This document shows positions 1-64,000 of a stretch of 64,000 bases of DNA, piece by piece (the first letter of the stretch is position 1; every line of letters starts with the position of its first letter). Source of the DNA: Variovorax paradoxus (lineage in GTDB: Bacteria > Pseudomonadota > Gammaproteobacteria > Burkholderiales > Burkholderiaceae_C); NCBI RefSeq assembly GCF_029919115.1, contig NZ_CP123990.1:5482501-5546500 (forward strand). The letters are read 5' to 3'. Under the pieces are notes generated by a model, which did not search any database, was not told the origin of the DNA, and saw only the letters and a program-made list of their open reading frames with translations. The translations under genes and the position numbers were made by a program.

Positions 1-532
1 AGTGGTAGATGAGCTTGACCTTGCGTTCCAGCACGATCTCTTGCGAGAGCAGCTTGAGCCGCTCGGGGTCGATGGTGGGCGACCACGTGACCACGCCGTG
101 ATAGGCGGCCGTGCGCTGCGACCAGTGCGCGGCCTTGGCCGCGTCCTGCGAGCCCCAGTCTTCGCGCGCGGGGCCGGCAATGGCGTCGGCCGGCAGGCGA
201 TCGAACAGTTCCTCGGCAAAGCCGCGGATCACCAGCTTGCCCTCCCAGTCGGTCATGCGGTCGATCCAGATCACGAGGCCGCCGGTGGAAAGGCCGCCCA
301 GATGGTTGTAGCGCTCGAGCAGCGCCACGTCGGCGCCGGCACGCGCGGCAGCCGCGGCGGCCGCAGTGCCCGAAGGCCCGCCGCCCACCACCAGCACGCC
401 GCAGCGGTGATAGACCGGAATGTTCTTGCCGGGCTCTGCCCAGGTGCCGTGGTCAGGACGCTTGACGCGGCTGTCGCGGTCGAAGATGTCGGAGCTGAGG
501 ATGCGCTCGTCGGTGCGGACGACAGTTTTCAT
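1..532 (-). CDS. FAD-dependent oxidoreductase, N-terminal part (runs off left edge)
   Basis: The reading frame is open on the minus strand from an ATG at 532 to base 1, so about 177 N-terminal residues are visible. A dinucleotide-binding Rossmann motif GGGPSG lies at residues 50-55, and an acidic residue (Glu73, in the context ALLER) ends the second beta strand, which is the usual pattern for binding FAD ribose. The following NHLGGLSTGG segment resembles the FAD-dependent oxidoreductase family often found beside Bug/TctC receptors. The substrate cannot be read from the fragment. It is divergent from the Bug receptor at 700 and shares a 167-bp AT-rich intergenic region with it, so joint regulation is plausible but inferred. 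Confidence 0.8.
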   Translation of the reverse strand, partial: MKTVVRTDERILSSDIFDRDSRVKRPDHGTWAEPGKNIPVYHRCGVLVVGGGPSGTAAAAAAARAGADVALLERYNHLGGLSTGGLVIWIDRMTDWEGKLVIRGFAEELFDRLPADAIAGPAREDWGSQDAAKAAHWSQRTAAYHGVVTWSPTIDPERLKLLSQEIVLERKVKLIYH

Positions 533-583
533 GGATGATTGGCTTGGATGGGCTGTTTCGTCGTATTTTGATTTCAATGTTCA

Positions 584-600
584 TTTTGTCAAATACAAAA
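584..600. promoter_or_regulatory. Palindrome in divergent promoter region (putative operator)
   Basis: TTTTGT-N5-ACAAAA is a perfect 6-bp-arm inverted repeat in the AT-rich gap between the divergent FAD oxidoreductase and the first Bug receptor. The symmetry is seen directly. That a regulator binds there is inference, and no regulator gene is visible next to it. Confidence 0.4.
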
Positions 601-699
601 GCTCTGAAAATGCTCTACTTCGGGGTTTTCCCTAGATTGTGTGGATTTTTATGGATTTCTAAATCAATATAAGAAGAACATTCATAAACGGAGACATCG

Positions 700-1698
700 A
701 TGAAAGAACCTCGCGGCACTCGCCGTGCGTTCGGCGCAGCGCTCGGCGCTGCGGCCCTCCTGGGCTTGGCGCCCATGGCATTCGCGCAAGACTTTCCGGT
801 GCGCGGCGGCAAGCCGATACGCATCGTGGTGGGCTTTACCGCCGGCGGCGGCACCGACGCGCAGGCGCGCATCGTGGCGCAGAAGCTCGGCGAGGTGCTG
901 GGCACCGGCGTGATCGTCGACAACAAGCCCGGCGCCAGCACCATGCTCGCCGCAAGCGAAGTGGCGCGCGCGCTGCCCGACGGCTACACGCTCCTCTACG
1001 CGCCCTCTTCGACCATGGCGCAGAACCCGCACACCTTCTCGCAGGTGCCCTACGACCCGTTCAAGGACTTCACCGCCGTTTCGATGGGCGGCCGCGGCCC
1101 GCTGGTGCTCTCGGTGAGCACCACCGTGCCGGCCGCCAACGTGAAGGAGCTCATCGCCTACGTGAAGGCCAACCCGGGCAAGGTGAGCTACGCCTCCTTT
1201 GGCGCGGGCACTTCGTCGCACATCTACGGCGAGGCCTTCGTGAAGAAGGCCGGCATCGATGCGGTGCACATCCCCTACAAGGGCGGCTCGGACGCGGCCA
1301 AGGACCTGATCGGCGGCCGCGTCCAGTACATGTTCGATTCGGCCTCCTCGGCACTCATCACATCGGGCACCGGCAAGGTGAAGATCCTGGCGATTGCCGC
1401 CAACGCGCGCATTGCTGCCCTGCCCGACGTGCCCACCTTCGCCGAGCAAGGCGTGACAGGGCTCGACCTGCCGAGCTGGCTCGGCTTCTACGGCCCCGCG
1501 CACATGCCGGCGCCGGTGGTTGCCAGGCTCAATTCGGCGCTCACGCAGGTGCTGGCAATGCCGCAGGTGCGCGACTTCTACCGCTCGGGCGGCTACGAGG
1601 CGGGTGCCTCCACGCCGGAGGAATTTGCAAGCGTCACGCGCTCGAGCTACGAGCGTTGGGGCGCGATGGTGCAGCAGGTGGGGTTGGCCAGGCAATGA
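700..1698 (+). CDS. Bug-family (TctC) periplasmic solute-binding receptor
   Basis: This 332-residue protein has an N-terminal signal peptide (about 28 residues, ending near AFAQ) and the classic Bug/TctC pattern: PIRIVVGFTAGGGTD near residue 45, DNKPGAS, PDGYTLLYAP, and IPYKGGSDAAKDL in the second half. Bug receptors bind carboxylates or related small molecules in the periplasm for tripartite tricarboxylate transporters. No TctA or TctB membrane gene is present here, which is normal for orphan Bug genes in Burkholderiales. The start at 700 has an AACGGAG sequence about 6 bases upstream. Its stop codon overlaps the start of the next, closely similar gene, suggesting a coupled tandem duplicate. 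The ligand is unknown. Confidence 0.92.
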   Translation: MKEPRGTRRAFGAALGAAALLGLAPMAFAQDFPVRGGKPIRIVVGFTAGGGTDAQARIVAQKLGEVLGTGVIVDNKPGASTMLAASEVARALPDGYTLLYAPSSTMAQNPHTFSQVPYDPFKDFTAVSMGGRGPLVLSVSTTVPAANVKELIAYVKANPGKVSYASFGAGTSSHIYGEAFVKKAGIDAVHIPYKGGSDAAKDLIGGRVQYMFDSASSALITSGTGKVKILAIAANARIAALPDVPTFAEQGVTGLDLPSWLGFYGPAHMPAPVVARLNSALTQVLAMPQVRDFYRSGGYEAGASTPEEFASVTRSSYERWGAMVQQVGLARQ

Positions 1699-2723
1699 AT
1701 CGCTTGCCCATGTTCATCCGCCTGTTCAACCGCCGCCGCATGGCCGCGTTCATCGGCGTCGGCTTCGCACTTGGCGCAATCGCAGTGCCGGCCGGCGTGC
1801 TCGCAGCCGAGCCCGCCGCCTTCCCTGAGAAGGGCCGCAGCATCCGCATCGTGCTCGGCTTGGCGGCGGGTGGCGCCTCCGACGCGCAAGCGCGCTTTGT
1901 CGCCAACAAGCTCGGCGAGGTGCTGCAGACGCCGGTCATCGTCGAGAACCGGCCGGGCGCGAGCTTCATCCTGGCCACCGAGGAAGTGATTCGCGCTGCG
2001 CCCGACGGCTACACGATGATGTACGCGCCCTCTTCCGTGGTGGCGCAAAACCCGCAGACGCTGGCGCAGGTGCGCTACGACCCCTTCAAGGACCTGGCAC
2101 CCATTTCGCTCGGCGCACGCGGGCCGCTGGTGCTGACGGTGCATGCGAGCGTGCCGGCCCGCACGGTGCAAGAGCTGGTGGCCTACATCAAGGCCAACCC
2201 CGGCAAGATGAGCTACGCCTCCTTTGGTACCGGCACCTCGTCGCACATCTACGGCGAGGCCTTTGCGCAGAAGGCGGGGCTCGACGTTGTGCACGTGCCC
2301 TACAAAGGCGGCGCCGATGCCGCGAAGGACTTTCTTGCAGGCCGCGTCCAGTACTACTTCGATGCGGCGCCCAACGCCATCCAGAACACCGCCACTGGCA
2401 AGGTCCGCATGCTGGCAGTGGCCGCGCCCAAGCGCAGCGCAATGCTGCCGGATGTACCCACCATGACGGAGCAAGGCGTTGCCGGCGTCGACATGCCGAG
2501 CTGGCTTGGCTTCTATGGGCCCGCGCGCATGCCGGCGCCGGTGGTCGCCAAGCTCAACGCCGCGCTTGCGCAGGTGCTCGCGATGCCCACCACGCGCGAC
2601 TTCTTCCGCCAAGGCGCCTACGAGGCGGAGTCATCGAGCCCCGCCCAACTGGCCGAGCTCACGCGTTCAACCTACGACCAGTGGGGCGACATGATCCGCA
2701 AGCTGGGACTGGTGAAGCAATAG
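1695..2723 (+). CDS. Second tandem Bug-family (TctC) receptor
   Basis: This 342-residue receptor is paralogous to the preceding one along its full length. Shared segments include YDPFKD, GRGPLVL versus ARGPLVL, SYASFG, GTSSHIYGEAF and PSWLGFYGPA. I place the start at 1695, where ATG overlaps the upstream TGA by 3 bases (ATGA); an upstream ATG at 1656 lies inside the previous gene and adds 13 residues that do not resemble a signal peptide. The chosen N-terminus is positively charged (RLFNRRR) followed by a hydrophobic stretch ending at VLAAEP. The two copies are probably co-translated. Sequence differences outside the conserved core suggest related but not identical ligands. Confidence 0.92.
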   Translation: MNRLPMFIRLFNRRRMAAFIGVGFALGAIAVPAGVLAAEPAAFPEKGRSIRIVLGLAAGGASDAQARFVANKLGEVLQTPVIVENRPGASFILATEEVIRAAPDGYTMMYAPSSVVAQNPQTLAQVRYDPFKDLAPISLGARGPLVLTVHASVPARTVQELVAYIKANPGKMSYASFGTGTSSHIYGEAFAQKAGLDVVHVPYKGGADAAKDFLAGRVQYYFDAAPNAIQNTATGKVRMLAVAAPKRSAMLPDVPTMTEQGVAGVDMPSWLGFYGPARMPAPVVAKLNAALAQVLAMPTTRDFFRQGAYEAESSSPAQLAELTRSTYDQWGDMIRKLGLVKQ

Positions 2724-2749
2724 CAATAGCGCGGCGTCCGCTGCAGGGG

Positions 2750-3640
2750 TCACGCCAGAAAGCGCAGCAGCAGCCGGTTGAAATCATCGGCGCGTTCGTA
2801 CTGCGCCCAGTGCCCTGCCCCTTCGATCACCACGCCTTCGCGCTGCGGTTGCCCGGCCGTGAGTTGCGCCACCAGCGGACGCGGATCGGCGGTCACGTCG
2901 TACTCGCCCCACAGCAGCAGTTGCGGCCCGCCGATGGTGTCGAGCGCAGCTTGCAGCCCGCCCGCCTGCGACACCTCCTTGCTGCGAAAGCGCGTGCCGT
3001 GGCAAGAGATATCGTGAATCTCGAAGGCCAGCGCGTCGATGGCGGCCTTGTCGTGCAGCATGAGCGCGCCCAGGTTGTGCAGCAGCGCGGCACGTTCTTC
3101 CTCGCGATCGGGTGCGGCGCGCCAGTTGATCATTTGCACTGCCATGCGCCGCATGGTGCCGTGGCCACCGCTGCCCACCAGCGCCAGGCGCCGGATGTTG
3201 CCGCGCCGCACGGCAAAGCGCGCCGCGGTGAGCCCGCCAAAAGAAAAGCCGCCCAGGTCGATGGGTGTGCCGGCGCCAATCAGTTGGTCGAGCGATCCGC
3301 CCAGCGCATCGAGCAATGGGCCGAGCGGCTCTTCGCCGAGCGCTGCGCGAGGCGGCGCATCGGAATCGTTGAAGCCGGGCATGTCGGGCAGCCACAGCGT
3401 GCGGCCCGCCGAAAGCGCATCGACATTGCGCAGCCAATGCATCCAGCTGCCGTGGCCGCCATGCAGCAGCACCAGCGGCGGATGGGCGGTTTCTTCTTCG
3501 GCGCCGAAGCGGCGCCAGCACACGCGGACGCCGCCGTGCACCACGTCATGGCGCGTGCCGGTGGCGGCGATGCGCTCGATGAGCAGGCGGGCTTCTGCGT
3601 CTGGTTCTGGAACGGAATTTGAATCGGGGATGGAAGGCAT
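2750..3640 (-). CDS. Alpha/beta hydrolase
   Basis: The protein is 296 residues from the ATG at 3640; an in-frame upstream ATG at 3772 lies within the neighbouring gene and adds low-complexity sequence, so it is rejected. Features of the fold are visible: the oxyanion region VLLHGGHGSW, the nucleophile elbow GGFSFGG (GxSxG), an acid in LLWGEYD and the catalytic histidine in GAGHWAQYE. A cytosolic esterase, lactonase or C-C hydrolase role is possible. It lies 28 bp downstream of a LigB-type dioxygenase on the same strand, which would suit a ring-cleavage product hydrolase, but this link is inference. No signal peptide is seen. Confidence 0.88.
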   Translation of the reverse strand: MPSIPDSNSVPEPDAEARLLIERIAATGTRHDVVHGGVRVCWRRFGAEEETAHPPLVLLHGGHGSWMHWLRNVDALSAGRTLWLPDMPGFNDSDAPPRAALGEEPLGPLLDALGGSLDQLIGAGTPIDLGGFSFGGLTAARFAVRRGNIRRLALVGSGGHGTMRRMAVQMINWRAAPDREEERAALLHNLGALMLHDKAAIDALAFEIHDISCHGTRFRSKEVSQAGGLQAALDTIGGPQLLLWGEYDVTADPRPLVAQLTAGQPQREGVVIEGAGHWAQYERADDFNRLLLRFLA

Positions 3641-3668
3641 CGCCCGATTCTGCCAACTGGCCGTTCTT

Positions 3669-4526
3669 CTAGCTGGCGGCCGCGCCAAAGCGGTAGCTCG
3701 AGACCACCAGCCCGCCCATGAACGCGTCTTCGTGATAGATGCGTTCGCCGGCTTCCTGCTCGGCCGCGCCAACCGCGACCATCAGCGGAATGAGGTGTTC
3801 CTCACGCGGATGCGCCATGCGCGCCGAAGGGGCCGAAGCCCAGTCTTGCAGCCGCTGCACGCGCTCTTGCGGCGATGCGTGCACGGAGGTGTCGTCGAGC
3901 CAATCGCCGAACGCCTTTGAAACGCCATGCGCCTGCGGGCCGAAGTTGCGCAGGTTGTGATAGCTCAAGCCGCTGCCGACGATGAGCACGTTCTCGCCCC
4001 GCAAAGGCGCGAGCGCGCGGCCTAGCGCCAGGTGCTCCGCCGGGTCGAGCCCGCGCTTGAGCGACAGCTGCACCACCGGCACGCTGGCGTCGGGGTACAT
4101 GGCGGCCATGGGCGAGAACATGCCGTGGTCGAAGCCGCGCTCGGGGTCGATGGCCGCAGGCAGCCCGGCCGCGACCAGGAGCGACTGCACGCGCTGCGCA
4201 AGCTGGGGCGAGCCCGGCGCCTCGTAGCGCACTTCATACGTATGGGCGGGAAAGCCGCCGTAGTCGTAGATCATGGGCGGGTGCGGGTTGCCCTGCACGG
4301 TGAAGACGGGCGCCTCCCAGTGGGCCGACACCATGAGGATGGCGGCGGGCTTGCGGCCGATCTGGCGCGGCATGTCGGCCAGCGCGGCGGCCAGCTGGTC
4401 GTAAGTGGGGCCCATTTCCTTCTTCATCCAGGGCCAGGGGCCGCCCCCGTGCGAGATGAAATACGTGGGCAGGCGCGAAGTGCTGTTGTCGTGGGTCAAG
4501 CCGATGCTCCTTTGAAAGCGTTGCAT
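3669..4526 (-). CDS. Class III extradiol dioxygenase, LigB/DODA family (YgiD-like)
   Basis: The 285-residue product from the ATG at 4526 matches the 4,5-DOPA dioxygenase family. Candidate metal and catalytic histidines occur in FISHGGGPW, SAHWEAP, GFDHGMFSPM and REEHLIPL, and the segment VLIVGSGLSYHNLR is typical of the family. E. coli YgiD has extradiol activity on DOPA; the natural substrate in most bacteria is unknown. An earlier ATG at 4580 would overlap the divergent promoter and is less likely. It is divergent from the LysR gene at 4601 with a perfect palindrome between them, so that LysR probably controls it. The hydrolase downstream may be co-transcribed. Confidence 0.88.
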   Translation of the reverse strand: MQRFQRSIGLTHDNSTSRLPTYFISHGGGPWPWMKKEMGPTYDQLAAALADMPRQIGRKPAAILMVSAHWEAPVFTVQGNPHPPMIYDYGGFPAHTYEVRYEAPGSPQLAQRVQSLLVAAGLPAAIDPERGFDHGMFSPMAAMYPDASVPVVQLSLKRGLDPAEHLALGRALAPLRGENVLIVGSGLSYHNLRNFGPQAHGVSKAFGDWLDDTSVHASPQERVQRLQDWASAPSARMAHPREEHLIPLMVAVGAAEQEAGERIYHEDAFMGGLVVSSYRFGAAAS

Positions 4527-4537
4527 CGACTTTAGAC

Positions 4538-4554
4538 ATTTCCCACCAGGAAAT
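4538..4554. promoter_or_regulatory. Putative LysR operator between dioxygenase and LysR gene
   Basis: ATTTCC-N5-GGAAAT is a perfect inverted repeat with 6-bp arms, 47 bp upstream of the LysR start and 12 bp upstream of the dioxygenase start. Its position between divergent genes is where LysR regulators usually bind. The symmetry is seen directly and the assignment is inferred. Confidence 0.5.
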
Positions 4555-4600
4555 CGACAGGCTACGATGCATCGGTTCATTTCTTCACAGCAAACCTTGC

Positions 4601-5545
4601 ATGGACCGCCTGACCAGCCTGCGCGTGTTTCGAGAGGTCGTCGAATCGGGCAGCTTCGTGGCCGCGGCCGAGCGGCTGTCGATGTCGCCGCCCATGGCCA
4701 GCAAGCATGTGGCCCAGCTCGAAAAATCTTTGGGTGCGCGGCTCTTGCACCGCTCCAGCCGCCACCTGAGCCTGACCGAGGCCGGCACCGCCTGGTACGA
4801 GCAGAGCGGGCGTGCGCTCGACCTGCTGGACGCCGCCGAAGCCGCCATCGGCCAGAAGAGCGAGGCGCCGCGCGGGCAGCTCAAGGTGAGCGCGCCCGTG
4901 TGGTGCGCCACGCCGCGCTTTGCACGCGTGCTGGCCGACTATCGCGAGCGCTTTCCTGAGGTGCTGGTCGACATCCACCTGGAAAACCGCAAGGTCGACC
5001 TTGCGGCCGACGGCTACGACGTTGCGTTGCGCGCCACGCAAGAGCCCTCTCCCGCGCTCATTGCGCGGCCGCTGTGCCGCGTGCCTTTCTATCTGGCGGG
5101 CACGCCTGCCTACCTGCGCCGCATGGGCGGCAACCCCACGCTGCCGGCCGAGCTGGCGCGGCTCGGCGCCATCGTGCCGAGCTACGTGAACCTCGACAAC
5201 CTCTCGCTCAAGGGACCGGGCGGACGCATGTTTGCGCTGCGGCTCACGCCGGCCATGCGCTCGGACGACACCACCCTCACGCTGCATGCGGTGCGCGCGG
5301 ACATGGGCATTGCCTTCTTGCCCGAATGGCTGGTCGACGACGACCTGGCAACCGGGCGCCTTGTGCAGCTGCTACCCGACCACGCGCCGCATCCGGTCAC
5401 GCTTTTTGCCGTGTACACCAGCCGCAGGTACATGGCGCCCAAGCTGCGCAGCTTCATCGATTTTCTGGGCGAACGGCTGGGCGGCCAGCCACCGGCGGCG
5501 CCGGAACGCACCCTTTCGGGGCAGGGAGATGCCGCCGCGGGATAA
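4601..5545 (+). CDS. LysR-family transcriptional regulator
   Basis: The 314-residue protein begins MDRLTSLRVFREVVESGSFV, a standard LysR winged helix-turn-helix (about residues 1-60), followed by a periplasmic-binding-like effector domain (about 90-300). It belongs to the subgroup with LENRKVDLAADGYDVALR in the effector domain, a large Burkholderiales group without defined ligands. It is divergent from the LigB-type dioxygenase and probably regulates it. Its last 17 bases overlap the start of the ABC transporter gene, which may be read through from the same promoter. Confidence 0.92.
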   Translation: MDRLTSLRVFREVVESGSFVAAAERLSMSPPMASKHVAQLEKSLGARLLHRSSRHLSLTEAGTAWYEQSGRALDLLDAAEAAIGQKSEAPRGQLKVSAPVWCATPRFARVLADYRERFPEVLVDIHLENRKVDLAADGYDVALRATQEPSPALIARPLCRVPFYLAGTPAYLRRMGGNPTLPAELARLGAIVPSYVNLDNLSLKGPGGRMFALRLTPAMRSDDTTLTLHAVRADMGIAFLPEWLVDDDLATGRLVQLLPDHAPHPVTLFAVYTSRRYMAPKLRSFIDFLGERLGGQPPAAPERTLSGQGDAAAG

Positions 5546-7439
5546 AGTCGCAGCTTCTCCCTGGAGACTGCACGCCTTGTTCCGTTTCTTCGAAAAACTG
5601 CTCCACCCCTATCCCGCCGCCGAACCGGCGCTTCCCCCAACGGGCTTCTTCGCCTTTCTATGGGCCTGCACGCGGGGCCTGCGCCTCAAGATGGCCGTCA
5701 TGGCAGCCCTTACCGCGGCCATCTCGGGATTCGAGGCGCTGCTGTTCGCCGTGCTCGGGCGCGTGGTCGACTGGCTCGGCGGGCAGGTTCCGTCGCAGTT
5801 GTGGGCAGACCGCGGCAATACGTTGATCTGGCTGGCCGCGCTGCTGGTCATCAGCATCGGCGTGGTCGCGCTGCAAACCATCGTCAAGCACCAGACGCTG
5901 GCGGTCAACCTGCCGATGCGCCTGCGCTGGAACTTTCACCGTTTGATGCTGGGCCAGAGCATGGCCTTCTACCAGGACGAATTCGCGGGCCGCATCACGG
6001 CCAAGGTGATGCAGACCGCGCTCGCGGTGCGCGACACCCTTTTTGTGCTGGCCGACGTGGTAGTGGCCATGGGCGTGTACGTGGTGACCATCATCGTGCT
6101 GGTGAGCGTGCTCGACGTGCAGCTGGTGCTGCCGTTCATCGTCTGGCTCGTGCTGTATGCGGCCTCGCTCATGTACTTTGTGCCGCGGCTCGGCAAGGTG
6201 GGCAAGGCGCAGGCCGATGCGCGCGCGCTGATGACCGGCCGCGTGACCGACGCCTACACCAACATTGCCACCGTCAAGCTGTTCTCGCACACGCAGCGCG
6301 AGGCCGGCTTTGCGCGCGAAGCCATGCGCGAGTTCATGTACACCGGCTACGGGCAGATGCGGCTGGTGAGCGCATTCGAAATCGTCAACCATGCGCTGAG
6401 CATGGGGCTGACGGCCGGCATGGCCGGCACTGCGCTGTGGCTCTGGTCGAACGGCACCGTGGGCGTGGGCGCCGTGGCCGCCGCCACTGCAATGGCACTG
6501 CGCCTGCAGGGCATGTCGCACTGGATCATGTGGGAGATGACCAGCCTGTTCGAGAACATCGGCACCGTGCAGGACGGCATGAAGACGCTGTCGCGCCCGC
6601 GCATCGTGCTGGACGCCCCTGACGCCGGCGTGCTGCAAGTGCCGCGCGGCGAGGTGCGCTTCGAGCATGCGAGCTTCCGCTATGCGGATGCGGGCCGCCG
6701 CGTCATCGACGACCTGAACCTGGTTGTGAAGCCGGGCGAAAAGATAGGGCTGGTCGGCCGCTCGGGCGCGGGCAAGTCGACGCTGGTCAACCTGCTGCTG
6801 CGCTTTCATGACCTGGAGAGCGGCCGCATCCTGATCGACGGGCAGGACATTGCCCATGTGACGCAGGATTCGCTGCGCAGCCACATCGGCATGGTCACGC
6901 AGGACACCTCGCTCATGCACCGCTCGGTGGCCGACAACATTGCCTATGGCCGGCCCGACGCGACGCAAGAGCAGATCGAGGCCGCCGCCAAGCGTGCCGA
7001 AGCGCACGACTTCATCCAGACGCTGGGCGATGCCACCGGCCGGCGCGGCTACGAGGCGCATGTGGGCGAGCGCGGCGTGAAGCTGTCGGGCGGGCAGCGC
7101 CAGCGCGTGGCCATTGCACGCGTGATGCTGAAGGACGCACCCATCCTGCTGCTCGACGAGGCCACCAGCGCGCTCGACTCCGAGGTGGAAACCGCCATCC
7201 AGCAAAGCCTCTACCGGCTGATGGAAGGCAAGACAGTGATTGCCATTGCGCACCGCCTCTCGACCATTGCAGCAATGGACCGGCTCATCGTGCTTGACGA
7301 AGGCCGCGTGGTGGAAGAAGGCGACCACCGCTCGCTCATGGCGCAAGGTGGGCTTTATGCGCGGCTTTGGGCGCACCAGAGCGGCGGCTTTCTGGGCGAT
7401 TCGCTCGAGGAAGACGAAGGCGAAGCGCTGCGGGCATAG
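5529..7439 (+). CDS. ABC transporter, fused membrane and ATPase domains (half-exporter)
   Basis: The product is 636 residues with an N-terminal six-helix exporter membrane domain (about 40-330) and a C-terminal nucleotide-binding domain: Walker A GRSGAGKST near residue 410, signature LSGGQRQR near 519, Walker B LLLDEATSALD near 540, and the H-loop AIAHRLST. This is the multidrug/lipid-type exporter architecture, working as a dimer in the inner membrane. I chose ATG 5529, preceded by a CAGGGAG sequence and overlapping the LysR gene by 17 bp; a TTG at 5578 giving a start at LFRFFEKLL is an alternative. The open frame extends upstream to 5232 but there it only shadows the LysR gene. Substrate unknown. 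Confidence 0.9.
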   Translation: MPPRDKVAASPWRLHALFRFFEKLLHPYPAAEPALPPTGFFAFLWACTRGLRLKMAVMAALTAAISGFEALLFAVLGRVVDWLGGQVPSQLWADRGNTLIWLAALLVISIGVVALQTIVKHQTLAVNLPMRLRWNFHRLMLGQSMAFYQDEFAGRITAKVMQTALAVRDTLFVLADVVVAMGVYVVTIIVLVSVLDVQLVLPFIVWLVLYAASLMYFVPRLGKVGKAQADARALMTGRVTDAYTNIATVKLFSHTQREAGFAREAMREFMYTGYGQMRLVSAFEIVNHALSMGLTAGMAGTALWLWSNGTVGVGAVAAATAMALRLQGMSHWIMWEMTSLFENIGTVQDGMKTLSRPRIVLDAPDAGVLQVPRGEVRFEHASFRYADAGRRVIDDLNLVVKPGEKIGLVGRSGAGKSTLVNLLLRFHDLESGRILIDGQDIAHVTQDSLRSHIGMVTQDTSLMHRSVADNIAYGRPDATQEQIEAAAKRAEAHDFIQTLGDATGRRGYEAHVGERGVKLSGGQRQRVAIARVMLKDAPILLLDEATSALDSEVETAIQQSLYRLMEGKTVIAIAHRLSTIAAMDRLIVLDEGRVVEEGDHRSLMAQGGLYARLWAHQSGGFLGDSLEEDEGEALRA

Positions 7440-7461
7440 CCCTTGGCAGGCCCGGCGGACC

Positions 7462-7890
7462 TCAGGTTGGCAGCGCGCCGGCCTCGTACAACGCCGCGAA
7501 TTCCGCGCTTGGCGCAATGGGCTTGACGATATCGATCAGCACGCCGTTCGGGTCGCTGGTGATGAAGTGGCGCTGGCCGAAGTCCTCGTCGCGCAGCGGC
7601 AGAAGAATCGGCAGGCCGGCCGCGGCGAGCCGGTCGTGAACGGCATCGGGGTCTTCCACCTCGAAGTTGAGCAGCAGGCCGCCCGCCACCTGGCCGTGCG
7701 CGGGTGCGGGAATGGTCTCGTGCCGGCCGTCGAGCACGGCAAGGTTCACCGATGGGTTCTCCGCCAGCTGCAGGTGCACGTACCACTCGCTCGTGAACAG
7801 CGGCGTGAAGCCGAAATGCGCCTGGTAGAAGCTGGCCGTTCCGGCCACGTCGTTGGTCATGATCACCGGGTAATAGCTCGTCACTTTCAT
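7462..7890 (-). CDS. VOC family protein (glyoxalase/bleomycin resistance fold)
   Basis: From the ATG at 7890 the protein has 142 residues, the normal length of a single VOC domain. It begins [20 protein letters not shown], with the paired beta-alpha-beta-beta-beta modules and typical segments [25 protein letters not shown] and [14 protein letters not shown] (the latter contains a likely metal or active-site acid region). A start at 7914 is possible but would put the operator sequence into the coding region. It is divergent from a TetR regulator, and two palindromes lie between them, so it is the likely regulated target. The substrate is unknown; resistance or detoxification roles are common in the family. 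Confidence 0.88.
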
Positions 7891-7910
7891 GGCAATGGCC
7901 CTTTCAATTA

Positions 7911-7927
7911 ACATGCAGTCTGCATGT
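7911..7927. promoter_or_regulatory. Perfect palindrome, putative TetR operator site 1
   Basis: ACATGCAG-T-CTGCATGT is a perfect 8-bp-arm palindrome with a single central base, between the divergent VOC and TetR genes and 20 bp upstream of the VOC start. Its right half, followed by AA, resembles the half-site of the second palindrome at 7941-7965, so both probably bind the same TetR dimer. Confidence 0.65.
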
Positions 7928-7940
7928 AAGTTGGATATTA

Positions 7941-7965
7941 ATTTACAAACAACCTGTATGTAAAT
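7941..7965. promoter_or_regulatory. Second palindrome, putative TetR operator site 2
   Basis: ATTTACA-N11-TGTAAAT forms 7-bp inverted arms, and its right arm reaches into the TetR start codon at 7964. The CTGTATGTAA half is one base different from CTGCATGTAA of site 1. Occupancy would block the TetR gene itself, consistent with autorepression (inference). Confidence 0.55.
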
Positions 7966-8584
7966 GCCAAAATCGATCGCAGACTCTCAATCCAGAACCA
8001 ACCGCGAGCGCACCGAAGCCACGCGCCTTGCGCTCATCGATGCCGCACGCGCGCTGTTCGTCAGCAAGGGCTACGGAGACACCTCGACGCCGGAAATTGC
8101 TGTTGCGGCCGGTATCACCCGTGGCGCGCTGTATCACCACTTCGCCGACAAGCGCGACCTGTTCAGGCAGGTGCTGGTGCGCGAAGCCGAAACCGTGGCG
8201 GCCGACATCGAAGCGGCCACACCGCAGCAGTTGACGCCGCGCGAAGCCCTGCTGGAGGGAAGCCAGGCCTACCTGAAGGCGATGAGCGCGCCGGGCCGCA
8301 CGCGGCTGCTGCTCATCGAAGGGCCGGCCGTGCTGGGCCTGGAAGAGATCATGGCCATCGACGAGGCGACCTCGGCCGGTTCACTGCGCCAAGGGCTGGA
8401 GAACGCCAGGCCGGGCAAGGGAGAGGTTTCGCTCGACGCCCTCGCCCGGCTGCTCTCGGCAGCCTTCGACCGGGCAGCGCTCGAGATCGATGCCGGGGCT
8501 GACGCAGGCGAAATCCGTTCCGCGATGCGGTGGCTGCTGGAGCAGGCACTGCCCCCCGAGCCGCGCCGCAAGCCCGCGGCCTGA
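7964..8584 (+). CDS. TetR/AcrR-family transcriptional regulator
   Basis: This 206-residue protein carries a TetR helix-turn-helix at about residues 17-65: [18 protein letters not shown], then [19 protein letters not shown] and DKRDLF, a near-consensus TetR recognition region. The C-terminal ligand domain is variable. It is divergent from the VOC protein with two palindromes in the 73-bp gap, so local repression of both genes is the simplest model. Effector ligand cannot be read. Confidence 0.92.
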
Positions 8585-8716
8585 GGCTGCGCCGGCGGGG
8601 CACATGCGCTCGCCCGGGTCTTCGCGAGTCCTACAGCACAGGCCGCCCCTCGCCGACAGTCACCAGCCCCCTCAGGCCCGATGCTGAAGCTGTCGTCAAC
8701 AACGAGGAGTCCTCGC

Positions 8717-8791
8717 GTGAATTCCATCATTTATATCGTCGGTCTGGTCGTGGTTGTCGTGGCCGTGCTTTCGTTCTTCGGCCTGCGCTAG
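8717..8791 (+). CDS. Conserved 24-residue single-helix membrane protein
   Basis: A GTG at 8717 opens a 24-residue frame with an AGGAG ribosome-binding site 7 bases upstream (8705-8709). The product is NSIIYIVGLVVVVV followed by AVLSFFGLR: a single hydrophobic helix with a short basic end. I recall near-identical tiny proteins annotated in other Burkholderiales, which together with the strong ribosome site supports it as real. Function unknown. It is followed by a hairpin-rich intergenic repeat with a terminator-like stem at 8897-8920. Confidence 0.65.
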   Translation: MNSIIYIVGLVVVVVAVLSFFGLR

Positions 8792-8854
8792 AACCAGCCA
8801 CTCCCCCAGGCTTCGCGCGCTTCGCGTCGCTTCTCCCTCCCCCTCCCCGGGGGC

Positions 8855-8891
8855 AACACCAGCGGCCCGGCAAAGCCGGTTCCGCGGTGTT
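8855..8891. repeat. Hairpin within a G/C-rich intergenic repeat
   Basis: Nested complementary arms AACACC/GGTGTT, GCGG/CCGC and CCGGC/GCCGG around an AAA loop form a strong imperfect stem-loop. I recall similar intergenic sequences dispersed in Comamonadaceae genomes, so it may be a REP-like element; within this window I see only this copy. Confidence 0.5.
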
Positions 8892-8896
8892 CCACG

Positions 8897-8920
8897 AAAG
8901 GGATCGCTTGCGGTCCCTTT
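8897..8920 (+). terminator. Probable terminator after the 24-residue protein
   Basis: AAAGGGATCGC-TT-GCGGTCCCTTT forms an 11-bp stem with one mismatch, followed by TCTC. It lies about 105 bp downstream of the small protein and upstream of the DUF2868 gene. Confidence 0.55.
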
Positions 8921-9011
8921 TCTCGTCGCTCTCACAGAGTCCTTGCAGGCGCGCCGGGCATAATTTGCGCGCCTTCCGCCATCGTGGAACGCTACTTGCG
9001 AAGGGACCCTG

Positions 9012-10421
9012 TTGACCAACACCGCGTTGCGCGAATCTGCTTTTCCGGACGCGGTCATTACCGAGGCGATCCGATGGACCGAAGAGAAAGGTCCACTCGA
9101 CGATGCGCAAGCCATGCGCGCCGCTTCCTCCCGCACAGCCGATGTGCATGCACGCATTACCGCGCGCGCGCTCCAGCTTGGCGAGCGCATCGGCCTTCAA
9201 CCCGAACTGGCACGCGCGCGGCAATGGGGGCCGTGGGTATTGCTCGGCCTTGTGGCGCTGGTTGTCGCTGCAGGCCTGGGCCTTGCGGGCAACGTGGTCG
9301 GCGGGGGCGAACGGCACATCAACGTGATCGTCGCGCTCGTGAGCCTTCTTGGCATTCACCTGCTCACGCTGCTGCTCTGGCTGGCCGGCCTGTGGTTGCC
9401 GCTCGCCTCGTTCAATACAAGCTCGCTTGGGTGGGTATGGCTCTCGCTCACCGCCCGGGTGGCCGGCGGCAAGCGGGGCCAGGCACCGGTGCTGGTGCGC
9501 GCAGCCACCGGGCTGTTGACCCGTGCCAGGCTGCTGCCCTGGGCCTTCGGGCTCGTGAGCCATGGCATCTGGGCGCTGTCTTTTTCGGTGGTGCTGGCCG
9601 CTCTGCTGTTCGCGCTTGCGTTTCGCAGCTACACGCTGAGCTGGGAAACGACGATTCTCGACCCCGCATTCTTTGTGCGCGCGGTACAGGCGCTGGGCTG
9701 GGCGCCTGCACAGCTCGGCTTTCCGGTTCCCGATGCCGCGACCGTGCTCTCGGCCACGCCAAACGCAGCAGCCCAGCGCACTTGGGCACTGTGGCTCACC
9801 GGCTGCATCGTGGTGTACGGATTGCTGCCGCGCGTTGCGCTGGTGCTGCTGAGTGCGGTGGTGTGGTGCAGGCGCCGCGCAGCACTGCATCCGGATTGGA
9901 GCGACGCCTACTACCGCAAGCTGACGGCCAGGTTCGCCGCGCTCGCACCGCCGGCCATCGTGGATGCCGACCCCGGCCGCGCGCCGGGCATTGCCCCCGC
10001 CGGCCTCGCACCTTCGGAACTGCTGGACACGCTGTTCGTCATCGGATTCGAGCTGCCTTCGGACATGGCTTGGCCCCCCGCAGGTTTGCCCGCTGCGCAG
10101 GTGCAACGCATCGACGGCAGCGCCCCCTCACGCCGCGCCCTGCTCGACCAATTGGCGCTGGCACGCCCGCGCGCGGTGCTGCTGGTTTGCCACGCCGCAT
10201 CGAGCCCAGACCGCGGCACCGAGCGCTTCTTGCGCGAAGTGCTGGCCCATTGCGGTGAATGCCGCCTGTGGCCGGCTGAAGACGTGAATAGCGTGCAGAA
10301 CGATTCCGCCGTGGGCGCCGCAAAGCGTTGGATCGACTGGCTGCAAGGCACCGGCCTCGAGCGCGTCGCGGCCACGCATCGGCTCGACGATGCGTTGCAA
10401 CAACTTGGCGCGGCACCATGA
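9012..10421 (+). CDS. DUF2868 membrane protein, partner of DUF3482 GTPase
   Basis: The 469-residue protein probably starts at TTG 9012 (TTGACCAACACC, with GGGACC upstream); no ATG gives a better N-terminus. It has about four hydrophobic helices: near residues 75-95, 102-125, 187-208 and 258-285, and a soluble C-terminal third with an alternating strand/helix pattern (LLDTLFVIGFELP, AVLLVCHAASS). This matches DUF2868, a family of unknown function. Its stop overlaps the start of the DUF3482 GTPase (ATGA at 10418-10421), so the two are translated together and probably act together at the inner membrane. Confidence 0.85.
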   Translation: MTNTALRESAFPDAVITEAIRWTEEKGPLDDAQAMRAASSRTADVHARITARALQLGERIGLQPELARARQWGPWVLLGLVALVVAAGLGLAGNVVGGGERHINVIVALVSLLGIHLLTLLLWLAGLWLPLASFNTSSLGWVWLSLTARVAGGKRGQAPVLVRAATGLLTRARLLPWAFGLVSHGIWALSFSVVLAALLFALAFRSYTLSWETTILDPAFFVRAVQALGWAPAQLGFPVPDAATVLSATPNAAAQRTWALWLTGCIVVYGLLPRVALVLLSAVVWCRRRAALHPDWSDAYYRKLTARFAALAPPAIVDADPGRAPGIAPAGLAPSELLDTLFVIGFELPSDMAWPPAGLPAAQVQRIDGSAPSRRALLDQLALARPRAVLLVCHAASSPDRGTERFLREVLAHCGECRLWPAEDVNSVQNDSAVGAAKRWIDWLQGTGLERVAATHRLDDALQQLGAAP

Positions 10422-11830
10422 CGCAGCAGCAAGCCATCCGCATCGCCGTTGTAGGCCACACCAACGCGGGCAAGACCTCGCTGCTGCGCACGCTCACACG
10501 GCGCGCGAACTTCGGCGAGGTGTCGCAGCGCCCGGGCACCACGCGCCATGTGGAATCGGCCGACCTCGAAGTGAATGGCCAGGCTGCCGTGCGCTTCTTC
10601 GATACGCCGGGGCTCGAAGACGCGGTGGCGCTCCGCGAACACCTGGCCGGCCTCGACCCTCGAGCGACGCCGCCCGAACGCATCCGCCAGTTCTTGCGGG
10701 GCCCCGAGGCACACGGCGTGTTCGAGCAAGAAGCCAAGGTGCTGCGCACCATGCTGGAGATCGACGCGGCTTTCCTGGTCATCGATGTGCGCGAGCCGGT
10801 GCTGCCGAAATTTCGCGACGAGATCGAATTGCTCAACTCCTGCGCGCGGCCCGTGCTGCCGGTGCTCAACTTCGTGCGCGATGCGGCAAGCCGCGAAGCT
10901 GCATGGAAAGAGCTGCTCTCGGCCTACGGCCTGCACGTGCAGGTGCGCTTCGATGCGGCAGCCCCGTTCACCGGCGCCGAACGCGAGCTGTACAGCGATC
11001 TTTCGACGCTGCTGCGCGACAGGCGCCAGCTGCTGCAAGGCGTGGCGGATTCGCTGGCCGCCGAAGCCGCCGAACGCCGGCGTGCCGCCTGCTCGCGCAT
11101 CGCCGAGTTGCTGGTCGATGCCGCCGCACTGCGCCGCACGGTGGCGGCAGAAGAATTCGCGGACAGCGCCCGCCGCAAAACACTCGTCGCCGCGCTGCAG
11201 AAAGACGTGTTCGACAAGGCGCAGCGCTGCACCGACGACCTGCTCGCGCTCTACGGATTTCGCCAGGACGATGCCGGCGAAGCGCCCCTGCCGCTGGTCG
11301 AAGGCCGGTGGACGCTGGACTTCTTCAGCCCCGAAGCGATGAAGGACGCGGGCCTGCGGCTTGGCAAGGGCGCCGTCATCGGCGCCGCGGTGGGCGTGGT
11401 GGCAGACCTTGCCGTCGCCGGCATTTCGCTTGGCGCGGGTGCCGCGGTGGGCGGCGCCATCGGCGGTGCCGTGTCGCAAGGCTGGGGCCCCTTGGGGCGC
11501 AAGCTGGTGAACAAGCTGCGCGACGTGCACGAGCTCACGGTCGAAGACGGCGTGCTGTTTGCGCTCGTCGCATGGCAGCTGAAGCTCACGCGGGCATTGG
11601 AGCAGCGCGGCCATGCGGCCACCGGACGCATTGCAGCCGAAACCAGCGCAACGCAGGACGCACCGACACGCGCAACCGCGGCTGCCGTTCGCGCGGCACG
11701 GCCGGCGCGCAATCATCCGGAGTGGGAATCGAAGGGCGTGGCCACGCGCAGCTTCTGGCGCCCCGCTCCGCAGCGCGAGGCCCTCGCGGCCGAGCTGGCG
11801 CGCAGGCTCCAGGGCGCCTTCGAAAGCTGA
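10418..11830 (+). CDS. DUF3482 GTP-binding protein
   Basis: The product is 470 residues from ATG 10418. G1 is GHTNAGKTS (residues 13-21), G3 is DTPG (from residue 62), and NFVRD near residue 151 is a plausible G4. The centre is helical, and residues about 310-355 form a glycine/alanine-rich hydrophobic segment (GAVIGAAVGVVADLAVAGIS) that likely contacts or inserts in the membrane. The C-terminus is cytosolic and basic. Family members are annotated only as GTPase/DUF3482. Start choice rests on the 4-bp overlap with the DUF2868 gene; an upstream ATG at 10328 would be embedded in it. Role unknown; a membrane-associated TRAFAC GTPase switch is the best description. Confidence 0.87.
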   Translation: MTQQQAIRIAVVGHTNAGKTSLLRTLTRRANFGEVSQRPGTTRHVESADLEVNGQAAVRFFDTPGLEDAVALREHLAGLDPRATPPERIRQFLRGPEAHGVFEQEAKVLRTMLEIDAAFLVIDVREPVLPKFRDEIELLNSCARPVLPVLNFVRDAASREAAWKELLSAYGLHVQVRFDAAAPFTGAERELYSDLSTLLRDRRQLLQGVADSLAAEAAERRRAACSRIAELLVDAAALRRTVAAEEFADSARRKTLVAALQKDVFDKAQRCTDDLLALYGFRQDDAGEAPLPLVEGRWTLDFFSPEAMKDAGLRLGKGAVIGAAVGVVADLAVAGISLGAGAAVGGAIGGAVSQGWGPLGRKLVNKLRDVHELTVEDGVLFALVAWQLKLTRALEQRGHAATGRIAAETSATQDAPTRATAAAVRAARPARNHPEWESKGVATRSFWRPAPQREALAAELARRLQGAFES

Positions 11831-11960
11831 GCCTTCGCTTGCAGGCGGTGGCGAAGGATTCCTACGCGCCCGTGCAGGCGCGAGCTCCAGTCTCTTCGAT
11901 GGACAATAACGGCACGCGGGGTGCCGTTTGTCTTGTCGTCATCCAGAAAAAGGAGCACCC

Positions 11961-12323
11961 ATGTCCGTCGACTGCAAACTGCTCGCCACCCCTTTGATCG
12001 GACGCGTATGGCAAGGCCGCACGCCCATTGCGCGGGCCGACGAATACCTGCGCTACAGCTTCGAGCACGGCATCCAGGAGATCGCGAAAAAACCTGAATG
12101 CATGGGCGTGCAGTACTTTCGCAAACTGAACGGCGACACCGCCCAGTTCAGGACGGTGTCTTACTGGCAATCGATCGAACACATGCACGCCATGCACGCG
12201 CAGCGAGGCGATCCGCTGCGCGTGGCGCCGCTGGCGCGCGATGCCGAGTTCCTGCTGGAGCTGCCGGAGTTCGTGGACATCGTCGAGGTGCATGTCAATT
12301 CGTTCGGCACTACGGGCAAGTAG
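11961..12323 (+). CDS. Small ABM/dimeric alpha-beta-barrel-like protein
   Basis: This 120-residue protein starts at 11961 with an AAAAAGGAG ribosome site just upstream. The pattern of YLRYSFEHGIQEIAKKPEC, YFRKLNGDTAQFRTVSYWQS and IEHMHAMHAQRGDPL resembles antibiotic biosynthesis monooxygenase-type ferredoxin-like domains, which form dimeric barrels and often bind small aromatic substrates. The assignment is by pattern only. It lies alone between the GTPase and the convergent aldehyde oxidoreductase operon. Confidence 0.65.
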   Translation: MSVDCKLLATPLIGRVWQGRTPIARADEYLRYSFEHGIQEIAKKPECMGVQYFRKLNGDTAQFRTVSYWQSIEHMHAMHAQRGDPLRVAPLARDAEFLLELPEFVDIVEVHVNSFGTTGK

Positions 12324-12331
12324 CCCCCGGC

Positions 12332-14578
12332 TCAGCTCTCCAACAGGTCTTCCAGCCGCAGCGGCAGCCGGCGCAGCCGCTTGCCGGTGGCGTGGAACAC
12401 CGCATTCACGATGGCGGGCGCCACGCCCACCATGGCCACTTCACCGAGGCCTTTCACCCCCATCGCATTGAGCCGCGTGTCGGGCTTGCCGACAAAGTCG
12501 ACGTCGATGCGGCCGATGTCCGCCGCAACGGGCAGCACGTATTCCGCAAGATCGGCGTTGAGAAATCCGCCGTAGCGCGCATCGACCTCGCTCGCCTCGC
12601 GCAATGCGGCGCCAATGCCCCACACCACGCCGCCTTCGACCTGGCTGCGCGCGGTGCGCGGGCTGGCCACGGTGCCGCAGTCGGCCACGCTGAGCACGCG
12701 CGGCACGCGAATGCGCCGGGTGGTGGGTTCGATGCGCACTTCGACAAAGTGCGCAATGAAACTGAAGGCGACGAAGTCCGGATACACCGGGCCCGCCGCG
12801 GCGGGCAGGCCGCCGGTGAGCCGGCCGAAGACCTGCTCGGGCTGGCCCGGCGCGCGCATGCGGCTTTCGGCCTCGGCGAAGGGACGGCCCGAGGCGCGCA
12901 GCAACGCCACCGCGGTGGCGCCATTCGCATCACCTGCGGCAGTGGCCGCGCCTGCGTTCTGCCGCAGGTCTTCCATGAGCCGCTGGGCAGCTTCCTGCAC
13001 CGGCGGCAACGCGGTGGCCGTGCCCCAGGAGCCGGCTGTCAGGTGCTGCGGCGCGGCGGTGGTGTCGCCGAGCACGATCTCCACCGCCGCCATCGGCGCG
13101 CCGAGCGTGCGCGCCACCGTCAACGCAATGGCGGTGCGAATGCCCTGCCCCATCTCGTGGCCGCCCACGGCCACCCTTACGGTGCCGTTGGTGTTCAGCC
13201 GCACCTTGGCAACGGCCGGTGCGATGGCCGCCTTGTAGGCACCGGCCGCTACGCCCCAACCGATGAGGCTGCCGTCGGCCGCGCGCATCGAGCCCGGCGC
13301 CATCGTGCGGCGCGCCCAACCGAAGGCGGTGCTTCCCTTTGCGAGGCACTCGGCCAAATGGCGCGATGAAAAAGGCTTGCCGCTGATCGGGTCGACAGCC
13401 GCATCGTTCGCAAGCCGGAACGCGACCGGGTCGCGGCCCAGCGCGTAGGCCATTTCGTCGACCGCGCTTTCGAATGCAAAGGCAGCCGGGTGCTCGAACG
13501 GCGCCCGCATGTAGCCGGGCGTTTGCACGTCGGTACGCACGAGCCGCTCGCGGCCCAGGAAATTGCCGATGCCGTAGAGCCGCGAGGTGATCTCGGTGCC
13601 GCTCGACGGGAACAGGTCGTGTTGCGAGGTCTGCTGGTCGATCTCGTGGATGGCCGCCGTCAGCTTGCCGTTGCGGTCGGCACCCAGCCGCACATGGTGG
13701 CGGCTCGCGGGCCTGAAGCTCGCATTGTGGAACAGCTGGCTGCGCGACAGCACGAGCTTGACCGGTTGACCCAGCGTGCGCGCCGCCATTGCGACCAGCG
13801 CGGTGTGCGACTGCAGCGAGTTCTTCTGGCCGAAGCCGCCGCCCACGGTGGGCGACAGCACGCGCACCTTGGCGGGCTCGATGCCAAGCTGCTTGGTGAG
13901 GCCGTGGCGCACACCTTCGGCGTTCTGGGTAGGCTCGCGAACGGTCAGCACGCCGTCGGCGCTCCACTCGGCGACCGTCGCGATGATCTCCATCGGGTTC
14001 TGGTGCTGGGTCGGCAACTCGTAGGTCGCGTCCACCGTGAATGCAGCGCCCTGGAGCGCGGCCTCCGCGTCGCCCGCGCGCCGGTCCGCGAACATCGGCT
14101 GCTGCAGCAGTGCCGTTTGCGCCAGCGGCTGTGCATCGGGCGCGTCGATGGTGGCCACGAAAAGAGCGGCCTCATAGGTCACGGCCACCAGTGCCGCGGC
14201 CTCGCGAGCAGCCTCCAGCGTGTCCGCGACCACCATGGCAACGGTCTGCCCGCGGTAGGCGACTTGCGGCGAACGCAGCGGATAGAAGCTCTGGAAACCG
14301 AAGCCGCCGCCCATCAGGAAGCCCCCTGTGTCGAAAGCACCGACGTTCTCGTGCGTGAACACCTGCCGAACGCCGCGCACGCGCTGCGCCGCGGCGGTAT
14401 CGATGACGGTGACGGTGCCGCGCGCAATGCGCGATGGCACCAGCGCGGCGTGCAGCAGCCCGGCGCGCGCGTCGTCCGCCGCATAGCGCGTGGCGCCGCG
14501 CACCTTGTCGCGCGCGTCCACACGCTCGGCACCCGCGCGAGGCGTGTTCCTTGGTGCTGTCTTGAGGTTGGTTGCCAT
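12332..14578 (-). CDS. paoC: Aldehyde oxidoreductase, molybdenum-cofactor subunit (PaoC-like)
   Basis: From ATG 14578 the protein has 748 residues, the size of PaoC/YagR. It starts VDARDKVRGATRYAADD, contains typical xanthine-oxidase-family segments (GGGFGQKNSLQ, EMGQGIRTAIA, and the C-terminal GLGEVAMVG that carries the catalytic glutamate), and lacks FeS or FAD domains, which are supplied by the next two genes. The complex oxidises aldehydes to carboxylic acids using molybdopterin cytosine dinucleotide. The reading frame continues 183 bases upstream but that part overlaps the FAD subunit gene. It is the last gene of the paoABC operon. Confidence 0.9.
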   Translation of the reverse strand: MATNLKTAPRNTPRAGAERVDARDKVRGATRYAADDARAGLLHAALVPSRIARGTVTVIDTAAAQRVRGVRQVFTHENVGAFDTGGFLMGGGFGFQSFYPLRSPQVAYRGQTVAMVVADTLEAAREAAALVAVTYEAALFVATIDAPDAQPLAQTALLQQPMFADRRAGDAEAALQGAAFTVDATYELPTQHQNPMEIIATVAEWSADGVLTVREPTQNAEGVRHGLTKQLGIEPAKVRVLSPTVGGGFGQKNSLQSHTALVAMAARTLGQPVKLVLSRSQLFHNASFRPASRHHVRLGADRNGKLTAAIHEIDQQTSQHDLFPSSGTEITSRLYGIGNFLGRERLVRTDVQTPGYMRAPFEHPAAFAFESAVDEMAYALGRDPVAFRLANDAAVDPISGKPFSSRHLAECLAKGSTAFGWARRTMAPGSMRAADGSLIGWGVAAGAYKAAIAPAVAKVRLNTNGTVRVAVGGHEMGQGIRTAIALTVARTLGAPMAAVEIVLGDTTAAPQHLTAGSWGTATALPPVQEAAQRLMEDLRQNAGAATAAGDANGATAVALLRASGRPFAEAESRMRAPGQPEQVFGRLTGGLPAAAGPVYPDFVAFSFIAHFVEVRIEPTTRRIRVPRVLSVADCGTVASPRTARSQVEGGVVWGIGAALREASEVDARYGGFLNADLAEYVLPVAADIGRIDVDFVGKPDTRLNAMGVKGLGEVAMVGVAPAIVNAVFHATGKRLRRLPLRLEDLLES

Positions 14579-14580
14579 CT

Positions 14581-15576
14581 TCAGTTCCTTTCCCTGGCCA
14601 GCATCAGCGCGTCGGTCACCGTTTCGATGCCTAGCGCCACCTTGAACGCGTTGTGCGCGAGCGGCCTTGCGCCCTCGAAGGCAAGCTCGGCGGCACGCCG
14701 TGCGGCCGCCCGAGTGAATGGCTGGCCGACCAGGCTGCGCTCCGCCTGCTCCGCTCGCCACGGATGCGTGGCCACGCCGCCCAGCGCAATGCGCGCGTCG
14801 GCCACACGGTTGCCCCTGATCTCCAGTGCAACCGCCGCCGATGCAAGCGCAAAGGCGTAGGACTCGCGGTCGCGGATCTTGTGGTACGTCGAGGCCCGGC
14901 CGATGGGCCCGCGCGGTACGCGGATGCGCACGATCAGTTCGTCGGCCGCAAGCACCGTTTCCAGGTGCGGCGTGGTCCCCGGCGCGCGATGCAGTTCGCG
15001 CACCGGCACCGTGCGTTCGCCGCGCGGGCTCACGGTGTCGACCAGCGCATCGAACGCCGCCAGCGCAACCGCCCAGTCGCCGGGATAAACGGCCACGCAG
15101 GCTTCGCTGCCGCCAAGCACTGCATGGCCGCGGTTCTGCCCGCCCATTGCGGCGCAGCCGCTGCCGGGCACGCGCTTGTTGCAGGCGAATTCGGGCCCGC
15201 CGCGAAAGTAGGCGCAGCGCGTGCGCTGCAGCAGGTTGCCGCCCACGGTCGCCATGTTGCGCAGCTGCTGCGAGGCGGCCTTCCAGAGCGATTCCGACAG
15301 GGCCGGGAACTCACGCTGCACCGTGGCGTTCTCGGCCACGTCGCTCATGGCCGCGAGCGCGCCGATGCGCAGTTCGGCGCGGCTCGTGGTGTCGACTTGG
15401 CGCAGGCCTTCAATGCGGGTGATGTCGATCACCGTGGCCGGCGCTTCAACGCCGAGCTTCATCAGGTCGAACAGCGTGGTGCCGCCTGCGAAGTAGCGCG
15501 CGCCGGGCTGGTGCCGGGCCAGCAGTTGCACGGCCTCGCCGGTACTGCGCGGGCGAAGGTAGGCAAAGTCATGCAT
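14581..15576 (-). CDS. paoB: Aldehyde oxidoreductase, FAD/4Fe-4S subunit (PaoB-like)
   Basis: The 331-residue product begins MHDFAYLRPRSTGEAVQLL and contains FAD-binding segments YFAGGTTLFDLMKL and ATVGGNLLQRTRCAYFRGG. The cysteines in QRTRCAYF, EFACNKRVPGSGCAAMGG are those that bind the extra 4Fe-4S cluster typical of PaoB. Two bases separate it from paoC and it overlaps paoA by 8 bases (start at 15576, paoA ends 15569), indicating translational coupling. It passes electrons between the molybdenum/2Fe-2S centres and FAD. Confidence 0.9.
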   Translation of the reverse strand: MHDFAYLRPRSTGEAVQLLARHQPGARYFAGGTTLFDLMKLGVEAPATVIDITRIEGLRQVDTTSRAELRIGALAAMSDVAENATVQREFPALSESLWKAASQQLRNMATVGGNLLQRTRCAYFRGGPEFACNKRVPGSGCAAMGGQNRGHAVLGGSEACVAVYPGDWAVALAAFDALVDTVSPRGERTVPVRELHRAPGTTPHLETVLAADELIVRIRVPRGPIGRASTYHKIRDRESYAFALASAAVALEIRGNRVADARIALGGVATHPWRAEQAERSLVGQPFTRAAARRAAELAFEGARPLAHNAFKVALGIETVTDALMLARERN

Positions 15577-16243
15577 GGCGGCTGCCCTCCATGCGGCCTT
15601 CCATGCGAAGCACTTGCGGCGCCGCCTCGCGGATCGCTTCGACGATGCCGGTATAGGCACCGCACCGGCAGATGTTGCCGCTCATGTATTCGCGGATCTG
15701 CGCTTCGCTGGCGGCGTGGCCCTCGCGCACGCAGGCAATGGCCGCCATGATCTGGCCGGGCGTGCAGTAGCCGCACTGCAGCGCATCGTGGTCCAGAAAG
15801 GCCTGCTGCATCGGGTGGAGCGTGCCGTCGGCCGACTCAATGCCCTCGATGGTGGTGACGGCGCAGCCGTCGGTCTTCACCGCCAGCGTCAGGCACGAGG
15901 CGACGCGGCGGCCGTCCACATGCACCGTGCAAGCACCGCACTGGCCATGGTCGCAGCCCTTCTTGGCGCCGGTAAGGCCGAGTTGCTCGCGCAGCACGTC
16001 GAGCAGCGATGCGCGCGGCTCCAGCTTCAGTTGGTGGGGCTTGCCGTTGATGGTGACGCGGGTCTCCTGGGAACCCCCGCCGTAGAGCGGTGTGGCGCTG
16101 CCGGTTTCCGCAGCCGTGCCAGTGGCGGACGAAGCCGCGGCACCCGCGCCCACCGCCGTGGTCATCATGAACGTGCGGCGGCTGAAGTTGAAGCCACTGA
16201 CAACAGGCACCGGGCCTGTCGGGCGTTGCTGAGGTTGGTTCAT
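15569..16243 (-). CDS. paoA: Aldehyde oxidoreductase, 2Fe-2S subunit with Tat signal (PaoA-like)
   Basis: This 224-residue protein starts at ATG 16243. A twin-arginine signal SRRTFMMTTA (residues 21-30) shows export of the folded complex to the periplasm. Two 2Fe-2S clusters are seen: Cys97, 102, 105 and 117 (plant-ferredoxin type) and Cys157, 160, 192 and 194 (CGYC and CRC). Only this subunit has a signal, so the others would be co-exported as in E. coli PaoABC. Divergent from a LysR regulator at 16363. A longer start at 16327 would precede the Tat motif with unrelated residues and is unlikely. Confidence 0.92.
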   Translation of the reverse strand: MNQPQQRPTGPVPVVSGFNFSRRTFMMTTAVGAGAAASSATGTAAETGSATPLYGGGSQETRVTINGKPHQLKLEPRASLLDVLREQLGLTGAKKGCDHGQCGACTVHVDGRRVASCLTLAVKTDGCAVTTIEGIESADGTLHPMQQAFLDHDALQCGYCTPGQIMAAIACVREGHAASEAQIREYMSGNICRCGAYTGIVEAIREAAPQVLRMEGRMEGSRHA

Positions 16244-16362
16244 GGGGCTTTCCTTTTGGTCTTCTTGAAGGACGGATGGAAAGTTTCTCTGTTCTGTATG
16301 AGCGAATAAATACGCAAATCTCGCCAATACAATTCAATGAGACTCAACAATCCGAGGAGCCC

Positions 16363-17271
16363 ATGGACCGCTTCGACGCCATGCAGCTGTTCACCCGCAT
16401 CGTCGATCTGGGCAGCTTTACCCAGGCCGCGGCCGCGCTCGACATTCCGCGTGCCACGGCCACGCATGCCATCAAGGAGCTGGAGGCCAGGCTGCACGTG
16501 CGCCTTCTGGAACGCACCACGCGGCAGGTGCGCACCACCGTCGACGGGCAGGCTTTCTACGAGCGCTGCCGCCATCTGCTGCGCGAACTGGAGGAGGCGG
16601 AGTCTTCGCTGTCGGAGCTGGCGGTCAACCCGCGCGGGCGCCTGCGCATCGACATCCACGGCGCGCCGGCGCAGGCCATCGTGCTGCCCCGCATTCGCGA
16701 GTTTCACGAGCGCTATCCGCACATCGAGCTTGTCATGGGCAGCGGCGACCGTCTTGTGGACCTGCTGCGCGAAGGTGTCGATTGCGTGGTGCGCGCGGGC
16801 GAGCCGAAGGATTCGTCGCTTGTCACCCGGCGCCTGGCGCTGCTGACGCAAGTGACCTGCGCAAGCCCGGGCTACCTGGCCGAGTACGGCACGCCCACGC
16901 AGCCGTCCGAGCTTGCGAGGCACCTCGGCGTCAATTTCTTCTCGGCTTCGAGGCCCGAGGTGTTTCCGTACGAGTTCATGGTCGATGGCACGCTCGAGAC
17001 GTACATGCTCAAGGACTGGATCAGCGTGAACAACGCCGACCTCTACAAGATCTGCGCCGAACAGGGCTGCGGGATCATCCAGGTGCCGCGCTTCAGTGTG
17101 GAGCGCCAGTTGCACGAGGGCTCGCTGGTCGAGATATTGGCGCACACGCCCTGCCCGCCCATGGTCTATTCGGTGCTGTACCCGCACCACCGGCAGCTGT
17201 CGCCGCGCGTGCGGGTGTTCATCGACTGGATTGCGCAGCTCTATGCGGAGCGCTTCGGCACGGCCGCGTGA
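16363..17271 (+). CDS. LysR-family regulator, divergent from paoABC
   Basis: The 302-residue protein begins MDRFDAMQLFTRIVDLGSFT after a GAGGAG ribosome site, with the LysR helix-turn-helix in residues 1-60 (AAALDIPRATATHAIKELE) and the effector domain after about residue 90. An open frame to 16276 exists but lacks a ribosome site. Its position divergent from paoABC with a 119-bp gap makes it the probable aldehyde-responsive regulator of that operon; the ligand is not readable. Confidence 0.9.
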   Translation: MDRFDAMQLFTRIVDLGSFTQAAAALDIPRATATHAIKELEARLHVRLLERTTRQVRTTVDGQAFYERCRHLLRELEEAESSLSELAVNPRGRLRIDIHGAPAQAIVLPRIREFHERYPHIELVMGSGDRLVDLLREGVDCVVRAGEPKDSSLVTRRLALLTQVTCASPGYLAEYGTPTQPSELARHLGVNFFSASRPEVFPYEFMVDGTLETYMLKDWISVNNADLYKICAEQGCGIIQVPRFSVERQLHEGSLVEILAHTPCPPMVYSVLYPHHRQLSPRVRVFIDWIAQLYAERFGTAA

Positions 17272-17366
17272 ACACGCATCGGAGTCACCGTGCGGTCATG
17301 GGGGCGGCCTAGCATCCGCTGGCCTTTGCCTCCCCTTTTCCGACCAGGACTGCTGCACTCCACGCG

Positions 17367-17987
17367 ATGTACCCCGGCGAACGTCTCAATGGGTACAGCC
17401 ATCTGCTGGGCCTGGTGCTTGCCCTTGTGGCCACCGTTCTCTTCCTTGCCAAGACCTTGCCCACGGGTGATGCCGCGCGCATTGGCGGTGCGCTGGTGTT
17501 CTCGCTCTCGGCCGCGCTGCTGTATGCCGCATCCACGCTGTTCCACAGCACGCGCGGGCGGCTGAAGCGCTTCTGGGAGCGGGTCGACCACTGCGCCATC
17601 TACCTGCTGATTGCGGGCACCTACACGCCCTTCGCGCTCGTCACGCTGCAGGGCACCTGGGGCTGGCTGCTGCTTGCCGCGGTGTGGAGCGCCGCGTTCT
17701 TCGGCATCGGGCGCGAACTGCTGCAGGCGGACAGCGCGGCCTCCAAGCCGCCGCTGGCGCTCTACATCGCCATGGGCTGGCTCGGCGTGCTGGCCGCTGC
17801 GCCGCTGGCTGCCCGGCTCGATGGCGGCGGCCTGGCCTGGCTGCTGGCGGGCGGATTGCTCTATACGGTAGGCACGGTGTTCTACCGAAACCGTCGCGGG
17901 TTTCGGCATGCGCACGGCACCTGGCACCTGTTCGTGCTTGCGGGCACGGCGAGCCATTTCATCTCGGTAGGCCAGTACGTGCTCTGA
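17367..17987 (+). CDS. Hemolysin III / PAQR family membrane protein
   Basis: The 206-residue product starts MYPGERLNGYSHLLGLVLAL and has about seven hydrophobic helices. Conserved metal-binding motifs of the PAQR/hemolysin III family are present: STLFHS near residue 55, ERVDHCAIYLLIAGTYTP, and HAHGTWHLFVL at the C-terminus. These bacterial proteins are related to eukaryotic adiponectin receptors and are proposed membrane hydrolases or regulators of membrane energetics (E. coli TrhA/YqfA). No operon partner is evident. Confidence 0.88.
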   Translation: MYPGERLNGYSHLLGLVLALVATVLFLAKTLPTGDAARIGGALVFSLSAALLYAASTLFHSTRGRLKRFWERVDHCAIYLLIAGTYTPFALVTLQGTWGWLLLAAVWSAAFFGIGRELLQADSAASKPPLALYIAMGWLGVLAAAPLAARLDGGGLAWLLAGGLLYTVGTVFYRNRRGFRHAHGTWHLFVLAGTASHFISVGQYVL

Positions 17988-18052
17988 CCAGAAAATAAGC
18001 ATTTTTCATTACCTTCCGGTCCAGCTTGGCGCAAGGTGTGCAAAATGCGCCC

Positions 18053-18493
18053 ATGCCAAATATTGCCTCCATCCTCAAAACCGAGATTTCCCGTGTCGCC
18101 CGCAAGGAAGTTCGCACAGAGATCGAAACGCTCAAAAAAGCCTCCACGCATCACCGTGCCTCCATTGCCGCGCTGCGCCGGCAGGTCGAGAAACTGGAGA
18201 GGGAGTTGCGGCGCGCGCTGAAGATGTCCTCGAGCGCCGCCCCGGCGGGCGACTCGGACGATGGCGCAGATTCGGGTCCGTCCCGCCGGTTCAGCGCCAC
18301 CCGGCTCGCCTCGCACCGCGAAAAGCTCGGGCTCTCGGCGGCGGCGTACGGCAAGCTGGTAGGCGTTACCGGCCAGACCATCTACAAGTGGGAACAAGGC
18401 AAGGCGCGCCCCCGCAAGGCACAGCTGGAGGGCCTCGCGTCGGTGCGGGGCCTGGGCCGGCGCGAAGTGGCGGAACAGCTGAACGCGGAATAG
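18053..18493 (+). CDS. XRE-type helix-turn-helix protein with N-terminal coiled coil
   Basis: This 146-residue protein (start chosen at 18053) has a charged helical N-terminal half (residues about 10-65, with RKEVRTEIETLKKAS and LRRQVEKLERELRRA) likely to form a coiled coil, a disordered acidic linker, and a C-terminal Cro/C1-type helix-turn-helix: RLASHREKLGLSAAAYGKLV then TGQTIYKWEQGKARP. It is probably a DNA-binding protein that dimerises through the coiled coil. It lies 85 bp upstream of the MurA paralogue on the same strand. Confidence 0.82.
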   Translation: MPNIASILKTEISRVARKEVRTEIETLKKASTHHRASIAALRRQVEKLERELRRALKMSSSAAPAGDSDDGADSGPSRRFSATRLASHREKLGLSAAAYGKLVGVTGQTIYKWEQGKARPRKAQLEGLASVRGLGRREVAEQLNAE

Positions 18494-18578
18494 TTCACTT
18501 TCGCGCGCTCAGCGCAAGCCGCCCGGCGGGTACAGTTCCGGCACTCATTTCTCCGGTTCGTTTCCGCCCCGTATTTCC

Positions 18579-19880
18579 ATGTCCAATCTCATCGTGCACG
18601 GCGGTACGCCGCTTCGCGGCCGCATCACTCCCTCCGCCAACAAGAACGCCGTGCTGCCGGTGCTGTGCGCCACGCTGCTCACGCGTGAGCCGCTGCGGCT
18701 GCACGGCGTGCCCGACATCACCGACGTGCGAAAGATCCTCGACATCTTCCGCAGCCTCGGCAGCGAAGCGCGCATGGACCACGCCACCGGCACGCTGGAG
18801 CTGCACCACCGCGACACGGTGTTCGATGCCGCACGCGACCGGCTGCCCGAGGAAATGCGCTCGTCGATCATGCTGGTGCCGCCGCTCCTGGCGCGCTTCG
18901 GCATTGCGCGGCTCGAAGACAACGTCAAGGGCTGCACGCTGGGCGTGCGCGAGATCGATCCGCACGTGGACGTGTTCCGCCGCTTTGGCGGCAAGGTAGA
19001 GCGCGCCAGCGGCTCTCTGCTCGTGCGTTGCGACGGGGCCCTTGCCCCCACCGAACACTGGCTCGACTACGCCTCCGTCACCACAACCGAAAACTTTGTG
19101 CTGTGCGCGGCGGCGGCCAAGGGCACGTCGACGCTCACCAATGCCGCTTCAGAGCCGCATGTGCAGGAGTTCTGCCGCTTCATGACGATGCTGGGCGTGC
19201 GCATCGAGGGCATCGGCACTTCGCGGCTCACGGTGCACGGCGGCAATGCCCTCGGCGGCGGGGAATTCCGCTTCGACGAAGACTTTCACGAGATCACCAC
19301 CTTCCTGGCGCTGGGCGCCATCACGGGTGGCGACGTGGTCGTGCGCAACAGCGCACCTGGGAACTTTCCGCTGATCGACCGCACCTTCGCCAAGTTCGGC
19401 GTCACGGTCACGCACGAAGACGGCTGGTCGCGCGCCACCTGCAGCGGCCCGCTGAAGGTGCAGACGCCCTTCACGAGCAACGTGCTCACCAAGGTGGAGG
19501 CCGCGCCGTGGCCCTACTTTCCGGTCGACCTGCTGCCCATCTTCATCGCGCTGGGCGTGCGTGCCCAGGGCAATGCGATGTTCTGGAACAAGGTGTACGA
19601 CGGCGCGCTGGGCTGGACCAGCGAGCTCTCCAAGTTCGGCGCCCATGTGTTCTCGTCGGATCCGCACCGGCTCATCAGCTTCGGCGGCAGCCCGCTGACG
19701 CCGGCCGTGGTCGAGAGCCCCTACATCATCCGCGTGGCCATTGCGCTCTTCATGGTTGCGGCCAGCATCGAAGGCCGCTCCGAAATCCGCAACGCCGCGC
19801 CCATTCGCCGCGCCCACCCGCGTTTCGTCGAGAACCTGCGCAGCCTGGGCGTGCAGGTCGAATGGACGAGCGAAGAGTAA
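18579..19880 (+). CDS. MurA paralogue (UDP-GlcNAc enolpyruvyl transferase family), divergent
   Basis: The product is 433 residues, against 419 for E. coli MurA, and has the same two-domain layout by eye. Lys22-Asn23 (NKNAVLP), the PEP-binding cysteine (GCTLG, Cys119), Arg123 and Asp317 (PYFPVD) match E. coli Lys22, Cys115, Arg120 and Asp305. However the equivalent of catalytic Asp369 appears to be Ile383 (YIIRVA instead of DLRAS), Arg331 seems to be Lys338, and about five residues are inserted nearby. It sits apart from any cell-division or histidine cluster, where the housekeeping Burkholderiales murA is normally found. It may be a second MurA or a related enolpyruvyl transferase. Convergent with a class A beta-lactamase 9 bp away. 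Confidence 0.85.
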   Translation: MSNLIVHGGTPLRGRITPSANKNAVLPVLCATLLTREPLRLHGVPDITDVRKILDIFRSLGSEARMDHATGTLELHHRDTVFDAARDRLPEEMRSSIMLVPPLLARFGIARLEDNVKGCTLGVREIDPHVDVFRRFGGKVERASGSLLVRCDGALAPTEHWLDYASVTTTENFVLCAAAAKGTSTLTNAASEPHVQEFCRFMTMLGVRIEGIGTSRLTVHGGNALGGGEFRFDEDFHEITTFLALGAITGGDVVVRNSAPGNFPLIDRTFAKFGVTVTHEDGWSRATCSGPLKVQTPFTSNVLTKVEAAPWPYFPVDLLPIFIALGVRAQGNAMFWNKVYDGALGWTSELSKFGAHVFSSDPHRLISFGGSPLTPAVVESPYIIRVAIALFMVAASIEGRSEIRNAAPIRRAHPRFVENLRSLGVQVEWTSEE

Positions 19881-19889
19881 GCCGCGCGC

Positions 19890-20780
19890 TCAGCCCCGCA
19901 GTGCGTTCACCACGATGCGCGCTGCCGATGCAATGACGTCGTTTCGGGCCGGCGCATCTTCCTTGGGAAAGGTAAGGTAGACCGCCAGCACCACCGGAGC
20001 GCCCGACGGCGGCCACAGCACGCCGGTGTCGTTGTTGCTGCCATAGGAGCCCAGGCCCGTCTTGTCGCCCACCTTCCAGTCGGCTGGCACGCCGGCGCGA
20101 ATACGGGCGGCGCCGGTGGTGTTGCCCAAGAGCCAGGTTTCGAGCTGGCTGCGTTGCGCTGCACCGAGCGCGTCGCCCAGCACCAGCCGCTGCAGGCTGG
20201 CGGCCATGGCCTCGGGCGAAGTGGTGTCGCGCAGGTCTCCCGGAATGGCGCTGTTGAGTTCGGTCTCCCAGCGGTCGAGCCGGAAGGTCTGGTCGCCGAT
20301 GGAGCGCGCGTACGCAGTCACCGCGGCGGGGCCGCCAAGAATCTTCATCAGCAGGTTGGCTGCCGCGTTGTCGCTGTACTGGATGGTGGCAGCGCACATG
20401 GCGGAAACCGTCATGCCCTCTTCAAGGTGCTTGCCGGTAATGGGCGAATTGGGCAACAAGTCGCCCTTGCTGTAGCGCACGCGGCGCTCGAGCAGGCTGC
20501 CGTCGCGCTCGCTGCGCGCAAGAACGGCTGCAGCCAGCATGGTCTTGAAGGTGCTGCACAGCGGAAAGCGCTCGGTGGCGCGGTGCTGCACGCGCGCGCC
20601 GCTGCCGGTGTCCAGCGCGGCCACGCCCAGCCGCCCGCCCACGGAGCTTTCGAGCGCCGCAAGCTGTGCTTCTGCCGATGCGGCCTGCTGCGCCTTTGCG
20701 GACCAGGCGGTACAGGCACTGGCCAGCGGCAGCGCGGATGCGGCTAGCAAAAAGATTCGGCGATTGGCGAAGGATTTCAT
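19890..20780 (-). CDS. Class A beta-lactamase with Tat-like signal
   Basis: From ATG 20780 the protein has 296 residues. All active-site motifs are present: SxxK as CSTFK (Ser76, Lys79), SDN at 136-138, the omega-loop glutamate in WETELN (Glu172), and KTG at 240-242. The residue after KTG is Leu, where Ala, Ser or Thr is more usual. The N-terminus [12 protein letters not shown] looks like a twin-arginine signal with cleavage near AKAQ; a cysteine at residue 23 (LASAC) makes a lipoprotein possible but the lipobox is poor. Periplasmic penicillinase/cephalosporinase activity is expected; spectrum cannot be read. Divergent from an ArsR gene. Confidence 0.92.
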
Positions 20781-20896
20781 TTGTCTTTGAGCTGAGTGAA
20801 TGGAACGAAGGCAATCGTAGGAGCGCGATTGCCCAGGCTCCAGCGCCAGGCGGTGCAACCGCGTCTCGCCTGTATCGGGTGTAACCGCGCAATTCA

Positions 20897-20914
20897 TTCA
20901 ACTTTCTGGTTGAA
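20897..20914. promoter_or_regulatory. ArsR operator copy 1
   Basis: TTCAAC-N6-GTTGAA, a perfect 6-bp-arm palindrome, lies 49 bp upstream of the ArsR start codon. An identical arm pair with the same spacer length occurs exactly 40 bp downstream (20937-20954). The repetition makes it a confident operator. Confidence 0.75.
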
Positions 20915-20936
20915 TAACTTTCTCAGTGCGACTATA

Positions 20937-20954
20937 TTCAACCTCATGGTTGAA
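20937..20954. promoter_or_regulatory. ArsR operator copy 2, covering the start codon
   Basis: Second TTCAAC-N6-GTTGAA, whose spacer contains the ArsR ATG at 20946. The centre-to-centre distance to copy 1 is 40 bp, near four helical turns, so two dimers could bind on one face of the DNA. Binding here would block transcription and initiation of the ArsR-AHSA1 operon (inference). Confidence 0.75.
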
Positions 20955-21284
20955 CTAGACGACGAACGGCTCGACGCCGTGTTCCATGCCCTGGCCGACA
21001 GCACACGGCGCACGATGCTCCAGCTGCTGGCGCAGGGCGAGTGCAGTGTGGGCGAGCTAGGCGCACCGTTTCGAATGTCCTTTGCGGGCGCCTCGAAACA
21101 CGTCAAGGCACTGGAGCGCGCCGGCCTGGTCTCCCGCACGGTGCAGGGCCGCGCGCACGTTTGCCGGCTGGAGCCGGCGGCGCTCGCATCGGCCAACGCA
21201 TGGCTGCGGTACTACGAAGGCTTCTGGAACAGCCATCTGGACGCGCTGGAGCAGGAGCTGCGGCGCGAAGCATCCCGCCAGTGA
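20946..21284 (+). CDS. ArsR-family winged-helix repressor
   Basis: This 112-residue regulator begins MVELDDERLDAVFHALADST and has the ArsR/SmtB winged helix: RRTMLQLLAQGECSVGELG, then the recognition helix FAGASKHVKALERAGLV. There is no CxC metal-binding motif, which is typical of the ArsR group paired with AHSA1/SRPBCC proteins. The upstream open frame to 20796 is rejected because it covers the operator. Two identical palindromes overlap its promoter and start codon, indicating autorepression. The next gene, an AHSA1 protein, follows after 32 bp. Confidence 0.92.
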   Translation: MVELDDERLDAVFHALADSTRRTMLQLLAQGECSVGELGAPFRMSFAGASKHVKALERAGLVSRTVQGRAHVCRLEPAALASANAWLRYYEGFWNSHLDALEQELRREASRQ

Positions 21285-21316
21285 AGTTCTTTCCCTTTCC
21301 ATTCAAGGAGCAAGCG

Positions 21317-21853
21317 ATGACCACGAGCAGCCTCGGAACCCTGATCGAACCCGGCACCCTGCGCATGGAGCGCACCCTGCCCGCACCCGTCGAGCGCGTG
21401 TGGGCCTATTTCATCGACCCCGACAAGCGCGCGAGGTGGCTGGCCGGCGGCACCATGGCCGAAAAAAGCGGCGGCGTGTTCGAACTGCGCTTCGATCACA
21501 CCAGCCTTTCCGGCGAAGTGGCACCTGATCGCTTTGCCGACTGCCGCAACCCCATCTTGCAGAAATCGCGGCTTGTGGCGCTCGAACCACTGAAACGCCT
21601 GACCATCAGCTGGGGCAGCGAAAGCGCCACCGCGTCCGAGGTGAGCTTCGAGTTCACGCCTCGGGGCGACTCGACACACCTGGTGCTCACGCATCGCCGC
21701 CTGCCCGACCGCAAGGAAACGCTCAGCGTTGCGGGCGGCTGGCACGCGCATCTGGACGTTCTGGACGACGTGTTGCACGAGCGCAAGCCCCGGGGTTTCT
21801 GGAGCAACCACGCGGAGCTCGAAAAAGCCTACGAGGCCCGGCTTCCGGCCTGA
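21317..21853 (+). CDS. SRPBCC/AHSA1-domain protein
   Basis: The 178-residue protein starts at 21317, preceded by AAGGAG. The helix-grip pattern LRMERTLPAPVERVWAYFID with PDKRARWLAGG near residue 40, and WHAHLDVLDDVL near the C-terminus is characteristic of Activator-of-Hsp90-homologue-1-like START domains, which bind hydrophobic ligands. Such genes almost always follow an ArsR repressor of the kind found here; the pair probably senses or handles an unidentified small molecule. Confidence 0.88.
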   Translation: MTTSSLGTLIEPGTLRMERTLPAPVERVWAYFIDPDKRARWLAGGTMAEKSGGVFELRFDHTSLSGEVAPDRFADCRNPILQKSRLVALEPLKRLTISWGSESATASEVSFEFTPRGDSTHLVLTHRRLPDRKETLSVAGGWHAHLDVLDDVLHERKPRGFWSNHAELEKAYEARLPA

Positions 21854-21933
21854 GCCGGAGTCGGATGGCGACTACAGGCAAGCGGCCCCGCTTGCGTTAA
21901 GGTGCGGTGCATTCGCAGACTCCGAAGCACCCC

Positions 21934-22572
21934 ATGACCACCCCCTCCTCCGCACCGGCCCACAAGCATTTCTCCATGATCCGCGGCTTTCACCTGGCCG
22001 ATGCGTTCACGCTCGGCAATGCCGCGTGCGGCGTGGGCGCGGTGTTCCTTGCCATGGCCTTCATGGCGAGCCAGTCGCTTGCGCAGTTTCTCTGGGCCGC
22101 CGCGCTGGCGCCCGCCGCCTTCGTGTTCGACGTGTTCGACGGCCGCATTGCGCGCTGGCGGCAAACCCACTCTGCCCTCGGGCGCGAGCTCGACTCGCTG
22201 GCCGATGTGATCTCATTCGGCGTGGCGCCCGCCGCGCTCGCCTTTGCGGCGGGCCTGGACGGCGGCTGGGACTGCGTGCTGCTGATCTACTTCGTCGGCT
22301 GCGGCGTGAGCCGGCTCGCACGCTACAACGTCACGGCCGAAGCGCTTTCCGCGGGCGCCGACAAGGTCAAGTACTTCGAAGGCACGCCCATCCCGACCAG
22401 CGTGGTGCTGGTCGGCGTGCTGGCCTGGGCCGCCTGGCAAGGCCGCATCGGCGATGCGGTGTGGGGCGGCGCCTGGATGCTCGGCCCGTGGCAGCTGCAT
22501 CCGCTCACGCTGCTCTTTGCGCTCTCGGGCACGCTCATGATCAGCAAGACACTGCGCATTCCCAAGTTCTGA
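21934..22572 (+). CDS. pssA: CDP-diacylglycerol-serine phosphatidyltransferase family (PssA-like)
   Basis: The 212-residue integral membrane protein carries the CDP-alcohol phosphatidyltransferase signature DG-x2-AR-x8-G-x3-D-x3-D as DGRIARWRQTHSALGRELD, SLAD near residues 69-90, and about six hydrophobic helices. The segment YFEGTPIPTS is typical of phosphatidylserine synthases. A start at 21907 (nine residues longer) is possible. It would make phosphatidylserine, the precursor of phosphatidylethanolamine. A second PssA elsewhere in the genome cannot be excluded. Confidence 0.85.
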   Translation: MTTPSSAPAHKHFSMIRGFHLADAFTLGNAACGVGAVFLAMAFMASQSLAQFLWAAALAPAAFVFDVFDGRIARWRQTHSALGRELDSLADVISFGVAPAALAFAAGLDGGWDCVLLIYFVGCGVSRLARYNVTAEALSAGADKVKYFEGTPIPTSVVLVGVLAWAAWQGRIGDAVWGGAWMLGPWQLHPLTLLFALSGTLMISKTLRIPKF

Positions 22573-22601
22573 CCGCCCATCCGCTGAAAGGAGACCCTTC
22601 G

Positions 22602-23180
22602 ATGCTGAAGCTGTACTTCGACCCACAAAGCCGTTCGCAGGTTGCGAAGTGGATGCTCGACGAAGCAGGTGTGGAATACGAAATCGTGACCACCCTCATC
22701 CGCGAAAAGGCGCACAAGAGGCCCGAGTACCTGAAGATCAACCCGGCGGGCAAGCTGCCGGCACTGGTGGACGGCCGTACACGCGTGTTCGAGAACGCGG
22801 CCATCTGCATGTACGTGGCCGACAAATTTCCGCAGGCCCGGCTGGCGCCGCCGGCGGATTCGCCCGACCGAGGCCGCTACCTGTCGCTCATGGTCTACTC
22901 GACCGCGCAGCTGGAGCCCGCGATGGGCGACAGCCTGCTGGGGGTGCGCAGCAACAACAGCGCGCGCGGCTGGACCAACTTCGAGCAGGCCAAGGACGCG
23001 GTGGAGCGCGAACTGGGTGAAGGCCCCTATCTCTTCGGTGCGCGGTTCACCGCGGCCGACGTGATGATCGGCTCGATGTTCATCTGGCACCGTGCCTTTG
23101 GCGGGCGCTCCAACCGGCCGAAGATCGATGCCTACATCAACCGGCTCCAGGCTCGGCCGAAGGGCATGAAGTTCGGTTGA
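22602..23180 (+). CDS. Glutathione S-transferase family protein
   Basis: The product has 192 residues from ATG 22602, preceded by AAAGGAG. The N-terminal thioredoxin-like domain includes LYFDPQSRSQVAKWMLDEAG, the cis-proline and glutathione-contacting INPAGKLPAL and FENAAICMYVAD; the C-terminal helical domain carries LFGARFTAADVMIGSM, the N-capping-box region. Substrate unknown. It lies 29 bp after pssA. Confidence 0.9.
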   Translation: MLKLYFDPQSRSQVAKWMLDEAGVEYEIVTTLIREKAHKRPEYLKINPAGKLPALVDGRTRVFENAAICMYVADKFPQARLAPPADSPDRGRYLSLMVYSTAQLEPAMGDSLLGVRSNNSARGWTNFEQAKDAVERELGEGPYLFGARFTAADVMIGSMFIWHRAFGGRSNRPKIDAYINRLQARPKGMKFG

Positions 23181-23189
23181 ATCAGATCC

Positions 23190-23831
23190 ATGTCACAGCC
23201 CCCCTTCCCCCACGGCGCGACCGCCGGCCTCGATCAACTGGTGAGCATTGCCGCGGAGCAGCCGCTTGCGCCCGCCTGCGATCACTTCTACTTCTTGCGC
23301 CATGGCCAGACCGGCCGCAATGCGCAACGCATTTTCCAGGCCGTGGACGAGCCGCTGAGCGAGCTCGGGCTCCAGCAGGCGGCCCGCGCCGCCCAGCTGC
23401 TGGCCAGCGAGCCGATCCGCACCATCGTCTGCAGCGACGCGCGGCGCGCCCACGACACCGCGCATACCGTGGCGGCGGTGCTCCGAATCGAGCCCACGCC
23501 GCAGGCCGCACTCCGGGAGCGCAACTTCGGCGCGCTCATCGGCACCTCATCCGTCAACATCGACTGGGCCTGCGAACCCGACGGCGGCGAAACCCTTGCG
23601 CAGTTCGTGGCGCGCAAGAGGCAGGCGCTCGACGAAGCGCTGGCGCAGCCCGCACCGGTTCTGGTGGTGGCCCACGGCGGCACGCTCTATGCGCTGGCCG
23701 CGCTGATCGGCGTGCCCATCGACCTGGGCCTGCTCGGCAATGCCCAGCCATTGCGTTTTTCGCGCAGCGGCCCTACATGGGCTGTAACGCCGCTGCTGCG
23801 GCATGCCGACGGGGACTCGGCCCTGGCGTAG
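23190..23831 (+). CDS. Histidine phosphatase superfamily protein
   Basis: This 213-residue protein has the catalytic FLRHGQTGRNAQRIFQ motif (RHG, phosphohistidine His) near residue 36, the acid in LRERNFGAL, and the second histidine in VVAHGGTLYAL. Members act as phosphomutases or small-molecule phosphatases. It begins 9 bp after the GST gene, so the two may be co-transcribed. Substrate unknown. Confidence 0.88.
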   Translation: MSQPPFPHGATAGLDQLVSIAAEQPLAPACDHFYFLRHGQTGRNAQRIFQAVDEPLSELGLQQAARAAQLLASEPIRTIVCSDARRAHDTAHTVAAVLRIEPTPQAALRERNFGALIGTSSVNIDWACEPDGGETLAQFVARKRQALDEALAQPAPVLVVAHGGTLYALAALIGVPIDLGLLGNAQPLRFSRSGPTWAVTPLLRHADGDSALA

Positions 23832-23876
23832 ACGGCCCGGGCGAGCACTGGTCGGCATCCACTCGAACCGACAGCC

Positions 23877-24839
23877 ATGGAATTCAAGGACTACTACAGC
23901 ACGCTTGGCATTGAACGCACCGCGTCCGAGGACGAGGTGCGCAAGGCTTACCGCAAGCTTGCACGCAAGTACCACCCCGACGTCAGCAAGGAAGCCGACG
24001 CCGAGAAGCGCATGCGCGACATCAACGAAGCCAACGACGTGCTGCGCGACAAGGAAAAGCGCGCCGCCTACGACGCACTGGCCGACCGCGTGGCCCGCGG
24101 CGGGCACCCCGAGGGCGACTTTCAGCCGCCGCCGGACTGGGACACCGGCTTCGAATTTCACCGCGGCCCGGGGCAAGGGCCGGCCGACCACGCGGAGTTC
24201 AGCGACTTCTTCTCCTCGCTCTTCGGCGAAGCCGAGCGGCGTGGCGCGGCAAGGCGCAACTACCGCGCGCGCGGCGAAGACCATCATGCGGCCATCGAGA
24301 TCTCCCTTGAAGACGCGCTCAACGGCGCCGAGCGCGAGATCACGCTGCGCGCGCAGGAAATCGACGCGCAGGGCCGCCCCGCGCTCAAGACGCGCACGCT
24401 CAGCGTCAAGATCCCGCCCGGCATGCATCCGGGGCAGTTCATCCGGCTTGCCGGGCAGGGGATGCCCGGCCATGGTGGCGAGCCGGCCGGCGACCTGTAC
24501 CTGGAAGTGCGCATTGCGCCGCACAGGCTCTACCGCGTCGAAGAGCGCGACCTCTACATGACGCTGCCCGTCACCCCGACCGAAGCCGCACTCGGCGCGC
24601 AAGTGAAGGTGCCGGTGCCCACCGGCGGTGCGGTCGAGGTGACCGTGCCGCGCAACGCGCGCAGCGGCCTCAAGCTCAGGCTCAAGGGCCGCGGCCTGGG
24701 CGGCAAGCAGCCCGGCGACCTGTACCTGCTGCTCGACATTGCCCTGCCCCCGGCCGACAGCGAGGCCGCCCGCAAGGCCTACGAGCAACTGGCGCAGGCA
24801 TCGGCTTCGTTCAACCCACGCCAGCATCTGGGAGTGTGA
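23877..24839 (+). CDS. cbpA: CbpA-like DnaJ/Hsp40 co-chaperone
   Basis: The 320-residue product has an N-terminal J domain (residues about 4-68) with the HPD motif in RKYHPDVSKE, a short Gly/Phe-type linker, no zinc-finger domain, and a C-terminal substrate-binding region (about 135-300, with GMHPGQFIRLAGQGMPG and RNARSGLKLRLKGRGLGG). This is the class II DnaJ layout of E. coli CbpA, which stimulates DnaK. The next gene encodes CbpM, the specific CbpA inhibitor, with the coding regions separated by 2 bp. Confidence 0.93.
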   Translation: MEFKDYYSTLGIERTASEDEVRKAYRKLARKYHPDVSKEADAEKRMRDINEANDVLRDKEKRAAYDALADRVARGGHPEGDFQPPPDWDTGFEFHRGPGQGPADHAEFSDFFSSLFGEAERRGAARRNYRARGEDHHAAIEISLEDALNGAEREITLRAQEIDAQGRPALKTRTLSVKIPPGMHPGQFIRLAGQGMPGHGGEPAGDLYLEVRIAPHRLYRVEERDLYMTLPVTPTEAALGAQVKVPVPTGGAVEVTVPRNARSGLKLRLKGRGLGGKQPGDLYLLLDIALPPADSEAARKAYEQLAQASASFNPRQHLGV

Positions 24840-24841
24840 GC

Positions 24842-25153
24842 ATGGCGACCGTTTCCGTCACAACAGCCATCAGCGCGTCGCAGCCGCTCGCCGCGAGCGA
24901 GTTGGCCCATGCCTGCGGCGCCGACACCGAATGGGTGGTGCAGCTCGTCGAGGTGGGCATCGTGCAGATTTCTACCGCCGAGGCGCCGCCCGAGCGCTGG
25001 CAATTCTCGAGCAGCGACCTGCAATGCGCACTCGAGGCGCGGCGGCTGGAGCGCGACTTTGGCGTCGGTCTCGATGCGGCCGCGCTGATTCTCGACCTGC
25101 AGCACGAGGTGCGGCGGCTCAAGGCCGTGATTCGCACGCACGGCTTGCGCTAG
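24842..25153 (+). CDS. cbpM: CbpM-like modulator of CbpA
   Basis: The 103-residue protein has a MerR-like small helical fold with a C-terminal hydrophobic/helical half (ALEARRLERDFGVGLDAAAL and ILDLQHEVRRLKAVIR) as in CbpM, which binds the CbpA J domain and blocks its DnaK stimulation. ATG 24842 is placed 9 bp after a GGGAG site; a GTG at 24836 overlapping the cbpA stop is an alternative. Confidence 0.82.
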   Translation: MATVSVTTAISASQPLAASELAHACGADTEWVVQLVEVGIVQISTAEAPPERWQFSSSDLQCALEARRLERDFGVGLDAAALILDLQHEVRRLKAVIRTHGLR

Positions 25154-25178
25154 CCGTGCAGCCGCCTCGATCTCAGCG

Positions 25179-25835
25179 TCAGGCGGATTTGCCGCGCGCG
25201 GATTTCTTCGAGGTCTCGGCGCGCGGCGCATTCACGGGCGCCGCGGCACCGGCACCGTTCAGCTGATCGACCCACAACAGGGTGTCGACATAGGTCATGA
25301 AGCGGTTGAGGTATTCCGGCGACAAGTCGCGCATCAACAGCAGCGACCGGTGCACCAGGTGGTGCGAGTTGAGCGGGCCGGCGTTCTCGGGCACCTTGGC
25401 GAGCGACTGCGTGAGCCGCCGCTCGGCGCTGAGCCGCGACCAGGTGCTCTTGAAGAACTTGAGGCTCTTCAGCTCGGCGGGCGCCGGCGCAAGGCCGTGC
25501 AGCGTGTCTTCTGCCGCCGCCGCGGTGCTGCCGCCAATGGCCGGCGCATGCTGCGCAATATGGTCGACCAGTTCCGCGAGCGCGCCGCGAGCGGGTGCGC
25601 CTGCAGGCAGTCGTTTCACGGCACTGTCCACGCCCTGCGCCTTTTCAAGATTCCTGCCGTAGGCCGCAGCCAGGCCGGCGAGCTTCTCATCGAGGATGCG
25701 CCTCGCCTCTCCCTGGTGCGCAGCCGTACGCCTGGCCAACGCCTCCATGAAATGAAAGCGCACCGGGTCCGCGCGATGCTGCCCCTGCGCCCGCCAGGCG
25801 CCGATCATCTCGATGGGATCGACCTGTTCGCTCAC
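25179..25835 (-). CDS. DUF2894 protein, last gene of stator-like operon
   Basis: The 218-residue protein is predicted soluble and mostly helical, starting MSEQVDPIEMIGAWRAQGQ, with conserved-looking blocks FHFMEALARRTAAHQGEARR and LKFFKSTWSRLSAERRLTQS, then SHHLVHRSLLLMRDLSPEYL near residues 160-180 and a basic low-complexity tail. It corresponds to DUF2894 as I recall it, with no known function. Its start overlaps the stop of the OmpA-family gene by 4 bases (25832-25835), so its synthesis is coupled to the membrane components. Probably a cytoplasmic accessory protein of the complex (inference). Confidence 0.8.
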   Translation of the reverse strand: MSEQVDPIEMIGAWRAQGQHRADPVRFHFMEALARRTAAHQGEARRILDEKLAGLAAAYGRNLEKAQGVDSAVKRLPAGAPARGALAELVDHIAQHAPAIGGSTAAAAEDTLHGLAPAPAELKSLKFFKSTWSRLSAERRLTQSLAKVPENAGPLNSHHLVHRSLLLMRDLSPEYLNRFMTYVDTLLWVDQLNGAGAAAPVNAPRAETSKKSARGKSA

Positions 25836-26488
25836 GGCCGCTTCGTGGTGGCGTTGGATTGCCTTGGCGTGGGCGCCATTTCCACACGCCGGTTCTTCGA
25901 GCGGCCTTCGGCATCGGCATTGGACGCGACCGCCTGCTCGGAGCCGAATGCCGCGGCAAACACGGACGACGAGGGAATGCCCTCTTCGATGAGCGCCCGC
26001 GTGACCGTCAATGCGCGTTGGGCCGAGAGCTCCCAGTTGTCGGCGAAGGGGCGGTTGCCGTCTTTCGACTGCCGCATCTGCCGGTCGTCGGTGAAGCCGC
26101 TCACCATCAGCACCTCGTCGCGTGCCTTGAGGTAGGCCGCCACCGGCGCGGCCAGGCTCTTGAGCAGCTGGCGGCCTTCAGGCTGCAGGTCGGCGGAGTT
26201 GAAGGCGAACAGCACGCTGCCGCTAATGCCGATGCGCCCGTTGTTCAGCGTGACGCGGCCCGCCGCGAGTGGCCCGGCCAACGCTTGTTCGAGCGCTTCG
26301 CGGCGCTGCGTTTCGGCCTGCCGCTGCTGCACTTCGGCCTCGAGCTTGGCCGCAAGGTCCAGCTGCATGCCGAGCGCGCCCACGAGAATGAGCACAAACG
26401 CGCCGACCAGGCCCGCCATCAGGTCGCCGAACACCGCCCATACCGGAACGCTCGGTTCCAGTCCGCCGTCGGCTTCTTCACCCATCAT
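25832..26488 (-). CDS. OmpA-family protein, MotB/ZorB-like stator subunit
   Basis: The product is 218 residues. One transmembrane helix spans about residues 17-38 (VFGDLMAGLVGAFVLILVGA) and carries Asp22 at its cytoplasmic end, the position of the proton-carrying aspartate in MotB, TolR and ZorB. A short charged linker (45-75) leads to an OmpA-like peptidoglycan-binding domain, with LFAFNSADLQPEG, VSGFTDDRQ, NWELSAQRAL and RSKNRRVEM. Together with the upstream MotA/ZorA-like gene this forms a predicted ion-driven unit anchored in the cell wall. Overlaps both neighbours by 4 bases. Confidence 0.88.
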   Translation of the reverse strand: MMGEEADGGLEPSVPVWAVFGDLMAGLVGAFVLILVGALGMQLDLAAKLEAEVQQRQAETQRREALEQALAGPLAAGRVTLNNGRIGISGSVLFAFNSADLQPEGRQLLKSLAAPVAAYLKARDEVLMVSGFTDDRQMRQSKDGNRPFADNWELSAQRALTVTRALIEEGIPSSSVFAAAFGSEQAVASNADAEGRSKNRRVEMAPTPRQSNATTKRP

Positions 26489-28578
26489 GCTTCGCTGCCC
26501 ACCGCGGCTTGCCGGCTGGCAATCTGCTGCAGGTCTTCGACGATCTGCTTCTGCGACATGATGCTGAGGTCAATGACCTCCCGCGCCTGCGCAACGTAGT
26601 AGGCCAACTGCTCGTCGCTGCGCGCAATGGATTTGCCGAGCGCGCCTTCGACGCGCTGCAGATGCGCCACCAGCTTGTCGTTCGATTCGCTGAACTGCTG
26701 CACTGCAAACCCGAAGGCTTCGCCGAGGCTTGCCACCTCGACCGCGCTGCCGGTGATCTGCGCGGCAACGCTCTCGAGCTTTCCGGTTTCGGCCTCGACC
26801 TTTTCGGTGAAGCGGCTGCCCACGCGTTCGAGCACGTCGGCCGAGGCGCCGACCAGTGCATCGACCGCCGAGCGTTGCTCGGTGGAGACATGGTTCACGG
26901 CGTCGAGCAAGGTGCCGAGCGTTTCCATGATGCGGCTGCGCTCCTCCAGCATTGCGTTGTCGCGCGCCATGCTGTCGGAGAGCTTCTGCCGCAGTTCGGC
27001 CACCACTTCGGCCGCAACGCGCGGTGCATCCGAAGCGGCTTGCAGCAGCTGTGCGATTTCTTCGACCGTGCTCTTCGCATGCGCTTGCGCCTGGGCCGAC
27101 ATGTCGCGCGCGGTTTGCGCCAGCGTTTCGAAGAGCTGTTGCTGCTGGCTGGCCGTGTTCGCGCCGGCCTGCTGCCATTCTTGCTGCAGCGATGCAGCCA
27201 TTGACGAGAGTGCCTCGGTCCACGCCGACAGCCGCTGCTCGTCCCGCGACGCCATGTCGGTTTGCAGGCTGGCATGCGCCGCGCCCACCGTGCGCAGCAG
27301 CGAAGCCGAGTGCTGCTCGAAGGTGGCCGCGGCCGCCGCGAGGGACTGTTGCGTGCCGCCCGACAGCTTTTCGCTGGCGCGCTGGTGCTCTGCGAGCGCG
27401 CTGCTCCAAGTGTCGGATACGCTGCCCACTGTTTTCTCGAGCCGCGCGGACACGGTATCCACCAGCGAAGCCGAGCGCTGTTCGAAGGTTTCGGCAAAGC
27501 GCTCCTGCGAAACGCGCAGGTCCACTGCCAACGTCTCATTGCTGCGCTGGTGTTCGGCCAGCGCGGCCTTCCACGTATCGGCCACGGTGGCCGTGGTGGC
27601 CTCGAAGCGGCTCGAAAGCCCTTCGAGCTGCTGCTGCACCGTGTGCGCGACCGTGCCATGCAAGGAGGCGGTCTCGCGCGCAATGCCGGCCATGGTGGCT
27701 TCGACGACCGGCTGGATCGTTGCGCCGGCGATGCGGGCGCTTTCGGTCAGGCTCTGCTTCAGCGACTGGTCGACCGACGAGGCCAGGCCGGCGTACACCG
27801 CCTCGGCCTTGCTGTGGAAATGCTCCTGGCTGGTGATCAGGCGCTCGTTCAACGCTTGGCTCTGCCGCTCCATGGCGGCCAGCATGGCTTGCAGCTGGTC
27901 GACCAGCACAGGCATGGCCTGGGCCTGCTGTTCGAGCAGTTGGAACGACGCCTCGCGCTGATGCACCAGCGAGTACACGCGCAAGGTGGTCGCAATCTTC
28001 GTATCGAGCATCTGCCCGGCCTGCAGCCGCTCGCGCCGGCACAGCGCTGAGGCCAAACCCAGCATCGCCGACGCTGCGACGCCGGCCACCGAGGTGCCGA
28101 ACGCCAGCCCCAGGCCCTTCACGGGCGCGGAGAGCGAGGCGCGGATGGCCTGCAGGTCGGTCGCGCTTTCCAGCGCCATGCCGGTGCCGTTCAGCGTCAC
28201 CACCATGCCGAGAAAAGTGCCCAGCATGCCCAAGAGCACAAGCAGTCCGGCAAGGTACGGCGTGAGCGACGGCCCGGGCAAGCCGACGCGCTCGCCCTCG
28301 ATGCGCAGGCGCACCGCATTGCGCAGAGACGGATGCAGCTGCTCCAGCCACGAGCCCAGGTTGGCCGGGGCTTCGGTCAACCGCGACACTGCACTGGCCA
28401 GGGTGGAGGTGGCCTGCCTGAAGCGATGCAGCTCCACCACGCCCATCAGGTAGAACGCAGCGACGAGCACCGTGATCGAAAGCGCCAGCGGATGGTTGGA
28501 GCCGACGTAGCCCGCGCCAACCCAGCACACGGCGGCAAGGCCGGCGGCAAAAACAGCGTATTGAAGAAATCTGGTCAT
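26485..28578 (-). CDS. DUF802 protein, MotA/ZorA-like channel with long coiled-coil tail
   Basis: This 697-residue protein has four predicted transmembrane helices: about residues 5-27, 31-50, 105-130 and 155-180. The third has the motif GLLVLLGMLGTFLGM, and the fourth is preceded by KGLGLAFGTSVAGVAASAML; both are hallmarks of the MotA/TolQ/ExbB/ZorA channel family. Residues about 190-690 are a long, mostly helical cytoplasmic tail with repeated modules (for example FEQRSASLVDTV, FEQHSASLLRTV, DTWSSALAEHQRAS, DTWKAALAEHQRSN). That combination of channel core plus hundreds of residues of tail is the ZorA layout. It overlaps DUF3348 upstream and the OmpA gene downstream by 4 bases each. Confidence 0.87.
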   Translation of the reverse strand: MTRFLQYAVFAAGLAAVCWVGAGYVGSNHPLALSITVLVAAFYLMGVVELHRFRQATSTLASAVSRLTEAPANLGSWLEQLHPSLRNAVRLRIEGERVGLPGPSLTPYLAGLLVLLGMLGTFLGMVVTLNGTGMALESATDLQAIRASLSAPVKGLGLAFGTSVAGVAASAMLGLASALCRRERLQAGQMLDTKIATTLRVYSLVHQREASFQLLEQQAQAMPVLVDQLQAMLAAMERQSQALNERLITSQEHFHSKAEAVYAGLASSVDQSLKQSLTESARIAGATIQPVVEATMAGIARETASLHGTVAHTVQQQLEGLSSRFEATTATVADTWKAALAEHQRSNETLAVDLRVSQERFAETFEQRSASLVDTVSARLEKTVGSVSDTWSSALAEHQRASEKLSGGTQQSLAAAAATFEQHSASLLRTVGAAHASLQTDMASRDEQRLSAWTEALSSMAASLQQEWQQAGANTASQQQQLFETLAQTARDMSAQAQAHAKSTVEEIAQLLQAASDAPRVAAEVVAELRQKLSDSMARDNAMLEERSRIMETLGTLLDAVNHVSTEQRSAVDALVGASADVLERVGSRFTEKVEAETGKLESVAAQITGSAVEVASLGEAFGFAVQQFSESNDKLVAHLQRVEGALGKSIARSDEQLAYYVAQAREVIDLSIMSQKQIVEDLQQIASRQAAVGSEA

Positions 28579-29261
28579 GGCACTCTGGTTGCCTCGCGAA
28601 AGGCTTCAAGAAGCCCTTCGACGGGTTGAAATCGGAAGTCCAGTTCGGCGAGCAGCACGTTCTTCATGTCCTTGCGGAACACATGCAGCCACTCGCCGGG
28701 CTGGGCCTCGCTGGCGGGTTCGGCTGCCGTCAGCAGGCCGTCCCCGCTCAAGCGGGTGAAATGTTTCTCGAGCAGCGCGGGCACGCCGGCCAGCAGGCTG
28801 TGCTCGCGCGAGGCCAGCACCTGCTCCATGACCACGTCCACCGCCGCCAGCCGGGCCATGGCCGGCGACCTGGCTGCCAGCGCGGCCCGAAGGCGCCCGC
28901 GCAACGGGCCGATGCCCGCTTCCATGGCTTGCTGCAGTGCGAAGTAGCGGCGGCGAAACGGCGCGAACTCGGCCGCTGCCGCCACGGCGGCGTCTTCGGC
29001 AATGGCCTTGGCCAGCGCGGTGCGCGCACCGGCGCACTCCCGCTCCTCGGCGTTCGCGCCAGGCCGCAGCCGTGAAGAAGCAGCCGCCGGAACGCCGTCC
29101 AGCGCCGCGGACAGCGAAATGGCGTCGGTCCAGCCGAACCATTGGCTCAATCGGTCCGCGGTGGCTTGCCGGGGTTCGCGCAGGTCCGTGTCGGCCAGTC
29201 GCGAAAGCAAGCGAACAAGCGCCGAACCATTGAAAACTGTGCGCTGTGAAACGTGCGCCAT
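28575..29261 (-). CDS. DUF3348 protein, first gene of stator-like operon
   Basis: The 228-residue protein starts MAHVSQRTVFNGSALVRLLS and appears soluble and helical with conserved-looking blocks LSQWFGWTDAISLSAAL, FRRRYFALQQAMEAGI and LHVFRKDMKNVLLAELDFR, and an acidic/aromatic C-terminus. It matches DUF3348, a Burkholderiales family of unknown function. It opens a four-gene chain in which every junction is a 4-bp ATGA-type overlap. A cytoplasmic assembly or regulatory role for the channel complex is inference. Confidence 0.82.
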   Translation of the reverse strand: MAHVSQRTVFNGSALVRLLSRLADTDLREPRQATADRLSQWFGWTDAISLSAALDGVPAAASSRLRPGANAEERECAGARTALAKAIAEDAAVAAAAEFAPFRRRYFALQQAMEAGIGPLRGRLRAALAARSPAMARLAAVDVVMEQVLASREHSLLAGVPALLEKHFTRLSGDGLLTAAEPASEAQPGEWLHVFRKDMKNVLLAELDFRFQPVEGLLEAFREATRVP

Positions 29262-29515
29262 ACCCCAGAACGAAAAACCTGGCAGTCTACACCGGCCACC
29301 CCGCCTGGACGCCCCCGACCAACCCTCCCGCCCAGTGAAACTTCCGGTAACGCGGCGGCTGGTAACCGGCCGTTTTCGAGTGCCGATCCGAAGGCCTGCC
29401 TTGCATCGTCAGCCAGATTCCAGTCCGGTGTGGCGTAAGTCCCAAGTTCTACCGGCGCTTGCCGCGCGCAGACTCCCCATTCCGGCCCATGGCCGGAAAA
29501 AGCACAAGGAGCGGC

Positions 29516-32611
<3,096 letters not shown>

Positions 32612-32728
32612 CCATCGGCTGCACGCGGCCCAAATGGTCAATTCTGGCGATGTGCGGGCGAGCGGCCCGTCCTATGGTCTGTTCCAGGCCCGGCGCCGCC
32701 GGGTCGGCAACCAGAAGGAGTGCTTCAT

Positions 32729-33088
32729 ATGCCCGCAACCCTGTATGAACGGCTCGGCGGCGAAGAGCGAATCCAGCGCCTCGTCACCGACGTCGTCGAG
32801 AACCACTACGGCAACCCGCTGATTCGCGCCCGCTTCGCCAACAGCAACCGCCCGGAGATCGAGCGCCACGTGTTCGAGTTTCTATGCGCCGGCAGCGGCG
32901 GCCCGCAGTGCTACACCGGCAAGGACCTTGTGACCGCGCACAAGGGAATGAACATCAACGAACAGGAGCTGGTCGCCGCCATCGACGACATCCTGGCGGC
33001 AATGTCCAAGAACGGCTACGACCAGGCCGAGAAGAACGAAGTGGTCGCGATTCTTTATTCGCTCAAGGGCGATGTGGTGCGGCTGTAG
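32729..33088 (+). CDS. Group I truncated hemoglobin
   Basis: This 119-residue protein starts MPATLYERLGGEERIQRLV, with an AAGGAG site 9 bases before the ATG. Typical features are the glycine motif LGG, the E-helix region YTGKDLVTAHKGMNI, where the histidine is the proximal heme ligand, and MSKNGYDQAEKNEVVAIL. Such proteins bind heme and handle oxygen, nitric oxide or peroxides. The preceding frame bases (to 32720) are a GTG not needed for the fold. Confidence 0.92.
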   Translation: MPATLYERLGGEERIQRLVTDVVENHYGNPLIRARFANSNRPEIERHVFEFLCAGSGGPQCYTGKDLVTAHKGMNINEQELVAAIDDILAAMSKNGYDQAEKNEVVAILYSLKGDVVRL

Positions 33089-33153
33089 ACAAGCCGCGCC
33101 CTCGCCAGCGCCCCGGCGGCGTTTCGCCGGTCACGCAAAAAAAGGAAAAGACC

Positions 33154-33624
33154 ATGACACGCCAACCATTTGTCGCCTGGGCCGTCGGCGCCGTAGTGCT
33201 CGCCGCCATTGCAACGAGCTGGGCCCAGACCCCCGACCACCAGATGATTTCGCCCGCCGACCTGAAATGGGCCGACGTTCCCTCGCTGCCGCCGGGCGCA
33301 AAACTCGCGGTGCTCGAGGGTCCGATGAGCGAAGCCGTGCCCTTCACGGTGCGCATCAGGGTGCCGGCGAACTACCGTATTCCGTCGCACTGGCATCCGG
33401 CTGTGGAGCGGGTGACCGTGCTCTCGGGCACCTTCCACATGGGCCTGGGCGACAAGCTCGACATGCAGAAGTCGATGCCCGTGACCGCAGGCGGCATGAT
33501 GATCCTGCAGGCCAAGACGCCCCACTTTGCCTGGACCCAGGAGGAAACCGTGGTGCAGCTTCACGGCACGGGGCCGTGGGGCGTGACCTACGTCAACCCG
33601 GCGGACGACCCGCGGTCGAAGTAG
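33154..33624 (+). CDS. Secreted cupin-domain protein
   Basis: The 156-residue protein has an N-terminal signal peptide (about residues 1-25, ending TSWAQTP) and a single cupin barrel. The metal-binding motif is visible as IPSHWHPAVERVTVLSG (two histidines and a glutamate) with a second motif GGMMILQAKTPHFAW supplying another histidine. Preceded by AAAAGGAAA. Start chosen at 33154; the upstream frame shadows the hemoglobin gene. Function unknown, possibly a periplasmic oxidoreductase or binding protein. Confidence 0.82.
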   Translation: MTRQPFVAWAVGAVVLAAIATSWAQTPDHQMISPADLKWADVPSLPPGAKLAVLEGPMSEAVPFTVRIRVPANYRIPSHWHPAVERVTVLSGTFHMGLGDKLDMQKSMPVTAGGMMILQAKTPHFAWTQEETVVQLHGTGPWGVTYVNPADDPRSK

Positions 33625-33633
33625 GCTCCAGCT

Positions 33634-33912
33634 TCAGGCCGCCGCAACGGCCGCGCCCTGCACCGCTGGCGGTCGCAGTTCGTCGACCTCGATCACCACA
33701 TCGGCGGGCAGCCCGTTGCGCTGCGCCGCCTCGCGGATCAACTCGGCACTGGGCGCTTCGTACAGGCAGTAGGTCTTCTTCTTGTCGGCGCTCAGGAACG
33801 AGTACAGCCATCGAACCCCGACATCGTCGTTGATGCGCATGATGCCGGCCGCGCCCTCGGGCGAAACCTCGAGTTGATCGGCAAAGGTGCGTTCGATCAG
33901 ATAGAGAGGCAT
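33634..33912 (-). CDS. DUF4242 small protein (SCO4226-like)
   Basis: The 92-residue protein MPLYLIERTFADQLEVSPEG has the ferredoxin-like DUF4242 pattern: INDDVGVRWLYSFLSADKKK then YCLYEAPSAELIREAAQRNG and a C-terminal alanine-rich end. The family includes a nickel-binding Streptomyces protein; the role here is unknown. It is convergent with the cupin gene, 9 bp apart. Confidence 0.82.
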   Translation of the reverse strand: MPLYLIERTFADQLEVSPEGAAGIMRINDDVGVRWLYSFLSADKKKTYCLYEAPSAELIREAAQRNGLPADVVIEVDELRPPAVQGAAVAAA

Positions 33913-33994
33913 GGCAACTCCTTCGTAGGGGATGGAGCTGCCATCCTAGAACTGGCGCGCAGCGCGTGGCGCACGTGTTTCCCCCGCCTGGCCG

Positions 33995-34140
33995 TTCGTA
34001 CTACCCTGCGGCCTACCCACGCCGTTCACGGCGCAGAACGCAAAAAGCCGGACGATGCCTTAAAGGCTTCGTACTACCCTGCGGCCTACCCACGCCGTTC
34101 ACGGCGCAGAACGCAAAAAGCCGGACGATGCCTTTAAGGC
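33995..34140. repeat. Tandem duplication of a 73-bp unit
   Basis: Two adjacent copies (33995-34067 and 34068-34140) match at 72 of 73 positions, the single difference being 34062 versus 34135. The unit ends in the left arm and loop of the terminator at 34116-34154, so copy 1 is a terminator half without its full right arm. Looks like a recent slippage or unequal-exchange duplication. Confidence 0.85.
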
Positions 34141-34154
34141 ATCGTCCGGCTTTT
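34116..34154. terminator. Strong bidirectional terminator
   Basis: A perfect 17-bp stem (34116-34132 with 34138-34154) surrounds a TTTAA loop; the arms end in AAAA/TTTT, giving a T run on either strand. It lies about 50 bp beyond the stop of the small secreted protein gene at 34207 (minus strand), which it probably terminates. Confidence 0.8.
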
Positions 34155-34206
34155 GCGTTGCCGGGAGCAGGCGGCTTGTTGCCGCTGTTCCCGCGCCTGG
34201 CCCGAT

Positions 34207-34548
34207 TTACAGGCCGGCTTGGCGCGTGAAGCTGCGAGCTTGCGAGGGAACCACGCTGCCTGCGAAGGCTTCGCGGCGCAGGTTCTGGCCCGGTGCGTGA
34301 GCGGCTGCAACGGCTTCGCTGCGCACCGCGGCGCGGTCGGTCGAAGCGGCGAGCACGGGAGCCACGGTGGCCGAAGCGGCATCGCTGTACACGTTGCCTT
34401 CGCGGGCTGCGACAGCGGCCTGGGGTGCCACGTCTGCGCGGCTGTAACCGGAAGTCAGAGGCTGCACGCCTTCGTACGTTTCTGCGTGGGCGCCAGCGGC
34501 GGCGAGCAGGGAGAGAGCGGCGGCGGCGAGGATGTTCGAGGTCTTCAT
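34207..34548 (-). CDS. Small secreted alanine-rich protein (DUF4148-like)
   Basis: The 113-residue protein starts MKTSNILAAAALSLLAAAGA, a signal peptide with cleavage near AHAE. The mature part is short, alanine-rich and has RADV, REGNVYS and GQNLRREAFAG motifs similar to small periplasmic proteins common in Comamonadaceae and often labelled DUF4148. No catalytic residues stand out. It has a clear terminator downstream and a 163-bp upstream region, so it is probably monocistronic. Function unknown. Confidence 0.78.
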   Translation of the reverse strand: MKTSNILAAAALSLLAAAGAHAETYEGVQPLTSGYSRADVAPQAAVAAREGNVYSDAASATVAPVLAASTDRAAVRSEAVAAAHAPGQNLRREAFAGSVVPSQARSFTRQAGL

Positions 34549-34711
34549 TTCAATTTCCTTCTTGATTGGGCTTTGGATGCCCTGAAGTTTGCACCACGAT
34601 TACAAGGGAAAACCCTAGCCAATCGAATCGCAGTGTTCATGAAACTGAAACAATGGCGCGGAACTTTCTGACGAGAGTGCAAAAGTGCACATCTCGTTTA
34701 AGAAATTTGGC

Positions 34712-35590
34712 TCAACCTGCGTATTTTTTTTCTAACTCGTCGAGTTCGGGTTTTCCAACCAAGCGCTGCCGTTCTGCAAACGAAGCCACGAGAGCCGGGT
34801 CCTCGTCGAGGCGGCGAGTATCACGCAAAACCGTCAACGCACGTTGCATGCCAGCCACCGCGCCCTGCAGTGCGGCGTTGGCATACAGCACCAGTCCGTA
34901 GCCGAGCGCGCCCAGTTCTTCGGCGCCGAAGGTCGGCGTCTTGCCGCCGATCACCATGTTCATGAGTTGCGGCTTGGCCAGCCGCCGAGGCAAGGCGCGC
35001 ACCTCGTCGGCTTGCGTCACGGCTTCCACAAAAAGGATGTCGGCACCGGCCTCGCTGAACAGCTGCGCGCGTTCGACGGCCGCCTCGAAGCCGTGCACGG
35101 CCGCCGCATCGGTGCGGGCCATGATGAGCATGTCGGCATCGGTGCGCGCATCGGCCGCGGCCTTGATCTTGCCGAGCATCTCGGCCGTGTCGATCACCGC
35201 CTTGCCGGCAAAGTGGCCGCAGCGCTTGGGGCTGACCTGGTCTTCGAGCTGGATGCAGTCGGCCCCTGCCCGCTCGAGCACGCGGACCGCATGCCGCACG
35301 TTCAGCGCATTGCCAAAGCCGGTGTCGGCATCGACCAGCAGCGGCAGGTTCACCGCATCGCGAATGCGCGCCGTGTGCTCCGCTATCTCGTGCAAGCCCA
35401 TGAAGGCCTGGTCGGGCAGGCCGAAGTGCATGTTGGTGACGCCAGCGCCCGTGACGTAGATCGCCTCGAAGCCGAGGTCTTCGATCACGCGGGCGGAAAG
35501 CGCGTTGAACGCCCCTGGCACCAGCACGCCGCGGCGCGCCTCGGCCAGGCGGCGCAGCACCTTCTTGGTGGAATCGGTGTTCGCTTGCAT
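34712..35590 (-). CDS. Isocitrate lyase/PEP mutase superfamily lyase, likely 2-methylisocitrate lyase role
   Basis: The 292-residue protein (ATG 35590) has the superfamily fold with metal-binding Asp87 and Asp89 (LVDADTGFGN), Glu116/Asp117 (LEDQ) and the active-site loop KRCGH at 122-126. The loop continues FAGK rather than the RPNK of E. coli PrpB, and overall it looks closer to oxaloacetate decarboxylase or dimethylmalate-lyase-like members. Because it is 19 bp downstream of prpD on the same strand, cleavage of 2-methylisocitrate to pyruvate and succinate is the probable job, but another C-C lyase activity is possible. Confidence 0.8.
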   Translation of the reverse strand: MQANTDSTKKVLRRLAEARRGVLVPGAFNALSARVIEDLGFEAIYVTGAGVTNMHFGLPDQAFMGLHEIAEHTARIRDAVNLPLLVDADTGFGNALNVRHAVRVLERAGADCIQLEDQVSPKRCGHFAGKAVIDTAEMLGKIKAAADARTDADMLIMARTDAAAVHGFEAAVERAQLFSEAGADILFVEAVTQADEVRALPRRLAKPQLMNMVIGGKTPTFGAEELGALGYGLVLYANAALQGAVAGMQRALTVLRDTRRLDEDPALVASFAERQRLVGKPELDELEKKYAG

Positions 35591-35609
35591 CGGATCAGGC
35601 GGCAATCGA

Positions 35610-37064
35610 TCAGGCGGCATACAGATCGACATACTCATGTACCGGCATGGCCTCGAGCTTCTTCGCATCGAGCGACACATCGAGGATGGCCTGCTGCTGC
35701 TTGTGCGCGAAGCGGCGTGCCAGGTTGGTGCGGAACTTGGCCTCGAGCAGCGGAATGCCGTCCGCGCGGCGGCGCCTGTGGCCGATGGGGTATTCGACAA
35801 CCACTTCCGAAAAACTGGTGCCGTCCTTGAAAGCCATGGTCAGCGCGTTGGCGATGCTGCGCTTTTCGGGGTCGTGATAGTCGGCCGTGAAGCGCGAGTC
35901 TTCCACGCACACGATCTTGTCGCGCAGCGCATCGATGCGCGGGTCGCTCGCCACGCTGTCTTCATAGTCGCCGGCAGTAAGGCGGCCGAAGATCATCGGC
36001 ACCGCCACCATGTACTGGATGCAATGGTCGCGATCGGCCGGATTGGCGAGCGGACCCTTCTTGTCGATGATGCGAATGCAGGCCTCTTGCGTGCGGATGG
36101 TTACGCGCTCGATGTCCTCCACCGTTTTGCCGGCCTGCTTCAGCTGCGCATGCAGCGCCATGGCCGCCTCTACCGCCGTCTGGCTGTGAAACTCCGCCGG
36201 AAAGCTGATCTTGAACAGCACGTTCTCCATCACGTAGCTTACATACGGCCGCTGGAATTTGAAAGGCCGGCCCTTGAACAGCACGTCGTAGAAGCCCCAG
36301 GTCTTGGCCGTGAGCACGCTGGGGTAGCCCATCTCGCCCGTCTTGGCGATGAGCGCAAGGCGCACTGCGCGGCTGGTGGCGTCGCCTGCAGCCCAGCTCT
36401 TGCGGCTGCCGGTGTTGGGCGCATGGCGGTAGGTGCGCAGGCTCTGCCCATCGACCCAGGCCAGCGACACGGCGTTGACGATCTCGTCGCGCGACAAGCC
36501 CATCAGGCGCGCCACCACGGCCGTCGAAGCCACCTTGACCAGCACCACGTGATCGAGCCCGACCTTGTTGAACGAGTTCTCCAGCGCAAGGCAGCCCTGG
36601 ATCTCGTGCGCCTGGATCATGGCGGTGAGCACGTCGCGCATCACGAGCGGCTTGCGCCCCGCCGCCACCGCATTGCGGCTGAGCCAGTCGGCCGTCGCAA
36701 GAATGCCGCCGAGGTTGTCGCTCGGATGGCCCCACTCCGCCGCGAGCCAGGTGTCGTTGAAGTCGAGCCAGCGGATCATCGTGCCGATGTTGAAGGCGGC
36801 CTGGATCGGGTCGAGCTGGTACGGCGTGCCAGGCACCTTGGCGCCATGCGGCACCACCGTGCCGGGCACGACCGGACCGAGCAGCTTGGTGCAGGCCGGA
36901 TACTCCAGCGCCTCGAGGCCGCAGCCAAGCGTGTCGATCAGGCAGTGGCGCGCTGTTTCGTATGCCAGCGCGCTGGTGATCTGCTGGTGGTCGAGCACGT
37001 AGTCGACGATGTCGACCAGCACCTGGTCGGGTTCGGGGCGGACGTTGCTGATGTGAGCGGACAT
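35610..37064 (-). CDS. prpD: 2-methylcitrate dehydratase PrpD
   Basis: The 484-residue protein begins [20 protein letters not shown] and is strikingly similar to E. coli PrpD in long recalled segments such as [20 protein letters not shown] and [19 protein letters not shown], and [20 protein letters not shown]. PrpD dehydrates 2-methylcitrate to 2-methyl-cis-aconitate in propionate breakdown. Start at 37064 fits the conserved N-terminus; the frame upstream overlaps prpC. The presence of PrpD, rather than AcnD/PrpF, defines the module type. It lies 46 bp after prpC. Confidence 0.95.
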
Positions 37065-37110
37065 GGTTCTTCTCTGTTGCGGTAAACGGTGCGGTGCTGT
37101 GCGCAGGCCT

Positions 37111-38277
37111 TCAGCGGCGGTCCGAAATCGGCACGAACGCCAGGTCTTCGGGCCCGGTGTAGTTGGCGCTGGGCCGGATGATCTTGTTGTCTTGCCGCTG
37201 CTCGATGATGTGGGCGGCCCAACCGCTGGTGCGCGCAATCACGAAGAGCGGTGTGAACATGGCAGTGGGCACGCCGAGCATGTGATAGCTCACGGCGCTG
37301 AACCAGTCGAGGTTGGGAAACATCTTCTTGGCGTTCCACATCACGCTTTCGATGCGCTCGGCAATGTCGAACATGCGGGTGGAGCCGGCCTCTTCCGAAA
37401 GGTGCCTGGCCACCCGCTTGATCACCGCATTGCGCGGGTCCGACACGGTGTAGACCGGGTGGCCGAAGCCGATGACGACCTCCTTGGCTTCCACCCGGCG
37501 GCGAATGTCCGCCTCAGCCTCATCGGGTGTGTCGTAGCGCTTCTGTATCTCGAAGGCCACTTCGTTGGCGCCGCCGTGCTTGGGCCCGCGCAGCGCCCCA
37601 ATGGCCCCGGTAATGGCCGAATACACGTCGGAGCCCGTGCCCGCCACCACGCGCGCAGTGAAGGTCGATGCGTTGAACTCATGCTCGGCATACAGATTGA
37701 GCGAGGTGTGCATTGCACGCCCCCAGCTTGCCGAAGGCGCGCGGCCGTGCAACAGGTGCAGGAAGTGCGCACCGATCGAATCGTCTTCGGTCTCCACCTC
37801 GATGCGCTTGCCCTGTGTGGACCAGTGATACCAATAGAGCAGCATCGAGCCGAGGGATGCCATCAGCCGGTCGGCAATGTCGCGCGCGCCGGGCAGCGAG
37901 TGGTCGTCTTTCTCGGGCAGCACGCAGCCGAGTGCGGAGACGCCGGTGCGCATCACGTCCATCGGGTGCGCGCTCGCGGGCAGGCGCTCCAGCGCTTCCT
38001 TCACGCTCGCGGGCAGGCCGCGCATCGCCTTCAGCCGGCCCTTGTAGGCGCGCAGCTCCGAGCCGGTCGGCAGCTTGCCGTGCACCAGCAGGTGCGCAAT
38101 TTCCTCGAACTCGCAAACGTCGGCAATGTCGAGGATGTCGTAGCCGCGGTAGTGCAGGTCGTTGCCGGTGCGCCCCACGGTGCACAGCGCGGTGTTGCCC
38201 GCGGTCACGCCTGAAAGCGCGACGGATTTCTTCGGCCTGAAGCCGGCGGCGGGCGCGTTCTCTGCGATCAGTGTCAT
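37111..38277 (-). CDS. prpC: 2-methylcitrate synthase PrpC
   Basis: The 388-residue citrate-synthase-family enzyme includes the catalytic histidine and aspartate regions [12 protein letters not shown] and [12 protein letters not shown] plus [14 protein letters not shown], and the PrpC-type N-terminus [20 protein letters not shown]. It condenses propionyl-CoA with oxaloacetate. Its start overlaps the end of the thioesterase gene by 4 bases, and prpD follows, giving one operon: thioesterase-prpC-prpD-lyase. Confidence 0.95.
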
Positions 38278-38687
38278 ACCGTCTCCTCGAATGTCTGTTC
38301 ATGAAAGTGCGGCGGGTTCGCCAGCCGCACCGGCCTTCCGGCAGCATCGACCGCCACCATTTCGAATTCACCGTCGAGCACACGGGTGAGCGCATCGGTG
38401 GCCACGTCTTGCACGCTGCCCGCCACGCGCACGGTGAGCGAACTGCGGCCCACGCGCGACACGTGCGTGTCGAGCACCAGCGTGCTCCCCAGCCGCACGG
38501 GCGCATGGAACAGCACCTCGCCGCACCGCGCCATCACCACGTCGCCACGCACGAAGCCGCGGCCGGAAAGAAACGCCGCCTTCGACAACAGCTGCAACGC
38601 TTGCCCACCGAACAGGGTGCCGTAGTGGTTGGTGTGTTCGGGGAACACCACCTCGATCAGCCGGACCGTGCCGCGTGCGCTTTTCAT
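38274..38687 (-). CDS. Acyl-CoA thioesterase (hotdog, YciA/BACH-like)
   Basis: The 137-residue protein carries the hotdog-fold motif [20 protein letters not shown] with the catalytic acid region, and [20 protein letters not shown]. It probably hydrolyses short or medium acyl-CoA. It is the first gene of the propionate operon and overlaps prpC by 4 bp, which suggests a role in limiting propionyl-CoA or recycling CoA (inference). Confidence 0.88.
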
Positions 38688-38688
38688 A

Positions 38689-38780
38689 TTCGCAATTTAC
38701 GCAAGATCGTGCCCATAATGAAGGACTGAATTGGCGAATGATTGCGAAGACCTTGCATGCAATTTTGCGAATCTTGCGAA
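38689..38780. promoter_or_regulatory. Array of TTGCGAA sites between propionate operon and ScfR-type regulator
   Basis: TTGCGAA occurs at 38742-38748, 38765-38771 and 38774-38780, with an inverted copy TTCGCAA at 38689-38695 and a near copy TTGGCGAA at 38731-38738. RamB/PrpR-type regulators bind TTTGCAAA-like sequences, so these are likely its operators controlling both divergent transcripts. The repeats are seen directly; binding is inferred. Confidence 0.65.
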
Positions 38781-38793
38781 GAACGGATTGACG

Positions 38794-40305
38794 ATGAAGA
38801 AGACCTTCATGGGCGTGCGCCTGCGAAGCCTGCGCGAAGAGCGCGGCCTGAGCCAGTTCGCGCTCGCGCAGCAGCTGGGCCTGTCGCCTAGCTACCTGAA
38901 TCAGATCGAGCAGAACCAGCGCCCGCTCACGGTGCCGGTGCTGTTGCGCCTGCATGCCACGCTGGGTGTCGACATCCAGGCCTTCTCCGAAGACGAAGAG
39001 GCGCGCCTTGTCGCAAGCCTGCGCGAAGCGCTGGCCGACAACCCGGGCGGCGATGCGGTCGCGCTTGCCGAATTGCGCGAAGTGGCCACGCAAATGCCGG
39101 CCGTGGGCCGCGCACTCGTGGCGCTGCACCAGCGCCACCGCGACGCCACCGAACGGCTCGAAGCACTGGCAGCCGAACTGGGCGACGGCCGCGGCGACCT
39201 CGCGCGCATGCCGCAGGCGCGGCCGATGCCCTTCGAAGAGGTGCGCGACTTCTTCTTTGCACACCAGAACCATATCGCGCCGCTCGATGCCGCGGCCGAG
39301 GCCTTCTCCACGCAGTGGCGGCTACGCGAAGGCAACCCGGGCGACCGGCTGGCGCAGCGGCTGCTCGAAGCGCATGGCGTGCAGGTGATTCCGGCGGATG
39401 ACGACGAAGGCGGCGCGCAACGCCGCTACGACCCGGCCACGCGCGTGCTGCGGCTCTCGCGCTACCTGGAGCCAGGCCAGCACGCTTTTCAGCTTGCAAC
39501 GCAGCTCGCGCTCCTTGAAGTGGGCGGCCTGATCGACCAGCTCGTGGCCGATGCGCCTCTCTCCAGCGACACCGCACGCTCTCTCGCGCGCATAGGCCTA
39601 GCCAACTACTTTGCCGCCGCCCTGCTCCTGCCCTACATGATCTTTCTCGAGGCGGCCGAACAGCTTCGCTACGACATCGACCAGCTGGCGAGGCGCTTCG
39701 GCGTGGGCTTCGAGACCATTTGCCACCGCCTGAGTTCACTGCAGCGCCCCGACGCGCGCGGCGTGCCCTTCTTTCTGATTCGCGTCGACCGCGCGGGCAA
39801 CATCTCCAAGCGGCAATCGGCCACGCACTTCCACTTTTCGAAGACCGGGGGCACCTGTCCGCTATGGAATGTGTACGAAGCCTTTGCGCAGCCCGGGCGC
39901 GTGCTCACCCAACTGGCGCGCATGCCTGACGGCCGGGCCTATCTCTGGATTGCGCGCACGGTGTCGCACGGGTTCCGCGGCTACGGCTCGCCCAACAAGA
40001 CTTTTTCCATCGGCCTGGGCTGCGACATCAGCCATGCGACGCGGCTCGTCTACTCCAAGGGCCTGGACCTGCGCGACCCCGACGTGCCGACACCCATCGG
40101 CGCAGGCTGCAAGGTGTGCGAACGGGAAGCCTGCCCGCAGCGCGCCTTTCCGTTCGTCGGCCGCCCGCTCGATGTGGACGAGAACCAGAGCCGCTTCATG
40201 CCCTATGCCGCGGCACCCGACAAATACGGCACCGCACGCGCTGCGGTCAAGAACGCGGCCAGCCGCGCACCATCGTCCGGATCGCCACGGCGCCGCTCGC
40301 CTTGA
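38794..40305 (+). CDS. Short-chain fatty acyl-CoA regulator (ScfR; RamB/PrpR-like)
   Basis: The 503-residue protein starts MKKTFMGVRLRSLREERGLS with an XRE helix-turn-helix (about 8-62: LAQQLGLSPSYLNQIEQNQ), a central DUF955-like region, and a C-terminal domain with conserved cysteines (GAGCKVCEREACPQRAFPF), matching short-chain fatty acyl-CoA regulators such as RamB and mycobacterial PrpR. These sense acyl-CoA or an FeS cluster and activate propionate genes. It is divergent from the thioesterase-prpC-prpD operon. I chose ATG 38794; an in-frame start at 38731 lies within the operator array. Confidence 0.9.
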   Translation: MKKTFMGVRLRSLREERGLSQFALAQQLGLSPSYLNQIEQNQRPLTVPVLLRLHATLGVDIQAFSEDEEARLVASLREALADNPGGDAVALAELREVATQMPAVGRALVALHQRHRDATERLEALAAELGDGRGDLARMPQARPMPFEEVRDFFFAHQNHIAPLDAAAEAFSTQWRLREGNPGDRLAQRLLEAHGVQVIPADDDEGGAQRRYDPATRVLRLSRYLEPGQHAFQLATQLALLEVGGLIDQLVADAPLSSDTARSLARIGLANYFAAALLLPYMIFLEAAEQLRYDIDQLARRFGVGFETICHRLSSLQRPDARGVPFFLIRVDRAGNISKRQSATHFHFSKTGGTCPLWNVYEAFAQPGRVLTQLARMPDGRAYLWIARTVSHGFRGYGSPNKTFSIGLGCDISHATRLVYSKGLDLRDPDVPTPIGAGCKVCEREACPQRAFPFVGRPLDVDENQSRFMPYAAAPDKYGTARAAVKNAASRAPSSGSPRRRSP

Positions 40306-41107
40306 CCTCGGCGCGGTAGCTGCCCACCAGCGCTTCGCGCTCGGCCGCGGCCTGCGGGTCGTTGCGCCAGGCGAGCAAGGCGGCCACATCCGCATCGGGC
40401 AATGCCGCGAGCAGCGCCTGCGTCACCTGCTTTTCGAGTTCGCGCGCCACAGTCAACAGATTGCGTGGACGCGGCGACGTAACGCCGCGCGACCACAATG
40501 TGTCCACCGCCATGTCGAGCGTGCGGTCGGGCAGCGATGTGAACTGGCCGGCATTCCCCCGGGCCAGCTGCTTGACGACGGAACTCAGCAGCAGCTGGCT
40601 CGAAAAATCGACCTCTCGCATGTCGGCCGCGGCCATGCGCTCGAGAAGCTCGGTGCGCGCGGGATCGGCCGGCTTCGCGCGCTCGCGGTTGAAAAACTCG
40701 AACTTGGCCGCCTGGTCCTTCGCGGCGTAGTCGGCACGCAGCTGCGCGAAGCGGGTCACCGCCGCCACTACCTGCGGGCTTGGCGCAGCTGCACCCTTGC
40801 CGGCAGCCGCGACCTCCTGCTGGATGGCGGCGACGGATGCCGCCACATCGAAAGAGCGCGCAGCAGCCGCGTCCAGCGCCTTGAGTGCGTGGTCGGCAAT
40901 GGCTTGGTCGGCGGGCTCCAGCAACTCGCGTGCATCGCGCGCCACGGCGCCCGGCGCATAGGCCGCTTGGTAGCGGGCCTGCACGCCTTCGAATTGCAGC
41001 AGGGCCTGGGCGCGATCTTGCGCTCGACCCATTGCCGGGACCAGCAGCAACAGGAAAAGAAAAGGCGCGAAGAAGAAACGTCTGGCAACGATTGGAAGAG
41101 CGGTCAT
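40247..41107 (-). CDS. Secreted protein of unknown function
   Basis: The 286-residue protein has a signal peptide ([20 protein letters not shown]; cleavage near GRAQDR) and a mature all-helical, alanine-rich region. Blocks that look conserved are [29 protein letters not shown] and [21 protein letters not shown] do not recognise it. Its 3' end overlaps the end of the ScfR regulator gene by 59 bp on the opposite strand. A longer start at 41131 is possible. Confidence 0.7.
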
Positions 41108-41164
41108 GACGCCATTATTGGCGCTTGCCACGGCCGCCCCCTTCTCTCTCGTGCGCTCGCTTCT

Positions 41165-43519
41165 TCAGGCAGCGGCCAATTCCTCGCGCAGCAGCTTCGC
41201 AGCCGTCACCATGTTCGACAGCGCGGCTTCAGTCTCGGGCCAGCCGCGGGTCTTCAGGCCGCAGTCGGGGTTGATCCAGAGGTTCTCCAGCGGCACCACG
41301 CCCGCGGCCTTGCGCATCAGGCGCACGATCTCGTCGACCGAAGGCACACGCGGCGAATGGATGTCGTACACGCCGGGGCCAATCTCGTTCGGGTAGCGGA
41401 AGCCGCCCGCACTGTTCTCGCCACCGAAGCCCCGCAGCAGTTCCATGTCCGAACGGCTGGTCTCGATGGTGATCACGTCCGCATCCATGGCGGCAATCTC
41501 GGGCAGGATGTCGTTGAACTCCGAATAGCACATGTGGGTGTGGATCTGCGTCTCGTCGCGCACGCCCGAGGCGCTGATGCGAAATGCGCGCGTGGCCGAC
41601 TTCAGGTAAGCCGGCCAGCTCGCACGGCGCAGCGGCAAGCCCTCGCGGATCGCGGGCTCGTCGATCTGGATGATGCCGAGGCCCGCGCCCTCCAGGTCGA
41701 CCACCTCGTCGCGGATCGCCCAGGCAATCTGCTCGCAAGTGGTGGCGCGCGGCTGGTCGTCGCGCACGAACGACCATTGCAGGATGGTGACCGGGCCCGT
41801 CAGCATGCCCTTCATCGGCAGTTGCGTGAGGCTCTGCGCATAGGCGGTCCACTCGACCGTCATCGGCGCCGGGCGTGCCACGTCGCCGAAGATGACCGGC
41901 GGCTTCACGCAGCGCGATCCATACGACTGCACCCAGCCGTTGGCGGTAAACGCAAAGCCGTCGAGCTGCTCGCCGAAGTACTCGACCATGTCGTTGCGCT
42001 CGGCCTCGCCGTGCACCAGCACGTCGATGCCCAGTGCCTCCTGCTTTCGCACGGCCAGCGCGATCTCGGCGCGCATCTTCTCGCGGTAGCCTGCCGCATC
42101 GAGTTCGCCCCGCTTGAATGCGGCGCGCGCGGCGCGGATCTCCGAGGTCTGGGGGAACGAGCCGATGGTGGTGGTCGGCAGCGCGGGCAACGCAAAGCGC
42201 GCACGCTGCACCGACTGGCGCCTGGTGAAGGTTGAGGTGCGCTGGTCGTCGCCAGCCACGCTGCGCGCCAGCCGCAGCGCCACATCGGCCCGGTGCACGC
42301 GTGAGCTGCCGCGCCGCGCGGCCACTGCGGTACGCGCGGTCTTGAGCTCTTCAGCGACGGAGCCTTCGCGGCCGTCGAGCACGGCACGCAGCACGCGAAG
42401 TTCGTCGAGCTTTTCGACCGCAAACGCGAGCCACGACTTGAGCTCCGCATCGAGCTTGTTTTCCGCCGCCAGGCTGAACGGCACATGCAGCAGCGAGCAC
42501 GAAGGCGCAATCCACAGTTCGCCCCGGTTCTTGTCGACCACCGGGCGCAGCGTGGCAAGCGCGGCATCGGGATCGGTGCGCCAGATGTTGCGCCCGTCGA
42601 CGATGCCGACAGACAGCACCTTGTGAGCCGGGAGCCAGTCGGCGACGCCGGTCAGCTCCTGCGGGGAGCGCACAGCGTCCACATGCAGGCCCGCCACCGG
42701 CAATTGGCAGGCAAGGCGCAGGTTGTCCGAAAGCGGCGAAAAGTAGGTGGCCAACAGCAGCTTGGGCGCGCTGCGGGCCAGTTGCCAGTAGGTACGCTCG
42801 AAGGCATTGCGCCAGGCATCGGGCAGGTCCAGGCCCAGGATGGGCTCGTCGATCTGCACCCACTCCACGCCCTGCTGCTTCAGGCGATTGAGCACCTGCT
42901 CGTAAACGGGCAGCAATGCATCGAGCAGCGAAAAGCGGTCGAAGCCCGCCTCTTTCTCCTTGCCGAGGTACAGAAAGCTCAGCGGACCGAGCAGCACGGC
43001 CTTGACCGCATGCCCCGCTTGCTGTGCCTGCGCCACTTCGTCGAACAGACGCGCCGACGCCAGCCTGAACTGGGTGGCCGCGGTGAACTCGGGCACGAGG
43101 TAGTGGTAGTTGGTGTCGAACCACTTGGTCATCTCCAAGGCGAAGGTGCCCGCCGTACCTTCGCAGCCTTGGCCGCAGGCCGCATCGTGCACATGGCCGG
43201 CGTCGTCTTCCACGCCGCGCGCCATCTTGAAGTAGCGCGAGAGTTCGGCTTCATCGCCCTTGAAGCCGAAGCGCGCCGGCTCGCAACCGAGTAGCTGGAT
43301 GTGATTGGCCACATGGTCGTAGTAGGCAAAGTCCCCGACGGTCACGTAGTCGAGCCCCGCGTCGTGCTGGGCCTGCCAATGGCGCTCACGCAGCTGTTCG
43401 CCAACGACCTCGAGCGCGGCGCGGTCGATTTCGCCGCGCCAGTGCTTTTCGAGTGCGAACTTCAGTTCCCGGTTGGCGCCCATGCGCGGAAAGCCGAGGG
43501 TGTGGGTACGGGTGGTCAT
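41165..43519 (-). CDS. metE: Cobalamin-independent methionine synthase MetE
   Basis: The 784-residue protein starts [20 protein letters not shown], with the MetE double-barrel layout. Zinc ligands are visible in [10 protein letters not shown] (His and Cys) and [10 protein letters not shown] (Cys). It transfers a methyl group from 5-methyltetrahydrofolate (triglutamate) to homocysteine without B12. Divergent from metR across a 102-bp gap, as in many proteobacteria. The gap is too short for a cobalamin riboswitch, so control is probably by MetR. Confidence 0.96.
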
Positions 43520-43609
43520 TTGCAGGTGTTCCGGTCGCTGGATCTTGAGAATCCGCAATGGTCGGGCTTTGGGGCATATGATTCAAACGAAACGTTTTGC
43601 CCTTTCACT

Positions 43610-43622
43610 TGAAATCCATTCA
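43610..43622. promoter_or_regulatory. Putative MetR operator
   Basis: TGAA-N5-TTCA exactly matches the known MetR consensus and overlaps the first base of the metR start codon. It could mediate autoregulation; the site activating metE may lie elsewhere in the gap. Confidence 0.6.
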
Positions 43623-44548
43623 TGTTGCAGTCCATCCTGGAAATACGGCACCTGCGCACGCTGGTTGCGCTGCGCGACACCGGCAGCCTGGTGCGCGCGG
43701 CGCAGTTGCTCAACCTCACGCAGTCGGCGCTGTCGCACCAGATCAAGCTGCTCGAAGACCGCTACGGCGCGCAGCTGTTCGAGCGCAAGTCGGTGCCGCC
43801 GCAGTTCAGCACCACCGGGCTGCGGCTGCTGCAGCTGGCCGACACCGCGCTGCCGCTGGTCGAAGAAGCGGAGCGCGACGTGGCGCGGCTTGCGCTGGGG
43901 CGCAGCGGGCAGCTGCGCATCGTGGTCGAGTGCCACACCTGCTTCGACTGGCTGATGCCCGCGATGGACGCATTTCGCCAGCGCTGGCCCGAGATCGAGC
44001 TCGACATCGTCTCGGGCTTTCACCCCGACCCGATCGCGCTGGTCATGCAGAACCGCGCCGAGGTGGCAATCGTCTCCGAGCAAGACCCGGACGAAACGGT
44101 GGACTACCACGCGCTGTTCCGCTTCGAGATCGTTGCGTTGCTGGCCAACGACCACGCGCTCACGGCCAAGCCGCATCTCACCGCGCGCCACTTTGCCGAC
44201 CAGACGCTCATCACCTACCCCGTGCCGGACGAAATGCTCGACATCGTGCGGCAGGTGCTGGCCCCTGCCGGCGTGGAGCCCGCGCACCGGCGCACGACCG
44301 AGCTCACGGTGGCAATGCTGCAGCTGGTGGCCAGCGGCCGGGGCGTTGCAACGCTGCCGCTTTGGGCGGTACAGAACTACCTTGACCGCGGCTATGTCAC
44401 GGCGCGGCGCGTGGGCGCCAGGGGCCTCACGGGCCGGCTGTACATGGCCTGCACGCAAGGCACCTCGGCCCAGCCATGGCTGGCGGACTTTGTGCGCATC
44501 ACGCGCGAAAGCTGTTTCAAGAGCCTGCCCGGGATCGAGCTGCTTTGA
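43622..44548 (+). CDS. metR: LysR-family activator MetR
   Basis: The 308-residue protein begins MLQSILEIRHLRTLVALRDT with a LysR helix-turn-helix (AAQLLNLTQSALSHQIKLLE) close to E. coli MetR, and an effector domain with AGVEPAHRRTTEL. MetR uses homocysteine as coactivator of metE. Its placement divergent from metE and the consensus site at its start codon support the name. Confidence 0.9.
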   Translation: MLQSILEIRHLRTLVALRDTGSLVRAAQLLNLTQSALSHQIKLLEDRYGAQLFERKSVPPQFSTTGLRLLQLADTALPLVEEAERDVARLALGRSGQLRIVVECHTCFDWLMPAMDAFRQRWPEIELDIVSGFHPDPIALVMQNRAEVAIVSEQDPDETVDYHALFRFEIVALLANDHALTAKPHLTARHFADQTLITYPVPDEMLDIVRQVLAPAGVEPAHRRTTELTVAMLQLVASGRGVATLPLWAVQNYLDRGYVTARRVGARGLTGRLYMACTQGTSAQPWLADFVRITRESCFKSLPGIELL

Positions 44549-44599
44549 GCACGGGCACGAGCCGCTTTGCTGCGGCCGTGCACGCCGCCTGAAAAAAGG

Positions 44600-45496
44600 C
44601 TACGAAGCCTTCTGCACCAGCTTCAGCACGCTCGAAAAATCGAGCGCGCCGTGGCCCGCGAGGCTGTGCGCCGCATACAGGCTGCGTGCCAGCCCGCCGA
44701 GTGGCGTGGCGGCGCGAACGGCGGTGGCGTTTTCTTGCGCCAGGCCCAGGTCTTTCAGCATCAGGTCGGTGCCGAAGCCGCCCGCGTAGTTCTTCGATGC
44801 GGGCGCTGTTTCCATCACGCCCGGCATGGGGTTGTATTTTTCGAGCGCCCAGTTGCCGCCGGAACTGCGGCGCATGATTTCGGACAGCACCTTCGGGTCG
44901 AGCCCGTTGGCAACACCCAGCGCCAGTGCCTCGGAGGTGCCGATCATCAAGATGCCGAGCAGCATGTTGTTGCAGATCTTCGCGGTCTGGCCCGCGCCTG
45001 CAGCGCCGGCATGAAAGATGTTGGCACCCATCTTCTCGAGCACAGGGCGTGCGCGCTCCAGGTCTTTCGCTTCCCCGCCGACCATGAAGGTGAGCGTGGC
45101 GGCAATGGCGCCGCCGGTGCCGCCGGAAACCGGCGCATCGATCATGGCAATGCCCTTGGCAGCGGCCGCCTCGGCCACCTTGCGCGAGGTGGCGGCCGCG
45201 ATGGTGCTGCTGTCGATGACGAGCGTGCCGGCCGCAATGCCCTCGAGCAGGCCGGGCTTGCCGGCGCCGCCGAGGAACAGTCCCTCCACATGCGCGCTGG
45301 CCGGCAACATGCTGATCACCACCTCGGCACCGGCGACCGAATCTGCCGCCGAAGAGGCGAGGCCCAGGCCTTCGGCTGCGTACTTCTTGCAAGCCTCGGC
45401 CGACAGGTCGAAGGCCTTGACCTCGTGGCCCGCCTTCTTCAGGTTCATGGCCATGGGGCCGCCCATGTTGCCGAGGCCGATGAATGCGATCTTCAT
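44600..45496 (-). CDS. mmsB: 3-hydroxyisobutyrate dehydrogenase MmsB
   Basis: The 298-residue NAD enzyme has the N-terminal Rossmann motif FIGLGNMGGPMAMNL, the substrate motif DAPVSGGTGGA and the catalytic lysine region GQTAKICNNML. It oxidises 3-hydroxyisobutyrate to methylmalonate semialdehyde, the penultimate step of valine catabolism, feeding MmsA in the same operon. It is the last gene, 36 bp after the HIBCH gene. Confidence 0.93.
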   Translation of the reverse strand: MKIAFIGLGNMGGPMAMNLKKAGHEVKAFDLSAEACKKYAAEGLGLASSAADSVAGAEVVISMLPASAHVEGLFLGGAGKPGLLEGIAAGTLVIDSSTIAAATSRKVAEAAAAKGIAMIDAPVSGGTGGAIAATLTFMVGGEAKDLERARPVLEKMGANIFHAGAAGAGQTAKICNNMLLGILMIGTSEALALGVANGLDPKVLSEIMRRSSGGNWALEKYNPMPGVMETAPASKNYAGGFGTDLMLKDLGLAQENATAVRAATPLGGLARSLYAAHSLAGHGALDFSSVLKLVQKAS

Positions 45497-45532
45497 TTTT
45501 GTCTCCGTTGTCGTTGTACTTGCAGAAGAAAA

Positions 45533-46648
45533 TCAGACCAGCGCAGCCAGCTCGGCCGGCATTTCGCCGCGCGGGCGCAGGTGGTCTTCGATGAATGCGG
45601 GCGAGATCTCTTCGATGGTGGCGGGGTTCCAGCGCGGGTTGCGGTCCTTGTCGATCAGCACCGCGCGAATGCCTTCGGCAAAGTCCTTGTGCGCGCAAAA
45701 ACCCAGCGAAGCCCAGTACTCGAGCCGGAAAACCTCGGCCAGCGACATGCGGTGCACGCGCTGCCACAGCTCGAAGCTCAGCGCGGCCGAACTGGGCGCG
45801 CCCTTCATGAAGGTCTTGGATGCAGACTGCAACCACGCATCGTCGCTTTGCAGGTTGCGCAGGCGGTTTGCAATGTCGAGAAGGTCGTCCCCGGCCATCA
45901 GGGCGTTGATGGTGTCGTAGTGCTCGCGCACCTTGGATGGCGGCGTCTGCGCGCCCTCGCCCGCCCGCGCGAGGATTCGCGAAAGCTCGGCGCGGTCGGC
46001 CTTCTGATCGCCGTGCCAGCGCGTTGCGGCAATGGCCTCGAGCACCTGGTCCTTGTGCTCATGCGGCACCAGAACGTCGGCCAGCCCGCAGAAGATGGCA
46101 TCGGCCGCATTGAGGTTGGCGGCCGTGAGCGCCAGGAACAGGCCCGTGCGGCCCGGCGTGCGGCGCAGGAACCAGCTGCCGCCCACGTCGGGGTACAGGC
46201 CGATGCTGATCTCGGGCATGGCAATGCGGCTCTGCGCCGTGACCACGCGGTGCGAGCAGCCCGACATGAGCCCCACGCCGCCGCCCATCACGATGCCGTG
46301 GCCCCAGCAGAGAAACGGCTTGGGAAAGGTGTGGATCAGGTAGTCGAGTTCGTACTCCTCGCGGAAGAAGTCTTCGGCGTAGGTGTTGCGCGCGGGGCCG
46401 CATTCGAGCAGCGTCTGGTACAGCTGGCGCAGGTCGCCGCCGGCGCAGAAGGCCTTCTCGCCGGCGGCTTGCAGCAGCACGCCGACGATGCCGTCGTCGG
46501 CCGCCCATTCGCGCAGCTTGGGCGTGAGCAGGCGCACCATGTCCACCGACAGCGCGTTGAGCGAGGCCGGTGCGTTGAGCGTGGCGGTGGCAAAGCGCTT
46601 GCCGCCAGCGGTCTTGATTTCGTCGAAGAGAACTACGGAGTCGGTCAT
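45533..46648 (-). CDS. 3-hydroxyisobutyryl-CoA hydrolase (HIBCH-like)
   Basis: From ATG 46648 the protein has 371 residues, with the crotonase fold. Typical HIBCH segments are TLNAPASLNALSVDMV, FCAGGDLRQLYQ, GIVMGGGVGLMSGC and PEISIGLYPDVGG, followed by a longer C-terminal half than in enoyl-CoA hydratases. It hydrolyses 3-hydroxyisobutyryl-CoA to the free acid for MmsB. An in-frame extension to 46717 overlaps the acyl-CoA dehydrogenase gene. Confidence 0.88.
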   Translation of the reverse strand: MTDSVVLFDEIKTAGGKRFATATLNAPASLNALSVDMVRLLTPKLREWAADDGIVGVLLQAAGEKAFCAGGDLRQLYQTLLECGPARNTYAEDFFREEYELDYLIHTFPKPFLCWGHGIVMGGGVGLMSGCSHRVVTAQSRIAMPEISIGLYPDVGGSWFLRRTPGRTGLFLALTAANLNAADAIFCGLADVLVPHEHKDQVLEAIAATRWHGDQKADRAELSRILARAGEGAQTPPSKVREHYDTINALMAGDDLLDIANRLRNLQSDDAWLQSASKTFMKGAPSSAALSFELWQRVHRMSLAEVFRLEYWASLGFCAHKDFAEGIRAVLIDKDRNPRWNPATIEEISPAFIEDHLRPRGEMPAELAALV

Positions 46649-46676
46649 TGTCTTGAGAGGTTCTGGATGCGGGGCG

Positions 46677-47831
46677 TCAGCGGATATCGCTGTCCCCTTC
46701 CAGCAATTTTCGCGCAACGATCACGCGCATGATCTCGTTGGTGCCTTCGAGAATCTGGTGCACGCGGGTATCGCGCACCAGCCGCTCGAGCGGAAACTCG
46801 CTCAGGTAGCCATAGCCGCCATGCAGCTGCAGCGCGTCGTTGCAGACATTGAAGCCCGCATCGGTTGCAAAGCGCTTGGCCATCGCGCAATAAGTGCTGG
46901 CATCTGCATGGCCCGCGTCGAGCTTGCTTGCGGCAAGCCGCACCATCTGCCGCGCTGCCACCAGCTCCGTCGCCATGTCGGCCAGCTTGAACTGCAGGGC
47001 CTGGAAGCTCGATATCGGCTTGCCGAACTGCTGGCGTTCATGAAGATAGCGGCGCGCCGCATCGAGCGCGCCCTGCGCCGCGCCCACCGAACAGGTCGCG
47101 ATGTTGATACGCCCGCCGTCCAGTCCCTTCATGGCGATGCGAAAGCCCTCGCCTTCCTTGCCCAGCAGGTTCTCGGCGGGAATGCGCACGTTGTCGAAGT
47201 TGATGGTGCGCGTGGGCTGGCTGTTCCAGCCCATCTTGTGCTCCTTCTTGCCGTAGCTCACGCCCGGCGCATCGGCCGGCACCGCGAAGGCCGAGATACC
47301 ACCCGCACCGCCGCCGCCCGTGCGCGCCATGAGCACCAGCACGTCGGTCGCGCCCGCACCGGAGATGAAGGCCTTGCCGCCGTTGATGAGGTATTCGGTG
47401 CCCTGCAGTTCGGCGCGCGTCTTGAGCGAGCCCGCGTCCGACCCGGCGCCCGGCTCGGTGAGGCAATAGGAAGCGAGCTTGCGCCCGCTCGTCAAGTCTT
47501 CGCCCCACTGCTTCGCGACCGAATCGGTCGCCCAGGTGCCGAGCATCCATGTCGCCATGTTGTGGATGGTGATGAAGGCCGTGGTCGAGGGGTCGACCGC
47601 GGCCATCTCCTCGAACACCAACGCCGAATCAAGCCGCGGCAGGCCGAGGCCGCCGATGCGCTCGGGCGCGTAAAGCCCGCAGAAGCCCAGCTCGCCGGCC
47701 TTGGCGATGGCCTCCTTCGGGAAGATGGCCTCCGCGTCCCACTGCGCGGCATGCGGCGCGAACTCGGCCTGTGCAAAATCGCGCGCGCTCTGCGCAAAGG
47801 CGTTCTGCTCTTCGGACAATTCGAAGTTCAT
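46677..47831 (-). CDS. Acyl-CoA dehydrogenase, probably isobutyryl-CoA dehydrogenase
   Basis: The 384-residue FAD enzyme contains LTEPGAGSDAGSLKT and the C-terminal LHGGYGYLSEFPLER, RDTRVHQILEGTNEIMR, in which the glutamate of EGTNE is the usual catalytic base. The operon of valine-degradation genes suggests isobutyryl-CoA as substrate, forming methacrylyl-CoA. Overlaps the LprI-like gene by 4 bases. Confidence 0.9.
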   Translation of the reverse strand: MNFELSEEQNAFAQSARDFAQAEFAPHAAQWDAEAIFPKEAIAKAGELGFCGLYAPERIGGLGLPRLDSALVFEEMAAVDPSTTAFITIHNMATWMLGTWATDSVAKQWGEDLTSGRKLASYCLTEPGAGSDAGSLKTRAELQGTEYLINGGKAFISGAGATDVLVLMARTGGGGAGGISAFAVPADAPGVSYGKKEHKMGWNSQPTRTINFDNVRIPAENLLGKEGEGFRIAMKGLDGGRINIATCSVGAAQGALDAARRYLHERQQFGKPISSFQALQFKLADMATELVAARQMVRLAASKLDAGHADASTYCAMAKRFATDAGFNVCNDALQLHGGYGYLSEFPLERLVRDTRVHQILEGTNEIMRVIVARKLLEGDSDIR

Positions 47832-48222
47832 TGTTCGCGGTCCTTCCAGCGATCCAGTTCGGCGGTCCGTTTCAGGGTCGATTTCTCCAGACATGAGTTG
47901 AACACCAGCGGCCAGATGGAGCCGCCTTCGTTCGCTTTCGAGGCGCGTTTGCAGGCGGGGTCACGGCCCTTGAGCCAGGTGCGCTGCTCGGTGCGCAACG
48001 CGACGCGCATCTGCGGCGAGAGCGTCTTCATCACCTCGCCGTAGCGGATGTTGAGTGCGGCATCGGCCGCACGAAAATCGCGCGCAGCGCAGGCGTTCAG
48101 CTGCTGCTGGTTGCCGTCGGGATTGCAGTCGTCCGGACCGGCATCGGCGGCCGCCCGCGCGGCGCCCGCAAGCAAGGCGAGCGCCGCCGCCGCACCCCAG
48201 ACCGCGAGGCGAAGGCCGCGCC

Positions 48223-48226
<4 letters not shown>
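47828..48226 (-). CDS. LprI/DUF1311-like secreted protein inside the valine operon
   Basis: The 132-residue protein has a signal peptide ([20 protein letters not shown], cleavage near AARAAAD) and a mature part with cysteines and the DUF1311/lysozyme-inhibitor LprI pattern: [28 protein letters not shown], and [16 protein letters not shown]. It is oddly placed: 4-bp overlaps with mmsA upstream and the acyl-CoA dehydrogenase downstream mean it is translated as part of a catabolic operon. Function in valine breakdown is not obvious. Confidence 0.85.
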
Positions 48227-49746
<1,520 letters not shown>

Positions 49747-49810
49747 GGGTTTTGTCTCCTGTGAATACGGGGCCTGCGCGGCAGGTTCAAGCCGCATCGT
49801 AGCTTTGCAG

Positions 49811-49833
49811 ATTTGCCATGACAATAGACAAAT
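49811..49833. promoter_or_regulatory. Putative LysR operator between mmsA and its regulator
   Basis: ATTTG-N13-CAAAT, an interrupted palindrome of LysR-box spacing, lies in the 139-bp divergent gap. CTTTGCA occurs on each side (49803-49809 and 49845-49851), possibly additional half-sites. Inference from position and symmetry. Confidence 0.45.
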
Positions 49834-49885
49834 ATGCGCCATCGCTTTGCAAAAATGCAGAGCTCACCCGAGGCAATGAGAGCAC

Positions 49886-50779
49886 ATGGACTGGGACAAC
49901 CTTCGCTACTTTCTGGAGCTGGCCCGCTCGGGCACGCTGATGAGCGCCGCGCGCCGGCTTGAGGTAGACCACACCACGGTGGCCAGACGCATCCAGGCGC
50001 TCGAGAAGGAAGTGGGTGCGCCGCTTTTCTCGCGCGAAGCCGGCGGCCACCGGCTGACCGAGGCGGGCCGCAAGCTGCAGCCCCAGGTCGAAGCCATGGA
50101 GAGCGCCTTCCAGGCGGTGGAAAGCACCGCGCCGGCATCGCAGGAAGGCTTGTCGGGCCTGGTGCGCATAGGCGCTACCGAGGGTTTCGGCACCGTGGTG
50201 CTGGCGCCGCAGCTCGCGCTTTTCGCGCAGCAGCACCCCAAGCTCACCATCGACCTGCTGGCGATGCCGCGGCTGGTTCACTTGTCTCGGCGCGAGGCCG
50301 ATATCGTGATCTCGCTCGAACGGCCGGCGCGCGGGCCCGTGGTGGTCACCAAGCTCACCGACTACACGCTGCGGCTCTACGCGTCGAAGCGATACCTGGC
50401 CGCGCACAAGCCGATAAAAACACGCGAAGACCTGCGCGGCCACACCTTCATCAGCTACGTGGACGACCTGCTCTTCAGCAAGGAACTGCAGTACCTGGAC
50501 GAACTGCACCGGCCCGATGCCTTTGCGCTGCGCAGCACCAGCGTGCTTGCGCAGCACCGGGCGGTGGCCGCCGGCGCGGGCATCGCGGTGCTGCCGGCCT
50601 TCATTGCCGAACCGGACGCCGCATTGCGCCCCGTGCTCGGCGACCAGGCGAACTTCACGCGAACCTTCTGGATGTCGATGCCGGCGGAAACCAAGCACCT
50701 TGTGCGGATGCGTGCGGTGTGGGAGTTCTTGCTCGCCACCGCTCAGTCGCAGAAGGACATGCTGATGCCGCCGGGCTGA
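49886..50779 (+). CDS. LysR-family regulator, probably of the valine operon
   Basis: The 297-residue protein MDWDNLRYFLELARSGTLMS has a LysR helix-turn-helix (RRLEVDHTTVARRIQALEKE) and an effector domain with LSRREADIVISLERPARGP. It belongs to the LysR subgroup common beside mmsA in Burkholderiales. Divergent from mmsA; a valine-pathway intermediate would be the natural inducer, but that is not shown. Confidence 0.9.
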   Translation: MDWDNLRYFLELARSGTLMSAARRLEVDHTTVARRIQALEKEVGAPLFSREAGGHRLTEAGRKLQPQVEAMESAFQAVESTAPASQEGLSGLVRIGATEGFGTVVLAPQLALFAQQHPKLTIDLLAMPRLVHLSRREADIVISLERPARGPVVVTKLTDYTLRLYASKRYLAAHKPIKTREDLRGHTFISYVDDLLFSKELQYLDELHRPDAFALRSTSVLAQHRAVAAGAGIAVLPAFIAEPDAALRPVLGDQANFTRTFWMSMPAETKHLVRMRAVWEFLLATAQSQKDMLMPPG

Positions 50780-50813
50780 AGCGCCGATACACCGGCGCGC
50801 GTCGGCGCAGGCC

Positions 50814-51893
50814 TCAGGAGAACAGGCGTTTCCAGAGGCTCGTGCCTTCGGCGGGCGCTGGCGCAGCAACAGCCGCGGTTTCCGATGCCTCAAGCAATTC
50901 GATCAACCCCGGCACGCGCGGCTTCCCGAGCCAGCGCGCATAGGCCAAGTAGCTTTCCGCCTGGCCTTCGATGCGCAGTTGCTCGGGCATGGCGGGGCAT
51001 GGGGCGGCGCCCAGCAGCATGCGCAGCGCTTCGAGCCGGTTCATGCGGATCGCGCTCGTGATGGCGGTCTCGCCGAGCGACGGAATGATGTCGTTGGCAC
51101 CTGCAAGCCCGGCATCGAGCAAGGGCCGGATGGCGGCCGCATCGCCGTTGACCGCAGCGGCACCCAACGCTTCGAGCGCGGCCAGTTTCTCGGGGGAAAG
51201 GCTGGCGGCGTAGGCGTCGTCGCGCTTCTCGTCCTCGCTGCGCGCATCGCCGCCGTGCATCGTCATGAAGTCGGTCACCAGCGCCACGGGTTCACCGGAC
51301 GCGTCGATCGCCCAGAAGCTCGGGTAGCTGCCGTCGCCCCAGCCCGAGCTGAAGATCAGCACGTTGTTCGCGCTGCCCTCGCCCAGCGGGTAGTGGTCCG
51401 CCATGTCCTCGACGCCCAGTTCGGTGTCGAGCACGTCGTCGTAATAGCTGACGTAGTCGGGGTTGGCCGATGATTCGCGCGCCTCGCGCTCGGCGATGGC
51501 AGCTGCGCACTCGGCATCCATGAAGCAGCCGACGCCGGCATCGACGGGGTAACCGTAGAACTCGTCGTCGCCGAGTTCGTCCTGCAATTGCCCTTCGAGC
51601 AGCGCCGGTTCCCAGTGGAGACCGGCAGCCTGCAAGCTGCCCCGTTCGCGCAGCCAGAGCACCGCCAGCGCATGGCGGCCTTCGTGCTGGAGCACCTCGG
51701 CCGGGAATCCCCCGCGTCCGCTCACGCTGCGAACGAAGGGCTCGCGCTCGGGCTGCACCAGCGGGTCGCACGCCACGATACGGCCGCTCGTGATGTTGAG
51801 CACCCCGCAAGGCTGCCGCTGCAGGCGCCGTGTGCGCAGCGCCTCGTCGTCGAGAAAAATGGTCTGGAGGTTGTCGAGGTCGAGATAGGCCAT
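50814..51893 (-). CDS. DUF4241-containing protein with ankyrin-like C-terminal repeats
   Basis: The 359-residue protein begins MAYLDLDNLQTIFLDDEALR. The middle (about 100-215) has the DUF4241 pattern YPVDAGVGCFMDAE, NVLIFSSGWGDGSYPSFWAI then EPVALVTDFMTM. Residues about 240-300 resemble one or two ankyrin repeats (AAVNGDAAAIRPLLDAGLAG and MNRLEALRMLLGA). No signal peptide. DUF4241 proteins have been noted near toxin/immunity loci in other bacteria, but no toxin is seen here. Function unknown. Confidence 0.75.
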   Translation of the reverse strand: MAYLDLDNLQTIFLDDEALRTRRLQRQPCGVLNITSGRIVACDPLVQPEREPFVRSVSGRGGFPAEVLQHEGRHALAVLWLRERGSLQAAGLHWEPALLEGQLQDELGDDEFYGYPVDAGVGCFMDAECAAAIAEREARESSANPDYVSYYDDVLDTELGVEDMADHYPLGEGSANNVLIFSSGWGDGSYPSFWAIDASGEPVALVTDFMTMHGGDARSEDEKRDDAYAASLSPEKLAALEALGAAAVNGDAAAIRPLLDAGLAGANDIIPSLGETAITSAIRMNRLEALRMLLGAAPCPAMPEQLRIEGQAESYLAYARWLGKPRVPGLIELLEASETAAVAAPAPAEGTSLWKRLFS

Positions 51894-51921
51894 GCGTACA
51901 GTTTCTCATCCGTCCATGACA

Positions 51922-51943
51922 AAGGGCCGCAAAAGCGGCCCTT
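51922..51943. terminator. Perfect-stem terminator after the CoA transferase operon
   Basis: AAGGGCCGC-AAAA-GCGGCCCTT is a 9-bp perfect stem with a 4-base loop, 22 bp beyond the stop of scoB on the minus strand. Confidence 0.75.
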
Positions 51944-51965
51944 GTGGATGCTGCGTTGCCGCAGC

Positions 51966-52604
<639 letters not shown>

Positions 52605-52605
52605 C

Positions 52606-53409
52606 TCAGGCTCCTTTGGTGTTCTTGACGGGGGCGGGCACTTCGCTGCCGGCAGCGGCTTGCGCAATGGCGGCCTGGGCTTCGACCTTGGCGGCTGCGG
52701 CGTCTGCCGGAGCGGCTGCCGTCACGGTGCGCTTTTCGATGCGCTTCTCGGGGTTGGCGTTCAGCACGATGCGGTGCACATAGATGCCGGGCAGGTGAAT
52801 GTCGTCGGGCGCCAGCTCGCCCACTTCGACGATCTTCTCGACCTCGACGATGCAGATCTTGCCGGCCATGGCGGCGGCCGGGTTGAAGTTGCGCGCCGTG
52901 AGGCGAAAGCGCAGGTTGCCCGACTTGTCGGCCACGTCGGCCTTGACCAGCGCCACGTCGGGCACCAGCGAGCGTTCCATCACGTAGGTTTCGCCGTCGA
53001 ACTCGCGCAGTTCCTTGCCCTCGGCCACTTGCGTGCCGACGCCGGTCTTGGTGAAGAAGGCAGGAATGCCCGCGCCGCCCGCACGCAGCTTTTCGGCCAG
53101 CGTGCCCTGGGGCGTGAATTCCAGCGCGAGTTCACCCGCGAGGTACTGGCGCTCGAACTCCTTGTTCTCGCCCACGTACGACGCGATCATTTTCTTGATC
53201 TGCCGCGTCTCGAGCAGCTTGCCAAGGCCGAAGCCGTCGACACCCGCGTTGTTCGAGATGACGGTGAGGTTCTGCACGCCGGTGTCCTTGAGCGCGTCGA
53301 TCAGCGCCTCGGGAATGCCGCACAGGCCGAAGCCGCCGACCGCGAGCATCTGCCCGTCGGCCACGACCCCCTTGAGTGCCGCGTCTGCGGAGGGATAAAT
53401 CTTGTTCAC
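52606..53409 (-). CDS. scoA: 3-oxoacid CoA-transferase subunit A
   Basis: From a GTG at 53409, six bases after AAGGAG, the protein has 267 residues: (M)[19 protein letters not shown], with the family motif [16 protein letters not shown] near residue 25. The usual SCOT alpha subunit is about 230-240 residues; this one carries an alanine-rich C-terminal tail of about 35 residues ([15 protein letters not shown] onward). Divergent from the PAS-LuxR regulator. Confidence 0.93.
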
Positions 53410-53467
53410 TCGGGCTCCTTGATGGATGGATGGAGAGTTGGCGAAAGCTCTTGAAGAGCCTTGAACG

Positions 53468-53493
53468 ATACTACGTAGTCGCATACGTAGTAT
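53468..53493. promoter_or_regulatory. Palindromic operator between scoAB and PAS-LuxR gene
   Basis: ATACTACG-N10-CGTAGTAT has perfect 8-bp arms, and TACGTAGT occurs twice in direct orientation (53472-53479, 53484-53491). It is 19 bp upstream of the PAS-LuxR start and 58 bp upstream of scoA. The probable binding site of that regulator. Confidence 0.65.
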
Positions 53494-53512
53494 TTCGTAA
53501 TGGTGACCCCCG

Positions 53513-54079
53513 ATGCAGGAGATCGACTACCGCCTGGCCTTTGCGCATGCCCCCGTGGGCATGGTGGTTTCGCGCAACCGCACCATCGTGGCCTGCAACG
53601 AGCGGGTTTGCGAGATTTTTGGCGCAACGCCCTCTGCGCTGGTCGGGCATTCGTTCAGCATTCTGTACCCCAGCGTGGCCGAGTTCGAGCGCATCGGCAA
53701 GCGCATGGAACCGTTCCTGAACGCCAGCGGCCGCTATGCCGACAACCGCATGATGAAGCGCCTGGGCGGCCTGCACGGCGCCATGGCGGGCGAAACCTTC
53801 TGGTGCCATGTCACGGGCCATGCCATGAACCGCGCCGCGCCGCACGAGGCCGGCATCTGGACCTTCGAAGACCTGGGTTCGCGCCGCGCCGTGAAGGCCG
53901 AGCTCACGCCGCGCGAGCGCGAGGTGGCCGCGCAGGTGATGCGCGGGCTCACGTCCAAGGAGATCGGCAAGGCGCTGGGCATCAGCCACCGCACGGTCGA
54001 GCTGCACCGCGCGAGGCTGATGCGCAAGTACGCGGCGGCCACCACGGCGGAGCTGGTGCAGAAGCTCATTGCCGGCTAA
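53513..54079 (+). CDS. PAS-LuxR transcriptional regulator
   Basis: The 188-residue protein has an N-terminal PAS-like sensor (about 5-110: YRLAFAHAPVGMVVSRNRTI, then CNERVCEIFGATPSALVG) and a C-terminal LuxR helix-turn-helix (about 125-185: LTPREREVAAQVMRGLTSKE, GISHRTVELHRARLMRKY). It lacks a phosphoacceptor receiver domain, so it likely senses a ligand through PAS. Divergent from scoAB; it probably controls that operon. Confidence 0.9.
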   Translation: MQEIDYRLAFAHAPVGMVVSRNRTIVACNERVCEIFGATPSALVGHSFSILYPSVAEFERIGKRMEPFLNASGRYADNRMMKRLGGLHGAMAGETFWCHVTGHAMNRAAPHEAGIWTFEDLGSRRAVKAELTPREREVAAQVMRGLTSKEIGKALGISHRTVELHRARLMRKYAAATTAELVQKLIAG

Positions 54080-54227
54080 TTCTTCGCAGCTACCCTGACC
54101 TGGTTCCGCGCCGATCGTTGCAAAAACGGAAACGCGGTGTCGCGCAAAGGCCCGTGCCACGGTGCCTTGCGATGACTATCTTTGAGGCATGCGGGCAAGT
54201 CGCCCACAGCCACTCAGGAGTACCGAT

Positions 54228-54374
54228 ATGACCACGCCTCTTCATTCTGAAAAGAACCTGCTTCTCTCGTCGAAGCTGTCGGTTGCGCGGGCGCAAGCCT
54301 TGGCATCGCACCGGCTGCCGGTCACGCTGACCCTGGCAGCCATCATTCTCTCGGTGCTCGGCGTCAAACCGTAA
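54228..54374 (+). CDS. Small 48-residue membrane protein
   Basis: The frame starts MTTPLHSEKNLLLSSKLSVA after a CAGGAG site at 54215-54220 and ends with a hydrophobic helix (VTLTLAAIILSVLGV). Ribosome site and single-helix architecture support expression, but conservation is unknown to me. Lies between the regulator and the convergent Bug receptor. Confidence 0.5.
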   Translation: MTTPLHSEKNLLLSSKLSVARAQALASHRLPVTLTLAAIILSVLGVKP

Positions 54375-54395
54375 TGCGTTGCGGCCCCGGCCCGG

Positions 54396-55367
54396 TCACT
54401 CGGGCTTGATGTCGGCCGCCTTGATCACCTTCGACCAGGCCACCAGTTCCTGGTCGACAAACTTGCCGAGCGCGGCGGAGTCCATGTAGGTGGCGAAGGC
54501 GCCCTGCTCGTCCACCTTCTTGCGAAACGATTCGCTCTCGACGATCTTCTTGATCTCGGCGCTGAGCTTTGCCACCACTTCGGGTGGCGTTCTGGCCGGT
54601 GCGAATACCGCAAACCACGACTCCACTTCGTAGCCCGGCAAGCCTGCCTCGGCCGAAGTCGGCACGTTGGGCATCGAGGGGTGCCGCTTGCTGCCGGTAT
54701 AGGCCAGCGCCTTCATGCGCCCGCTCGCGATGTGCCCGATGACCGAGGGCGGCGTGGTGATGAACATGTCGACGTTGCCCGCAATCAGGTCGTTGATGGC
54801 GGGGCCCGAGCCCTTGTAGGGCACGTGCGTCATTGGCTGTTTGGCTTGTCGCGAGAGCAACTCGCCCGCAATGTGCTGGATAGATCCGTTGCCCGACGAG
54901 GCGTAGAACAGACCACCCTCCTTCTTCTTGCCGTGCTCGATCAGTTCCTTCATCGAGTTGACCGGCAGCTTGCCGCTGACGGCGACCACGTGCGGCGCAC
55001 GCATCACCATGGCCACGGGCACAAAGTCTTTGGTGGGGCTCCACTTGAGCTGAGGGTAGAGCGACGGGTTGCCCACGTGATAGCCCGAATACTGCATCAG
55101 CAGCGTGTAGCCGTCTGGAGCGGCGCGCGCCACCGCCTCGGCGCCGATGTTCCCGCTGGCGCCGGGGCGGTTGTCGACGACGACAGGTTGGCCCAATGCG
55201 CGATGCAGCGGATCGCCGACCATGCGCGCCATGATGTCGGTCGAACCCGCGGGCGCGGTGGGCACGATAAAGGTGATCGGCTTCGAAGGCCAGGTGTCGG
55301 CGCGGGCGGCTGTGGCTGCAAGCACAAGGCCAAGGCCGGCGGCGATAAAGCGAAGTGTGGGTTTCAT
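54396..55367 (-). CDS. Bug-family (TctC) receptor of CoA-transferase/lyase operon
   Basis: The 323-residue protein has a signal peptide (MKPTLRFIAAGLGLVLAATA, cleavage near ARADTW) and Bug motifs PITFIVPTAPAGSTDIMARM, DNRPGASGNIGAE, PDGYTLLMQYSG and HVPYKGSGPAINDLIAG. It is the last gene of an operon with a CaiB CoA-transferase, an HMG-CoA-lyase-like enzyme and a VOC protein, so its ligand is probably the carboxylic acid those enzymes process. Confidence 0.92.
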   Translation of the reverse strand: MKPTLRFIAAGLGLVLAATAARADTWPSKPITFIVPTAPAGSTDIMARMVGDPLHRALGQPVVVDNRPGASGNIGAEAVARAAPDGYTLLMQYSGYHVGNPSLYPQLKWSPTKDFVPVAMVMRAPHVVAVSGKLPVNSMKELIEHGKKKEGGLFYASSGNGSIQHIAGELLSRQAKQPMTHVPYKGSGPAINDLIAGNVDMFITTPPSVIGHIASGRMKALAYTGSKRHPSMPNVPTSAEAGLPGYEVESWFAVFAPARTPPEVVAKLSAEIKKIVESESFRKKVDEQGAFATYMDSAALGKFVDQELVAWSKVIKAADIKPE

Positions 55368-55416
55368 GGTTTGTCTCCGGTTTTTTTGAGATTTGTCTGG
55401 GAAGCCAGGCCCTTCG

Positions 55417-55797
55417 TCAGGGCGCCAGCTCCGAGATTTCGATGAGGTTCAGGTCAGGGTCGCGCACATAGACCGAGCGGATGCGCGATGTGGCGCCCGT
55501 TCGCATCACAGGGCCTTCGATGATCGGCACGCCCCTGTCCTTCAGGCGCGCGATCACGTCGTCCAAGGGCATGCTCGCGATGAAGCACAGGTCCAGCGAA
55601 CCGGGCATTGGCACTTGCGCCTTGGGCTCGAACTCGTGGCCCTTCACGTGCAGGTTGATCTTCTGGTTGCCGAAGCGAAAAGCCTTGCGGCCCGGGCCGA
55701 AGGTCTCCAGCGCCATGCCCATCACGCCGGTGTAGAAGCGCGTGCAGGCTTCCTCGTTCGTGGTGGTTAGCACCAGGTGGTCCAGATGGTCGATCAT
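55417..55797 (-). CDS. VOC family protein
   Basis: The 126-residue protein starts MIDHLDHLVLTTTNEEACTR with the two-module VOC pattern: FYTGVMGMALETFG, INLHVKGHEF, DLCFIASMPLDDVIARL and SVYVRDPDLNLIEI, where the His-Glu residues resemble metal ligands. Its start overlaps the lyase stop by 4 bases. Possibly an epimerase, dioxygenase or lyase acting on an intermediate of this pathway. Confidence 0.87.
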   Translation of the reverse strand: MIDHLDHLVLTTTNEEACTRFYTGVMGMALETFGPGRKAFRFGNQKINLHVKGHEFEPKAQVPMPGSLDLCFIASMPLDDVIARLKDRGVPIIEGPVMRTGATSRIRSVYVRDPDLNLIEISELAP

Positions 55798-56777
55798 GTC
55801 TGCAGCTCCTTGCCGCGGCGCGCATGCGCACGCGCCACGATGTCGTTGAAATCCGCCGGTGGCGCATGCCGCGTGAGCCGGTGTCCGGCGCGGGAGACCT
55901 GGCTCGGCAAGTCGTGCTGCACCAGGGCCTCGAGCTCCGAGGCGGCTTCGATCAGGCCTTCCAGATTCATGCCGGTGTCGTACCCCATGCATTGCAGCAT
56001 GTGCACCACGTCTTCCGTGGCCACATTGCCGGTGGCCCCGGGCGCATAAGGGCAACCGCCGATGCCACCCAATGACATGTCGAGCCGCTCGACACCCGCC
56101 TCGACTGCGGCCACCGTGTTCGCAAGCCCCATGCCGCGCGTGTTGTGAAAGTGCGCCGTCCACAGCAGTGCGGAATATCTCGTCAGCACCGCCTCGCAAA
56201 CGGCCTGCACCTGCGTGGGAAAAGCCATGCCCGTGGTGTCGCACAGCGTGATGCCCTGCACCCGCAGCGCAGCGAAGCGGTCGATCCATTCGAGCACCGT
56301 GGCAAGCGGCACCTCGCCCTCCATCGGGCAGCCGAACACGCATGAGAGCGAGACGTTCACCGGCACACCGGCCTGCGCTGCCACCGCAATAACTTCGGTG
56401 AGCTGCGCGAAAGACTGCTCGCGCGTCATGCGCAGGTTGCTGAGGTTGTGCGTCTCGCTCACCGACATGACGATATTGAATTCGCCGATGCGGCTTTCCA
56501 GCGCGCGCTCGGCGCCGCGCAGGTTCGGCACCAGCGCGGTATAGACCACGCCGGGCCGGCGGGCGATGCGCTGCATCACCTCTTCGCCGTCCCGCAATGC
56601 CGGTATCGCCTTGGCGGAGGTGAACGAGGTCACCTCGATCTTGGCGTAGCCGAGGGTGCTCAGACGGTCGACCAACGCAATCTTGTCGTCGGTGGGAATG
56701 AATCGGCTTTCCATCTGGAAGCCGTCTCGCGTGGCCACTTCATTGATGAAGAGCCATTTACCCTTGTCTGCTTTCAT
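55794..56777 (-). CDS. Hydroxymethylglutaryl-CoA lyase family enzyme
   Basis: The 327-residue protein has HMG-CoA lyase signatures: NEVATRDGFQ at the N-terminus (catalytic Arg-Asp), VSLSCVFGCPMEGEV, HFHNTRGMGLANTVAA, and SLGGIGGCPYAPGATGN with the conserved cysteine. HMG-CoA lyase cleaves HMG-CoA to acetyl-CoA and acetoacetate; related members cleave other 3-hydroxyacyl-CoAs. 4-bp overlaps with both neighbours show tight coupling. The substrate inference is given in the findings. Confidence 0.87.
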   Translation of the reverse strand: MKADKGKWLFINEVATRDGFQMESRFIPTDDKIALVDRLSTLGYAKIEVTSFTSAKAIPALRDGEEVMQRIARRPGVVYTALVPNLRGAERALESRIGEFNIVMSVSETHNLSNLRMTREQSFAQLTEVIAVAAQAGVPVNVSLSCVFGCPMEGEVPLATVLEWIDRFAALRVQGITLCDTTGMAFPTQVQAVCEAVLTRYSALLWTAHFHNTRGMGLANTVAAVEAGVERLDMSLGGIGGCPYAPGATGNVATEDVVHMLQCMGYDTGMNLEGLIEAASELEALVQHDLPSQVSRAGHRLTRHAPPADFNDIVARAHARRGKELQT

Positions 56778-57949
56778 ACGGCCTCGCTTTCTTCGGTGCG
56801 GCGTGCGGGCCAGCCCGGGCCTTTCAGATCGCCCGTGTGCTCGCCGAGCCGTGGCGCAGGGTGTGCAATGCGGCCCGGCGTGGCGCTGAGCTTGGGCACG
56901 ACGCCGGGCACCTTGAGCGTGCCGCCATCGGAAGTGGTCGCCTCCACGATCATCTGCCGCGCCTGGTATTGCGGATCGGCGGCAATGTCGGCCACCGAGT
57001 AGATGCGCCCGACGGGCACGCCGGCCGCATCGAGCACCGCCAGCACCTCGTCGCGGCTGCGCTGCAGCGTCCAGGCCTCGATGGCGGCGTCGATTTCTTC
57101 CACGCGCCGCACGCGGCCGTCGTTGTGCACGAGCTGCGCGTCATTCTCAAGATCAGCGCGGTCGATGGCGCGCATCAATCGGCGGAAGATGCTGTCGCCG
57201 TTGCCCGCCACCAGCACGTAATGTCCATCGCCGCACTTGTAGGCATTGGTCGGCGCGATGCCCGGCAACGCGCTGCCGGCGCGCTCCCGCACCGCGCCGA
57301 ACGCGTCGTATTCGGGCAGCAGGCTTTCCATGACGTTGAAGACCGACTCATAGAGCGCCACGTCGATGAACTGCCCTTCGCCGCCATGGGCCGTGCGGTG
57401 GTGCAGCGCGGTGAGCACACCGATCACGCCATGCAGCGCAGCCAGCGTGTCGCCGAGCGACACCCCCACGCGCACAGGCACCCGGCCTGGTTCGCCGCTC
57501 AGATAGCGCAGCCCGCCCATCGATTCGCCGAGCACGCCGAAGCCCGGCTTGTCGCGGTAGGGGCCGGTCTGCCCGTAGCCCGAGATGCGCAGCATGATGA
57601 GCCGGGGGTTGAGCGCATGCAGTTGCTCCCAGCCCAGACCCCAGCCTTCGAGCGTGCCGGGCTTGAAATTCTCGATCAGCACGTCGGCCTCGAGCGCCAG
57701 GGCTCGCACGGCGTCCTGCCCTTCAGCGCTGCGCAGGTCCAAGCACACAGAGCGCTTGTTGCGCGACTGCACCTCCCACCACACCGAAGTGCCTTCGCGC
57801 AGCATCCGCCATTTGCGCAGCGGATCGCCGACGCCGGCAGGCTCGACCTTGATCACGTCGGCGCCGAATTCGGCCAGCGTCTTGCCGGCGAACGGGCCGG
57901 CGATGAGCTGGCCGAGCTCCAGCACCTTGAGGCCTTCGAGTGCGTTCAT
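56774..57949 (-). CDS. CaiB/BaiF family (class III) CoA-transferase
   Basis: The 391-residue protein begins MNALEGLKVLELGQLIAGPF and has LIMLRISGYGQTGPYRDKPG and VSLGDTLAALHGVIGVLT, family hallmarks. It transfers CoA between carboxylic acids without free CoA. First gene of the operon; the next enzyme can cleave the CoA ester made here. Confidence 0.9.
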   Translation of the reverse strand: MNALEGLKVLELGQLIAGPFAGKTLAEFGADVIKVEPAGVGDPLRKWRMLREGTSVWWEVQSRNKRSVCLDLRSAEGQDAVRALALEADVLIENFKPGTLEGWGLGWEQLHALNPRLIMLRISGYGQTGPYRDKPGFGVLGESMGGLRYLSGEPGRVPVRVGVSLGDTLAALHGVIGVLTALHHRTAHGGEGQFIDVALYESVFNVMESLLPEYDAFGAVRERAGSALPGIAPTNAYKCGDGHYVLVAGNGDSIFRRLMRAIDRADLENDAQLVHNDGRVRRVEEIDAAIEAWTLQRSRDEVLAVLDAAGVPVGRIYSVADIAADPQYQARQMIVEATTSDGGTLKVPGVVPKLSATPGRIAHPAPRLGEHTGDLKGPGWPARRTEESEAV

Positions 57950-58021
57950 CTGCGTCTGTCTCCTGTTGGAATGCCCCAACTCTAAGAACAGATCGCGTCC
58001 GCCGGAATTGCTCTGACGGCA

Positions 58022-58052
58022 GCACGCCTTCGCGTTTTGCGAAGGCCCGTGC
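58022..58052. terminator. Hairpin terminator
   Basis: GCACG/CGTGC and CCTTCGC/GCGAAGG arms surround a GTTTT loop with a 2-base bulge, just past the CorA-like gene on the minus strand, in the 113-bp gap before the CaiB gene. Confidence 0.55.
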
Positions 58053-58062
58053 TCTGCTTGCT

Positions 58063-58836
58063 CTACTTCTTCTTGGCCAACGCAGGCTTCGCGGCAGGCA
58101 ATGGTGGAACCTCCGGCGCTTTGACCCAGCCGCGCAGCAAGACCCCAAGGAAGAGACCGCCCAAAAAAATCGCCCAGTACATCCAGGGCGGCATGTTCTC
58201 CATGCCGCTGTGCAGGTTCATGCCGAATGCGGCGCCCACCGCCATCAGGGGGAAGGTCAGCGCGGCAATGGTGTTGAGCTTGTGCTGCGCACGGCTCACT
58301 TCACGGGTCGAGCGCGCCTGCGCCTCGGCCGCATGCGCCAGCCGGTAGTCGAGCGACATGCGAGTGTCGGCCAGCAGCAGTTCCATGCCGCGCGTGATCT
58401 CGACCGCCAGATCGCGCAGGTCGATCAGCATCAAGTCTTCCTTCACGGCATCGCGCGCCGCCTGCAGCGCGGCCTGCATGTTCATGGCGGCGCGGGTCAG
58501 CGGAATGAGTGGACCGAGAACCTGGAACAGATCTTCCGAAGTTTCAGCGGCTGCGTGCCTGGTTTCGAAAGTGGCCAGCGAGGTGCGATAGCTTTCGAGC
58601 AGCTTGGCAAAGGCCCGCTCGCCGGGGTTGTTTCCCTTGTGGAACCACGCGCCATCGGGCTTGCGCAGGAACACCGCGGGCTTGCGCTCCGCGCCGGGTC
58701 CGGCGGGCGGCTCGTGCAGGATCACCAGCAGATGGCCTTGCTCGTGAATGATGCGCTGCGCGCCGTAGCTCGCGCCCCCCAGCCGCTGCTGTATTTCAGG
58801 CGGCAGTTCCCAGTCGTAGTCGATTCTTCTTGGCAT
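58063..58836 (-). CDS. CorA-like divalent cation transporter family protein
   Basis: The 257-residue protein has a mostly helical cytoplasmic part (1-185) and two C-terminal transmembrane helices (about 190-207 and 217-235). The first ends in GMN (205-207), the CorA selectivity motif, in the context AAFGMNLHSGM. It is shorter than CorA (about 316 residues). Magnesium or metal transport is the family role; a channel effector role is possible. One-base overlap with the PLD gene. Confidence 0.85.
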   Translation of the reverse strand: MPRRIDYDWELPPEIQQRLGGASYGAQRIIHEQGHLLVILHEPPAGPGAERKPAVFLRKPDGAWFHKGNNPGERAFAKLLESYRTSLATFETRHAAAETSEDLFQVLGPLIPLTRAAMNMQAALQAARDAVKEDLMLIDLRDLAVEITRGMELLLADTRMSLDYRLAHAAEAQARSTREVSRAQHKLNTIAALTFPLMAVGAAFGMNLHSGMENMPPWMYWAIFLGGLFLGVLLRGWVKAPEVPPLPAAKPALAKKK

Positions 58837-59534
58837 CAGGCGGCCTGCAGTTCTTTCCACAAGGTGTCGAATTCGTCCGCAAAGCGGCGCACGAGCGAGG
58901 GGTCGTTGCTCAAAATCACGTTCTCTTCGTTGTGCTCGCAGGCGCTGCGCGTCCAGTTGTAGCTGCCGTTCAGCAACCGCGCGCCGTCGAAAATGGCGAA
59001 CTTGTGGTGCATATGCGCCTCGGTGCGGTCCACCGCAATCGGAATGCCCGCCGCGCGCAATTGCCCTACGTCGCTGCCGCGGTCGAACTCCTTGTCGTTG
59101 TCGGTAATGAAGCGCACTGCCACGCCGCGTCGGTGTGCGGCCAGCACCTCGGCGGTAATGCGGTCGTCCGACAGCGTGAACACGCATAGGTCGATGGAGC
59201 GCTTGGCAGCCTTCAGTTGCTGGTTGATCGCCTGAAGGCAAGCGGTACCCGGGCTGAAGAAGGCTTGCGAGTGCACGTTGACGGCATCAGGCGAGCGGCC
59301 GGTGTCGATCGCGCGGACCACGCCTTCGAGCCACTTGAGCAAGGACAACTGCTCCGGGTCGGCTGTGCGGGAGCGCACCAGGTCGAACGCGCGATTGCGC
59401 AGCTGGCGCAGGCCGTCTTCGGGCGGTGAAGCTTCGCGCAAGGTGTGGACCAGCACGCGGCGCTCGTCATCGCTGAGGCGCTCGTCGGCCATGGTGGCGT
59501 CCAGCTGGGCCAGTAGTTCGGGAAGGGCCGACAT
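58836..59534 (-). CDS. Phospholipase D/nuclease-family (single HKD) protein
   Basis: The 232-residue protein has one HKD motif, H176-x-K178-x4-D183 (HHKFAIFD), and GSYNWT after it, as in Nuc, PLD6 and related nucleases or lipases that dimerise to complete the active site. Residues 1-90 are helical and unassigned. No signal peptide is seen, so it is likely cytoplasmic. Followed, with a one-base overlap, by the CorA-like membrane gene. Confidence 0.88.
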   Translation of the reverse strand: MSALPELLAQLDATMADERLSDDERRVLVHTLREASPPEDGLRQLRNRAFDLVRSRTADPEQLSLLKWLEGVVRAIDTGRSPDAVNVHSQAFFSPGTACLQAINQQLKAAKRSIDLCVFTLSDDRITAEVLAAHRRGVAVRFITDNDKEFDRGSDVGQLRAAGIPIAVDRTEAHMHHKFAIFDGARLLNGSYNWTRSACEHNEENVILSNDPSLVRRFADEFDTLWKELQAA

Positions 59535-59576
59535 TTCAGTGAATCTCCATAGTGCTGCGCCTATTCAGGGGCTCTT

Positions 59577-59872
59577 GTTCAGGGCGTGTGCAAAGGCCAC
59601 CGGGTACTCCCCTCCGCGAATGTCCCCCGCCTTCGGCCCCTCCTTTATTTCGCTGCGGGGAGCACCCGATGCCCTGTGCACACTGGGCGCTGCGCTTGTT
59701 CCGCTCGATCAACCACCGCTCTGCCCAACGCGCACGTCGATGGGGTGCCTTGCGCAGCGAAATAAAGGAGGAGGCCGCAGGCCGGGGGACATTCGCGGAA
59801 TAAAGGAGGAGGCCGCAGGCCGGGGGACATTCGCGGAGAAAGGTACCCCGTCGGCGGGTGCGCGCCCTGAAC
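59577..59872. repeat. Long inverted-repeat element (hairpin), about 0.3 kb
   Basis: The ends GTTCAGGGCG at 59577 and CGCCCTGAAC at 59863-59872 are complementary, an inner arm 59614-59657 pairs imperfectly with 59753-59798, and the centre continues to pair partly (GCACCCGATG with a similar reverse sequence near 59735-59749). The 389-bp gap between the PLD gene and the ATPase gene is mostly this element. It resembles a non-autonomous repeat; no coding sequence is supported inside. Confidence 0.7.
59761..59836. repeat. Exact 38-bp tandem duplication inside the inverted repeat
   Basis: Two identical 38-bp copies, 59761-59798 and 59799-59836, each beginning AATAAAGGAGGAGG. The left arm of the large inverted repeat has only a single matching segment, so the duplication occurred in the right arm. 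Confidence 0.9.
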
Positions 59873-59923
59873 AAAGCGCCTCGCGCACAACACGCAAAGA
59901 AACACAACGCCCCATTCCTAGCC

Positions 59924-62900
59924 CTACTTGTCCGGCTTGGGAGAGCGCTTGACCACGCCGCGTGCAGCCTGCACTTCAGCCGCGAGCCGCTCCATGTCCT
60001 GCTTGATTGAACGGTCGAGTTCGAGCCGACGTTCAGTGGCGGTTACCAACGGCAGGATCAGTTCGCGATAAGTCACCGCAATCTGCAGCATGGCGTCGGC
60101 CAGCCGCTGACCTTCGTTCGGGCCTTCGGCGGGCGGCTTGGGCTTGAGTGCATCGACAGCGCGCGCCACGTCGAGCATGCTGCTTGCAATGCGCTGGCTG
60201 CCGTCGACGTCGTCGCCGCCGAGCTTTTTCTTTCGCACGAACTCTTCGCAGATGGCCGCCCAGCGCGCGCTTTCTTCCGGCGTGGGGCTGCCCAGAAGCT
60301 GCGCAAGCTTCAAGAGGTTTTCTTCCGCGCCGGTGGTCAAGGTCTGCGCCTCGCCGCGGTAATGGTCACGCAACAGTGCGTCGAGCTCGTCGTCGCGCAT
60401 CAGCGCGGTGATCTTGCCCGCGAGCTTGGTCATGTTGCGGTAGCTGCCCTGCAGCTTGAACGGCGGCGCGGTGCGGTAGGCCTCCTGCTGCGCGGCCGAT
60501 TCGATGTAGGCGAGGTTGACCTTCAGCAGCAGGTCGCGCGCACGGAACAGACGCTGCAGCAACGCCTTGATCTCTTCCAGCTCGACCGCGCTGTACGCGT
60601 GCGAAAGCGCGCTGCTCGGCACCTCGTGTCCCTGCGCCATCTTCACCAGCAGCTGCACGTCCTTGGGGTCGCGCGAGGCCAGCGGCATCAGCGTGGGGTT
60701 GGAGGTCAGGCTGTTCTCGATGTACGAAAGCGCAAAGGCCGCCTCGCGGCCTGAGAGCACGTCGCCCAGGTTGTAGATGTCCGCCCGGTTGGCCAGCATG
60801 TCCGGAATCTTGAACACGTCGCCCGACTCGGTGTACGGGTTGCCAGCCATCACGATGGCGAAGCGCTTGCCGCGCATGTCGTAGCTGCGCGGTTCGCCGT
60901 TCCACACGCCTTCAATGCGGCGCGTGCCGTCGGCCAGCGCAATGAACTTCTGCAGAAACTCCGGGCTCGTGTGCTGAATGTCGTCCAGGTACAGCATCAC
61001 GTTGCTGCCCATCGCAAGGCCGAGGTTGAGCTTCTCGAGCTCTTGCCTCGCGGCGCTGTTGGGCGCGTTGGCCGGGTCGATGGCCGTGACGCCGTGGCCC
61101 AGAGCCGGGCAGTTGATGCGCACGAAGATCAGGCCGAGCCGGTCCGCAACGTATTCCATCAGCGTGGTCTTGCCGTAGCCGGGCGGCGAAATCAGCAGCA
61201 GCAAACCCATGCGATCGGTGCGGCTGCCCTCGCCCGCCGAGCCGATCTGCTTGGAAAGGTTGTCGCCGATGATGGGCAGGTACAGCTCGTCGATCAGCTG
61301 GTTGCGCACGAAGGTCGAGAGCGGCTTGGCCTGGAACTGGCCCAGCTTGAGCCGGGCCTTCTCGCGTTCGAGCAACTCGTGGCGCAGGCTGTGCAGCGCT
61401 TCGTAGCCCGGCACTGCATGCGTGGTGTGAAACAGGAAGCGGCGCCAGAAGTCGTTCAGGTTCAGCGTCATGCGGCCTTCGGCCACGCGTGGATGCTCGC
61501 CGCGCAGCCCTTCGACCGTGCGGTCGAGCGCCACGTTCACCCGCTTGCGCTGCATCGGCATGGCCAGCACGCCGGCCGCGTCGTCTACCCAGTCGACAGA
61601 CTGCGGCGCCTGATGAACCGCATAGGCACGCACCCAGTCGCGCGCCAGGCGCCAGCGCTCCGCCGGCGGTGCGGCGTCGAGATCGTGCTGCCACGCATCG
61701 CGCCGGCCACCCCTTTCGAGTTCGCGAAGCAGCGCGGCGGCCAGGTCTTCGCCCGCTCCCGAAACGGCCCAGGTTTCGCCGCCGTGCTCGCCGGCCAGTT
61801 CGCGCACCAGGTAGGCAGCCGCCTGGCCGCACACGGTGGACACGCGGCCCTGGTGGGCGTCCCGCTCTTCTTCGGTTGCCTCTTCGGCCAAAGGCAAAAG
61901 GTCGGGCAGCATGTCGCGCGCAAAGTGGTTCAGCGCGCGCGCCGTGTCGGCTTCGAGCTGCTCCAGCGCATCGCGCCGGCCGAACAGGGCCTGCATCTGC
62001 AACGCGGCGCGCGCACGCCGCAGCAGCGATTCGCGGTGCGCGATCAAGTGGCCGTGCTGCCAATAGAGCAGCGCCAGCGCGCGTTCGGTCGGGCCCCACG
62101 CCAGCAGGCCGGCCTGATCTTGCATGGCAACGAGCGCACCCAGCAGGCGCAGCGCGTCGTCATCGTGAATCCCCTTCTGGTAGCCCTCCTGGTAGCGCGC
62201 GGCTGCAAAGCGGCGCACCATTTCGAGCAGCTGCGGATGCAAAGGGTCTTCGGTGAGGAGCGTGACCACCTCGCCCCAGGTGCGCTCGGCCTTGCCATCG
62301 AGCAGCGACTCGAGCAGGCGCCCGGCCAGGTATTCGGCACGCGACAGTTCGGTGGTTTCCGACACCAGCGACTGGTTCCAGTAGCGCTGCAGCGGCAGCA
62401 GCCGCGGCTCGTCCACAGGGCTCAGGTAGTCGGTGCCGGTAACCTGGTAGGCCATGCCGCTCTCGCGGGCCACCAAGGTCAGGTCGACGGGCTGGCGGTG
62501 CACGGTAAAGGCATGGCGGCCCAGGCGCAGGGTGTCTCCGCCTTCGCTCACCAGTTCGCGCTTGTCGCGGATCGAGCGCAGGGCCTGGTCGCGCGCCGTC
62601 TTCAGGCGCGTGTCCAGTTCGTCGGCCGGCACGGCGGCGCCCAGCGTGCGCAGGTCGGCAATCAGCGTGTGCAGCTTGCCGATCATCGGATCGGCCGCAA
62701 AGTAGCTGTGAACCTGCTTCAGATCGCCGAACTGCGCAATGCGGCGTGGAATACCGTCGAGGATGCGGCCCGCCGCGTCGACCACGCCCTGCGCGCGGCG
62801 CTGGCGGGCTTCCACCAGGCTCTGGCGGCGCGCGGAAAGCGCTTCGTACACGGTCTCGCGCTTCTCGGCGATGTCGGCCAAAAAGTCTTCCTGCTCGGCA

Positions 62901-64000
62901 AAGCGGCCTTCGATTTCTTCGAGCTGGGCCAAAAGGCGCGTGAGCGCGTCGTCGCACTTCTCGGGCGTGTCGGCAAACTCCAGTGCGTTTTCAACCGCCT
63001 GGCTGAAGAGCTTGAACTGCGCACCGAACTCCGCGCGGGCCTCGGTGGCGCCCAGCGACTTGCGCCGTGCGCGCGCATCGGCGCGCATGCGGTTGATGTC
63101 GGCGTAGATGAGCGAGATGCGGTCGAGAATCGACGTGCGGACAACCGCATCGCCGCCCGGCAGGCTGCCGAGCTGTTCTGTCAGCAGATCGAGCCCGGCC
63201 GCCTGTTCGTCAAGCGTGGCGAGCATCTGCCCGAGCGCGGGCGAAGTGGCCAGGTTCGGCAAATCGAGCGCAAGCTTGTCCAGCGCCTGGCGCTGGCCGT
63301 TGAAGGCCGTGTCGGCCGCCAGGAACTGCATGGCGCGTTCGCCGATGCGCTGCTGCTCGATCTCGAGCGCCGCGTCCATGGCGGCGATGCGCGGCAGGTC
63401 GGCATAGCGCAGCTCCTTGAGCATCTGCAGCGCGCCGCGCCGTTCGCGCAGGCGGCCCAAGGCCTTCACGAAATCGTCGGGCGCGCGCCAGAGCGTGCTG
63501 GCAATGTCGACCAGCAACGCGTGCTGCTCGTCTTCGGCACGGGCCAGTGCACGCGCGGTTTCGCGGCGGATGGTGTCGACCTTCTCGAACTCGGCCAGCG
63601 TGCTGCGCGCCACGTCGGCAATGCTGCGCAGCTCGGCCATCAGGCCGGCAGCCTCGGATGCGTCCAGCCAGAAGTAGGCGTCGCTCACGCGGGTGCACTG
63701 GCGAATCAGGTCTTCGTAAGCAGCGCGCGTAGGCGCCTGCTCGCGCACCGCGCGGGCAATGCCCATCAGGTCGCTCACGCCCCGCACCAGCTCGGCATTG
63801 CCGATCTTGCCGAAGAAGCCGGTGGCGGGCGGCTGCGCGCTCACATGCTCTTCGCTGGCGAACGGCGTCTGCCACAGCTGCATCGGGTGCACGCGCGTCG
63901 GCTCGCCGGCGTCGCCGTTGAACACGAGGATGCGGCCGTCGGCAAAGCGCGCATAGCCGTTGGCGATGATCGGCGTGGCGAGCTTCTTGTCGATCAGGTT
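59924..64000 (-). CDS. Very large AAA 'DNA repair ATPase' family protein (runs off right edge)
   Basis: The frame is open from 64000 to its stop at 59924, giving at least 1358 residues; the GTG at 63925 is internal. The N-terminal two-thirds are helical with coiled-coil character. A MoxR-like AAA module follows: Walker A SPPGYGKTTL near visible residue 935, Walker B MLYLDDIQ near 1000, and sensor-1 VMAGNPYTESG. The C-terminus is charged and helical. Families with this layout are annotated 'DNA repair ATPase' with little experimental support. The upstream neighbour is unseen; downstream lie the inverted repeat, PLD and CorA-like genes. Confidence 0.8.
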   Translation of the reverse strand, partial: NLIDKKLATPIIANGYARFADGRILVFNGDAGEPTRVHPMQLWQTPFASEEHVSAQPPATGFFGKIGNAELVRGVSDLMGIARAVREQAPTRAAYEDLIRQCTRVSDAYFWLDASEAAGLMAELRSIADVARSTLAEFEKVDTIRRETARALARAEDEQHALLVDIASTLWRAPDDFVKALGRLRERRGALQMLKELRYADLPRIAAMDAALEIEQQRIGERAMQFLAADTAFNGQRQALDKLALDLPNLATSPALGQMLATLDEQAAGLDLLTEQLGSLPGGDAVVRTSILDRISLIYADINRMRADARARRKSLGATEARAEFGAQFKLFSQAVENALEFADTPEKCDDALTRLLAQLEEIEGRFAEQEDFLADIAEKRETVYEALSARRQSLVEARQRRAQGVVDAAGRILDGIPRRIAQFGDLKQVHSYFAADPMIGKLHTLIADLRTLGAAVPADELDTRLKTARDQALRSIRDKRELVSEGGDTLRLGRHAFTVHRQPVDLTLVARESGMAYQVTGTDYLSPVDEPRLLPLQRYWNQSLVSETTELSRAEYLAGRLLESLLDGKAERTWGEVVTLLTEDPLHPQLLEMVRRFAAARYQEGYQKGIHDDDALRLLGALVAMQDQAGLLAWGPTERALALLYWQHGHLIAHRESLLRRARAALQMQALFGRRDALEQLEADTARALNHFARDMLPDLLPLAEEATEEERDAHQGRVSTVCGQAAAYLVRELAGEHGGETWAVSGAGEDLAAALLRELERGGRRDAWQHDLDAAPPAERWRLARDWVRAYAVHQAPQSVDWVDDAAGVLAMPMQRKRVNVALDRTVEGLRGEHPRVAEGRMTLNLNDFWRRFLFHTTHAVPGYEALHSLRHELLEREKARLKLGQFQAKPLSTFVRNQLIDELYLPIIGDNLSKQIGSAGEGSRTDRMGLLLLISPPGYGKTTLMEYVADRLGLIFVRINCPALGHGVTAIDPANAPNSAARQELEKLNLGLAMGSNVMLYLDDIQHTSPEFLQKFIALADGTRRIEGVWNGEPRSYDMRGKRFAIVMAGNPYTESGDVFKIPDMLANRADIYNLGDVLSGREAAFALSYIENSLTSNPTLMPLASRDPKDVQLLVKMAQGHEVPSSALSHAYSAVELEEIKALLQRLFRARDLLLKVNLAYIESAAQQEAYRTAPPFKLQGSYRNMTKLAGKITALMRDDELDALLRDHYRGEAQTLTTGAEENLLKLAQLLGSPTPEESARWAAICEEFVRKKKLGGDDVDGSQRIASSMLDVARAVDALKPKPPAEGPNEGQRLADAMLQIAVTYRELILPLVTATERRLELDRSIKQDMERLAAEVQAARGVVKRSPKPDK

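Follow-up and report, generated by a model that had tools for sequence, protein, structure and literature searches.

A Zorya type III operon on the chromosome of Variovorax paradoxus: stator core, ZorA tail and genomic setting

Described Zorya systems

Structures of ZorAB have been solved for Zorya types I (ZorABCD) and II (ZorABE), in both of which the two proteins have a 5:2 stoichiometry and the ZorA tail is required for function; the effector is known for type II, where it is the soluble nickase ZorE (PMC11890865). Type III was defined in 2021 in PMC8565338, which counts 6,401 gene pairs flanked by both DUF genes, DUF3348 and DUF2894. The member tested in that work comes from Stenotrophomonas nitritireducens and protects E. 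coli from phage: plaquing of at least one phage was lowered in E. coli BL21-AI, and liquid cultures were protected at an MOI below 0.1. Elsewhere, a Variovorax strain has been assigned a Zorya type III system by PADLOC (PMC11953036), and PMC12584637 describes predicted Zorya I and Zorya III operons in B. cenocepacia, of which only the first one or two genes changed upon phage infection. The text of PMC8565338 designates DUF3348 as ZorF and DUF2894 as ZorG, and PADLOC-DB designates DUF3348 as ZorG3 and DUF2894 as ZorF3; because these labels are opposite, the DUF names are used here.

Organisation and identity of the operon

The operon occupies positions 25179-29261 on the minus strand of the window, that is, the whole 64,000-nucleotide stretch of V. 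paradoxus DNA that was analysed. An earlier, sequence-only reading had described four minus-strand genes in the order DUF3348, DUF802, OmpA and DUF2894 joined by three 4-bp overlaps, and the open reading frames and Pfam matches agree with it. The first gene (28575-29261) encodes a DUF3348 protein of 228 aa from an ATG start (PF11828, 4.6e-76) and is followed by the genes for ZorA3, the DUF802 protein (26485-28578; 697 aa, ATG start), and ZorB3, the OmpA protein (25832-26488; 218 aa, ATG start; Pfam OmpA, 8.1e-20). The last gene (25179-25835) encodes a DUF2894 protein of 218 aa from a GTG start (PF11445, 4.7e-63). The third overlap depends on this start, a 209-aa DUF2894 protein with a later start being recorded for the window's genome (P0122).

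Gene order and strand are constant in 61 of the 64 loci examined, and only the first two genes are seen in the remaining three, whose records span 3.5 to 10.1 kb. Exact 4-bp overlaps at the three junctions occur in 21, 47, and 6 of the 61 complete operons (the window's included), as counted from script-picked starts. All 24 gene comparisons made over six locus pairs gave dN/dS values of 0.03-0.32, with ZorB3 the lowest of the four genes in 6/6 pairs (0.03-0.12) and DUF2894 the highest in 5/6 (0.21-0.32 overall). Since order and strand are kept in so many loci and dN/dS is low, the four-gene arrangement is more than chance. The G+C content of the operon resembles that of its surroundings.

PADLOC-DB type III models match all four proteins (ZorA3, E = 0; ZorB3, 4.3e-111; ZorG3, 2.7e-88, to the DUF3348 protein; ZorF3, 8.5e-80, to the DUF2894 protein), and matches to types I and II are much weaker (ZorA1, 6.4e-9; ZorA2, 8.5e-8; ZorB1, 2.3e-17; ZorB2, 7.8e-9). 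The NCBIfam ZorA models score ZorA3 far under their cut-offs (26.6 of 100 bits at best), so that its resemblance to types I and II is distant. PADLOC found no ZorC, ZorD, or ZorE among the four operon proteins or eight neighbours; hence, neither the ZorC and ZorD that mark type I alongside ZorAB nor the ZorE that marks type II in or beside the operon is present over that range. The genome-wide search covered PF15611, which we take to be the ZorC-type family and a type I marker, and this gave no match in the genome of the window; one of 61 Variovorax genomes contains it. What the operon does hold is ZorA3 and ZorB3 with DUF3348 and DUF2894 adjoining them, the composition of type III.

The operon is therefore almost certainly, by identity, a chromosomal Zorya type III anti-phage system. 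From the lack of ZorC, ZorD, and ZorE, the sequence-only reading had concluded that this could be a physiological system or a new stator-based defence variant. The second option is not supported: their absence belongs to the definition of type III, in which DUF3348 and DUF2894 replace them. A new stator system was accordingly rejected, PADLOC and PMC8565338 already containing the four-gene set; this is a known system, of which the window carries a standard copy. All four proteins and their linkage are the same as in described type III, with no type-defining difference, and the tested member differs in host genus.

The stator core and its ion path

Hydropathy places four membrane segments in ZorA3 (residues 4-22, 30-48, 109-127, and 158-176), followed after about residue 176 by a long tail that contains two DUF802 repeats with a 55-residue spacing (Pfam, 6.1e-33). 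In ZorB3 there is a single segment (residues 23-41), with Asp22 at its edge. A profile of the ZorA3 membrane domain, built from 30 sequences, has one significant match in the PDB, the 696-residue chain 8vvn_C (1.6e-5), annotated MotA/TolQ/ExbB; the ZorB3 profile matches MotB chains there as well as 8vvn_B (1.7e-8) and 8qyd_F (3.6e-8), the latter from an entry that is presumably E. coli ZorAB. The length of 8vvn_C agrees with that of ZorA from Shewanella sp. ANA-3, residues 237-696 of which are modelled as a rod (PMC11890865).

These results uphold what had been read from the letters about the two proteins: a DUF802 protein with four membrane helices, MotA/TolQ/ZorA-type motifs and a long tail (hydropathy, PADLOC, and 8vvn_C), an OmpA protein with one helix, Asp22 and a peptidoglycan-binding domain (hydropathy and Pfam OmpA), and, from the two together, a ZorAB-type stator with a MotB/OmpA-type partner (PADLOC and the PDB matches). 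Comparison with ZorA and ZorB profiles had been set beforehand as a test, and the profiles match both. Another was whether OmpA homologues keep the membrane aspartate, and ZorB3 Asp22 is present in every one of the 61 operons, that of the window among them. Over the 30 aligned rows, D22 of ZorB3 and T121, T162, S163, and S170 of ZorA3 are invariant. By analogy with types I and II (PMC11890865), the invariant threonines and serines may form a polar ring around the aspartate.

The stator core, the membrane aspartate, the peptidoglycan-binding domain, and the long ZorA tail are shared with Zorya types I and II, whereas ZorC, ZorD, and ZorE give way in the window's operon to two predicted helical DUF proteins as the soluble partners. 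With MotAB, TolQR, and ExbBD, the operon shares MotA/TolQ/ExbB-type membrane segments and motifs and the membrane aspartate, as well as an OmpA-like domain as in MotB; it differs from them in the long tail with DUF802 repeats and in the partners DUF3348 and DUF2894.

Length of the ZorA3 tail

The length of ZorA3 ranges from 473 to 1098 residues in the 61 operons (the shortest on a metagenome contig and perhaps truncated) and from 1076 to 1229 residues in 20 Achromobacter loci. Longer tails have often gained complete tandem copies, in frame, of a unit of 87, 116, or 131 residues. Relative to the window's ZorA3, the proteins of loci L008, L010, and L011 carry insertions of 87, 174, and 261 residues, and a period of 87 residues is the strongest in all nine loci of their site group; L034 has a 116-residue period and 232 additional residues, and L125 a 131-residue period and 393 additional residues. 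Achromobacter tails show the 131-residue period in 19 of 20 cases and the 87-residue period in the other. Differences that are not whole units also occur, both against the window (L021, +204; L018, -55 and -22; L035, -95) and among the Achromobacter lengths of 1076, 1098-1099, 1133, 1200, 1207, and 1229 residues, which differ by amounts other than 131 too. Tail length correlates with DUF802 copy number at 0.57, and hence copies of DUF802 alone are insufficient to explain it. A partial search of the literature found no mention of tail growth by repeat units.

The DUF proteins and a possible mechanism

AlphaFold models of both DUF proteins are all-helical (DUF3348, pLDDT 83.7 and pTM 0.79; DUF2894, pLDDT 78.6 and pTM 0.41). 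Fold searches with these models returned no significant match, and Pfam and NCBIfam place neither protein in an enzyme family, although either might represent a new enzyme fold; the pTM of the DUF2894 model adds to this reservation. DUF2894 has a basic C-terminal tail: across 97 sequences the final 30 residues have a median charge of +4, the charge reaching at least +4 in 50 and not exceeding 0 in 6. The corresponding median for DUF3348 is -2 in 100 sequences, both sets counting some genes twice. This positive charge is modest and could be a generic feature.

Taken as a whole, the operon is best explained, with good confidence, as a Zorya type III defence in which a stator motor works through DUF adaptors. 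Membership, motifs, linkage, and constraint appear from sequence comparison, and the motor action would carry over to type III from types I and II. By that analogy, ZorA3 and ZorB3 would assemble in the inner membrane as an ion-driven stator of 5:2 stoichiometry. Phage entry would disturb the envelope and cause ZorB3 to grip peptidoglycan; ion flow past Asp22 and the conserved ZorA3 threonines and serines would then turn or shift ZorA3 together with its long cytoplasmic tail. The tail would pass this motion to DUF3348 and DUF2894, positioned as are ZorC and ZorD, or ZorE, in types I and II, and these two proteins would act as non-enzymatic, tail-docked adaptors. Finally, the basic tail of DUF2894 might touch nucleic acid or another polyanion, binding and blocking incoming DNA close to the motor instead of cutting it. 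This output step is a guess, and a tentative one.

Its main rival is a regulated ion leak, in which DUF3348 and DUF2894 would keep the ZorAB channel closed until infection and then let it open; the membrane would depolarise and the infected cell would stop before the phage burst, making ZorAB itself the effector. Such an outcome is possible if doubtful. The authors of PMC8565338 propose that ZorF and ZorG regulate ZorAB, protection of liquid cultures at the low MOI that they report is expected of a population-level defence, and Pfam and PADLOC detect no nuclease or helicase family in the operon. The dependence of types I and II on the ZorA tail and the nickase that serves type II as effector (PMC11890865) weigh the other way, and a leak by itself would leave the long conserved tail unexplained.

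Distribution

Both the nearest records and rpoB place the window's genome in Variovorax. Of 61 Variovorax genomes, 59 contain the DUF3348 marker (51 of the 52 of good quality), as do 41 of 43 Achromobacter genomes (40/40 of good quality), with one copy in each; two complementary partial matches in three Variovorax genomes are read as one split gene. One of the two Variovorax genomes without a match is 62% complete, and the other (G046) is 99% complete and a candidate natural loss. At higher ranks, DUF3348 occurs in 44 of 150 genomes (39 of 126 genera) across the family and in 10 of 200 across the order. Two of these ten matches are weak (G193 and G068) and, although within the tally, were rejected as members, tblastn finding no adjoining ZorA (L054 and L055). 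None of 14 control genomes contains DUF3348. DUF2894 lies above the cut-off in 44 of 150 family genomes, with one more below it, and in 8 of 276 across the class; it also passes the cut-off in a control genome, Corynebacterium glutamicum, far from the other hosts.

A survey of co-occurrence, suggested at the outset, found DUF3348 and DUF2894 in identical sets of genomes, the same 44 of 150 in the family. In 43 of these, the two matches share contig and strand and are 2.3-4.0 kb apart; in the 44th, they are on different contigs. Among plasmids, ZorA appears in 27 of 72,556 records, the smallest of 366 kb, and of these 27, 20 are predicted non-mobilizable and 7 mobilizable; DUF3348 is found in 0 of 50,697 phage records. 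Type III Zorya in Ralstonia solanacearum has been presented as an example of a system highly conserved within one species (PMC13064858); conservation there is at the species level, and that seen here in Variovorax and Achromobacter is at the level of the genus.

Genomic sites

The flanks of the Variovorax operon differ between species groups. Automatic grouping sorts 41 loci into 12 groups by upstream flank and 38 loci into 10 by downstream flank, counting singletons. These counts are approximate, since two large groups merge downstream; two further loci in that grouping are from other genera. Nine site labels, hand-assigned from the flank groups to 29 Variovorax genomes with rpoB, fit the rpoB tree and the operon tree with eight changes each, which is the minimum possible, although only five of the nine labels are held by more than one genome. 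The sites track species groups: the rpoB data do not reject as clades the window's site group (p-AU 0.43) or the commonest other (0.27), though the best rpoB tree shows neither as one clade. Tested on the operon data, three rpoB groupings that include more than one site are rejected (p-AU 0.0103, 0.0138, and 0.00101, values that are optimistic for groups picked after the trees were seen), and rpoB likewise rejects a grouping that joins L018 to the site group of the window (p-AU 3.9e-5).

The neighbouring gene dnaJ is present in 23 of 24 genomes searched (3 from the window's site group and 21 others), and zor genes adjoin cbpM, within about 1.2 kb, in 3/3 genomes of that site group and 0/20 others. 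One other site shows the opposite picture: flanks separated by 6.9 kb in L020 lie about 107 bp from each other in the genome of the window, and spacings of 4.3 and 5.6 kb in L022 and L016 compare with about 440 bp. The commonest other location gave no clean empty site, its upstream flank being contiguous in the window's genome and its downstream flank scattered. The zor operon shares the window interval 25178-34200, which reaches from cbpM to about 34.2 kb, with a LuxR/AAA regulator, a globin, and a cupin; the whole interval differs between Variovorax species groups. Sequence like that of the window from 34.2 kb onward resumes 2.5-6.2 kb past cbpM in six of nine relatives and was not found in the other three; the stretches of all nine have no match to the regulator, globin, or cupin beside cbpM.

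Four-gene operons are present in 20/20 sampled Achromobacter loci (of 41 positive genomes), with flanks that form one upstream group of 20 and downstream groups of 17, 2, and 1. As flanks are varied in Variovorax and largely constant in Achromobacter, the operon appears to have moved or been exchanged in the former and to have stayed in place in the latter. A purely vertical core locus fits Achromobacter, but does not fit Variovorax, given the differing flanks and rejected rpoB groupings. A mobile-element footprint was also rejected, and no carrier was identified: no exact words of 12-30 bases are common to both edges of the operon surroundings in L020, one tRNA was found in 22 loci, and no integrase or transposase is among the 25 Pfam families listed out of 132 in 124 neighbour ORFs, most families seen once falling outside those 25.

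PADLOC found no defence protein among eight window neighbours tested, with an HTH-level match only. At 1e-8, ten PADLOC models have matches among the 124 neighbour ORFs from 11 loci: three for ZorG3 (one ORF each), three for DrmC, and mad2, mad3, mad8 (two ORFs), and AriA. These ORFs were chosen by length and codon make-up and may include shadow ORFs, and the ZorG3 matches very probably reflect the gene of the operon itself, called from a longer start in L042. With so few defence-like neighbours over both sets, a defence island was rejected.

A resident role and remaining alternatives

A defence system would not usually be so close to fixation in two genera, which speaks against the defence reading. 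The sequence-only reading had offered either a physiological system or a new defence variant; the latter falls with the 2021 definition of type III (PMC8565338), and near-fixation keeps the former in play. The operon could be a resident envelope machine in Variovorax and Achromobacter, with housekeeping duties such as sensing envelope or peptidoglycan stress and with protection of E. coli as a side effect. The single copies, the upstream flank common to all sampled Achromobacter loci and the downstream flank common to most, the scarcity on plasmids and absence from phage records, and the few defence-like neighbours are all in keeping with this. It is nevertheless unlikely: nine flank labels among 29 Variovorax genomes and the rejected rpoB groupings are as for an exchanged module, 106 of 150 family genomes lack DUF3348, and one type III member does protect against phage (PMC8565338).

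Another alternative, that the operon encodes an ordinary transport or outer-membrane machine of TolQR/ExbBD type without relation to Zorya, has the stator motifs in its favour and nothing else, and is highly improbable given the long tail, the strength of the type III ZorA3 and ZorB3 profile matches that contradict it, and the lack of any TonB or TolA family (Pfam) in the four operon proteins and four neighbours.

The preferred reading remains type III defence by a stator motor with DUF adaptors. A more speculative extension, which we consider improbable, would make type III a resident, genus-core motor, retained by almost all species of two or more genera, that guards the envelope with non-cutting DUF partners, its tail length tuned by 87-, 116-, or 131-residue units that perhaps set its reach from the membrane, and with a possible physiological role beside immunity. 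The obligate four-gene linkage, invariant ion-path residues, and repeat-unit tail differences between close species, together with a genus whose genomes each carry a single copy at one site, provide a starting set that makes the consequences of tail length and the roles of the DUF proteins amenable to direct tests.

Two adjacent genes were also recorded. In the window, the regulator at 29459-32611 is a 1050-aa AAA/LuxR-type protein, divergent from the operon, with weak PADLOC matches over its HTH part only. In one Achromobacter locus (L207:12172-12864), a Peptidase_M23 gene, of a family that includes peptidoglycan hydrolases, is divergent from and adjoins the DUF3348 gene.
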